Assembly: GCA_947504605.1 (NCBI GenBank)
Contig: CANNJE010000010.1
Span: 1-43,714 of the forward strand
Origin: Chitinophagaceae bacterium
Lineage (GTDB): Bacteria; Bacteroidota; Bacteroidia; Chitinophagales; Chitinophagaceae
Direction of reading: 5' to 3'
Length of the DNA stretch: 43,714 nt
Shown: piece after piece, positions 1 through 43,714 of the stretch
Numbering within the stretch: position 1 is the first letter of the stretch
How the letters are laid out: the number at the start of each line of letters is the position of its first letter
Translations under genes and position numbers: made by a program
The notes under the pieces: generated by a model
What the model was told of the DNA's origin: nothing
Database searches by the model: none
The model's input: only the letters and a program-made list of their open reading frames with translations

Positions 1-252
1 AGAGTTACAAGTGGCAACAGAAAAGTAATCAAGTATTATTCCTTTACTGCCGAATTAAAAAGAGCTACCATTTACGCTCAGATAAAAGTAGCTCCATCAG
101 GTCAGGGAATGTTCATTAAAATTGTAAAACCCAGTACCAGCTTCGATAAAGCTTATGCAACTGCTATCAGTGGTTATCTTCGAAAAATGCAGTTTGATAA
201 AGCCGCAGATGAAAGTATCGTAACAGTACAATTTAATTTTACAGAAAATTAA
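1..252 (+). CDS. C-terminal fragment of an unidentified protein, possibly TonB-C-like
   Basis: The reading frame is open from the first base and stops at a TAA at 250-252, leaving the last 83 residues of a protein that begins before the window. The fragment contains a strand-rich stretch (IYAQIKVAPSGQGMFIKIV), a helix-like segment (FDKAYATAISGYLRKMQFDKA) and a final strand (VTVQFNFTEN). That order resembles the C-terminal domain of TonB-type energy transducers, where a beta-alpha-beta unit ends in a hydrophobic strand. The resemblance is by pattern only; the N-terminal membrane anchor and proline-rich region that would settle it lie outside the window. The downstream small ORF begins 1 bp after the stop. 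Confidence 0.55.
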   Translation, partial: RVTSGNRKVIKYYSFTAELKRATIYAQIKVAPSGQGMFIKIVKPSTSFDKAYATAISGYLRKMQFDKAADESIVTVQFNFTEN

Positions 253-253
253 A

Positions 254-466
254 TTGCAACATAATAAGAACTTTTGGGTAAAGGTTTTATTAACCACTTT
301 TACTTACTTTATCATTACTATAAGCCTTGATTATTTTTGGGAAGATGCTATCTATTCCAAAATGTATTTTATAAAAAAGATAATTGGATCTATTATTTGG
401 GGATTTATTTTTTCACTTCTGGCTTCTTCTGAAAACCCTTTTAGAAAAAAGAAAACATCCCCGTAA
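254..466 (+). CDS. Small two-helix membrane protein, hypothetical
   Basis: A 70-residue protein of unknown function. There is no ATG: the best start is a TTG one base after the upstream stop codon, an arrangement typical of translational coupling. The frame is open only back to an upstream stop at 221-223. Two hydrophobic segments are visible, about residues 9-27 (VKVLLTTFTYFIITISLDY) and 40-57 (KIIGSIIWGFIFSLLASS). The C-terminus is basic (FRKKK), suggesting a cytoplasmic tail. It most likely belongs to the same transcript as the truncated upstream gene. I do not recognise the family. Confidence 0.5.
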   Translation: MQHNKNFWVKVLLTTFTYFIITISLDYFWEDAIYSKMYFIKKIIGSIIWGFIFSLLASSENPFRKKKTSP

Positions 467-494
467 ATTCTATGTTTTATTCTTAATTCTTACC

Positions 495-502
495 TACTTT
501 TG
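495..502 (+). promoter_or_regulatory. Bacteroidota -7 promoter element for folC
   Basis: TACTTTTG matches the Bacteroidota -7 consensus TAnnTTTG. It ends 5 nt before the folC ATG at 508, so transcription would start at or very near the start codon, giving a leaderless or nearly leaderless mRNA. No clear -33 TTG/TTTG element is visible at the expected distance. Confidence 0.5.
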
Positions 503-507
503 AAGGG

Positions 508-1797
508 ATGACTTATCCCGAAACATTAGCTTATTTATACGAGCAACTTCCGATGTTTACACGCATTGGTGCGGCAGCCTATAAAAAAGACCTTCACAAT
601 ACTATTGAACTTTGTGATTCACTGGGCAATCCGCAGCATCAATTTAAAAGCATTCATGTAGCGGGTACCAATGGCAAGGGCAGCACCTGTCATATGCTGG
701 CTGCTATCTTTCAGCAGGCAGGTTATAAAACAGGCTTGTACACTTCCCCGCATATAAAAGTATTTGGAGAAAGGATCAGGATAAACGGACAGATGATCGA
801 TGAATCTTTTGTAATTGATTTTGTAAAAAGAACCCAATCGCTTTACGCTGCCATCCAACCCTCTTTTTTTGAATTGACAGTAGCCATGGCTTTTGAATAT
901 TTTGCCAAAGAAAAAGTAGACATCGCCATTATTGAAACCGGTTTGGGAGGCAGACTGGACAGTACCAATATTATCTCTCCCATTCTTTCTGTTATAAGCA
1001 ATATCGGATTTGATCATATGAATCTGCTGGGTAATACCTTGCCGGAAATTGCAGCTCAAAAAGCAGGTATCATCAAACATCATACAGCAGCGGTTATAGG
1101 AGAAGTATTACCCGAAACCAAACCAGTTTTTATTAAAGAAGCGCAGGAACAAGAAGCACCTCTTTATATAGCTTCGGACAGATACAATGTTGATTACACA
1201 GAAAATTGGGGCACATACTTATCATGCCATGTTAAAGACTTACAGGATCATTCTGTTGAAATAATAAACCTGGACTTGAATGGTCTTTACCAGTCTAAAA
1301 ATATTTGCACGGTACTATGTGCAGTAGATATTTTAAGAAAACAGGGTTATAATTTACCCCCTAAAGAATTACACACCGCTCTTGAAAATGTGAAATCACT
1401 AACTGGAATGCGTGGCCGCTGGGATATTGTACAGAATCTCCCCACCATCATTCAGGATGTGGCGCATAATATGGATGGTATAGAACAAATATTGTATCAG
1501 TTAAATACCAATTACCCTAAAGCAAACCTGCATTTTGTATTGGGCTTTGTAAAAGACAAAGATGTAACACATGTATTGGAATTATTCCCCAAAGACGCTT
1601 CTTATTATTTTACCAATGCACATATTCCCCGTGCAATGCCCCATGAAGAGCTAAAATCCTTGGCTGCAGAAAAACAATTAACAGGAGAAAGTTTTGACAA
1701 AGTGAATGAAGCCCTTGCGGCCGCAAAATTGCAGGCAAAAGAAAATGATGTGATCATGATCTGTGGAAGCTTTTTTATAATCGGAGAGATTGATTAA
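508..1797 (+). CDS. folC: Bifunctional folylpolyglutamate synthase / dihydrofolate synthase
   Basis: This 429-residue Mur-ligase-like enzyme joins glutamate to dihydropteroate and extends the polyglutamate tail of folates, using ATP in the cytoplasm. The P-loop GTNGKGS lies at residues 53-59, and the family-typical TSPHIKVFGERIRING follows about 25 residues later. The central domain has IIETGLGGRLDSTN, and the C-terminal domain has the IQDVAHN and RAMPHEEL-type segments of FolC. Length is normal for the family. The ATG at 508 sits 5 nt behind a -7 promoter element, which supports this start. The gene stands alone; the convergent NUDIX gene ends 17 bp downstream. Confidence 0.95.
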   Translation: MTYPETLAYLYEQLPMFTRIGAAAYKKDLHNTIELCDSLGNPQHQFKSIHVAGTNGKGSTCHMLAAIFQQAGYKTGLYTSPHIKVFGERIRINGQMIDESFVIDFVKRTQSLYAAIQPSFFELTVAMAFEYFAKEKVDIAIIETGLGGRLDSTNIISPILSVISNIGFDHMNLLGNTLPEIAAQKAGIIKHHTAAVIGEVLPETKPVFIKEAQEQEAPLYIASDRYNVDYTENWGTYLSCHVKDLQDHSVEIINLDLNGLYQSKNICTVLCAVDILRKQGYNLPPKELHTALENVKSLTGMRGRWDIVQNLPTIIQDVAHNMDGIEQILYQLNTNYPKANLHFVLGFVKDKDVTHVLELFPKDASYYFTNAHIPRAMPHEELKSLAAEKQLTGESFDKVNEALAAAKLQAKENDVIMICGSFFIIGEID

Positions 1798-1814
1798 AAA
1801 TATTAACCCTAGGC

Positions 1815-2363
1815 CTAGCCTCTTTGTCCATCCAGATATTCAAAAGCATAAAACATACACAGCGCATGCATGCTTTGTTCTATTTTATTTTGCTTTAGCA
1901 TTTCCCTCACAGCTTCCAATGATTTAAAATGGATAACAATTTCTTCGTTGGCATCCAGCGATTGTTCAGCTACTTTTTTTCCGCCGGTGGCTAAGAAAAA
2001 ATGGGTGTAATTATTAAGTACGCCGGGGTTGGCGGCTGTTTTCCCCAAATAATGATAATTGTCAAACTGAAAACCGGTTTCTTCCATCAACTCTCTTGCA
2101 ATGGCATGCTCCGGATTTTCTCCTTCATCAATAAATCCACCCGGCAACTCCTCAATCTTTTTGCCAATAGGATGTCTGTATTGCTCTACAAGTATTGCTT
2201 CATTATTTTCTGTAATGGCCATTGCGCAAACACTTACCGGCAGTTCCACAACAAAGTAAGGATCTACCACTTTGCCATCAGGAGTTTCATAGCCATCCTT
2301 ACGAGCGGTAAAGTATGGGTGCCTGCTTATATATTCGGTATTAAGTGTTTTAAAGGAAGGCAT
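1815..2363 (-). CDS. NUDIX hydrolase, ADP-ribose pyrophosphatase-like
   Basis: A 182-residue NUDIX enzyme. The complete NUDIX box (G-x5-E-x7-RE-U-x-EE-x-G-U) spans residues 76-98: GFIDEGE, then RELMEETGF, with the metal-binding REXXEE glutamates intact. The N-terminal segment with DPYFVVELPVSVCAMAI and VEQYRHPIG is typical of the ADP-ribose/nucleoside-diphosphate-sugar pyrophosphatase (NudF-like) subgroup, which hydrolyses ADP-ribose to AMP and ribose 5-phosphate. Substrate assignment is by family similarity. It is monocistronic or follows the leftward cluster upstream after a 111-bp gap that contains a dispersed repeat. Confidence 0.88.
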   Translation of the reverse strand: MPSFKTLNTEYISRHPYFTARKDGYETPDGKVVDPYFVVELPVSVCAMAITENNEAILVEQYRHPIGKKIEELPGGFIDEGENPEHAIARELMEETGFQFDNYHYLGKTAANPGVLNNYTHFFLATGGKKVAEQSLDANEEIVIHFKSLEAVREMLKQNKIEQSMHALCMFYAFEYLDGQRG

Positions 2364-2403
2364 AATGGGTTAAAGGTTTAAAAAAGTTGCCAAAAGTGAT
2401 ACT

Positions 2404-2422
2404 GTACAAGAGTGCGACGCAA
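2404..2422 (+). repeat. 19-bp dispersed intergenic repeat, copy 1
   Basis: GTACAAGAGTGCGACGCAA occurs here and, as an exact reverse complement, at 21650-21668. Both copies are intergenic and lie upstream of minus-strand genes. The flanks are only loosely similar. Confidence 0.7.
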
Positions 2423-2474
2423 GGATGATGCCATGAAAAACAAATGCTGGCAACAAAATATTAGCAGCAATAAA

Positions 2475-2984
2475 TTACCTGCCAATCATTAAATGCGCCA
2501 CATGATGTCTGCCATGCCATGCATACATTCCCAACAAATACCAAAGGGTCATTTGTTTTTGATGTTGGGGATGAAAGATGGTTCTGTTCCATTCTTCTAC
2601 CTTCATATTTTTTAATATTTCATGCAAACGCATATGAAGAGAAAACAACAAAGTAATGGAAATATTGATGGGCAGGTTTTGAGTATCTACCATCTGAGCC
2701 CAGGCATTTTCGTCGTAGGGTTTAATGGTAGGATTATCTTCGCTAAGCCCCAGTTTAAAACGAATGTAGGCATTCATATGACTGTCGGCAATATGGTGAA
2801 CAACTTGCTTCAGTGTCCAGCCGCCAGGGCGGTAAGTTGCATCCAGTTCGGCCTCATCTAAATTTTGAATCGCATGTTCAACATGCATGGGTAAGGTTTG
2901 TATATCGAGCAACCATTCCTTCAATTGCTTTTCGGAAAATGGTTGCTCAATATATTTACCAATGGGGTATTGCAAATACTCCAT
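2475..2984 (-). CDS. YfiT/DinB-family metal-dependent thiol transferase (bacillithiol S-transferase-like)
   Basis: A 169-residue four-helix-bundle protein of the DinB/YfiT superfamily. The opening LQYPIGKYIEQPF and the histidine motifs VVHHIADSHMNAYIRFK (His63/64) and YAWHGRHHVAH (His157, His161) match the metal-binding triad of Bacillus YfiT, a putative bacillithiol transferase. Family members conjugate a low-molecular-weight thiol to electrophiles for detoxification; the thiol used here is not shown by the sequence. Its ATG overlaps the TAA of the upstream FKBP gene (TAATG), so the two are almost certainly co-translated. It is the last gene of the leftward fbp-ABC-FKBP-YfiT cluster. Confidence 0.85.
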   Translation of the reverse strand: MEYLQYPIGKYIEQPFSEKQLKEWLLDIQTLPMHVEHAIQNLDEAELDATYRPGGWTLKQVVHHIADSHMNAYIRFKLGLSEDNPTIKPYDENAWAQMVDTQNLPINISITLLFSLHMRLHEILKNMKVEEWNRTIFHPQHQKQMTLWYLLGMYAWHGRHHVAHLMIGR

Positions 2985-3730
2985 TATTGTACTACTGCAG
3001 GTTTAATATCCAGCAGGTCTATTTCAAATACCAATGTTGCACCCGGAGCAATAGCACCACCAGCACCTCTATCGCCATAAGCCAAATCGCTTGGAATAAC
3101 TACTTTCCATTTTGCGCCTTTGGTCATTAATTGCAAAATTTCTGTCCACCCACGTATAACGCCACCTACAGGAAAAGTAGCAGGTTCGCCTCTGTCTGTA
3201 GATGCATCAAATTTAGTTCCGTCTGTTAGTGTACCTACATAATGAACTACTACGGTATCAACTGCAGTTGGTTTTACTCCGTTTGGATCACCGGCTGTAA
3301 TGATTTCGTATTGTAATCCGTTTGGCAAACTGATAACACCTGGTTTTTGTTTATTAGCAGCAAGAAAAGCATCTCCTTTCATTTTTTCGCCCGAAGATTT
3401 TTTTGCAGCGAACTCCTGTAATTTTTGTTGTAAAGTCATATTACACTGTTCGTCGTTTAATAAAGTTTTTTTATTACCTAATACATCGTCGATGGCTTTT
3501 TGCATCAACACACCGTTAATTTTAGTAATACCTTGATCTCTCATGCTTTTGGCAATGTTTACGCCAACTGCATAACTAAAACTGTCTACTCCGTTTTTCA
3601 TAATCGGAGCTACTACTGCAGATTTTGCAGCAGGATTTAGAGCTGGCTTAGCGGCTGGTTTAGTTTGTGCATTTACACCATAGGTTACTGTCACAACGGC
3701 CATCAAACAAAGGGCTGTTTTTTTCATCAT
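2984..3730 (-). CDS. Secreted FKBP-type peptidyl-prolyl cis-trans isomerase
   Basis: A 248-residue periplasmic proline isomerase. A signal peptide occupies about residues 1-21 (MMKKTALCLMAVVTVTYGVNA), followed by an Ala/Pro/Lys-rich linker. Residues about 45-115 resemble the helical dimerization domain of Mip/FkpA proteins (SYAVGVNIAKSM, then AAKKSSGEKMKGDAFLAAN). The FKBP catalytic domain is at about 155-243, with VHYVGTLTDGTKFDAS, GGVIRGWTEILQLM, YGDRGAG and IAPGATLVFEIDLLDI. The length fits FkpA-like chaperone-isomerases, which help outer-membrane and periplasmic proteins fold. Its stop overlaps the start of the YfiT gene, and the ABC ATPase gene ends 44 bp upstream, consistent with one operon. 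Confidence 0.93.
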   Translation of the reverse strand: MMKKTALCLMAVVTVTYGVNAQTKPAAKPALNPAAKSAVVAPIMKNGVDSFSYAVGVNIAKSMRDQGITKINGVLMQKAIDDVLGNKKTLLNDEQCNMTLQQKLQEFAAKKSSGEKMKGDAFLAANKQKPGVISLPNGLQYEIITAGDPNGVKPTAVDTVVVHYVGTLTDGTKFDASTDRGEPATFPVGGVIRGWTEILQLMTKGAKWKVVIPSDLAYGDRGAGGAIAPGATLVFEIDLLDIKPAVVQ

Positions 3731-3774
3731 ATTAGTTTTTGTTTTTTAAAATGTTATGCAAATAAAAGAAACTT

Positions 3775-4536
3775 TTACTCATCCCTCATCTCACGACCTG
3801 TTAAATGTATAAAAACATCTTCCAAACTGGCCGATTTTACCTGTTTAGGACGTTCAAATCCGGTAGCGACAAGGTCGTCTATCATTTTGTCGGGCGAGTC
3901 AAGTTGTATGATCTTGCCTTCGTCCATGATGGCAATACGGCCACAAAGCTGCTCTGCCTCATCCATATAATGCGTAGTAAGAATAACGGTAGCTCCATTG
4001 TCCCTGATTTCTTTAATCAGATCCCATAGGTTTCGGCGTGCCTGCGGATCCAACCCTGTGGTTGGCTCATCCAGAAAAACGATTTTAGGCTCATTGATTA
4101 ATGTGGTGGCAATAGAAAACCGTTGCTTTTGTCCGCCACTCAGTTCCTTGCTTTTATTTTTGGCTTTATCCTGTAGGTTCACTTTTTTCAATAACTCCAT
4201 AGCATCTACCTTTTTGTTATAGAGACCTGAAAATAATTGAATCAGCTCCAGCAAGGTTAGGTTTGGATAAAAACCGGAGGTTTGCAATTGTACCCCGATG
4301 ATCTTTTTTATTTCATCAGGCTGTGTATCCAGATCCAATCCGTCTACAATCACCTGCCCGCTTGTTTTTTTTCGCAGCGTTTCTATTATTTCAAGCGTGG
4401 TAGATTTGCCTGCACCATTAGGCCCCAGCAAACCAAATATCTCTCCCTCATATACATCAAAAGAAATATCCTTTACGGCTTTAAAATCTCCGTAATTTTT
4501 ACAAAGGTTTTTAACTGATATAATTGTTTTCGACAT
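3775..4536 (-). CDS. ABC transporter ATP-binding protein (ABC-2/NatA-like)
   Basis: A 253-residue ATPase subunit. Walker A GPNGAGKST is at residues 38-46, the Q-loop near residue 83, the signature LSGGQ at 132-136, Walker B IVFLDEPTTGLDP at 152-164 and the switch histidine (LTTHYMDEAEQL) at 189. The C-terminal LEDVFIHLTGREMRDE tail is typical of the multidrug/daunorubicin/NatA class that pairs with an ABC-2 permease. No permease is encoded next to it: the neighbours are fbp (32 bp upstream) and an FKBP gene (44 bp downstream). The membrane partner must be elsewhere. The substrate cannot be predicted. Confidence 0.92.
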   Translation of the reverse strand: MSKTIISVKNLCKNYGDFKAVKDISFDVYEGEIFGLLGPNGAGKSTTLEIIETLRKKTSGQVIVDGLDLDTQPDEIKKIIGVQLQTSGFYPNLTLLELIQLFSGLYNKKVDAMELLKKVNLQDKAKNKSKELSGGQKQRFSIATTLINEPKIVFLDEPTTGLDPQARRNLWDLIKEIRDNGATVILTTHYMDEAEQLCGRIAIMDEGKIIQLDSPDKMIDDLVATGFERPKQVKSASLEDVFIHLTGREMRDE

Positions 4537-4568
4537 TGTATTTTTTTCTAAATAAAAAAGATTTCATT

Positions 4569-5588
4569 TTAGCCAAGTGTTCCGTCAAGATAACCCTCCA
4601 ACTCTTCCATCATTTTTAAACTGCCGGTAAAAAAGGCCGTACGCTGGTGCAATTTAGTTGGCACAATATCCAATATCCTCATTTGGCCATTGGTGGCTTT
4701 TCCGCCCGCCACTTCCACAATAAACGCACAGGGGTTACACTCATACATCAACCGCAATTTCCCCTTTGGTTTATCCAGTATGCCGGGATACATAAAAATA
4801 CCGCCCTTAATAAGATTACGGTGCACATCGCTTACCATACTGCCAATATAACGCTGCGTGTAAGGTCCTCCATTGGTACTGTCTTTCATCTGACAGGCCG
4901 TAATGTATTTTTTAACCCGCTCTTCGTATTGAAAAAAGTTGCCATGATTTACCGAATACATTTTTCCGGTCTCCGGACATTTCATATCTGGATGGCTTAG
5001 GGTAAACTCTCCAATAGACTGATCGAGTGTAAAACCATTTACGCCCCTACGAGTTGCATACACCAGCATGGTAGAAGAACCATAAATAATATAACCAGCT
5101 GCCACTTGGTTGCTGCCTGCCTGCAAAAAATCTGCTTCGATAGCAGGTTTGCCCAATTCACTCACTCTTTTAAAAACACTGAAGATTGTACCAATAGATA
5201 CATTCACATCTATATTGCTGCTACCATCCAATGGATCGAAAAGGCATACATATTTTGATTTGTTACTGGTTTCATCATCAAAAACCACAATATCATCCAG
5301 TTCCTCGCTACCAATACCTGCACAACTGATTCCATGACGCAGTACACCCACCATCTGGTTATTGGCAAAAACATCCAGTTTTTTCACTTCTTCCCCCTGC
5401 ACATTCGTGCTGCCTGTATCACCTAATATATCTACCAAGCCGGCCTTATTTACTTCTACATGTATCCTTTTGGCTGCAAGACCGATATCTCTTAAAAGGC
5501 TTGAAAGTTCGCCCGTAGCAAGCGGAAAATCCCTTAATTGCTGGAGTGTAAATTCATCCAGGGTCTGTACTTTTCGGTTGATAGTCAT
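4569..5588 (-). CDS. fbp: Class I fructose-1,6-bisphosphatase
   Basis: This enzyme dephosphorylates fructose 1,6-bisphosphate to fructose 6-phosphate in gluconeogenesis. The diagnostic FBPase motif CLFDPLDGSSNIDVNVSIGT holds the metal ligands (Asp-Pro-Leu-Asp-Gly-Ser). DVHRNLIKGGIFMYPG and LRLMYECNPCAFIVEVAGG are the usual C-terminal class I segments. I placed the start at the ATG at 5588, giving 339 residues, the normal length; a TTG 30 bp further upstream extends the frame but adds nothing conserved. A -7 promoter element lies about 45 nt upstream. It is the first gene of a leftward cluster and is divergent from aspartate kinase. Confidence 0.95.
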   Translation of the reverse strand: MTINRKVQTLDEFTLQQLRDFPLATGELSSLLRDIGLAAKRIHVEVNKAGLVDILGDTGSTNVQGEEVKKLDVFANNQMVGVLRHGISCAGIGSEELDDIVVFDDETSNKSKYVCLFDPLDGSSNIDVNVSIGTIFSVFKRVSELGKPAIEADFLQAGSNQVAAGYIIYGSSTMLVYATRRGVNGFTLDQSIGEFTLSHPDMKCPETGKMYSVNHGNFFQYEERVKKYITACQMKDSTNGGPYTQRYIGSMVSDVHRNLIKGGIFMYPGILDKPKGKLRLMYECNPCAFIVEVAGGKATNGQMRILDIVPTKLHQRTAFFTGSLKMMEELEGYLDGTLG

Positions 5589-5632
5589 AAAACAGTTTTC
5601 AATTTTACCTATTAGCAATTAGATTTGCAACT

Positions 5633-5640
5633 CAAAAGTA
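5633..5640 (-). promoter_or_regulatory. Candidate -7 promoter element for fbp
   Basis: On the minus strand this reads TACTTTTG, an exact TAnnTTTG match. It would give an untranslated leader of about 40 nt before the fbp ATG at 5588. No clear -33 element is seen, so the call rests on the single motif and its position in the divergent intergenic region. Confidence 0.4.
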
Positions 5641-5816
5641 AGGTTTTAGTGTTGAAGAAGATAGATAGTCCTTAGTTAATAGCACGCTTATATGGGCAAA
5701 TTTTTAGGCTGTTGTTTCCCGAGCACTTCATTCAAAAAACAGAAAACTTACCAAAGACGAATAAATTTTAAATAGCCGGATTGAGCAATGAATCATCGTC
5801 TATGAACTAAATATAA

Positions 5817-7097
5817 ATGAACAAACACACAACAATGAAAGTATTTAAATTTGGCGGTGCCAGCATCAATAGCATAGACAGGATAAAAAATGTAGGGTCC
5901 ATTATTCAATCTAAAGAAGGAGAAAAACTCCTTATCGTTATCTCTGCGATGGGCAAAACAACCAATGCACTGGAAACAGTTGTGAATGCTTTTTTTGATG
6001 GAAGAAAAGAGGATGCACTTAAATTATTTGAGCAGGTAAAGGACAGCCACCTAAATACACTTAAATACCTCACTACCCTGCAATGGCAGGCTGCCGAAAA
6101 CCAGCTGAAAGATTTTTTTACAGAAATAGAATGGTTACTGCACGATAAACCTGTGCGCAATTACGATTATTATTACGATCAGGTAGTGTGCTGTGGCGAA
6201 CTCTTTAGCAGCAGTATTTTGACCAGTTATTTAAAAGAAATAAAACTAAATGCTGCCTGGATAGATGTAAGGGATATTGTAAGAACCGACAACAATTTCA
6301 GAGATGCGGATGTAGACTGGAGTTTTACAGACAAAAGCATACAGGATAATATTCTACCGCTTTTTAAAAACCATGATGTAGTTATTACCCAGGGATATAT
6401 TGGTGCTACCGACGAAAACGAAAGTACTACCCTTGGCAGAGAAGGCAGTGATTATTCCGCAGCTATATTTGCCAACCTGCTTAATGCCGAATCGGTAACC
6501 ATCTGGAAAGATGTAGAAGCAGTAATGAATGCCGATCCTAGGCAATTTAAGGATGCCGTAAACATGTATGAACTTGGTTATTCAGAAGTGATAGAAATGG
6601 CTTATTATGGTGCTCAGGTCATTCACCCAAAAACCATCAAACCACTACAAAACAAAAACATACCCCTGCTGGTAAAAAGTTTCATTGACCCCACCCTACC
6701 CGGCACGGTCATCAGCAGTAAAAATGAAAAGAACCTGCCACCGGTTATTGTGGTAAAAGAAAAACAGGTGCTCATGCAATTCAAAAGCAAAGACTTTTCT
6801 TTTGTAGAAGACAAACCTGTAGAAGACCTGCACCATCTTTTTGCAGCGATAAAGGTAAAACCTAACTTATCGCAAAATACAGCCATCTCATTACTCTGCT
6901 GTTTTGATGATCATGCCGAAAAAATAGACGCACTGGCTGCTGCAGCCTCCCAAATATTTGATGTGGAAATAGAAAAGAATTTATCCCTGCTCACCATTCG
7001 CCACTATAATGCCGAAAGCTTACAAAAACTAACTGCCAACAAAGTGATTGTGTTGGAACAAAAAACACCTGTTACTGTACAAATGCTAATGAGGTAA
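5817..7097 (+). CDS. Monofunctional aspartate kinase
   Basis: Aspartokinase phosphorylates L-aspartate, the first step toward lysine, methionine, threonine and diaminopimelate. The N-terminal KVFKFGGASI carries the kinase lysine signature, and VVITQGYIGATDENESTTLGREGSDYSAA is the ATP/aspartate-binding signature. The kinase domain runs to about residue 290 (EMAYYGAQVIHPKTIKPL, LLVKSFIDPTLPGT). The last 130 residues form an ACT-type regulatory region. Two ATGs are possible, 5817 and 5835; the conserved sequence starts right after the second (MKVFKFGG), so the shorter 420-residue form is also credible. No homoserine dehydrogenase domain is fused. It is transcribed divergently from fbp and appears monocistronic. 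Confidence 0.93.
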   Translation: MNKHTTMKVFKFGGASINSIDRIKNVGSIIQSKEGEKLLIVISAMGKTTNALETVVNAFFDGRKEDALKLFEQVKDSHLNTLKYLTTLQWQAAENQLKDFFTEIEWLLHDKPVRNYDYYYDQVVCCGELFSSSILTSYLKEIKLNAAWIDVRDIVRTDNNFRDADVDWSFTDKSIQDNILPLFKNHDVVITQGYIGATDENESTTLGREGSDYSAAIFANLLNAESVTIWKDVEAVMNADPRQFKDAVNMYELGYSEVIEMAYYGAQVIHPKTIKPLQNKNIPLLVKSFIDPTLPGTVISSKNEKNLPPVIVVKEKQVLMQFKSKDFSFVEDKPVEDLHHLFAAIKVKPNLSQNTAISLLCCFDDHAEKIDALAAAASQIFDVEIEKNLSLLTIRHYNAESLQKLTANKVIVLEQKTPVTVQMLMR

Positions 7098-7297
7098 AAA
7101 AGAAATAATCCTTTCCCAAATAATTTTTGCTGCCGAAAGAGGTCCTACTATCTTTTCCCTGAAAAGAAGTAAAAATAATTTCACCCTCTACAAACAATTC
7201 AACAGTCCAGTTGTTTTTCATTAAATACCTAACCGATAATTGAAATAATAGGGCTCTGAAGCTTCTCAAATTTGCCCTAACTTTGGTGGCAGATTAG

Positions 7298-9568
<2,271 letters not shown>

Positions 9569-9586
9569 TTAAAGGCCTGATATCAT

Positions 9587-9622
9587 AAAAAAGCTGGCCT
9601 GTTTTACAGACCAGCTTTTTTA
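9587..9622. terminator. Rho-independent terminator after katG, probably bidirectional
   Basis: The arms AAAAAGCTGG and CCAGCTTTTT flank a short centre (CCTGTTTTACAGA) whose CTG/CAG extend the stem past one mismatch. A T-run follows on the plus strand and the A-run gives a T-run on the minus strand. It separates katG from the convergent membrane-protein gene. Confidence 0.85.
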
Positions 9623-9635
9623 TTTCAAAAATATT

Positions 9636-9651
9636 TACCTCTAATGAGGTA
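9636..9651 (-). terminator. Weak hairpin downstream of the GT-C-like gene
   Basis: TACCTC and GAGGTA form a 6-bp stem with a 4-nt loop. On the minus strand it is followed by AAATATTTTTG, so it could end transcription of the minus-strand gene at 9743-11455, backed up by the stronger hairpin just beyond. Confidence 0.35.
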
Positions 9652-9742
9652 TTTACCAAAACACGCAAAATCTATTTTAAATAGAATCCGTTTGTTGGCA
9701 ATCCTTTTATATCCACAAACTGCCAATTGAATGTTTTTTGGG

Positions 9743-11455
9743 TTAGTCAAAATTTTCTATTCCCTTAATCGTTTCTGCTTTAAGCGACAGACTAAATGGA
9801 ATCCATTCCCCGTTGATTGCCACTTTCATTCCAGTATGTATATTTAAACTTTTGGCATCAAAAGTATGTATAAAAACGGTTCGTATTTTGTCATTCTTAT
9901 AATCTTTCACCAAAATTTTTTGGGGTAAAATTTCTATGATTGTTCCTTTTACTCCTTTAAATATTTTTTGAGGTTCAGTAGATAATTTAGAATTGTCGTT
10001 GATCTTATAAATTTCAAAATACAATCCTGTAAATATTGGCGTATAACTATCTTCTACCTTAGGTTCTACACTCCGCATTTGCGAATTTTTACCATTGATT
10101 TGTTTTAATATGTACACCGAACGATACTTATTAAATTCACCTTTTGTAAGTAAGTAATCTGAAACTCCTTTTGTTCCAAATGTCCAATTAGCCAGAAGTC
10201 GCAAATCTTGCCTACCTACGATTGCATCATTATTGGAAAATAAAACTTTGTCTTGTATTTGTTGTAATTCTAAATATGCATTTTTACTGATACTAATCAT
10301 TGGCTTACTAAATGTTGCATAAGTAAAAGAAACACTCAATAATAAAATAAAAACAACCGTTGTTGGTATTTTCAACCATCTGCCAGCAATGGAATTGTAA
10401 ATAATTAAGTACAATCCTGTGATAGGAATATAGGCCATCATAAATAATCTGTTTGCCCATTCTAAACCTAAAAAAGGACTTGCGAGAAACAACGTGCAGG
10501 TTGCAAATGCAAACCCTAAAACATTTTGATAGTTTTTTATATTATTACGGTAACGAAGTAACAATAGGATGCCCTGAATTGCAAGCAAGTTCATTGCTAC
10601 TACTATTATTAAAGTTTGCCCCTGAAGAACCATATTTTGTCCATTGAATGCAAATAGAATCACCGGAGCTTCAAATATTTTTAATGGCACATGTAAAATT
10701 CTTAAAAATCTTGTGTAGTCAAATATTGAAACAAGTAAGAAGCATGACACCAATATAACAGCTGCCAATAAAAGTTTATTTAGGGATGGTCTTTTAAGTT
10801 TATCTTTTTGAAAAATGAACCAAAAGATAAAAATAACAAATGAAATAAAAACCACTAACCCAAAACTACCAAGATGAGTCAATGCACAAAGAATAAGTAC
10901 AATTATTGCTTTAAATATATCTTTTCTGTTTTCATACTTAATTATTTTCAAAGCATAAAACAAGTAGAAAAACACCCAAACAATTGCCAACCCGTTTTTT
11001 TGTAATTGATGTGAAAAAATTAAAAGAGGCGTGAAACTTAAAATTGCAAATGCAACCATTAAGTAATTAAAAAATGTTGATTTTATACTTTCAGTTTTGA
11101 GCTCTCTTGCTATCAAAAAAACAGGAATTGCAGATAATGGCGGCAAGAAAGCATCGATATATCTCACTGACAGTAAAATACATTCGTTTTCAGTTCCTAC
11201 ATGTAAGAAATATAAAAGTTTTGCAAGGATGCTACATAATGTAAAAAGTAATGGCATATCAGGGAAAGCCAAACGATAATGCTCAAACATATTTTTAACT
11301 TGCAATGGAAGGTATGGACCGTCTGAACCTGCTAATAAATAATGGTCTTCTGCTGAAGTACGGTAAAGCCTGAAAACAATTGCAATTATAATAAATGAGA
11401 TAACAGGCAACCATTTAATTAATTTATCGTTTTTCTCACTTTTATTTTTTGTCAT
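9743..11455 (-). CDS. Polytopic membrane protein, GT-C glycosyltransferase-like
   Basis: A 570-residue protein with about ten to eleven hydrophobic helices (first at about residues 14-30, the rest between about 100 and 400), followed by a soluble C-terminal region of about 170 residues. The first periplasmic loop carries an acidic pair-like site (LAGSDGPYLPLQVKNMFEHYRLAFPD) where GT-C lipid-linked-sugar transferases place their catalytic aspartate, and the overall topology fits that fold. I infer a GT-C-like enzyme and cannot name donor or acceptor. The tail ends in a small beta-rich unit (KGTIIEILPQKILVKD, GMKVAINGEWIPF) that looks OB- or SH3-like. The gene is AT-rich, stands alone, and has no other glycan genes beside it. 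Confidence 0.5.
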   Translation of the reverse strand: MTKNKSEKNDKLIKWLPVISFIIIAIVFRLYRTSAEDHYLLAGSDGPYLPLQVKNMFEHYRLAFPDMPLLFTLCSILAKLLYFLHVGTENECILLSVRYIDAFLPPLSAIPVFLIARELKTESIKSTFFNYLMVAFAILSFTPLLIFSHQLQKNGLAIVWVFFYLFYALKIIKYENRKDIFKAIIVLILCALTHLGSFGLVVFISFVIFIFWFIFQKDKLKRPSLNKLLLAAVILVSCFLLVSIFDYTRFLRILHVPLKIFEAPVILFAFNGQNMVLQGQTLIIVVAMNLLAIQGILLLLRYRNNIKNYQNVLGFAFATCTLFLASPFLGLEWANRLFMMAYIPITGLYLIIYNSIAGRWLKIPTTVVFILLLSVSFTYATFSKPMISISKNAYLELQQIQDKVLFSNNDAIVGRQDLRLLANWTFGTKGVSDYLLTKGEFNKYRSVYILKQINGKNSQMRSVEPKVEDSYTPIFTGLYFEIYKINDNSKLSTEPQKIFKGVKGTIIEILPQKILVKDYKNDKIRTVFIHTFDAKSLNIHTGMKVAINGEWIPFSLSLKAETIKGIENFD

Positions 11456-11588
11456 TTATTTAGAGCTTATATCGAACAAATGAATAATTACATTACCTTG
11501 ATTTATGTCCTATGCCTTGGTTCCTATCTTCACGAAAATAAACATGGCAGCGCTAGCACCATTGAACTGCCCCTGCAAATAAAAAAGA

Positions 11589-12086
11589 TCAAAATGAGTT
11601 GCCAATAGAAAACCCTACATAGGGAAGTCCATCATACTGATTAAATACTGGTGTAAAACTAAAACGATACATATAGTTTTTATTTGTCTGGTGCCTGATT
11701 CCAATACTGGGAATGATATTTATAAAATTGGAATTAATATAATTATTATCCCTATGCTCTACTATCGAATAAAGTTTCACATCAGCTTTTGTGTAGGTCG
11801 CTCCAAAACCAATATCAATACAGGAGTTTGTATTCCTGAGTTTTAGTAAATAGTTTATACCAAATGGAAGAGTTACATAACTGGAAGTAATGCCATAAAT
11901 ACCGACACCCACGTGAATATTAAGCGGAGTTATTTTAAAGATTTGCCGTTCATAATTGGCAGACAGAAAAAGACCATTACCTCCTAATTCAACAAACACC
12001 GTATTCATTTTATTAGAAACTGCTTGTGCAAATGAATGACTTGATGCAGTTAAAAAAAATAAAATAATACATAAATATCTACTCAT
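11589..12086 (-). CDS. Small secreted, outer-membrane-barrel-like protein
   Basis: A 165-residue protein with a clear signal peptide (about residues 1-20, MSRYLCIILFFLTASSHSFA). The mature part alternates hydrophobic and polar residues in strand-like stretches (FVELGGNGLFLSANYERQI, LNIHVGVGIYG, SCIDIGFGATYT, YMYRFSFTPVFN) and ends in phenylalanine (VGFSIGNSF), the usual terminal residue for BAM-inserted barrels. About eight strands would fit the length. I do not recognise a specific family. It lies 133 bp upstream, in transcription order, of the GT-C-like gene and could be cotranscribed with it. Confidence 0.6.
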   Translation of the reverse strand: MSRYLCIILFFLTASSHSFAQAVSNKMNTVFVELGGNGLFLSANYERQIFKITPLNIHVGVGIYGITSSYVTLPFGINYLLKLRNTNSCIDIGFGATYTKADVKLYSIVEHRDNNYINSNFINIIPSIGIRHQTNKNYMYRFSFTPVFNQYDGLPYVGFSIGNSF

Positions 12087-12411
12087 ATTGGGGCATTAAT
12101 GGGAGTCTTGCATGTAGTACTTGGTAATGCGCAGGGCATGAATGATAAATTAAAAATACAGGATTTTCAACGAAGAAAAAAAAATCCATTAGTGATTTCT
12201 CTGAGTTTCTTGCCAAGTGCGGAGACCAGACAGCGATGCTTCTTCTAGATATAACCCATAAACTAACCGGCATCAAGTAATCCGCCGGTTAGCGAGTCAC
12301 TTGCGCCAGTAAAGGGATTGGAATTAAATGCACTTGTAGCTGTTTAAACAACAAGTTGTAAAACCTGGTTAATTATGTTTTCTTAAATTCATCCCTTGTT
12401 TCAAAAAAAGA
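12087..12411. other. Gap with a possible frameshifted small ORF and a hairpin
   Basis: No convincing intact gene. On the plus strand an ATG at 12138 opens a frame (MNDKLKIQDFQRR) that reaches a run of nine A at 12176-12184. Past it, the -1 frame continues as SISDFSEFLAKCGDQTAMLL and ends with a TAA at 12278-12280. The joined product would be about 47 residues. An inverted repeat follows at 12263-12292. The rest shows only short open stretches. Confidence 0.3.
12263..12292. repeat. 9-bp perfect inverted repeat
   Basis: CTAACCGGC (12263-12271) and GCCGGTTAG (12284-12292) are exact reverse complements with a 12-nt loop. It is G+C-rich in an AT-rich setting. There is no T-run after it on either strand, so it is not a classic terminator. 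Confidence 0.6.
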
Positions 12412-12507
12412 TTATTTATGTTTTCTCTGCTCCTGAAGTGCAAGAAAAAAACCTGCCCCAAACAATAAAGTAACAATCCCCGATATATACGGCATTAACT
12501 CAGTCAT
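12412..12507 (-). CDS. 31-residue single-helix membrane peptide, hypothetical
   Basis: An ATG at 12507 opens a 31-residue frame with sequence beginning MTELMPYISGIV, one hydrophobic helix (ISGIVTLLFGAGFFLAL) and a charged tail (QEQRKHK), ending at TAA 12412-12414. Its ATG lies one base after the stop of the 58-residue membrane protein, a spacing typical of translational coupling, which is the main reason to call it real. The positive-inside rule puts the C-terminus in the cytoplasm. Such short single-span proteins often act as subunits or regulators of membrane complexes, but nothing here identifies a partner. Confidence 0.5.
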   Translation of the reverse strand: MTELMPYISGIVTLLFGAGFFLALQEQRKHK

Positions 12508-12508
12508 G

Positions 12509-12685
12509 TTAATTATGTTTTAATAGTTTCAAATATATCCCGAAGCATAGTATTGTTGGAACCCAAAGGCCAACGAATATTGCATGTTGCTGATCGCCGC
12601 TGAACCATAACGCTTCAGAGAAAATGAGTGAGAGTAAGGCTGCTAGAAACAATAATTTATCTGCTATGGTAAATATTTTAAACAT
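12509..12685 (-). CDS. Small two-helix membrane protein, hypothetical
   Basis: A 58-residue protein starting at the ATG at 12685 (MFKIFTIADK). A longer frame to 12802 exists, but its first 39 residues look non-coding and polar. Two hydrophobic helices, about residues 11-27 (LLFLAALLSLIFSEALW) and 33-52 (HAIFVGLWVPTILCFGIYLK), are joined by a short loop (FSGDQQ). The pattern with WFSGD and FVGLWVPTIL resembles uncharacterised small proteins I recall from other Bacteroidota, so conservation is plausible. It is followed after one base by the 31-residue membrane peptide. Function unknown. Confidence 0.6.
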   Translation of the reverse strand: MFKIFTIADKLLFLAALLSLIFSEALWFSGDQQHAIFVGLWVPTILCFGIYLKLLKHN

Positions 12686-13072
12686 GGTACTTTTTTTTCG
12701 CCTACTCATATGGCTTTTCGGTTTCGCCCCGTTTTTAAATGGTAGCTGGTCTCCATATTTTTTGATAAACAACAATATTGGGTAATTGTTTAACAATACC
12801 ATTATTAAACTGCATTTGAGATTTCGCAGTTTTTAAACTTGGCAAACCAATCAAGCTATGGATGTTGAAATAGAAGCAGTTGCTTATGAAGACTTTGGGT
12901 GCTAAGTATATTATGAAAAATCCCCTGCTTCTCACATAACGGATTTTTTTTAGCGTCTAAAACTAAGTTGTAGTTTGTCACCATACTGGATTTAATATAC
13001 AGTTGCTGACGATAAATCATCCCCTCTGCCCAACTCTAGCAGGAATACTATTGTTAGGCGAATTTTTCAACA
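12686..13072. other. 387-bp gap, possible decayed coding remnant
   Basis: No intact gene seen. On the plus strand the frame starting at ATG 12858 reads MDVEIEAVAYEDFG and then stops. Removing one G from the GGG at 12897-12899 would continue it as AKYIMKNPLLLT to a TAA at 12937-12939. This may be the end of a decayed gene or chance. Nothing else is recognisable. Confidence 0.25.
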
Positions 13073-13540
13073 TTAACTTCCGATTTCAAAATGCATCCAA
13101 TCATAATCTTTTTCCCTGCCTAAGGAAACAAAACCATTATCATAAAATATATCTATCATTTTTTTATAATCAGGTTTTGCAAATCTGGCTGTCAAATGTG
13201 TTTCATGAAGTTGGTTTCTTTCGGGATCTAAATCTATTGCTACTCCCCACGAATGTCTGCTCCAATCAGTTCCTCCTCTCATCTTACGATAATTAAAGCA
13301 ACCGCCATAAATATTAATTCCCAATTGTTGAATTTTCAGCGGCCCGTATTCCTTCAATATACCCGTAAGTGCAGCTTTCATATTTTTTGCAACCAACTTA
13401 TGACAGCTTATAGAGTGAACAGATATCGATCTGTCCCATGCTAAAATCATTGCAAATGGTATCTCTACCTTGGTAAGATAAGGAGCCCCATTTTGAGCAG
13501 GCGTTCCATACTTTCTAAATAATTCTGCAGTTGAAATCAT
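13073..13540 (-). CDS. M15-family D,D-carboxypeptidase/endolysin-like peptidase
   Basis: A 155-residue zinc peptidase of the M15 (VanY/L-Ala-D-Glu peptidase) type, acting on peptidoglycan peptides. The signature S-x-H-x-x-G-x-A-x-D is intact at residues 94-103 (SRHSWGVAIDLD, His96 and Asp103 as zinc ligands), and the second motif DWMHFE supplies His150. There is no signal peptide or membrane segment, and the whole protein is little more than the catalytic domain, as in phage endolysins. No holin or other phage gene is nearby, so it may be a domesticated or leftover phage gene, or exported by another route. It stands alone between two long gaps. Confidence 0.82.
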   Translation of the reverse strand: MISTAELFRKYGTPAQNGAPYLTKVEIPFAMILAWDRSISVHSISCHKLVAKNMKAALTGILKEYGPLKIQQLGINIYGGCFNYRKMRGGTDWSRHSWGVAIDLDPERNQLHETHLTARFAKPDYKKMIDIFYDNGFVSLGREKDYDWMHFEIGS

Positions 13541-14102
13541 AATACAAAATTTAAGGGTTAAGATGCTTTAAAACAGTGTTATGCTTTTGTATTGTTCGAT
13601 GCTCCAATGCCTATTTTTTTTAAGAAAGGTACTGGGCATTTTTATGGCGTTGCCATTCTTGAGACAGAGATGTATTAGTTTGGGAGGGTTACGGTAACGA
13701 GTACTAATGTAAAACTTTTTATTGATAACAACATTTTAAAAATAAACATTTAAAGTTGCAACTATATTTTATAATTGAGATGAAACGCTGAGCTAAAATA
13801 CGCTGATAACATATATGAATGAGTTAAGTTGATTAGATATAATTCAGATTGCTGAATTTCGGTTATTGAAAGCAAGGACCGAGACGTTGTGAGTAATGAG
13901 ATGATTTTTGTTTATGGAAAATGAAATAAATATTGTTAAGATTAAACAAAATAAATACATAAAATTATCTGTAAAATATTTTCAATAATTCAAACCATTA
14001 GAAGAAATATTTGTTTAACCATTGCATAAAAACATTTAAACATTTTTTTTGTTTAAAGTTTGCTTGCCCATATAACAATTTATTTAATCAAAAAAAATTA
14101 AC
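13541..14102. other. 562-bp AT-rich gap upstream of the rhodopsin gene
   Basis: No gene seen on either strand; only short open stretches. A small palindrome GTTAC-G-GTAAC lies at 13688-13698. The last 200 bp are very AT-rich and should hold the rhodopsin promoter, but I found no exact TAnnTTTG: the closest is TAAAGTTTG at about 14056-14064, with one extra spacer base. Confidence 0.4.
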
Positions 14103-14843
14103 ATGTTTCAAAACTTCCTGCAAGTCCATGCGATTGCAAACAACAACTACGTGGCCTTTACATTTTTTGTAGGCACAATGGCCATGATGGCTGCTTGCGT
14201 TTTTTTCTTTTTCGAAATGTCTAATGTTGACAAAAAATGGAGGACATCCATTCTTGTTTCTGGGCTCATCACTTTTATTGCAGCTGTGCATTATTATTAC
14301 ATGCGAGGCTACAACTTGGAAACCGGGGAATCCCCTGTATTTTTCCGTTATGTAGACTGGATCCTTACTGTACCATTAATGTGTGTTGAGTTTTATCTAA
14401 TCACCAAAAAGGCTGGTGCAAAACTTAATCTACTGTGGCAATTAATTTTTGCATCGGTAATTATGCTTGTTACCGGTTATATTGGCGAAGCTATTTATGG
14501 CAAAGAGACTCAAAGCTGGATTTGGGGATTAATTAGCGGTCTCGCTTACTTCTATATTGTATACCTGGTTTGGTTTGGAGAAGTGGCAACACTGGCTAAA
14601 AACGCTGGTCCCTCAGTTCAAAAAGCAGTTAAGACACTTGGCTGGTTTGTACTTGTTGGCTGGGCTATTTATCCTATTGGTTACATTGCTGGTACAGAAG
14701 GTGGATTATTTGGAATAAAAATGTTCCAGAGTCTTTCAATGGACATTGTTTATAACATTGGAGATGCAATAAATAAAATTGGTTTCGGTCTTGTCATCTA
14801 TGCTTTAGCACAGTCTGATAAGTCTGTTACTCAAAACGCCTAA
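14103..14843 (+). CDS. Proteorhodopsin, light-driven outward proton pump
   Basis: A 246-residue seven-helix retinal protein of the inner membrane. Helix C (RYVDWILTVPLMCVEFYLI) carries Arg82, the Schiff-base counterion Asp85, Thr89 and the proton donor Glu96: the DTE motif of proton-pumping proteorhodopsins. His63 (AVHYYYMRG) matches the His75 that pairs with the counterion. Helix G (YNIGDAINKIGFG) has Asp221 and the retinal lysine Lys225. The spectral-tuning position equivalent to 105 is Met93, which in Bacteroidota goes with green absorption. In helix E, WIWGLISG places Gly142 where bulky residues close the ring pocket in most pumps, so an antenna carotenoid could bind. The gene ends in a strong terminator, and the retinal-forming blh follows. 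Confidence 0.96.
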   Translation: MFQNFLQVHAIANNNYVAFTFFVGTMAMMAACVFFFFEMSNVDKKWRTSILVSGLITFIAAVHYYYMRGYNLETGESPVFFRYVDWILTVPLMCVEFYLITKKAGAKLNLLWQLIFASVIMLVTGYIGEAIYGKETQSWIWGLISGLAYFYIVYLVWFGEVATLAKNAGPSVQKAVKTLGWFVLVGWAIYPIGYIAGTEGGLFGIKMFQSLSMDIVYNIGDAINKIGFGLVIYALAQSDKSVTQNA

Positions 14844-14851
14844 CCATTATT

Positions 14852-14888
14852 AAAAAAGGTGTGATAAATTTATCACACCTTTTTTATT
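14852..14888 (+). terminator. Strong Rho-independent terminator between rhodopsin and blh
   Basis: A perfect 17-bp inverted repeat (AAAAAAGGTGTGATAAA at 14852-14868 and its exact complement at 14869-14885) ends in a T-run. It lies only 20 bp before the blh start, so blh would need readthrough or its own promoter. Confidence 0.9.
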
Positions 14889-14907
14889 TTTTCAAACCTG
14901 AAATGCT

Positions 14908-15847
14908 ATGATAAAGATTTTACTATTGGTGCTGGGTGTTCTCCTCCTTTTAGTTCAGCAGTATGTTATAGCTATTGAAACAACTACACAATTTTTAATT
15001 TTTATAGTAGGGATTTTATTACTTGGAGTTCCACATGGAGCTGCAGATTTATTGGTAGCTACAAGAAACGCTGATTCCTCTGAACAGATGTTTTCAACAA
15101 AATATTTCTTTATCGATTACCTAGGGAGATTGGTAATATTTGCTTGCATTTTATTTTTATTTCCTGTTGCAGGCAACTTATTATTTATCTTTTTTGCTGC
15201 GTACCATTTTGGAGAAACAGATTTGTACCAATTTAAAACCAATACCCTACTAGGGAAATTATTTGTAATATCTTATGGTTTACTAATTCTAGGTGTTATT
15301 CTGCTAAATCATTTTGATGAAGTAAAGCCGATTTTCATGTTGTTCGAATCGGGTAAAGAAAATCAAGCGATTATTAATTGGCTTAGCCTAAATCGATACT
15401 ATGTCCTTTCGTCTTTAGGCATCTTATTTTTCACTTCAACTTTTATTTATTTTTTAAAAAATAATCAACTAGACAATAGCAGTAAAGGTCAATTCTTAAT
15501 TCGTTTTGCATGTATTCTTTTTATTCTTTTTAATTTACCGATGTTACTTGGGTTTACATTTTATTTTGTTGTGTGGCATTCGCTATTATCTATTAAGAAC
15601 ATCATAAGTTATTTAAGAAAAGAAAATACATTTTCCTATAAAACGATTATGAAACAAATTTTACTGTACAGTTTTTTAGCAATTGCAGGCATTGTAATAT
15701 TTGGTTTAACTGGTTTTATGTTTATAAATACATTCTGTAGCTGGGTACATTTTCTTAGGATTGGCAGTACTTACAGCACCGCACATGAAAATAATGTATG
15801 ACATGTATGGCGCTATACGACAAAAAGGGAATGAAGTACTTAATTAG
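14908..15847 (+). pseudogene. blh: Brp/Blh-family beta-carotene 15,15'-dioxygenase with a 3' frameshift
   Basis: A polytopic membrane enzyme that cleaves beta-carotene into two retinals, the chromophore of the adjacent rhodopsin. Histidine motifs VPHGAAD (His43), AAYHFGETD (His100) and FVVWHS (His224) are present. As given, the frame ends at 15801 (297 residues) with a tail unlike the family after SWVHFL. The next frame, entered by removing one T from TTTT at 15750-15753, continues LGLAVLTAPHMKIMYDMY and ends at TAG 15845-15847, restoring the family's C-terminal PHM...MY motif and a total of 312 residues. Either an indel has damaged the gene or the base call at this homopolymer is wrong. The rest of the gene shows no other lesion. 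Confidence 0.88.
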
Positions 15848-16115
15848 AAATCAAATTTTTTATTTATGTATTTATTCGTGTTCCTTTGGGATAGAACACT
15901 GAAAAACGGATAAAAACGAATTAAGAATGGATTTTTTTAAAACATATGGCTGAATGGGACCAATATTGAACTTTTGAAAATTTATCTTTTCAATTACGAC
16001 TAAGAACGATAACCTTTGCTCTAGCGTGTGGCTCCATCACCCTTTTTATTTGTTTTGTTTATATGCCACCAAAGCGTTGGTATGATTTGAAAAAAATCAG
16101 GTAATAAACTTTCCT

Positions 16116-18056
16116 TTAAATGGATGAATTAAATAAGAACATCCATACCTCGCCATATTTACTATCATATTTATCTATTTTACGTTGTTTGTATAAATGC
16201 TGGAGTATTATACGGGTTGCTTCTATTGGAGTACCAGTCACAAAAGCATATTCTTCCGCTGTCATATTATGGAACATTGAAAAAATCAGTTCCGGATCAA
16301 TTAGTTTTGAATTTTTCTTAGCATTTGGAAGTATCTGAAGTATTATTTCCTCAAATTTTTCATAAGGCTGATAGCCTTTTATAGTTTTTTTAATAACGGC
16401 ATTCTCTAAAAAGAAAAAAGTAGGAAAAATATTAATACCCATCTCTTTCGACAATTCCAAATCTGCCTCAAATAACTTTAGACCGCTGCTTTTAATATCT
16501 TTTTTTAGCAATGCTGTATCCAATCCGCTGGATAGCGCAGCACTTTCTATTATTTCCCATTTGGTGATATTCTTTTTTTCTAAGAAAACCAATTCTTTCA
16601 GCCTTCTTAAGAATGTAATTGCTTTATCACTATCCTGGAGTTGTGCTGCCTTAAATGCAATAGAAGGAGGATACGATGAATCCAGTGGATCTTCAATCCA
16701 TATATCTCCATCTAAAAACATATACTGAGCAGCATTTACTTCTTCCCAATGTTTGGCCGCATCCAAAGCAGTTTTGATTGTCCCTTTATCATAGTCCTTC
16801 CAAGACGGAAGTAAGCCACCCATACGATAATCAATCTCTAAGTAATCTCCATATTCCAATTTCAGTTTTCTCAAAATCGGCTGAATTATCCAACAGGTAG
16901 AACAGATAGGATCGGTAAAATAAATGATTTTTAATGGCTCTTGAATACGGAAAGTTTTAAACTTCGTATTCCCCGAAATAAGTGGCAAAAGAAATCCTCG
17001 TTCACTAAATTTTTGAGGATTTAAAAATATTTTTTTGAGTACTCTTCCTTGTTCAATATGGCTTTCTATTTTTGGCGACCTCTGTGAATAGTAATGCTCA
17101 AAAGCTGTTTCGAGGTTTAAAAATTGATCCATTGATTGAGCCAAGCATTTGGCATCCGATATAGCATTGCTTGTTCCCGCACTCGTAAATGGAACTGCTA
17201 AATGAGCCGCATCCCCTATTAGAACAATGTTTTCTTTGTGAAAACTAGGTAGTAGATCAAAATCTCTTGTTTTCCATATATATGCGTTTTTAAAATCGGT
17301 TGCTCCCAAAACCGCTTTAACCTCGGCTGGAAAATCTTTCATCATTTCAGTACATAGAGCCTTTATACTTTCTGGGTTGTTTTCTTCGAGTCCATTTGAA
17401 AGATTCACATCATATTGCATGAACCATACAACTTCATCAGCCGAAGAAGGAATGTAACCAAAGGCTAAACCTTTATCTTCACTTTGAATTTTTTGAAAAA
17501 TGACATCCTTACCCTCTCTGTTTATTTTTTTTTGGGATATCCCAACAATTTCATTTACTTCTATTGGACTAAATGTTGTTTTCCCATGTATCGCCTCTCT
17601 CACTTTTGAATTACTTCCATCTGCACCAATAAACACGTCACCATATTCAATTTCACCATTATCAAAAACAGCCGCAATGGCTTTGTTATCTTTATAAATA
17701 AAATGAGAAAACGCTCTTCCTTCCTTTAACGTTTCATTCGAAAAAAATGAATGGAGAAAATAAATTAAGTCCACCCGCTTCATGCAATACCAGTCTATCA
17801 ACTGAATTTTAATCTTTTCGTCACCATCAGGTCTTTTGAGGCTAAAAAGATTAACGTGTTGCTTCAATAATTGAATCTTCGACTCATTTAAAAATTCTGC
17901 CAGAATTGAAAGTCCTTCAAAATTTATTAGAAATGCATGCCCGCGTGTAAAAATAGAAATTGCTTTTTCACAAACAACTACGTCCCAGTTTTTTCGTTTT
18001 AATAGTATTGCTATTGTCATTCCTGCAATACCACCCCCAATAACTACGGCTTTCAT
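16116..18056 (-). CDS. Fusion of FAD-dependent monooxygenase and DsbA/SpxH-like thioredoxin-fold protein
   Basis: A 646-residue two-enzyme fusion. Residues 1 to about 370 form a PHBH-fold flavin monooxygenase: the GGGIAGM dinucleotide site at the N-terminus, the GADGSNSKVR (DG) motif, and LIGDAAHLAVPFTSAG with Asp282 contacting the flavin. From about 375 to 580 comes a DsbA-superfamily domain of the FrnE/SpxH kind: YFTDPICSTCW with Cys385 and Cys388, RMGGLLPSWKDY, and a cis-proline loop (INIFPTFFFL). The last 60 residues look like a small helical or winged-helix unit. There is no signal peptide, so it should be cytoplasmic. Its start overlaps the stop of the aminotransferase gene (ATGA). Substrate unknown; I know of no standard enzyme with this architecture. 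Confidence 0.8.
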   Translation of the reverse strand: MKAVVIGGGIAGMTIAILLKRKNWDVVVCEKAISIFTRGHAFLINFEGLSILAEFLNESKIQLLKQHVNLFSLKRPDGDEKIKIQLIDWYCMKRVDLIYFLHSFFSNETLKEGRAFSHFIYKDNKAIAAVFDNGEIEYGDVFIGADGSNSKVREAIHGKTTFSPIEVNEIVGISQKKINREGKDVIFQKIQSEDKGLAFGYIPSSADEVVWFMQYDVNLSNGLEENNPESIKALCTEMMKDFPAEVKAVLGATDFKNAYIWKTRDFDLLPSFHKENIVLIGDAAHLAVPFTSAGTSNAISDAKCLAQSMDQFLNLETAFEHYYSQRSPKIESHIEQGRVLKKIFLNPQKFSERGFLLPLISGNTKFKTFRIQEPLKIIYFTDPICSTCWIIQPILRKLKLEYGDYLEIDYRMGGLLPSWKDYDKGTIKTALDAAKHWEEVNAAQYMFLDGDIWIEDPLDSSYPPSIAFKAAQLQDSDKAITFLRRLKELVFLEKKNITKWEIIESAALSSGLDTALLKKDIKSSGLKLFEADLELSKEMGINIFPTFFFLENAVIKKTIKGYQPYEKFEEIILQILPNAKKNSKLIDPELIFSMFHNMTAEEYAFVTGTPIEATRIILQHLYKQRKIDKYDSKYGEVWMFLFNSSI

Positions 18057-19216
18057 GTCATCAGTTTTTTGATCCGGTCGAGTGCTTCAGTTAAGATAAA
18101 TTCGGAACTTGCAAAACTCATTCTAATATGTCCCTCAGCCCCATCTCCAAACCATTGTTTTAAACCCGGCACCACAGCTACTTTTGCCTCATTTAATAAA
18201 AGGTCATGAATTTCCTGACTCGTTTTATTAGTCCCGGTGATATCTGTAAATGCTACATAACATCCTTCTGGTGCAATACACTTGAATCCGGGGATTGAAT
18301 TCAATTCATTCACCACTATATTTTTCATCGAGGACAAATGACTTAAAAAACCATCCAACCAATATTCGCAAGAATTCATTGCCGTTGTGGCAGCTATTTG
18401 AGACAGTACACTAACGCCATGAATGGTAGAATAATGCATGGAAGCATCCATTAATAATTTATAATGAGCTTGATTGTGTGCTATTACTGCACCAATTCTT
18501 AAGCCGGCTAACCCATACGATTTGCTGAATCCGGTAATGGTAACTGTATGATTTCTGATTTCCTCATTTAAGGAAGCAATACTTGTAAATACGGCAGGCT
18601 TAAAAACGATATCACTCCAAATTTCATCCGATAAAATAACAAGCCCATGCTTACATGCAATTTGTCCTAACTGTGTTAATTCCGATTTCGTAAAAACTTT
18701 ACCTGTTGGATTTAATGGATTGCACAGGCAGATCATTTTTGTCTTTGGGGTAATCAATGCTTCAAGCAGGTCAAAATCAACTTTAATAATCCCTGCAGGG
18801 ATAGCGAAAGGCACGGCTTTAGCATGAACTGATTCTATTGAATGCCTAAATAAAAAATCTACCGGATCAAAAATGATGGCTTCATCCCCCTTTTTAAGGA
18901 AAGCTTTACAGGTTAAATAAATTCCATAGGCAGCGCTATTTACCGGAAATGCAAGTGCTGGAGAAACAGGCACATGGCGTTTTTTTTGATAATAATGGGC
19001 AATACTATCTTTGAAATCGGACAATCCTTCCGGAGGACCGTAGCAATAATACTTGTCTTTGGCAAAAGTGCAAATAGCTTCTGAAATTTCCGGAGCACTC
19101 GGAAAATCAGGATCTGCTGCCGTAAGAGGTATAACCCCCTCAGGAACAGTAGCCCACCTTAAATTAAAAGCACGCTTTTTTAAAAGTTCAAGATCAACCC
19201 AAGCATTGTCAAACAT
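18053..19216 (-). CDS. PLP-dependent class I/II aminotransferase or C-S lyase
   Basis: A 387-residue fold-type I PLP enzyme. The PLP lysine is Lys232 in TGFSKSYGLAGLR. CNPLNPTGKVFTKSEL and LSDEIWSDIVF are the cofactor-binding Asn and Asp segments, and HIRMSFASS supplies the C-terminal substrate-binding arginine. The opening (MFDNAWVDLELLKKRAF, then ADPDFPSAPEI) resembles the MalY/PatB branch, so it may be a cystathionine beta-lyase-like enzyme instead of a true aminotransferase. I start at the ATG at 19216; the frame extends 66 bp to a TTG but that part is not conserved-looking. It is first in a two-gene operon, overlapping the monooxygenase fusion by 4 bp, so the two probably act on the same pathway. 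Confidence 0.85.
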   Translation of the reverse strand: MFDNAWVDLELLKKRAFNLRWATVPEGVIPLTAADPDFPSAPEISEAICTFAKDKYYCYGPPEGLSDFKDSIAHYYQKKRHVPVSPALAFPVNSAAYGIYLTCKAFLKKGDEAIIFDPVDFLFRHSIESVHAKAVPFAIPAGIIKVDFDLLEALITPKTKMICLCNPLNPTGKVFTKSELTQLGQIACKHGLVILSDEIWSDIVFKPAVFTSIASLNEEIRNHTVTITGFSKSYGLAGLRIGAVIAHNQAHYKLLMDASMHYSTIHGVSVLSQIAATTAMNSCEYWLDGFLSHLSSMKNIVVNELNSIPGFKCIAPEGCYVAFTDITGTNKTSQEIHDLLLNEAKVAVVPGLKQWFGDGAEGHIRMSFASSEFILTEALDRIKKLMT

Positions 19217-19546
19217 AAAATATGGAAATTGCAGCCTTAAATATAGGATAAAAAAGAATGGACTGATGAGTCTTTTAGTCAATATTTATTCTCCGCCAAA
19301 ATAAAAATACTTTTTGCTTGTAAAGAGATTAGACAAAGTACGACAAATAATAGCCGATTTATCTGATGCTGCCAAAACTCCATTTCTTGGCATTCCTCCG
19401 TTTTGAACAGCTCTTCTAATCTGTTGGGGGCATCTCTTGCAGTTAAATAATTTGCCACAAATATAGATTTCGCCTCAGACTCGGCCGTGCCTAAAGTTCT
19501 GTAGCTTCAAAAATTGAAGATCTTCAACTTAGTACTTCTTGAACCC
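19217..19546. other. 330-bp gap with a start-poor open frame on the minus strand
   Basis: On the minus strand a frame is open from 19506 to a TGA at 19279-19281. It has no ATG near its beginning; a GTG at 19456-19458 would give 59 residues (VANYLTARDAPNRLEELFK onward). It could be the tail of a decayed gene upstream of the aminotransferase. No family recognised, and no promoter or RNA seen. Confidence 0.25.
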
Positions 19547-20317
19547 TCAATTAAAAACATACTCCCCTTTCTGATTAACCATAATAATGGGTAGTTGTTT
19601 TTTGGTTTCAAAAAAATCAAAGGCCAATCTAATATTGATGTTAAAAGCCTGCAGTGCCGGATTATCTTGGGTGATATTGGCCAGGTACTCAGCCGATTTT
19701 TTTACATTGTAGCGAATAGGAAATACATGCACAGGAATAAAATCCTGCCCCTCTTGCTCCTTCACCGCAGTGGCTATGATAAATACTTCTTCGATAGGTA
19801 TATCACTGATTGGTATACAACCGGTAGATACACAGTTGCCATGAATATAAATATTACTGCCGGGCCTAACACCATCACTCAGAATTTTATCAGAAGCATT
19901 GGGATAATTTAACCCCAGCGAAAGATGGTAGTTACTATTGGGATTAAATTCATTGATATAATAAAACCCTTCTGGCACCTGGTAGTCGCCCTCCATACGC
20001 TTGGGGCCCATCGTGCCGCTTTGCATACAAACTTTATAAGTCTTAAATAATTTAAAAGGTTCTTTGCTGCTGCCTTTTACCCATATCTCCAGTTGTCGGT
20101 CGTATTTAAAAGTGCGCACATACATTTCTGCCGGTGGCCATGCAAGATGTTGGTTTTCAAACTGCTTTATTACAGAATCTTCCATACGGTTATATACGTC
20201 TGATACCTTGGCAGAAGATTTTTTTATGTCATTAATAGCGGGTTGAGCAATAGTTGTTCCTGCAATGGTTAGCGCCAGCATAAAACCGACCATATGTAAA
20301 AAAAAGGGTTTCATCAA
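19547..20317 (-). CDS. Secreted L,D-transpeptidase-fold (YkuD/YafK-like) protein
   Basis: A 256-residue exported protein with a signal peptide at about residues 1-24 (MVGFMLALTIAGTTIAQ region). The YkuD catalytic motif is IYIHGNCVSTGCIPISD, with His159 and the nucleophile Cys167. The spacing and the EIWVKGSSKEPFKLFKTYKVC segment are closer to E. coli YafK (DpaA) than to classic L,D-transpeptidases. Members of this fold form or break 3-3 crosslinks or release Lpp-type proteins from peptidoglycan; which reaction applies here is not shown. It follows hppD on the same strand after a 147-bp gap with a hairpin and is probably transcribed separately. Confidence 0.87.
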   Translation of the reverse strand: MMKPFFLHMVGFMLALTIAGTTIAQPAINDIKKSSAKVSDVYNRMEDSVIKQFENQHLAWPPAEMYVRTFKYDRQLEIWVKGSSKEPFKLFKTYKVCMQSGTMGPKRMEGDYQVPEGFYYINEFNPNSNYHLSLGLNYPNASDKILSDGVRPGSNIYIHGNCVSTGCIPISDIPIEEVFIIATAVKEQEGQDFIPVHVFPIRYNVKKSAEYLANITQDNPALQAFNINIRLAFDFFETKKQLPIIMVNQKGEYVFN

Positions 20318-20404
20318 AGGAAAAATATTTGGGGGTTATTGAACGTGAATGTGAATGTATAAAAAATATTGAAAAGACGCTGTTAAAAAATTCAATGTCC
20401 CAAT

Positions 20405-20427
20405 GGTTCAACATTAAACATTGAACC
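20405..20427 (-). terminator. Hairpin downstream of hppD
   Basis: GGTTCAA and TTGAACC form a 7-bp stem around a 9-nt loop. On the minus strand a T-rich stretch (GAATTTTTTAA) follows after about 13 nt, so this is a plausible but imperfect terminator for hppD. Confidence 0.4.
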
Positions 20428-20464
20428 TTTGGAACCCCTGGGATCTATTGAAGCTCTTGACCTT

Positions 20465-21598
20465 TTACAAATTCCCCCTCGCATCCTGCTCCCGCTCCAA
20501 AGCCTCAAACAATGCTTTAAAATTGCCCTTACCAAAGCTTTTGGCACCCTTGCGTTGTATAATTTCAAAAAACAAGGTTGGCCTGTCTTCTACCGGCTTG
20601 CTAAATATTTGTAATAAGTAACCCTCATCATCTCTGTCAATAAGAATACCAAGATCCTGCAATGGTTGCAGATCTTCATCTATATGGCCTACCCTGTCCA
20701 GCACATCCGCATAATAACTTGCCGGAATTTTAAGAAATTCCACCCCACGCTTTTGCAGTTCCGTCACGGTTTCAATGATATTGGCTGTAGCCAATGCCAC
20801 ATGCTGCACCCCTTCGCCATCATAAAAATCAAGGTATTCTTCTACCTGACTTTTCTTTTTGCCTTCAGCAGGTTCGTTGATTGGGAATTTCACATAGCCG
20901 TTTCCGTTGCTCATTACCTTGCTCATTAAAGCGCTGTATTCGGTAGAGATATCATTGTCATCAAAACTGAGGATGTTTTTAAAACCCATCACATCCTGAT
21001 AAAACTTCACCCAGGGATTCATCTGGTTCCAACCCACATTACCCACACAATGATCTACATACAACAAACCGGTTTCGGTAGGATTATAAACAGTATCCCA
21101 TTTTTTAAAACCCGGCATAAACACACCCTGGTAATTTTTGCGTTCAATAAAAAGGTGCACCGTATCGCCATAGGTATGAATACCACTCATGACCACTTCT
21201 CCGTTATCGTCCTTAAGCGTTTTGGGCTCCATATAACTCTTGCCCCCCCGGCTAGTTGTTTGTTTCCATGCATCTGCGGCATCTTCCACCATCAGGGCGA
21301 GGTATTTTACACCATCGCCATGTTTGTAAATATGATCGGCAATATTGTTGTTGCCCTTTAGCGGTGTGGTTAGTACAAAAGTGAGTTTGTTCTGACGGAT
21401 CACATAACTCACTTTATCTTTCATGCCCGTTTCCGGTCCGGCATAAGCCAACGATTGAAAACCAAAGGCCGTTTTATAAAAGTGTGCAGCCTGCTTGGCA
21501 TTGCCTACATAAAACTCTACATAATCGGTTCCCATGAGGGGCAAAAAATCGGTAGTGGCGGAAGCCTTGTTTTCGGCTGCAGAAATGTTTGTTGACAT
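20465..21598 (-). CDS. hppD: 4-hydroxyphenylpyruvate dioxygenase
   Basis: A 377-residue non-haem iron enzyme that converts 4-hydroxyphenylpyruvate to homogentisate in tyrosine catabolism. The two vicinal-oxygen-chelate domains are visible, and the iron triad is intact: His183 (YVDHCVGNV), His266 (GVQHVALAT) and Glu345 (TLFFEIIQRKG). The C-terminal GAKSFGKGNFKALFEALEREQ is the helix that closes the active site. Length is normal. No homogentisate dioxygenase or fumarylacetoacetase lies in the window, so the rest of the pathway is elsewhere. The start is the ATG at 21598, followed by a non-conserved 16-residue lead. Confidence 0.96.
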   Translation of the reverse strand: MSTNISAAENKASATTDFLPLMGTDYVEFYVGNAKQAAHFYKTAFGFQSLAYAGPETGMKDKVSYVIRQNKLTFVLTTPLKGNNNIADHIYKHGDGVKYLALMVEDAADAWKQTTSRGGKSYMEPKTLKDDNGEVVMSGIHTYGDTVHLFIERKNYQGVFMPGFKKWDTVYNPTETGLLYVDHCVGNVGWNQMNPWVKFYQDVMGFKNILSFDDNDISTEYSALMSKVMSNGNGYVKFPINEPAEGKKKSQVEEYLDFYDGEGVQHVALATANIIETVTELQKRGVEFLKIPASYYADVLDRVGHIDEDLQPLQDLGILIDRDDEGYLLQIFSKPVEDRPTLFFEIIQRKGAKSFGKGNFKALFEALEREQDARGNL

Positions 21599-21649
21599 AA
21601 ATGTTATAATTTTTTATTGAACGGGCATTAAATCTATGGGCAACAGTTG

Positions 21650-21668
21650 TTGCGTCGCACTCTTGTAC
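21650..21668 (-). repeat. 19-bp dispersed intergenic repeat, copy 2 (inverted)
   Basis: Exact reverse complement of 2404-2422. In this copy the repeat runs on the minus strand into GCAACAACTGTTGC, a short self-complementary stretch that the first copy lacks. Confidence 0.7.
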
Positions 21669-21841
21669 TTTTAGTAATACTATTGAGCTATGGGCGCAGC
21701 GCATCCATGGCAAGCGCAATCATCAGCATGGTGTAGCTGATGCGTTTATCTCCAAATATTTTATGTGGATAATCCGGAATCATGTATTGTAAAACTAAGG
21801 AATCCTTCCTTAATAGTTACAACCAACTATAAAAATGGTTT

Positions 21842-21861
21842 TAGCCTATGCATCGAGGCTA
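21842..21861 (-). terminator. Weak hairpin at the end of the polysaccharide utilization locus
   Basis: TAGCCT and AGGCTA form a 6-bp stem with an 8-nt loop directly after the stop of the esterase gene. On the minus strand AAACCATTTTTA follows. It is the only candidate terminator for the operon. Confidence 0.4.
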
Positions 21862-23805
21862 TTAACGAGCCCAGATATCAGTACGAAAAGGTACTGCAGG
21901 AAACCCTTCAGCATTATACAAATTAGCATCATAAGGACTCTCTGCCCATGCATACCTTACTGCCACTGGTTTTTTTACTCCCTCAGCAGAAACAATCAGT
22001 TGTTTACCCTTGATAACGGCATTGGCCCAAACAAATTTTTGATCAGCACCTGCAATGGCTATTTGCTTTAGCTCACTGCCCTTAATTATTAATTGGGTAG
22101 GTACATCATTAAAATCTATGACCACTTGGGTACCCTTAATTTGATAGCTTTTAAATTGTGGACCACTGCTCACCAGTTTTGTTTTGCCATAAGTTATTTT
22201 TAAAGCACCTGCGGCCAGACGCTCGCCCACTTCTTTTTTTCGTTGAGGATGAATATTGGCAGTATCTCCTACATCAATAGTTACCGCCATGGCTGTATAA
22301 GGTAAAGCTAGCGTCATGGTTTGCGCTTCCCGCAATTCGGCCCATAAACTTTGTGCGGGTGTTTTATCCATAGTGCCAAAAGAAGCAAGTTGCACAAAGA
22401 GGAAAGGAAATTCACCTTGCCCCCATTTATTGCGCCAGTCTTTTATCAATGCAGGAAAAAGGGTTCTGTACTCCTTCCCATCGCCGGCATTACTTTCCCC
22501 CTGATACCAGATAACTCCACGAATAGAAAGCGGATGCAATGGCGCAATCATTGCATTGTATAACACTGCCGGCTGATGCTCTACAGCACCATGACCACCG
22601 GTAATATCTTCAAGTACTGCTACAATATTAAACTTTGCTTTACCCGCTAGCGGAATGATCTTATTTTTTACAACTACATTGTATTGGTCGGCTATTGCAC
22701 TCATTCCACCACCGCCGCCATCATCCTGCACTTTTATTACCAGTATATTTTTACCCTGTTTTAATATCCCTGCAGGAATGGTATATTTTCTAAGCGCATC
22801 CCATTGATTGGTGGTACCAATAAACACACCATTAATATAAGTTGAATCTATATCATCTACCGCAGGTAAATGCAGCGTTGCTTCGCTACCTGCATCTTCT
22901 ACCGCAATAGTAAAAGCCACTCGGTACACGGCTATCCCATCAAGTGTAGGATAACCTGCATTTTCCCATTGATTGGGCTGCAACATTTCTTCCCATTTAC
23001 TGTCATCAAAATCGGGTCTTACTATTTCTTTTACAAAGGCTGTTTTTTCAATAAGAGTTTGTTCGTATTTTTCTTTTATGATTTTACGCTGCTCATCTAT
23101 TTTACTAAGATCCAGCGTTTTTACTTTTTCTATAAATGTATTACTGTAGTTGGAAAAATCGTGCAGACCATCAAAACTGGTCCATGATTGTGAATAAGTA
23201 CCACCCCAACTTGTAATGATCAATCCAATAGGAACATGTAATTCTTTCTGTAATTTTTTAGCATACCAATATGCCACTGCTGAACAATCGCCAACTGTGG
23301 AAGGAGTGATAGAAGTCCATTTTTTGGTTAGTCTTACATCTTGCTGAGGTTCATTGGCAATGGCATGATCAAACACTACAAATCGGATTTGATCATTATT
23401 GGCTGTTTTTAATTCCTCCTTATACGTTTCAGGACATTGGCCCAACACCCACTCCATATTACTCTGCCCACTGCATACCCAAACCTCCCCCACTAAAATA
23501 TTGTTCAGTTCAATCTTTTCGTCAGCTGCTTTTATCAGCATTTTTCCTGCTACGCCAGCATTGGCTGCATCCAGAAAAACCTGCCATGCACCATTCTTAT
23601 CGGCATAGGCAGGATAGGTTTTGCCTTTAAACTCAACGCTTACTAACTGCTGTGGTTTTGCCCAACCCCAAACACGATTTGTTTTTTGCTGTTGCAAGAC
23701 CATGCCATCTGTAAAAAAAGCAGGGAGATTTAATTGTGCTGATAAAATCTGCGAAAAAAATAAACCTGTTACAATTAATGCGGCTTTAAACTTATTGCTT
23801 TTCAT
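21862..23805 (-). CDS. Sialate O-acetylesterase (SASA family), secreted
   Basis: A 647-residue exported SGNH-type esterase that removes O-acetyl groups from sialic acids or related sugars. A signal peptide runs to about residue 23 (SQILSAQ). The catalytic serine is Ser115 in VWVCSGQSNMEW. WYQGESNAG is the second family block, and INPQ-like HPQRKKEVGERLA supplies the catalytic histidine. Residues about 280-400 hold an inserted beta-sandwich, galactose-binding-like domain (LHLPAVDDIDSTYINGVFIG). I chose the ATG at 23805 because it starts the signal peptide; the frame extends to a GTG at 23844. It is the last gene of the polysaccharide utilization locus, 45 bp after nagX. Confidence 0.92.
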   Translation of the reverse strand: MKSNKFKAALIVTGLFFSQILSAQLNLPAFFTDGMVLQQQKTNRVWGWAKPQQLVSVEFKGKTYPAYADKNGAWQVFLDAANAGVAGKMLIKAADEKIELNNILVGEVWVCSGQSNMEWVLGQCPETYKEELKTANNDQIRFVVFDHAIANEPQQDVRLTKKWTSITPSTVGDCSAVAYWYAKKLQKELHVPIGLIITSWGGTYSQSWTSFDGLHDFSNYSNTFIEKVKTLDLSKIDEQRKIIKEKYEQTLIEKTAFVKEIVRPDFDDSKWEEMLQPNQWENAGYPTLDGIAVYRVAFTIAVEDAGSEATLHLPAVDDIDSTYINGVFIGTTNQWDALRKYTIPAGILKQGKNILVIKVQDDGGGGGMSAIADQYNVVVKNKIIPLAGKAKFNIVAVLEDITGGHGAVEHQPAVLYNAMIAPLHPLSIRGVIWYQGESNAGDGKEYRTLFPALIKDWRNKWGQGEFPFLFVQLASFGTMDKTPAQSLWAELREAQTMTLALPYTAMAVTIDVGDTANIHPQRKKEVGERLAAGALKITYGKTKLVSSGPQFKSYQIKGTQVVIDFNDVPTQLIIKGSELKQIAIAGADQKFVWANAVIKGKQLIVSAEGVKKPVAVRYAWAESPYDANLYNAEGFPAVPFRTDIWAR

Positions 23806-23850
23806 CTGTTGAGTTTTTAATATTTTTATGTGCTTTATTACCACTTCCCT

Positions 23851-24960
23851 TTATACTTTTAGAAACATTTTTTTCTTATACATAAAGTAAAGAAAAAGCC
23901 ATTTAACTATCATTATACATAAGATAGTTACAATCAGTTCGTATGGCTTGCCGGCAAGTTGGGCCATCCATCCCAGCAATGCTTTTGTAGTAAAACCCCA
24001 GTTGATAAATACAACCGATAAATAAATTAATATCGAATTCATTCCAATTACTCTGAATACAAAAGCCCATTGCTTATACCCCTGCACATCAATGATATAA
24101 TAAAAGAGCGATAACAGCATCATACTTATGCCTCCGGCCTGCAAAGCAAAGGAACTCGTCCACAAATTTTTATTAAATGGAAATACCAAATTCCAAAGCT
24201 GTGCTATTGCCACTAAAAATACGCCTGTAAAAAATAAATGGATAGCTTTTTTTGTTGGAACAGTTAAATTGTTGCGCAAGTAACTGCCCGTCATTATGCC
24301 TAGCAGCCCTGTGCCAATAGCAGGTATGGTAGCAATCAATCCCTCGGGATCATGAATAGTTAGGTACAAACTGCCGGGTATCAACAACCGGTCGATATAT
24401 GAAACGATATTACCTTCCATGGTCATATCACCTGCTGCAAAACCTGGGGCTGCAGTGAATCTTATTAGTAGCCAATAACCGATCAACAATCCTGTAAACC
24501 ATAATGCCTGTACTTTTTTGCCAGCATATAAATAAATTATATTGGCAAACATATACGCCAACCCTATCCTACCAAGCACACTCGGAAAACGTATTTTATC
24601 CAGCGGATTAATCGCCAAACCATTGTTGTAAATAATGCCCAACACTACCAATATCAAACTACGTTTAATAATACGGAGCAACAGTTTATTTCTATCCACT
24701 CCTTTCTCCAGTTCTCTACCCACAGAATAAGGTGTGGCTACACCAGCTATAAAAAGAAAAAGTGGAAAGATCATATCGTAAGCACAGAAACCATTCCAGG
24801 CAACATGATCTAACTGTATAGACATGGTTTGAAATAAGGACAAATCGCTGACCTTTGCAAGTTCATGAAACAACTCATCAGCGCCCATAATCCAAAGCAT
24901 ATCAAAACCCCTTAATGCATCCAGCGAATACAAACGATTAGATAAATTTTGCTGACTCAT
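23851..24960 (-). CDS. NagX-like membrane acyltransferase (DUF5009, heparan-alpha-glucosaminide acetyltransferase-like)
   Basis: A 369-residue inner-membrane protein with about ten helices. The N-terminal LYSLDALRGFDMLWIMG and NGFCAYDMIFPLFLFIAGV are the hallmark motifs of the DUF5009 / transmembrane acyltransferase group that includes human HGSNAT and bacterial NagX. A GRIGLAYMFANIIYLY helix and a C-terminal IMIVKWLFLYFMYKKKMFLK tail complete it. In Bacteroidota and proteobacterial loci, such proteins accompany GlcNAc use, either acetylating or moving amino sugars across the membrane. It begins 9 bp after the GH20 stop and is clearly in the same operon. Confidence 0.88.
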   Translation of the reverse strand: MSQQNLSNRLYSLDALRGFDMLWIMGADELFHELAKVSDLSLFQTMSIQLDHVAWNGFCAYDMIFPLFLFIAGVATPYSVGRELEKGVDRNKLLLRIIKRSLILVVLGIIYNNGLAINPLDKIRFPSVLGRIGLAYMFANIIYLYAGKKVQALWFTGLLIGYWLLIRFTAAPGFAAGDMTMEGNIVSYIDRLLIPGSLYLTIHDPEGLIATIPAIGTGLLGIMTGSYLRNNLTVPTKKAIHLFFTGVFLVAIAQLWNLVFPFNKNLWTSSFALQAGGISMMLLSLFYYIIDVQGYKQWAFVFRVIGMNSILIYLSVVFINWGFTTKALLGWMAQLAGKPYELIVTILCIMIVKWLFLYFMYKKKMFLKV

Positions 24961-24969
24961 ATTTTCTGA

Positions 24970-27513
24970 TTAATTATTTTGTATAGTAGTTGTCCTGCTA
25001 CCTCTTCCCCTGTTGTCAAATACTTTTATATTAATACTACCTTTTTGGATAATGGCATTTTGATATTGTTTACTGTTAACCGTTGGCTCTTTACCATCTG
25101 TTGTATAGCGTATGCTAAGACCCGGAAATTGTACATTAACTAGTACTGCTCCATTTTCTATAACAGCACCAACTGCAGGTAGTCGGTAATTAAACCCTCC
25201 GAATAAGTAATCCAGTCTTGGCAATTCTCTTTTACCCATAACATTCGCAAATTCCGACCAAGCATCATTGTATTGAGATAAAAAACTTGTTTTATCGGTT
25301 GTGTTGGCCCATACAGGATCTGGTGCCCATGCACGTTCTGCAACAGCAAGCAACTTGGGCAACAACAGATAATCCAACATTTCTAAAGATCTTACATTTT
25401 CATTCCACAACAAACCCTGTATACCAACGATATTGGATTTGCCAAAATCACTGAGCCGGTCCTTTCCAATAAAAACAGCAGGGTCAATCGCATTTCCATT
25501 GGGATCTTCTTTGGAGGTTTTATAATAATCAAAAGGCATAAAATAAAAAGGCTTGTCAATATCCTGAAAACCTCCCCAGTAATAACCAGGCTCTTCAGGA
25601 TGATTGTAGTAAGCAAGGTCTAGATAATTATTACTTACAGGCGACAACACTACTTTATAACCTGCATTTGCCAAACGGTAAGGCAGATCTTCTGCACCCC
25701 AGCCTGGAACATTATTCCACACATGCAACTGCATGCCGTCATTAGCTAAACGGGGATTAACGATCATTGTTTTTTTTCCATCCAGCATGGTTTTACGCAT
25801 ACCGGACTCTTCCCATGCCGACAGAAAGATTCCTTTTTTCTGAAGCATTTTATTCACACGGGAAAAATAATAATACCATAGATCATCTGTATCTTTTACT
25901 GTAGTATCTGTTGCTATCAACTGGTTGCAAAGCGGTGATTTCTCCCATGAACCTACAGGCACTTCATCGCCACCCATATGTATGGTAAGCAATGGGACGG
26001 CTGCTTCTTTATACATAGAAGATAGTTCATCTACAACGGTTTCTATAAAAGTATACACAGAAGGCATAGCTACACACATTACATTATCTGTCCACTGTTG
26101 TGCAGAGCTGTAAACAGATTGATCATGTAAGTCTCTTAAAAGATATTGCGTTGCAGCTTCTTTGTTACCCAATAACATAAATTTATCATAACGAGCATCC
26201 ATTGCTTTAATAGCAGCACGGCTATGACCGGGAGATTCAATTTCAGGAATTACCTGTATATGCCGTTTATAAGCATAGGTCAATATTTCTATAAAATCTT
26301 TTCTTGTATAAAAACCAGTGCCCAAAGTTTTACCTACCACAGGACCTGCGCCATAGGAAGCTGGTAATAACTTTTTACTATCAAGCGTATGCCCTCTCTT
26401 TGCCCCTACATCTGTCAGTTCCGGAAGCGAAGGTATTTCTATACGCCAGCCTTCATCATCGCTGAAATGAAAATGAAAAACATTCATCTTGTAAAATGCC
26501 ATTAGATCAAGCACTTTAAAAATGGTTTCTTTTGGTTTAAAATTACGGGCAACATCCAACATTAAACTCCTGTATCCAAATCTTGGTGCATCCGATACTT
26601 CGACAGTAGGCACAAGAATATCATTTTGTATTCCATTCAAGAAACTCACTGGCATTAATGAATGTAAGGACTGTATTCCATAAAACATACCAGCACTTGA
26701 TGAAGCCTTTATAGTGATCTGCTTTTCGGTAACAGAAAGCTGATACGCTTCATTTTCCATTGGTTCGTTTAGAAGAACAATTTTTTTACTAACAGCATTG
26801 TTTAAATTAAGGGAAGGCCTTTTCCCCAACAAAAGGCCCAATTCATTTGAAAGGTACTCTGCCTCCCTCTTAAAATATGGATCAGTTTCAATATAAGTCT
26901 CGGTGTTTAAAAGATATAACCCGCCTGTTTCTTTATAGGAAACCGGCGTAGGAAATATTTTAGGTAATGCCGATGCAGGAATATCTTTTATAACGCTGTT
27001 TTGTTTGTATATTTTTTCAGGACTTACCATTCCTGAACTTGTGTTGCTGAAAGGGGCTGCTGTATAATTAAATAATGAATAGCCCTGTACTGTATCATTA
27101 TCCCAAACGATATAAAGACCGGATGGAGTTGCAGTAGTATTTAGTAAAAGACCATTAGATAAATAAGAAATTTCAACTGAATCCTTTGGCCTTATTATTT
27201 TAAAAGAAGGAGCAGGAACCATTTTATAAATATCACCATTTACATGTGTAAAAATAACGCCTGCTTCAGTGTTGGAGGAATCGATCTCACGGCTTGAATT
27301 AAAATAGATTGTCCAGCCTGCAGAAGGGAATGATCTTTTACTTTTATTTACTAGTGTAAATACCGAAAGTGTTTTTTCCTGACTTTGATAACTATTTTGG
27401 ATGAATTTCCATTTTACATGTAACTCATTTTCATTAAACCGTAGGTTGTTTTGAGCCATCCCACAAATGGAAAAACAGCAAAACAAAACAAGGATCAGCA
27501 ATCTATTATTCAT
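24970..27513 (-). CDS. GH20 beta-N-acetylhexosaminidase, secreted
   Basis: An 847-residue exohydrolase that releases terminal GlcNAc or GalNAc. Signal peptide at 1-20 (ILVLFCCFSICGMAQ). Residues about 21-175 form a CHB_HEX-type carbohydrate-binding domain, about 185-310 the GH20b N-domain (FPTPVSYKETGG), and about 312-760 the (beta/alpha)8 catalytic barrel, with FHFHFSDDEGWRIEIPSLPELT and the Asp516-Glu517 catalytic pair in HMGGDEVP. The last 85 residues (SIRYTTDGKEPTVNSKQY) are a chitobiase-type C-terminal beta-sandwich. The domain order matches chitobiase-like hexosaminidases that cut chitin oligosaccharides and N-glycans. It lies 50 bp downstream of the beta-propeller lipoprotein gene. Confidence 0.95.
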   Translation of the reverse strand: MNNRLLILVLFCCFSICGMAQNNLRFNENELHVKWKFIQNSYQSQEKTLSVFTLVNKSKRSFPSAGWTIYFNSSREIDSSNTEAGVIFTHVNGDIYKMVPAPSFKIIRPKDSVEISYLSNGLLLNTTATPSGLYIVWDNDTVQGYSLFNYTAAPFSNTSSGMVSPEKIYKQNSVIKDIPASALPKIFPTPVSYKETGGLYLLNTETYIETDPYFKREAEYLSNELGLLLGKRPSLNLNNAVSKKIVLLNEPMENEAYQLSVTEKQITIKASSSAGMFYGIQSLHSLMPVSFLNGIQNDILVPTVEVSDAPRFGYRSLMLDVARNFKPKETIFKVLDLMAFYKMNVFHFHFSDDEGWRIEIPSLPELTDVGAKRGHTLDSKKLLPASYGAGPVVGKTLGTGFYTRKDFIEILTYAYKRHIQVIPEIESPGHSRAAIKAMDARYDKFMLLGNKEAATQYLLRDLHDQSVYSSAQQWTDNVMCVAMPSVYTFIETVVDELSSMYKEAAVPLLTIHMGGDEVPVGSWEKSPLCNQLIATDTTVKDTDDLWYYYFSRVNKMLQKKGIFLSAWEESGMRKTMLDGKKTMIVNPRLANDGMQLHVWNNVPGWGAEDLPYRLANAGYKVVLSPVSNNYLDLAYYNHPEEPGYYWGGFQDIDKPFYFMPFDYYKTSKEDPNGNAIDPAVFIGKDRLSDFGKSNIVGIQGLLWNENVRSLEMLDYLLLPKLLAVAERAWAPDPVWANTTDKTSFLSQYNDAWSEFANVMGKRELPRLDYLFGGFNYRLPAVGAVIENGAVLVNVQFPGLSIRYTTDGKEPTVNSKQYQNAIIQKGSINIKVFDNRGRGSRTTTIQNN

Positions 27514-27563
27514 AACAAAAAAATTAATCGATTCTTTTATTTTACTAAGAAAAATGTAGCCTG

Positions 27564-28553
27564 CTAATAATTTGTATAACCTGCCCCCAACTGATGGATG
27601 GTAGAATTAATAGCGGCATTGTATAAATCTAATGACCATTTTTGACCTGTAAAAATATCTGCAATATATAAATCATACCCTCCCTTCCCTCCAGGCTTTG
27701 TACTGGATAGGATTACGTAATTACTGTTTACAGGGTAAGCATCAGAAAAATTCTGATCTGCTTCATTAAAAGACAAGCACCAGGCTGCTTTTCCATTTAG
27801 AAAACCAAGGTATATCTGGTCGTTATGGTTGGTAGTACTAACCCATCTTGTAAACAAAAAACTGGTATCATCTCTTACAATCGGATAATACGCTTCTACT
27901 CCCGGCAATGCTGATATCATTTGAATGGAATTAGAAAACAAGGAAAGTTTAAAAACCCCTGCTGCAGACCCAGATGATGCATTCCCGGAATATAATACCG
28001 CTGTATCTCCTTTAATATAAAAAGGCATAGAAGCTTCTGCCTGCGAAACGGTAAAACTGCGAACTATATTTCCCAGTGTATCCATTTCCTTCATTCTTCC
28101 ATTTTGCTTAAAAATAATTTCATTGCCGCTATTAGAGAATTTTGGATCCTCATCTCTTGTTGAACCAAATGCTGCCGTAATATTGGTAGGTTGTAATGTG
28201 GAGCCAACGCTCCAGATAAAAATATCCCAATTATTGGTATTTATAGGAATTCCCATAAAAACAATCCTTTTGCCATCGGGGGAAAAATGTGCATTCATCA
28301 CATTATTAATAGTCCAGGTAGAACTGATATTAACGATAGTATTAGCTGCAAAATCATAGATATACAATTTTGAATCGTTGCAGGAATAACAGGAATAAGA
28401 ATGAAAAATCAGCCTGCCTGATAAGGCAGGCTGATTAGTGGTGGAAGTGTTTGATGGGACTGAAGGTTTTTCCGGAGTCTTAGAACATCCGCAGCATCCA
28501 ACAAGTCCCTGAAGATAAATCATCAAAAAAAATATTTTAACGATGTTCTTCAT
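27564..28553 (-). CDS. Beta-propeller (PD40/TolB-like) surface lipoprotein of the PUL
   Basis: A 329-residue predicted lipoprotein. From the ATG at 28553 the N-terminus is MKNIVKIFFLMIYLQGLVGC with the lipobox cysteine at residue 20; a longer frame to 28601 would overlap susD and bury the signal, so I reject it. Repeats of the kind HFSPDGKRIVFMG, KFSNSGNEIIFKQNGR and LYIADIFTGQKWSLD, each with a SPDG/SNSG turn, indicate a six-bladed PD40/WD40-like propeller. It occupies the slot after SusD where SusE/SusF-type glycan-binding lipoproteins usually lie, so a glycan-binding role is inferred. It is unusually cysteine-rich near the anchor (CCGCSK and SYSCYSCND). Gaps are 10 bp to susD and 50 bp to the hexosaminidase. 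Confidence 0.8.
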   Translation of the reverse strand: MKNIVKIFFLMIYLQGLVGCCGCSKTPEKPSVPSNTSTTNQPALSGRLIFHSYSCYSCNDSKLYIYDFAANTIVNISSTWTINNVMNAHFSPDGKRIVFMGIPINTNNWDIFIWSVGSTLQPTNITAAFGSTRDEDPKFSNSGNEIIFKQNGRMKEMDTLGNIVRSFTVSQAEASMPFYIKGDTAVLYSGNASSGSAAGVFKLSLFSNSIQMISALPGVEAYYPIVRDDTSFLFTRWVSTTNHNDQIYLGFLNGKAAWCLSFNEADQNFSDAYPVNSNYVILSSTKPGGKGGYDLYIADIFTGQKWSLDLYNAAINSTIHQLGAGYTNY

Positions 28554-28563
28554 AGGAAATATT

Positions 28564-30099
28564 TTAATAGCCAGCGTTCTGTGTAAGACTTGGATTGGCA
28601 TCTCTCTCTAATTGAGGGATAGGCATGATCCAATGGTTTTTATCACAATGAGAATAATCCATTCTAACCGGATTACCAGGCGCACCTGCTACACAACTGT
28701 AAGTATATTCATTTAAGCCCTGCATAACAGTAGTGGCAACATTTGCTCTTACCAAATCATCCCAACGTTGTGCTTCAAAAGCCAACTCTAGTCTTCTTTC
28801 ATTAAGAATAGCAGTTTTCATTGCTCCTTGAGAAAGTGCTGCAGATATTCCTGCAAGCCCAGCTCTTGAACGAACAAGGTTAACTGTAGCTGCTGCTGTA
28901 GCAGTACTTCCCAATTCGTTTTGCGCTTCAGCTTTTAATAAAATAATATCAGCAAGACGAAGCAAATAATAATCATCGCCACTTGCCCATCCGCCTGCAT
29001 GTTTTTGTTTGTAATTAAAAGGAATACCAATGGTAGGATTCTGACAAGGGTTCCAGTTTTCATCAGACCAGCTAATTGGATCACCATTACCATCTACTGT
29101 CCAGAAAACGATGTTGGCATTTTTTCTAACAAGATCTCCCTGTGCATCATAAGCAGCTACCAGGTCTTTAGAAGGAACACAATATTTTTGCCATCCGTCT
29201 TCAGGAGCCAAATACAATTCAATACCCCAACTTGATGCAGACCAATTACCTTCTTCAAAAGGAATTTCAAGAATAGACTCCTGGTTAAAATAATGGTTGC
29301 CATCAAATAAATGAGCATAATTAGGCATCAGTGAATAAGCTGCTGCACTGCCGATTACAGCATTGCAATAAGCCAGCACTTTATTATAGTCCCTGTCTGG
29401 TCTTTGTGCCCACACTTTTGCAAGCATAGCATTTGCAGCACCTTTGGTTGCTCTTGCTTTGTTTACAGAAGGAGTAGCACCATAAGTATCAGGCAAATTA
29501 GCCAACGCAGTTTCCAGATCTTTTACAATTTGATTGTACACTTCAATTTCAGTAGACCTTGGTTTGCGGGTTGCTGCAGGATCTGCTGTATTAGACAACA
29601 ATTCCAATGGAACACCTCCATACATTTTTACCAATTGATAATAATGAAAAGCCCTTAAAAAACTTGCTTCTCCAATAATTTGCTTGCGTCTTTCGGCTGT
29701 CAAAGCAGCATCTGTTACGTCAGGTATTTTAGTAAGCAATATATTACACCTTGCAATACCTCTGTACAATGCATTCCAGTTAGTAAAATTATGATCGTTG
29801 CTGGAAGGCAGGATAAACCTGTCGTAATCATAGAAAGTTTCTTCATTGTATCCACCCGGATATGCGTTGTCTGATCTTACATCGCTCAGCATAACATATT
29901 CCCATTGGTAGAAATCAGAACCATAAAAGATATTATATGCACCGGTTAATGCATTATCAATATCGGTTGCTGTATTGTAAGCATTACCGGTAGTGATGGA
30001 TGTTTTAGGCTGATCATCTAAGAATTTTTTACATGAACCCAAAAGAACAACAGCCGAAACAAGAATCGCTATATGCCTGTATAAAAAATATTTTTTCAT
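28564..30099 (-). CDS. SusD/RagB-family outer-membrane lipoprotein
   Basis: A 511-residue SusD-like lid protein that captures glycan and delivers it to its SusC partner. The lipoprotein signal is SAVVLLGSC with lipidated Cys23, after the ATG at 30099 (a TTG 9 bp upstream is less likely). KFLDDQPKTSITTGNAYNTATDIDNALTGAYNIFYG is the characteristic SusD N-terminus, followed by TPR-like helices (GEASFLRAFHYYQLVKMYGGVPL) and the C-terminal LADIILLKAEAQNELG and RRLELAFEAQRWDDLVR motifs with the usual IPQLERDANPSLTQNAGY ending. It lies 19 bp downstream of susC. Confidence 0.96.
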   Translation of the reverse strand: MKKYFLYRHIAILVSAVVLLGSCKKFLDDQPKTSITTGNAYNTATDIDNALTGAYNIFYGSDFYQWEYVMLSDVRSDNAYPGGYNEETFYDYDRFILPSSNDHNFTNWNALYRGIARCNILLTKIPDVTDAALTAERRKQIIGEASFLRAFHYYQLVKMYGGVPLELLSNTADPAATRKPRSTEIEVYNQIVKDLETALANLPDTYGATPSVNKARATKGAANAMLAKVWAQRPDRDYNKVLAYCNAVIGSAAAYSLMPNYAHLFDGNHYFNQESILEIPFEEGNWSASSWGIELYLAPEDGWQKYCVPSKDLVAAYDAQGDLVRKNANIVFWTVDGNGDPISWSDENWNPCQNPTIGIPFNYKQKHAGGWASGDDYYLLRLADIILLKAEAQNELGSTATAAATVNLVRSRAGLAGISAALSQGAMKTAILNERRLELAFEAQRWDDLVRANVATTVMQGLNEYTYSCVAGAPGNPVRMDYSHCDKNHWIMPIPQLERDANPSLTQNAGY

Positions 30100-30118
30100 A
30101 TCGAACAATTTTTAATAA

Positions 30119-33100
30119 TTAGAAAGAAATGTTTACTCCAAGAATAAAGTCTCTTGACTGAGGATAGGTACCAAAATCTACACCTGGAGCAGTGTTCTGA
30201 TTGGTAGTAGCCTGATTTTTACCACTGAATGCACTTACCTGTGGATCGAACCCGCTGTAGTTAGTAATCGTTACTAAATTCTCAGCAGTTAAATAAACAA
30301 GGAAGCGACTCATTTTAAGCTTGGTTAAAACAGACTGAGGCATGTTGTATCCAACAGTCAATGCTTTTAAGCGCAGGTAAGAACCATCTTCGATATATCT
30401 TGTTGATACAGCAGAGTTATCCCAGTTAGAAGGAGATACACCCGGCATATCTGTAATGTCACCTGGTTTTTTCCATCTGTTCAAAACAGTAGCGGCTTGA
30501 TTCATTGGTAATGCCATAGATTCTGTAAGAATACGGGTAGCATTCAATACATCATTTCCTTTAGCACCCTGGAAGAAGAAGTCTAGCGTAAAGTTTTTAT
30601 AAACAAATGAGTTGGTCAAACCATAAATAAATTTAGGATTTGCATTACCGATAATTCCAACGCTATCTTTAGTTCCTGCTGCATTTTTCATGAATTTCAT
30701 TTTACCGGTAGCAGCGTCTACACCTTGTGAAATTTTTCCATAAAAAGATCCCAAAGGAGAACCAGCCTGAACGATAGCAGTATTTAAACTGGTACCTGCA
30801 GGGTTAACTGTACCTGTATGCATAGTTGTTCCTACGATATCAAGTACTTTTCCTTTGTTGAAAGAAATATTAAAATCTGTTGTCCATTTAAAATCGTTTT
30901 GTACGATATTTTTTGAAACAACCTGAAATTCAAATCCTTTGTTTTCCATACTTCCTGCATTCTGCAATGCCTTAGAAAAACCGGTACTGTTTGGAATAGG
31001 TACTTCCAGTAACATATCATTGGTTTTTTTGTAATAGTAATCAGCAGTGAATGACAACCTGTTGTTAAGAATAGCAAAATCAACACCGATATCAAACTGA
31101 GAAGTTTTTTCCCATTTAAGATCCGAATTCTCCAGTGTTGTTGGAATATATGCAGTGTGCAAAGAACCTCCAAAAAGATAGGCAGAAGAGGTATCTACTA
31201 AACCATACCATGCATATGGACGAGCCCTGTCGTTTCCAACCAATCCCCATCCTGCTCTAAGTTTAAGTTCATTAATACCTGAAACATTTTTAAAGAAATC
31301 TTCCTGAGATATTCTCCAACCAGCAGAAAAAGATGGAAAATAACTCCAGCGGTGTGATGGTGTAAACTGGCCTGAACCATCAGCCCTGAAATTGGAGGTA
31401 AGATAATATTTGTCCTTATAAGAATAGTTAAATCTGCCGATAAAAGACAAATGCGATTTCTGTGCATAATCAGGAACCGGTTTAGACTGAACAGAACCAG
31501 AGTTAATAGAATGATCGGTGGCTGTACTGAAATTATTAGATGATCTGTATAAATTATCGCTGGTTTCTCTTGAAGCAATTATACCGCCCAATAAAGCAAT
31601 ATTGTGTTCTTTAATTTTAGTTTCATAGTTGGCTGTATTTTCTGACACCCAGTATTTAAAATCATAGGTGTTTTCTGTAGCCAAACCACTTAAAGACTGC
31701 CCGTATCTTGTTTGAACAGAATCTTGGAAGGAAGTGAATTTACCTTTTGAAGATTCAAATCCAAAAAGGCTTTTTACTTTTAATCCTTTTATTACCTGTG
31801 CTTCTGCATATACGTTACCATGATACCTGTTGTTTTTATACAAATGCTCCGGCTGATAAACAGTTGATATAGGATTCTCCAGATCATTGATGAATGGACT
31901 TCTTGCATACATTTCAGGTTTTACTTTATCCCTAATACCGATATTAGGTATAGATGTGTACAACCTGGCGATAACACCATTCCTATTGTTTTCAGATACA
32001 TCAATATCTTTCCAATTGTCATAAGAAAGACTGGTTCCTATTTTAAGAATTTTATTTACTTGGTGATCTACATTGGCTTTAAAGGTAACTCTCTTAAGAT
32101 TATTATTTAAAACGATACCATTTTGATTGATAGCTGCACCCGATACATAATAACTTGTTTTGTTGTTTCCTCCTGTAGCCGACAACTGGTAATTCTGAGT
32201 TAATGCATTTCTGAAAATCTCATCTTGCCAGTTGGTGTTTTCGGTATACTTTGTCCAATCTGTTATTGCCCCCATTTCGGTAGCCAAATCTTTAAACTGT
32301 GAACCGTTAAGCATATCCATTTTTTTCCATGCTTTAGACATGGTAACAGAAGTATTAAAACCAATTTTTAATTTCTGATTCCTTCCTCTTTTAGTAGTAA
32401 TTAATACAACACCATTGGCACCACTGCTGCCATAAATAGCTGCTGAAGATGCATCTTTCAAAATCGTGATGCTTTCAATATCAGATGGATTGATTTCGCT
32501 AGTGTTGTAAGTTGGCACCCCATCTACAACATAAAGTGGATCACTTCCTGAAGTAATAGAAGAAGTTCCTCTTACTCGAATCGTAAATCCTGCCTGCGGC
32601 TGACCCGAAGAACGGATAACCTGCACACCCGCAGCTTTGCCTTCGATGGAATAACCAAACTGAGTATTGGGTCTGTTCTCTAATTCTTTCCCTCCGATAA
32701 CTGCTACAGCACCGGTCAGGTCTTTTTTCTTCTGAGAACCATAACCTACTACCACTACTTGTTCGCCAACAACAACCACTGGTTTCAGCTGAACATTGAT
32801 TGTAGAACGATTGCCGGATTTAATTTCTACCGACTCAAATCCTACATAAGAAAAAATCAAAACTGCATTTGGCTCTGCGTTTAAAGTATAGTTACCATTT
32901 GCATCAGTTTTTGTGCCAATACCAGATCCCTTAATAAGAACAGTGGCACCGCTTAATGGTTTGCCTTCTGAATCCATAACTTTCCCACTGATATCAATAC
33001 CAAGTGGTGCTACAATCGGACTCAGCACTATTTGCGCTGCTACCTTAGGATTTAATACAATAGTTTTATCAACAATTTTATAAGTAAACTCAGTAGAAGA

Positions 33101-33397
33101 AAGACTCTGATTAAGTGCTACTTCCACCTCTTCGTCCTTTACGTTTACACTAACCTTGCCCACTTTTCGGAGCATATCATTGTTGTAAAGAAAGAGAAAT
33201 CCGCTCTGGCGTTTGATTTCTTTGAACACTTTTTCAAGTGATACATTTTGCAAATTAAGGGTCACTTTCTGGGAATACCCTTTAGCAGATGCCTGTAGGC
33301 AGGCTGCAAATAAAATGATTGCAGTTAATTTCATAACTCTGATCATTTGTACCCGACCGGTCTTAGCCGGTGCAGGACGGTTAAATGAAAATTGCAT
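30119..33397 (-). CDS. SusC/RagA-family TonB-dependent receptor with STN signalling domain
   Basis: A 1092-residue outer-membrane glycan importer. An unusually long N-terminal lead carries the signal (MKLTAIILFAACLQASAKGYSQ). Residues about 45-115 form an STN domain (VSLEKVFKEIKRQSGFLFLYNNDML), about 133-208 a CarboxypepD_reg domain (ISGKVMDSEGKPLSGATVLIKGSG), and about 215-340 the plug with PLYVVDGVP and DIESITILKDASSAAIYGSSGANG, both SusC hallmarks. The 22-stranded barrel ends in a terminal aromatic (FILGVNISF). The STN domain suggests it signals to the adjacent FecR and sigma factor when its substrate binds. A 172-bp gap with a hairpin separates it from fecR. Confidence 0.96.
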   Translation of the reverse strand: MQFSFNRPAPAKTGRVQMIRVMKLTAIILFAACLQASAKGYSQKVTLNLQNVSLEKVFKEIKRQSGFLFLYNNDMLRKVGKVSVNVKDEEVEVALNQSLSSTEFTYKIVDKTIVLNPKVAAQIVLSPIVAPLGIDISGKVMDSEGKPLSGATVLIKGSGIGTKTDANGNYTLNAEPNAVLIFSYVGFESVEIKSGNRSTINVQLKPVVVVGEQVVVVGYGSQKKKDLTGAVAVIGGKELENRPNTQFGYSIEGKAAGVQVIRSSGQPQAGFTIRVRGTSSITSGSDPLYVVDGVPTYNTSEINPSDIESITILKDASSAAIYGSSGANGVVLITTKRGRNQKLKIGFNTSVTMSKAWKKMDMLNGSQFKDLATEMGAITDWTKYTENTNWQDEIFRNALTQNYQLSATGGNNKTSYYVSGAAINQNGIVLNNNLKRVTFKANVDHQVNKILKIGTSLSYDNWKDIDVSENNRNGVIARLYTSIPNIGIRDKVKPEMYARSPFINDLENPISTVYQPEHLYKNNRYHGNVYAEAQVIKGLKVKSLFGFESSKGKFTSFQDSVQTRYGQSLSGLATENTYDFKYWVSENTANYETKIKEHNIALLGGIIASRETSDNLYRSSNNFSTATDHSINSGSVQSKPVPDYAQKSHLSFIGRFNYSYKDKYYLTSNFRADGSGQFTPSHRWSYFPSFSAGWRISQEDFFKNVSGINELKLRAGWGLVGNDRARPYAWYGLVDTSSAYLFGGSLHTAYIPTTLENSDLKWEKTSQFDIGVDFAILNNRLSFTADYYYKKTNDMLLEVPIPNSTGFSKALQNAGSMENKGFEFQVVSKNIVQNDFKWTTDFNISFNKGKVLDIVGTTMHTGTVNPAGTSLNTAIVQAGSPLGSFYGKISQGVDAATGKMKFMKNAAGTKDSVGIIGNANPKFIYGLTNSFVYKNFTLDFFFQGAKGNDVLNATRILTESMALPMNQAATVLNRWKKPGDITDMPGVSPSNWDNSAVSTRYIEDGSYLRLKALTVGYNMPQSVLTKLKMSRFLVYLTAENLVTITNYSGFDPQVSAFSGKNQATTNQNTAPGVDFGTYPQSRDFILGVNISF

Positions 33398-33464
33398 AGT
33401 TTTGATTTGTTTAAGTTTTACAATAAGCAGTCTCTATTTGTTTTTTGTTTAACCTGACATTTAC

Positions 33465-33495
33465 GCCGCTCCGGGTTCCAGCCGGGGCGGTTTTT
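33465..33495. other. G+C-rich stem-loop in the susC leader
   Basis: CCGCTCCGG and CCGGGGCGG form a 9-bp stem (one G-T pair) around a 7-nt loop, followed by TTTTT on the plus strand only. On the minus strand, the direction of susC transcription, there is no T-run, so it lies in the probable susC leader as a structured element or ends antisense transcription. Confidence 0.5.
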
Positions 33496-33569
33496 CAGAT
33501 CTTACAAAAGAAAATACATCCATTAAATAGCCAAAGCCTCCAGTTTGCTTCAGCTTAAAAACGCCAGCT

Positions 33570-34751
33570 TTATTTTGTTTTCACCACTATCTTCTTTCCC
33601 ACAATTGTAAATTGTACCCCCCCTGCTAATTCAAGCATATGAAGTACCTGCGAAATATTAACTTCTCTTCTGATTGAACCCGTAAAATGCGGGTCAGATA
33701 AAGACATCGAATAATCCATATCTACATCATACCAACGAGATAATTGCCTCATGATATCGGATAATTTATCATCATCAAAATCAAACAATCCATTTTTCCA
33801 AGCAACCGCTTTGCTCACATCCGGATTTTTATCTACAGAAAGTGTATTAGCTGCTTTGGAAAGCTTCGCTTGCTGGCTTGGAGCTAATACAATATCTCCA
33901 GTTCCGATTTTTTTAACTTTTACCTTCCCTTCTACTAGGGTCGTTTTTATCATTTCCTCATCATCATACGCCATTACATTAAATTGTGTACCCAACACTT
34001 CTACCGTCATTCCATTATTCATCTCTACTAAAAAAGGCTGCGCTGCATTTTTTACAACTTCAAAATAAGCTTCACCCGTTAACTGAACGTTTCTTTCCTT
34101 ACCTATAAAAGTTGCAGGAAAACGGATGGAAGATTCGGCATTCAACCAAACTTTAGAACCATCTGCAAGAATTAACTGGTATTGACCACCTCTAGGGGTT
34201 GATACAGTATTGTACATTACTTCCGTAGCATTTCCAGATGCAGCATATGCCAACTGCCCGTCCAACTTAATCACTTTAGTATTTCCCTGTATGGTAAGGT
34301 TTCCATTAGCTGCACTATCTAAAATAATTGTAGAGCCGTCGGCCAAGGTTAAAATAGCTTTGTTACCTCCGGGCATGATATCACTTGACACTTTTTGTGT
34401 TACCGCCATCTCAGGCTTAACGACCTTGTTGTCTGAATACCTTAAAACTGCCACAGATATAAATAAAAGAATAGCTGCTGCAGCTGCTATTCTAAACCAT
34501 TTGTTTTTGTAAAAAGGAACAACAACTGCATTGGTTTCTATTTGTTTTCTGATATCACTATAAACTTGCGACAACAATTCATTTGATTCCCCCTCTTCCT
34601 TTTCAGCAACAGCATGGTTTGTTTGCAGACTCGCCTTAATAAGTTCCCTAAGCATACCCTCATTCTCTTCCACATTAAAATGTGCAAGGAGTTCTTTCAC
34701 TTCCTCAACAGAACACTGATTGGTCAGGTATTTAACAAATAAATTTTGCAT
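33570..34751 (-). CDS. FecR-family anti-sigma factor
   Basis: A 393-residue inner-membrane regulator. Residues 1-80 are the cytoplasmic domain that binds the sigma factor, a single transmembrane helix lies at about 85-104 (WFRIAAAAAILLFISVAVL), and the periplasmic part contains the FecR domain (YNTVSTPRGGQYQLILADGSKVWLNAESSIRFP, FVGKERNVQLTGEAYFEV) and the DUF4974-type C-terminal domain that contacts the receptor's STN domain (ISQVLHMLELAGGVQFTI). Together with the upstream sigma factor and downstream SusC it forms a FecI-FecR-FecA-like trans-envelope relay. Confidence 0.95.
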   Translation of the reverse strand: MQNLFVKYLTNQCSVEEVKELLAHFNVEENEGMLRELIKASLQTNHAVAEKEEGESNELLSQVYSDIRKQIETNAVVVPFYKNKWFRIAAAAAILLFISVAVLRYSDNKVVKPEMAVTQKVSSDIMPGGNKAILTLADGSTIILDSAANGNLTIQGNTKVIKLDGQLAYAASGNATEVMYNTVSTPRGGQYQLILADGSKVWLNAESSIRFPATFIGKERNVQLTGEAYFEVVKNAAQPFLVEMNNGMTVEVLGTQFNVMAYDDEEMIKTTLVEGKVKVKKIGTGDIVLAPSQQAKLSKAANTLSVDKNPDVSKAVAWKNGLFDFDDDKLSDIMRQLSRWYDVDMDYSMSLSDPHFTGSIRREVNISQVLHMLELAGGVQFTIVGKKIVVKTK

Positions 34752-34860
34752 ATGTTTTTATTCAATGGTAACCGGTATTATTAATACGACCGAAAAAAGG
34801 ATATCCTCTGCTCCCTTATGAGATTTTTTAAAATTCTTTTAATAATGCAAAAAAGAAGTT

Positions 34861-35451
34861 TTAATAAATGATGAAAATAAAGAGGAAGGAAGGCAACGCT
34901 CCCCGATCTTCAAAATAAGCCTTAATGGCTTTGGTGGCTTTTACAATATGATCACTAATAGTGGAAACGGAGATATTTAATAGTTCACTGACTTCTTTAT
35001 AAGTTTTCCCTTCCAATTTACATAATCGGAAAACCTGTTGCCGCTGAGCAGGCAATAACTCAATTGCTTTATCAAGCATTGCTGCTTTTTCTTCACTAAG
35101 ATTCAATTCCTCCTCCCCTAAAAAGAAAGACGAAGCCATTTCCAGAAACATGGTTTCCTTTTTTTTATCCCTAGCCATTTTACGGAAGAAGTCATAAACT
35201 TTGTTTTCGGCAATTTTAGTAAGATAGGCTCCAAATGACTTTTCCAGGTCAATATTTTCCCGGCTAAGCCAAATTTTAAGAAATACATCCTGCAAGATCT
35301 CTTTTGCCTCTGCCTCTAGTTTTACAAGACGAAGCAGATTACTGTAGAGACTTGAACTATAAATTTTGTAAATTTTACCAAAAGCCTCCTCATTGCCCAA
35401 ACGTAGTTGGGACAAAAGTTCTTTTTCATCAAATGGGAAATTCTCAGGCAT
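34861..35451 (-). CDS. ECF RNA polymerase sigma factor (Bacteroides expansion type)
   Basis: A 196-residue sigma-70 family protein. Region 2 spans about residues 20-90 (EEAFGKIYKIYSSSLYSNLLRLV, ILQDVFLKIWLSRENIDLEKSFGAYLTKIAENKVYDFFRK) and region 4 about 125-180 (LPAQRQQVFRLCKLEGKTYKEVSELLNISVSTISDHIVKATKAIK, a helix-turn-helix). The ATG at 35451 is preferred to a GTG 6 bp upstream. It heads the polysaccharide utilization locus, 109 bp upstream of fecR, and presumably switches on susC and the genes after it. It is divergent from purK. Confidence 0.95.
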   Translation of the reverse strand: MPENFPFDEKELLSQLRLGNEEAFGKIYKIYSSSLYSNLLRLVKLEAEAKEILQDVFLKIWLSRENIDLEKSFGAYLTKIAENKVYDFFRKMARDKKKETMFLEMASSFFLGEEELNLSEEKAAMLDKAIELLPAQRQQVFRLCKLEGKTYKEVSELLNISVSTISDHIVKATKAIKAYFEDRGALPSFLFIFIIY

Positions 35452-35530
35452 TATCACAATTGTAGTTTCGGTGAATAAAAATAATGGATTTTAGCCTATT
35501 TAATTTTACAATACAGTTTTTTTACTGCCT

Positions 35531-35538
35531 TATCTTTG
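35531..35538 (+). promoter_or_regulatory. -7 promoter element for purK
   Basis: TATCTTTG, an exact TAnnTTTG match ending 5 nt before the purK ATG at 35544. The spacing to the start codon is the same as for folC and implies a leaderless mRNA. Confidence 0.55.
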
Positions 35539-35543
35539 CGCCT

Positions 35544-36668
35544 ATGAAAAAAGCAGGTATACTTGGAGGTGGCCAATTAGGTAGAATGTTGCTTCAAGAA
35601 GCAGCCAATTACCCCGTAGAAACCTGGGTAATGGAAAATGATGCCTCCTGCCCTGCAGCCCACTTGTGCCACCACTTTATAAAAGGTGATATTACTAACT
35701 TTGATGATGTATATAATTTTGGTAAAAACCTGGATGTACTAACCATAGAAATTGAAAGTGTAAACGAAGATGCACTTGAAAAACTGGAATCCGAAGGGGT
35801 GTCCGTTTTTCCGAAGCCGGCTACATTAAGAATTATTAAAAACAAGATATTACAAAAGCAGTTTTACCAACAGCAAGAGATTCCTACAAGCGATTTTATC
35901 ATTACCCAAAATGCGGAAGACCTGCAACAGCATGCCTCTTTTTTACCGGCGGTACACAAACTGGCTACCGGTGGGTATGATGGCCGTGGAGTTCAGATTA
36001 TTAAAACTACGGAGGATATTACCAAAGGATTTGATGCACCGGCAGTGCTTGAAAAAATGGTAGACATCAAAAAAGAAATTGCTGTGATGATTGCGGTGAA
36101 TAAAGCTGGTGAAACGGCCATCTATTCTCCTGTTGATATGGTCTTCGACCAACACCTCAATTTATTAAGCTACCAAATGAGCCCGGCAACATTGCCCGAA
36201 AAACTATTGTGGAAGGCGGAAGCCATTGCGCTTAAAGTAGTGAAGGAATTAAAAAGTCCAGGCATCTTTGCGGTGGAACTGTTTACAGACTTTGACGATA
36301 AAGTATGGGTAAATGAAACCGCCCCAAGGGTACACAACAGCGGACACCACAGTATAGAAGCCTGTTATAGTAGCCAGTTTGATATGCTTTGGCGAGTTTT
36401 ACTCGATTACCCATTGGGCAATACAGACCATATTATGCCGGCAGCTCTTGTAAATATTTTAGGTGCAGAGGGGTTTACAGGTCCAGCCATTTACGAAGGA
36501 CTGAACGAAATATTAGCAATGGACAATGTATTTGTTCATCTATATGGTAAGACGGATACCAAACCCGGCAGAAAAATGGGGCATATTACCATTCTTAGCA
36601 ATGAAAAACAGGAACTGCTACACAAAGCCAATCAAATTAAACACACATTGTTTGTGAAGTCCAAATGA
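35544..36668 (+). CDS. purK: 5-(carboxyamino)imidazole ribonucleotide synthase
   Basis: This 374-residue ATP-grasp enzyme carboxylates AIR with bicarbonate to give N5-CAIR in purine biosynthesis, the substrate for PurE. The start MKKAGILGGGQLGRMLLQEA is the family's dinucleotide-like motif and marks the ATG at 35544, directly behind a -7 element; a frame extension upstream adds 20 unconserved residues. LATGGYDGRG (ATP loop), EKMVDIKKEIAVMIA and the metal-binding VNETAPRVHNSGHHSIEACYSSQFD are all present. It is separated from purE by an RND efflux operon. Confidence 0.96.
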   Translation: MKKAGILGGGQLGRMLLQEAANYPVETWVMENDASCPAAHLCHHFIKGDITNFDDVYNFGKNLDVLTIEIESVNEDALEKLESEGVSVFPKPATLRIIKNKILQKQFYQQQEIPTSDFIITQNAEDLQQHASFLPAVHKLATGGYDGRGVQIIKTTEDITKGFDAPAVLEKMVDIKKEIAVMIAVNKAGETAIYSPVDMVFDQHLNLLSYQMSPATLPEKLLWKAEAIALKVVKELKSPGIFAVELFTDFDDKVWVNETAPRVHNSGHHSIEACYSSQFDMLWRVLLDYPLGNTDHIMPAALVNILGAEGFTGPAIYEGLNEILAMDNVFVHLYGKTDTKPGRKMGHITILSNEKQELLHKANQIKHTLFVKSK

Positions 36669-36768
36669 TTTATATGTTATATAATGCTACCAATCAACCC
36701 TTTTCAACAGTATGCTTGGGATTAATGACTTATTTTTACTCATTAATAATTTATTAAAATAATATATT

Positions 36769-37848
36769 GTGAATATATTTTCTTTTTTCAAACCACTATA
36801 CATTATCATAGGATTTGCGGGGGTAGCTATACTACCTGCTTGTAACAGCAAAGATAAAAAAGAAGTCGCTGCTACTGCTGGTAAACCTTCCGGCCCGCCA
36901 ACTTCCAAAGTAGATGGATATATTGTAAAAACTTCCGAACTTACCGATAACCTGGAACTTCCGGGTTCAATCATAGCCAATGAAGCTACTACCATCAATC
37001 CTGAAATTTCCGGAAGATTGGTTTACCTCAATAAAGTAGAAGGAAAAATTGTGGGTATAGGAACCCTGCTTGCAAAAATTTACGATGGCGACCTTGTTGC
37101 ACAATTAAATAAATTAAAAGTGCAGGTACAGGTAGCTGAACAAACTAGCAAAAGATACGAGGAATTGCTAAAGATCAATGGTATCAGCCAGCAGGAATAC
37201 GACCTGGCCAAATTAAGCATCAACAATTTGCAGGCAGATATTAATATTGTGCGCAGCAACATTATGCGCACAGAAATAAAAGCACCTTTTACTGGTACAG
37301 TTGGCCTGTCAAACATAAGTCCCGGTGCCTATGTTACACCGCAAACAATCATAACAACCATCCGTCAAAACAGCCAATTAAAACTTGATTTTACATTACC
37401 TGAAAAATACAGCGGCAAAATAAAAACCGGACAGATGGTAAATTTTACAGCAGAAGGAAATACAAAAAATTACATTGCAAGAATCATTGCATTTGAATCG
37501 GGAATTGCGGAAGAAAACAGAAGCTTACAAATCAGAACATTGATCATTAACAATGATGGAAAACTTTTGCCTGGACAGTTTGTAAAAGTAAAAACCAATT
37601 TCGAACCTGATCCAGAAGCAATCATGATTCCATCACAAGCTGTTATTCCACAAGCTAGGGGTAAACAGGTGGCTATTTACCGCAATGGAATCGCTTCCTT
37701 CGAAAACATCACTACAGGAGCAAGAGATTCTGCCAATGTGCAGGTTACCAATGGACTGAAATCCGGAGATACGATTATTATTACAGGTTTAATGAGTCTT
37801 AAGTCAGGCGGTAAAGTACAATTGAATAAAATGAACCCGAATAAATAA
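36769..37848 (+). CDS. RND efflux periplasmic adaptor lipoprotein
   Basis: A 359-residue membrane fusion protein. The start is a GTG at 36769. The lipobox is GVAILPAC with Cys25, so it is anchored to the inner membrane by lipid. LELPGSIIANEATTINPEISGRLVYLNKVEGKIVGIGTLLAKI is the split lipoyl/barrel half-motif, followed by a coiled hairpin (LNKLKVQVQVAEQTSKRYEELLKINGISQQEYDLAKLSI) and the return lipoyl half (EIKAPFTGTVGLSNISPGAYVTPQ). It links the inner-membrane pump to the TolC-like channel encoded downstream. An 87-bp gap with a hairpin separates it from the pump gene. Confidence 0.94.
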   Translation: MNIFSFFKPLYIIIGFAGVAILPACNSKDKKEVAATAGKPSGPPTSKVDGYIVKTSELTDNLELPGSIIANEATTINPEISGRLVYLNKVEGKIVGIGTLLAKIYDGDLVAQLNKLKVQVQVAEQTSKRYEELLKINGISQQEYDLAKLSINNLQADINIVRSNIMRTEIKAPFTGTVGLSNISPGAYVTPQTIITTIRQNSQLKLDFTLPEKYSGKIKTGQMVNFTAEGNTKNYIARIIAFESGIAEENRSLQIRTLIINNDGKLLPGQFVKVKTNFEPDPEAIMIPSQAVIPQARGKQVAIYRNGIASFENITTGARDSANVQVTNGLKSGDTIIITGLMSLKSGGKVQLNKMNPNK

Positions 37849-37858
37849 AAGGATTGAT

Positions 37859-37890
37859 AAGAGAAAGACCCTATTAAAAGTCTTTCTCTT
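37859..37890 (+). other. 11-bp perfect stem-loop between adaptor and pump genes
   Basis: AAGAGAAAGAC (37859-37869) pairs exactly with GTCTTTCTCTT (37880-37890) around a 10-nt loop. It is not followed by a T-run (CCATCTTTAT), so it is more likely an mRNA processing or partial-attenuation element than a full terminator. Confidence 0.55.
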
Positions 37891-37935
37891 CCATCTTTAT
37901 ATCGATATGCTCGGATCCTAACGAAATTTATTAAA

Positions 37936-40900
37936 ATGAATTTAGCTGAATTTAGTTTACGCAAACCGGTTTTCGCCATCGTGCTCAATATTACGATTGT
38001 ACTGTTTGGTGTTATTGGTTATAATTTTTTGGGCGTTAGAGATTATCCTGCTTTGGATCCTCCCAATATTAGTGTAAGAACTTCTTACCCTGGCGCCAAT
38101 GCAGAGATCATAGAAACGCAAATCACCGAGCCGCTCGAAAAAGCTGTAAACGGCATCGCTGGTATTAAAAATATCACATCTCAAAGTTCACAGGGCAGTA
38201 GCAATATTACCGTCGAATTTAATCTTGGTATCAGCCTCGAAGAAGCTGCCAATGATGTGAGAGATAAAGTTTCACAGGCACAACGTTCATTGCCAACAGA
38301 TCTGGATGCACCTCCGGTGGTGAGTAAGGCAGATGCAAGCAACGACCCTGTTGTTATTTTACTTCTACAAAGCAGCAAAAAAAATGCACTGGAGATAACA
38401 GAATTTGCCAACAATAACCTGGTAGAAAAAATTCAAACAGTTGCAGGTGTTAGTGGTGTAAATATCTGGGGAGAAAAGAAATATGCAATGCGCATCTGGT
38501 TCGACCCTTCCCGTATGAGTGCCTATGCGCTTACACCCCAAGATGTTCAAACTGCATTGCTCCGCGAAAATGTCGAATTGCCTTCGGGAAAAGTGGCGGG
38601 CAATGCCACTGAACTGGGTATACGCACTTTTGGAAAAATGAACACCGAAGAGGAATTCAATAACCTCATCATTAAAAATGTAAATGGCTCAGATATTCGT
38701 TTAAAAGATATTGGCGAAGCAGTACTTGGACCCGAGAATGAAGAAAGTGTTTTAAAAGAAAGTGGGGTGCCAATGATAGCGATTGCAGTTATTCCACAAC
38801 CAGGCACCAACTATATTGCCATCAGTGATGATATTCAAAAAAGATTAGAAGAAATTCGAAAAGAATTACCCGAAGATATCCGCATGGAAATAGCTTCAGA
38901 CCAAACAGTCAACATCCGCAAAAGTATCAGTGAAGTAAAAGAAACACTCCTCATTTCATTTGTACTGGTGGTACTGATCATCTATTTATTTTTCAGAGAT
39001 TGGTTGATTGCAGTAAGACCTTTAATAGATATTCCTATCTCGCTGATTGGTGCATTTTTTATCATGTACCTCAGTGGGTTCACCATCAATGTACTTACTT
39101 TATTAGCCATCGTATTGGCAACAGGGTTGGTGGTGGATGATGGTATCGTGGTAACGGAGAATATTTATAAAAAGATGGAGAAGGGCATGAACAAGTGGCA
39201 GGCTGCAAGAGATGGCTCCAAAGAGATATACTTTGCCGTTATTGCTACCTCTATCACACTTGCCGTGGTATTCCTTCCGATCATATTCCTGGAAGGTTTT
39301 GTCGGCAGGCTTTTTAGAGAGTTTGGTATTGTGGTAGCAGGCGCCGTATTGATCTCTGCATTTGTATCGCTTACCCTTACGCCTGTTCTAAATGTATTTT
39401 TAAGCAGAAAGAATTTTAAACATTCCAAATTCTATACCGCTTCTGAACCATTTTTTAATGGAATGGAAAATGGGTATAAAAAATTACTGGAAGGATTTAT
39501 GAAAATCCGCTGGATGGCACTACCAATAATCCTTGTTTGTTTTGCCATTATCTTTTTTATAGGAAAAAATCTGCAATCAGAACTGGCTCCAATGGAAGAT
39601 AAAAGTGCATTCCGTTTACAGGTATCTGCACCAGAAGGAACTTCCTATGATGCCATGGATAAGTACATGGATAAACTCACCGGCTTTTTGATTGATTCTC
39701 TAAAAGAAAAAAAATACATCACCAGTATGACTGCTCCCGGATTCACCGGAAGTGGCTCTGCCAACTCAGGTTTTGTTCGTGTGGCTCTTGTAGATCCACA
39801 GGACAGAAAAAGAACCCAACAGGATATTGTAAGCTGGGTAAACAAACGTATTCCACGTTTTAATGATGGCCGTTCCTTTGCCATACAGGACCAAACAATA
39901 CAAGTAAACCGTAGAAGCGGTCAACCTGTTCAATTTGTAATTCAAAATACCAACAATCAAAAACTAAAAGAAGCGCTGCCTCGGTTGCTGGATGCTGCCA
40001 ATAAAAGCAAAATCCTTCAGGGTGTAGATGCTGATCTTAAATTTAATAAGCCGGAGATACGGGTAAACATCGATCGCCTTAAAGCCAGCGAATTGGGAAT
40101 AAGCGTACAGGAAATTTCTCAAACCATGCAATTGGCATTAAGCAATCAACGACTCGGTTATTTCACTAAAGAAGGCAAACAATATTCTGTATTGGGACAG
40201 GTAGAACGGGCAGACAGAGATGATCCGAATGACCTGAAAAATATTTATGTTACAAACAAACGGGGAGAATCCATTTCTTTAATAAACGTATTGAATATTT
40301 CGGAAGATGTGACCCCTCCTACTTTATACCACTTTAACCGCTACCGTTCTGCAAGCATCAGCAGCGGATTGGCAGATGGTAAAACCATTGGAGATGGTAT
40401 CAAAGAAATACAGTCCATTGCAGATACAGTGTTGGATAATACTTTCACCACTTCCTTGGCAGGTGCATCCAGAGATTATTCAGAAAGTTCGGGTAATACC
40501 TACTTTGCATTTATGCTTGCACTCATATTAATTTACCTGGTATTGGCTGCACAGTTTGGAAGTTTTATCGATCCGTTCACCATCATGGTAACCGTTCCAC
40601 TGGCACTAGCTGGTGCAGTATTATCATTATGGTTGTTTGATCAAACAATCAATATCTTTTCTCAGATAGGAATGATTATGCTCATAGGCCTTGTTACAAA
40701 AAATGGTATTTTAATCGTAGAGTTTGCCAATCAAAAACAACTGGCAGGCAATAAAAAAATACCTGCAGTCATTGAAGCCTCGGTAGCAAGGTTCAGACCC
40801 ATTCTCATGACCAGCCTTGCCATGTCATTGGGAGCATTGCCACTGGCATTATCACTCGGCGACGCTGCTACCAGCCGCATTCCTTTGGGTATTGTAATTG

Positions 40901-41040
40901 TGGGAGGTATCATGTTCTCCCTTTTACTTACACTGTTTGTAGTGCCTGCAGTTTATTCTTTCTTATCTACTAAAAAAACAAAAAGTGCATTGGACAGCCT
41001 CGAGCCTGCTGTTGAAACTGAAATAAATATTGAAGGATGA
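37936..41040 (+). CDS. RND-family efflux pump, HAE1/AcrB type
   Basis: A 1034-residue inner-membrane proton-driven exporter. MNLAEFSLRKPVFAIVLNITIVLFGVIGY is the first helix, then the pore and docking loops (VRTSYPGANAEIIETQITEPLEKAVNGIAGI). Proton-relay residues are Asp401 and Asp402 in TGLVVDDGIVV, and Lys922 in GLVTKNGILIVEFAN, matching AcrB Asp407/408/Lys940. The two halves each have six helices and a periplasmic loop. The HAE1 class handles hydrophobic drugs and detergents; the specific substrate here is unknown. The downstream channel gene overlaps by 4 bp (ATGA). Confidence 0.96.
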   Translation: MNLAEFSLRKPVFAIVLNITIVLFGVIGYNFLGVRDYPALDPPNISVRTSYPGANAEIIETQITEPLEKAVNGIAGIKNITSQSSQGSSNITVEFNLGISLEEAANDVRDKVSQAQRSLPTDLDAPPVVSKADASNDPVVILLLQSSKKNALEITEFANNNLVEKIQTVAGVSGVNIWGEKKYAMRIWFDPSRMSAYALTPQDVQTALLRENVELPSGKVAGNATELGIRTFGKMNTEEEFNNLIIKNVNGSDIRLKDIGEAVLGPENEESVLKESGVPMIAIAVIPQPGTNYIAISDDIQKRLEEIRKELPEDIRMEIASDQTVNIRKSISEVKETLLISFVLVVLIIYLFFRDWLIAVRPLIDIPISLIGAFFIMYLSGFTINVLTLLAIVLATGLVVDDGIVVTENIYKKMEKGMNKWQAARDGSKEIYFAVIATSITLAVVFLPIIFLEGFVGRLFREFGIVVAGAVLISAFVSLTLTPVLNVFLSRKNFKHSKFYTASEPFFNGMENGYKKLLEGFMKIRWMALPIILVCFAIIFFIGKNLQSELAPMEDKSAFRLQVSAPEGTSYDAMDKYMDKLTGFLIDSLKEKKYITSMTAPGFTGSGSANSGFVRVALVDPQDRKRTQQDIVSWVNKRIPRFNDGRSFAIQDQTIQVNRRSGQPVQFVIQNTNNQKLKEALPRLLDAANKSKILQGVDADLKFNKPEIRVNIDRLKASELGISVQEISQTMQLALSNQRLGYFTKEGKQYSVLGQVERADRDDPNDLKNIYVTNKRGESISLINVLNISEDVTPPTLYHFNRYRSASISSGLADGKTIGDGIKEIQSIADTVLDNTFTTSLAGASRDYSESSGNTYFAFMLALILIYLVLAAQFGSFIDPFTIMVTVPLALAGAVLSLWLFDQTINIFSQIGMIMLIGLVTKNGILIVEFANQKQLAGNKKIPAVIEASVARFRPILMTSLAMSLGALPLALSLGDAATSRIPLGIVIVGGIMFSLLLTLFVVPAVYSFLSTKKTKSALDSLEPAVETEINIEG

Positions 41041-42359
41041 TGAAGCAACTTAAAACAATAATCGGTTTACTTTTTTTATTAATTAGCATCAAGGCACAAA
41101 GTCAGGAAATGCTTACCGTAGAACAAGCCGTTGCTGCTGCTATGCAGAACAATTATGAAATTGTATTATTAAAAAATGATTCTACACTTGCTGCCTTAAA
41201 CAACAGTTATGCATATGTTGCTTTTTTACCTAGGCTTAATGCCTCCAGCGGCCTGATTTTTAACAACAACAATACCAAACAGAAACTGGCCGATGGAACA
41301 CAACGCAAACAGGCTGGTTTAAAATCAAATAATATCAGTGCCTCTGTAAACCTTAACTGGACCATATTTGATGGTTTTAAAATGTTTGCTACAAGAGATA
41401 AATTGGCAGAAATTGTAAGACTGGGTGAACTAAACATCAAAAACCAAATCGTAAATACCGTATCAGACGTTGTTAAAAATTATTACAATATAGTTCGTCA
41501 AAAACAACAATTGATAGCCATACAGGAACAGATGAGGCTTAATGAAGAAAGAGTTACACAAGCAGAAAAAAAATTGAGTGTGGGCCTTGGCGCTAAACCT
41601 GAGTTATTACAAGCCAAAGTAGACCTGAATGCACAAAAAGCTGCACGCCTAAAACAACTCACCTTGATTGAACAACTCAAAGAACAATTAAACCAATTAA
41701 TGGTCATGGCAAGGGAAACCCGCTATGAAGTGTCAGACAGTATCCCTTTTAAAAATGACTTGCTGGTTACAGACATCCTTGCTGCAGCAGAGCAAAATAG
41801 TCCCGAATTACTGGTGGCCAAACAAAATATAAATATCGCCAACCTAACCTTAAAAGAAAGAAAGGCAGAGCGATATCCGACCGTTTCTTTGAACAGTGCA
41901 TTCAACTTCTCAAAAACAGAAAACCAGTTGGTGATAAACAATTTTACTCCATTGCTAAATCAAAATCGTGGCTTTAACTATGGTATCAGTACAGCCATTC
42001 CGATCTTTAATAACTACAATGTAAAAAGACAAATCCAAGCTGCTCAACTCGATATCAGTTACCAAAGCACCATTTATGATTATCAGAAATGGAAAATGAA
42101 TATTGCGATAAGTAATGCCTTTAAAGATTACGAACTGCAGAAAAAAACGTTGCAGCTTGAACAGGAAAATATTGTATTGGCAAAAGAAAATGTATACATC
42201 GCATCTGAGCGTTTACGCCTGGGCGTTACTTCGTATCTTGAACTAAGAGAAACACAAAAAAGCCTGGAAGATGCCTACAACCGTTTAATTGCTGCACGTT
42301 ATGATACCAAACTGGCAGAAACAGAATTACTGAGACTAAAGGGTGATTTGGTAAAGTAG
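41037..42359 (+). CDS. TolC-family outer-membrane efflux channel
   Basis: A 440-residue outer-membrane factor with signal peptide (KTIIGLLFLLISIKAQS). The two repeats of long helices are visible: TVEQAVAAAMQNNYEIVLLKNDS, NTVSDVVKNYYNIVRQKQQLIAIQEQM, AEKKLSVGLGAKPELLQAKVDLN in the first half and TDILAAAEQNSPELLVAKQNINIANLTLKERKAERYPTVSL and ASERLRLGVTSYLELRETQKSLEDAYNRLI in the second. It completes the adaptor-pump-channel set and is translationally coupled to the pump gene. No regulator (TetR, MarR or AraC) lies beside the operon. Confidence 0.95.
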   Translation: MMKQLKTIIGLLFLLISIKAQSQEMLTVEQAVAAAMQNNYEIVLLKNDSTLAALNNSYAYVAFLPRLNASSGLIFNNNNTKQKLADGTQRKQAGLKSNNISASVNLNWTIFDGFKMFATRDKLAEIVRLGELNIKNQIVNTVSDVVKNYYNIVRQKQQLIAIQEQMRLNEERVTQAEKKLSVGLGAKPELLQAKVDLNAQKAARLKQLTLIEQLKEQLNQLMVMARETRYEVSDSIPFKNDLLVTDILAAAEQNSPELLVAKQNINIANLTLKERKAERYPTVSLNSAFNFSKTENQLVINNFTPLLNQNRGFNYGISTAIPIFNNYNVKRQIQAAQLDISYQSTIYDYQKWKMNIAISNAFKDYELQKKTLQLEQENIVLAKENVYIASERLRLGVTSYLELRETQKSLEDAYNRLIAARYDTKLAETELLRLKGDLVK

Positions 42360-42388
42360 GGAGGTTTCAGTGATTAGTAACGCTTTGT

Positions 42389-42396
42389 TATCTTTG
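42389..42396 (+). promoter_or_regulatory. -7 promoter element for purE
   Basis: TATCTTTG, the same eight bases as upstream of purK. It gives a leader of about 40 nt before the purE ATG at 42440. It is 29 bp past the end of the TolC gene, so purE has its own promoter. Confidence 0.5.
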
Positions 42397-42439
42397 CAGA
42401 TCAAAATATTTTTGAACTTTGTACTTTAACACTTAAAAT

Positions 42440-42925
42440 ATGCAACCAATAGTAGGAATCATCATGGGAAGCCAGTCCGACCTGCCTGTAATGCAGGCCG
42501 CAGCCGATTTTTTAAAACAGCTAGCAGTTCCATTTGAATTAACCATTGTATCTGCACATCGTACTCCCGACCGTATGCGTACCTATGCTACGGAAGCCAA
42601 ATCAAGAGGTATTAAAGTAATTATTGCAGGCGCAGGTGGGGCGGCACATTTACCAGGTATGGTTGCAGCATATACTACCCTTCCCGTAATTGGTGTTCCT
42701 GTAAAATCTTCCAATTCCATTGATGGCTGGGATTCTGTTCTTTCAATCTTACAAATGCCCAATGGAGTTCCTGTTGCCACCGTAGCTTTAAATGCGGCCA
42801 AAAATGCTGGCATCCTAGCTGCTCAAATCATTGCTACTTTTGATGATGTTTTAAGTGAAAAATTAGTGGCCTACAAAAAACAACTGGAAAATGAAGTGCT
42901 GGCTATGGCCGAAAAATTAAAGTGA
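42440..42925 (+). CDS. purE: N5-carboxyaminoimidazole ribonucleotide mutase
   Basis: A 161-residue class I PurE that converts N5-CAIR (made by PurK) to CAIR. The active-site motifs are intact: [13 protein letters not shown] (phosphate loop), SAHRTPDRM with catalytic His40, and [27 protein letters not shown]. The [20 protein letters not shown] segment closes the octamer interface. The length is normal and the presence of purK confirms the two-enzyme route. It overlaps the convergent SulP gene by 9 bp. Confidence 0.97.
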
Positions 42926-43714
42926 TTTTTCATTCCCTTTTAGTGCCAAATCCTGCAAAATTTGTTTACTCCTTTCAATGGCGTCCGGAAGGGTGGATGT
43001 AATATTGGCTTTCCCAATTGCAAACGATAGCCTTGCTTTTTTTAACTCCGTCATTACCCTTTCACTATGCACTTCCGATAATATTAATTTGGTACCCCTG
43101 TGTTTTGACTCTTTGTAAACTTCTTCAATAGTTTTGATACCTGTTGCATCAATAATTGGAACATAGCGCATACGGATGATTAACACTGCCGGAGGTTTTT
43201 CTATAAAGCGCATGGCATCTTTAAACTTATAAGCAGCTCCGAAAAATAACGGACCTGTAATTTCAAACACTTCCACAGATTTAGGTATAGCAAAATGATC
43301 AATCGATTCTTTATCTTTTCCATACCCCTTACCTTCTATGGCTTTTGTAAACATATTTACTTCGCTGAACTGAATCATTTTGCGCATAAATAAAAACACC
43401 GCCATTACCATACCTATCTCAATGGCAACAGTAAGGTCTACCAATACCGTAAGTAAAAAGGTAGCAACCAAAACAGCCACATCACTCCTGGGTCCTTTAA
43501 AAACGGAAACAAAACTTTTCCATTCACTCATATTATAAGCCACCACAACCAGAATACCGGCAAGTGTTGCCATAGGAATTAATGCGGCCCACTTTCCTAT
43601 AAAAAGCATGATTAGCAATAATGTAATGGCATGAACAATACCCGCAACCGGTGTGCGTCCGCCATTTTTTACATTTGTTGCTGTTCGGGCAATCGCTCCA
43701 GTTGCAGGAATGCC
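42917..43714 (-). CDS. SulP-family anion transporter with STAS domain (C-terminal part)
   Basis: The frame is open to the window edge, so only the last 265 residues are present. [25 protein letters not shown] is the SulP family signature at the membrane-domain end. Membrane helices follow ([26 protein letters not shown], and [25 protein letters not shown]), then the cytoplasmic STAS domain with [22 protein letters not shown] and the IDATGI motif. SulP proteins move sulfate, bicarbonate, dicarboxylates or other anions; the missing N-terminal part would narrow this. An internal TTG at 43618 is not the true start. Confidence 0.93.

What the first reader, a model, noticed from the sequence alone, without database searches (positions are those of the whole stretch)
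16116..19216. Two-gene operon: PLP enzyme coupled to a flavin monooxygenase-SpxH/DsbA fusion
One 646-residue protein joins a complete PHBH-fold flavin monooxygenase (GGGIAGM, DG and GD motifs, Asp282) to a DsbA-superfamily domain of the FrnE/SpxH kind (CSTC, Cys385/Cys388, cis-Pro loop) and a C-terminal helical tail. The PLP aminotransferase or C-S lyase gene upstream overlaps it by 4 bp (ATGA), so the two proteins should be made in fixed ratio. The combination of transamination or C-S cleavage, flavin oxidation and a dithiol redox module suggests sulfur or amino-acid oxidation chemistry, or a small-molecule pathway with only two genes. I know of no described system with this architecture.
Basis: partly seen in the sequence, partly recalled or inferred. 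Interest (0 to 1): 0.7.

Follow-up and report, generated by a model that had tools for sequence, protein, structure and literature searches.

The report
Conserved lyase, oxygenase and thiol-redox operon
Various Bacteroidota carry a compact gene pair in which a PLP enzyme sits next to a flavin oxygenase welded to a thioredoxin-like protein; relatives that keep the same parts as separate neighbouring genes, or weld them in the opposite order, suggest an uncharacterised three-part enzyme system that may work on sulfur-containing amino-acid compounds.

Summary
Window 16116-18056(-) encodes one 646-aa protein: a class A (HpxO-like) flavin monooxygenase (1-350), a linker, and a complete YjbH/SpxH-type DsbA protein (373-646; the "tail" is its winged helix). 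A PLP gene, 18053-19216(-), overlaps it by 4 bp. It is not an artefact: of 80 loci kept from a genome scan for similarity to the fusion, 79 have both domains in one ORF and 74 have the PLP gene upstream. Relatives arrange the parts otherwise: DsbA-FMO fused in reverse order, then PLP; three separate genes DsbA, FMO, PLP in one genus (4 loci read, 22 genomes by spacing); FMO-PLP without DsbA. The PLP enzyme is C-S-lyase-like by fold but has Asp120 and Trp200 where compared paralogs have aromatics and Tyr (all 74 rows). A histidine kinase and receiver lead the operon in 13 of 67 loci. Seven paper searches aimed at the combination found no description. Best mechanism (inferred): the FMO oxygenates, the PLP enzyme eliminates, and the cytosolic dithiol domain reduces an oxidised intermediate, as a reductant does for EgtE. 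Substrate unknown. New variant of a known kind.

The parts
18053..19216 (-). PLP-dependent fold-type I enzyme, 387 aa, C-S-lyase-like
18521..18523 (-). K232, PLP Schiff-base lysine (role by homology)
   Evidence: 74 of 74 family rows
18857..18859 (-). D120 at the position of the aromatic residue that stacks on PLP
   Evidence: D in 74 of 74 family rows; F/Y/W in the 25 paralog rows, 2 of which (L144, L149) are wrong-frame ORFs; D in 91 of 91 rows (89 distinct)
18617..18619 (-). W200 in place of the Tyr of the DE(V/I)Y motif
   Evidence: W in 74 of 74 family rows; Y in 23 and H in 2 of 25 paralog rows
18053..18056 (-). ATGA stop/start overlap
   Evidence: sequence; gap -4 in 43 of 67 loci
16116..18056 (-). 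FMO-YjbH/DsbA fusion protein, 646 aa
   Evidence: model pLDDT 89.3, pTM 0.83
17007..18056 (-). class A flavin monooxygenase domain, residues 1-350
16941..17006 (-). linker, residues 351-372
   Evidence: pLDDT under 50 at 362-371
16326..16940 (-). DsbA/YjbH thioredoxin domain with helical insertion, residues 373-577
   Evidence: Thioredoxin_5 2e-49; YjbH 6ghb 3.3e-43 over 2-271 of the 274-aa domain
16893..16904 (-). C385-S-T-C388 active site
   Evidence: C385 77 of 77, C388 75 of 77 distinct fusions
16116..16325 (-). YjbH-type C-terminal winged helix, residues 578-646 and stop
   Evidence: aligned to YjbH up to residue 295; helices and two strands in the model

Best explanation
A three-component enzyme system, DsbA(YjbH-type)-FMO-PLP, here encoded by two genes because DsbA and FMO are fused. 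Shown: the parts recur together in several arrangements, and the PLP subfamily has its own active-site signature. Inferred: the FMO, using NAD(P)H and O2, oxygenates an amino-acid-derived, probably sulfur-bearing substrate; the C-S-lyase-like PLP enzyme cleaves it by elimination; the tethered dithiol, kept reduced by the cytosolic thioredoxin system, reduces the oxidised intermediate (sulfenic acid, disulfide or quinone), the job that an external reductant does for the sulfoxide lyase EgtE.
Against: FMO-PLP without an adjacent DsbA in 12 of 16 g58 neighbourhoods read and in Persicobacter, whose gene table may be incomplete, so DsbA is not obligatory in cis. PHBH-type FMOs mostly hydroxylate aromatic rings; none of the nearest structures is an S-oxygenase that I know of. 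D120 and W200 are foreign to the C-S lyases seen, so elimination is unproven. The methionine-gene neighbours are not seen in most loci and may be Flavobacterium synteny; apart from the kinase pair no cluster recurs in more than 8 of 81 loci, and most clusters were not annotated. PLP without FMO beside it (G293) and fusion without PLP (L058, L076, L082) exist.
Confidence: 0.35

Rival explanations
1. The YjbH-type part is not a catalyst but a protein-binding or redox-sensing module, as YjbH/SpxH is a protease adaptor in Firmicutes; it controls the level or activity of the oxygenase, or recruits a partner such as the PLP enzyme.
For: Full-length YjbH homology including winged helix; cysteines not required for Spx degradation in B. 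subtilis or S. aureus (PMC7253607, passage); DsbA absent beside 12 of 16 FMO-PLP pairs read in g58.
Against: C385 is 77 of 77 and C388 75 of 77, while adaptor YjbH of S. aureus lacks CXXC (same passage); the linkage is to one enzyme pair, in either fusion order.
Confidence: 0.25
2. A two-enzyme small-molecule pathway: the PLP enzyme and the FMO convert a common amino acid into an oxidised product that is a signal or protective compound, read in some lineages by the co-transcribed histidine kinase; the dithiol part only protects or recycles the enzyme.
For: Histidine kinase and single-domain receiver directly upstream in the same direction in 13 of 67 loci (domains checked in three kinases and one receiver); a same-strand gene within 60 bp downstream in only 6 of 62; tryptophanase-like gene in the slot upstream of FMO in 7 of 16 g58 neighbourhoods.
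Against: The kinase pair is absent in 54 of 67 loci; its presence may be one ancestral event; PAS/HATPase kinases are common.
Confidence: 0.2
3. The DsbA dithiol passes electrons to the FMO flavin, making a thiol-driven oxygenase or a thiol oxidase of the QSOX sort.
For: Thioredoxin-fold and flavin domain in one chain in two orders; pTM 0.83 suggests docked domains; C91 in 72 of 77 distinct fusions.
Against: The DG fingerprint of NAD(P)H-using class A enzymes (meaning recalled) is intact: D146, G147, S150, R153 77 of 77; C91 is Ser or Gly in 5 of 77; FMOs without DsbA exist.
Confidence: 0.08
4. The PLP enzyme is an ordinary aminotransferase and its neighbourhood is incidental.
For: Sequence similarity to aspartate aminotransferase 1gd9, the best sequence match in the PDB; Persicobacter gene named aminotransferase.
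Against: D120/W200 in all rows, PLP upstream in 74 of 80 kept loci, C-S lyases rank first by structure.
Confidence: 0.08

Closest known systems
YjbH/SpxH (Geobacillus GK0824, PDB 6ghb)
   Same: whole length, CxxC, winged helix; 3.3e-43, TMt 0.90
   Different: fused to an oxygenase; Spx binding not tested
HpxO and other class A flavin monooxygenases (3rp7, TrlE 8rqh, PhzS 3c96)
   Different: about 20% identity; DsbA fusion; substrate unknown
PatB/MalY-type C-S lyases (6qp3, 3l8a, 3b1c)
   Different: D120 for the stacking aromatic, W200 for the His/Tyr after DEI; 218 bits against a cutoff of 340
OvoB / EgtE sulfoxide lyases of ovothiol and ergothioneine synthesis
   Different: their sulfoxide is made by iron enzymes (recalled), not an FMO; no dithiol domain
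GntC, guanitoxin cyclodehydratase
   Same: third best NCBIfam hit of the window enzyme (204 bits) and best of the g58 enzyme (226 bits)
   Different: cutoff 415 not met; F108 stacks on PLP in GntC (PMC10367076, passage)

Membership tests
class A (PHBH-type) flavin monooxygenase | GxGxxG, DG and GD FAD motifs | tested here: met
   77 of 77 distinct fusions at G7, G9, G12, D146, G147, G281, D282
class A (PHBH-type) flavin monooxygenase | fold | tested here: met
class A (PHBH-type) flavin monooxygenase | NAD(P)H-dependent oxygenation | not testable with these tools
   needs protein
YjbH/SpxH | Trx domain, helical insertion and winged helix in one protein | tested here: met
   aligned 26-295 of 298
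YjbH/SpxH | Spx binding and ClpXP adaptor function | not testable with these tools
   no assay; not claimed
PatB-family C-S lyase | NCBIfam TIGR04350 cutoff | tested here: not met
   218 of 340 bits
PatB-family C-S lyase | aromatic residue stacking on PLP | tested here: not met
   D120 in 74 of 74, aligned to Tyr of 4dgt and to Phe of 1gd9
PatB-family C-S lyase | fold over the full length | tested here: met
GntC cyclodehydratase | NCBIfam NF041364 cutoff | tested here: not met
   204 of 415 bits
EgtE/OvoB sulfoxide lyase | C-S cleavage of a cysteine sulfoxide | not testable with these tools
QSOX/Erv thiol oxidase | Erv-type helical flavin domain | tested here: inconclusive
   the flavin domain matches PHBH-fold enzymes; an Erv domain was not searched for as such

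The most novel reading that the evidence does not exclude
A new route for making or unmasking a small thiol: flavin S-oxygenation, PLP sulfoxide elimination and reduction of the sulfenic acid by a dithiol domain on the same chain, a counterpart of ergothioneine/ovothiol chemistry with an FMO instead of the iron enzyme, using a PLP enzyme with an acidic residue over the cofactor ring; in some lineages its product feeds a co-transcribed kinase.
Probability: 0.15. Interest if true: 0.85.

Novelty: new variant of a known kind. Interest (0 to 1): 0.6.

Why it matters
Gene fusion in both orders plus an unfused operon with the same parts is strong evidence that a YjbH-type protein, known chiefly as a protease adaptor, works with one particular oxygenase and PLP enzyme. 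That gives a test system for whether YjbH-family proteins act as thiol catalysts; in Firmicutes thioredoxin activity had not been demonstrated as of a 2020 paper (PMC7253607, passage). It also defines a PLP subfamily whose cofactor-stacking residue is an aspartate, present in several Bacteroidota genera and, in the one annotated record seen, named only 'aminotransferase'.

Tried and rejected
Artefact or missing stop: rejected, 79 of 80 kept loci fused, though these 80 are the best of 520 relatives by similarity to the fused query, so the share is biased; in an even draw of the phylum 2 of 395 genomes show the full fusion (at most 3 candidates scored per genome, so a lower bound); in 147 relatives 12 genomes have it complete and two more have contig-edge pieces. 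Mobile element: in plasmids 9 records match the PLP enzyme, one a distant orthologue in Persicobacter at 39%, eight generic at 30-32%; in phages 2 records match only the DsbA part at 25%; in viral contigs 5 weak matches. Membership in PatB or GntC families: cutoffs not met. HPPD, rhodopsin and carotenoid dioxygenase neighbours of the window: in no cluster with other loci, so not part of the system. Reading the DsbA tree as proof of independent fusions: not possible; the reverse-fused DsbA has a long branch and moves between trees. Tree of PLP: L149 is a wrong-frame ORF and was left in, so the family came out as two groups there; L144 had been dropped. In VIA the DsbA part was barely tested; its match comes from Foldseek and sequence. 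Model coordinates were not at hand, so whether the CSTC site faces the flavin was not measured. The genus g58 was not named by any tool that I used. On re-check I mended two statements: 7 of 84 fusion rows were duplicates, and methionine genes do flank four Flavobacterium loci, which I had first written as absent; odds left as they were.

Full report

Conservation. In 147 related genomes 24 match at 1e-20; 12 of them, the window's own included, hold the complete fusion, the other 11 at 36-56% identity to the window. A scan of genome contigs found 520 relatives and kept the best 80; both domains lie in one ORF in 79 of 80 (some cut by contig ends), the exception L086 having a broken DsbA part; the PLP gene lies upstream in 74 of 80, and of the other six, three are cut by the contig end (L073, L101, L104) and three (L058, L076, L082) have other genes there. 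These 80 were chosen by similarity to the fused query, so the fraction is no estimate of prevalence, and seven of the full-length sequences are identical to ones in this set. In 395 genomes drawn evenly from the phylum, 2 show the full fusion and 5 a PLP orthologue at 1e-100 or better; only 3 or 4 candidates per genome were scored, so these are lower bounds. Carriers with species or genus names include Flavobacterium, Pedobacter and Flectobacillus isolates; most others are metagenome bins, a few with lake names in the title. Of 67 loci with both genes complete, the gap is -4 in 43 and 5 bp or less in 57.

Other arrangements. In G102 a single 660-aa ORF runs DsbA then FMO, followed 1 bp later by the PLP gene (Thioredoxin_5 11-187 and FAD_binding_3 301-611); G140 holds the start of the same ORF at a contig end. 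In genus g58 (173 genomes, unnamed) a PLP orthologue is found in 126. In 16 neighbourhoods read (14 that I chose across the identity range, plus G351 and G406) a separate FMO gene lies directly upstream of PLP in 16 of 16; the next slot upstream holds a separate DsbA in 4 of 16, a tryptophanase-like gene in 7 of 16 and neither in 5 of 16 (tryptophanase named for G351). A search with that DsbA matches 54 of 173 genomes: 22 have a copy at 76% identity or more, all 22 on the PLP contig and strand, 21 with about 1.1 kb (one FMO) between and one (G665) with 2.9 kb; the other 32 have only a 52-57% match, away from the PLP gene or in a genome where no PLP match is listed (compared by eye). Persicobacter psychrovividus plasmid pPP3 has FMO and PLP overlapping by 8 bp with no DsbA listed beside them, annotated as 'NAD(P)/FAD-dependent oxidoreductase' and 'aminotransferase' (the plasmid gene tables are incomplete). 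So the parts occur as PLP-[FMO-DsbA], [DsbA-FMO]-PLP, DsbA-FMO-PLP and FMO-PLP. In the FMO tree 33 fused FMOs, the reverse fusion, and the FMOs of G351 and G406 stand together against five other FMOs with support 100, with a warning about long branches; FMOs of three-gene operons and of Persicobacter were not in that tree. For the DsbA part the forward fusions are one side of a branch (support 81-85, not starred); the place of the reverse-fused DsbA is unsure.

Neighbours. In 13 of 67 loci a PAS/HATPase histidine kinase and a single receiver-domain protein lie directly upstream in the same direction (receiver to PLP 9-111 bp; domains checked in three kinases and one receiver). Apart from these two, no cluster recurs in more than 8 of 81 loci; most clusters were not annotated. 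A same-strand gene within 60 bp downstream is seen in 6 of 62. In the four Flavobacterium loci L032, L033, L035 and L044 the next gene downstream on the same strand (0.3-0.7 kb) is a methionine adenosyltransferase, and an O-acetylhomoserine sulfhydrylase lies 0.5-8.3 kb upstream on the other strand; L053 also has the sulfhydrylase, about 5.6 kb upstream (clusters; names from L033). L100, another Flavobacterium, is in neither cluster. This fits sulfur metabolism but may be genus synteny.

How it may work. Shown: recurrent linkage and conserved motif residues in all three parts. Inferred: the fusion has no evident export signal and so lies in the reducing cytosol, where a CxxC would act as a reductant. 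A C-S-lyase-like enzyme next to an oxygenase recalls EgtE/OvoB; EgtE on its sulfoxide without a reductant gives thiol and sulfenic acid (PMC9103826, passage). A tethered dithiol would supply that reductant. The alternative that YjbH-type domains bind proteins rather than catalyse is serious, since YjbH needs no cysteines for Spx degradation in two species. Two fusions with CSAS instead of CSTC (L030, L031) sit next to a separate DsbA gene: suggestive of complementation, but probably one event. Against an obligatory role, 12 of 16 g58 neighbourhoods lack DsbA beside FMO-PLP.

Novelty. Seven searches of the paper library aimed at the combination listed no paper on it; three more served for comparison. 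The library lacks most subscription journals. I rate it a new variant of a known kind: known folds in a new, recurrent combination with an unusual PLP site.

Noticed in passing
L030 4530-5567, L031 11958-12995, L086 11475-12476: A separate SpxH/DsbA gene lies convergent and directly downstream of the fusion; in L030 and L031 the fused domain reads CSAS, in L086 the fused DsbA part is broken.
   Followed up: partly
standalone SpxH-like proteins, e.g. L018, L108-L124: 25 of 26 standalone homologues carry an N-terminal NPLLCDxxxGxC-type two-cysteine motif not seen in the fusion of the window; 17 of 26 have a lipobox-like cysteine before it (regular expressions).
   Followed up: partly
L027 9630-10000; L028 has a gap of like size: A 370-bp insert between PLP gene and fusion in L027 holds a decayed copy of the 3' end of the PLP gene.
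   Followed up: no
L030: Its PLP enzyme groups with L042/L049 (support 100) while both domains of its fusion group with the window (99): likely recombination inside the operon.
   Followed up: no
g58 neighbourhoods L166, L167, L197-L200, L204: A tryptophanase-like gene occupies the slot where other g58 genomes have the DsbA gene.
   Followed up: no
L032, L033, L035, L044: In these Flavobacterium loci methionine-synthesis genes (metK, O-acetylhomoserine sulfhydrylase, and in L033 a 1130-aa MetX-aspartokinase-homoserine dehydrogenase fusion) lie around the operon.
   Followed up: partly
window 14103-14843 and 14908-15801: Bacteriorhodopsin-like gene followed by a beta-carotene dioxygenase (Brp/Blh-type) gene: a retinal-based rhodopsin set.
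   Followed up: no
window 20465-21598; 7361-9568: 4-hydroxyphenylpyruvate dioxygenase-like gene two genes upstream of the PLP gene; catalase/peroxidase HPI gene further off.
   Followed up: no
L098: Contig titled Streptomyces griseus (MAG) carries the Bacteroidota-type operon at 44% identity; the title is probably wrong.
   Followed up: no
phage records OR847750.1 and OR849388.1: Two 1750-base Listeria 'phage' records encode a YjbH-like stretch (25% identity); short and probably host sequence.
   Followed up: no
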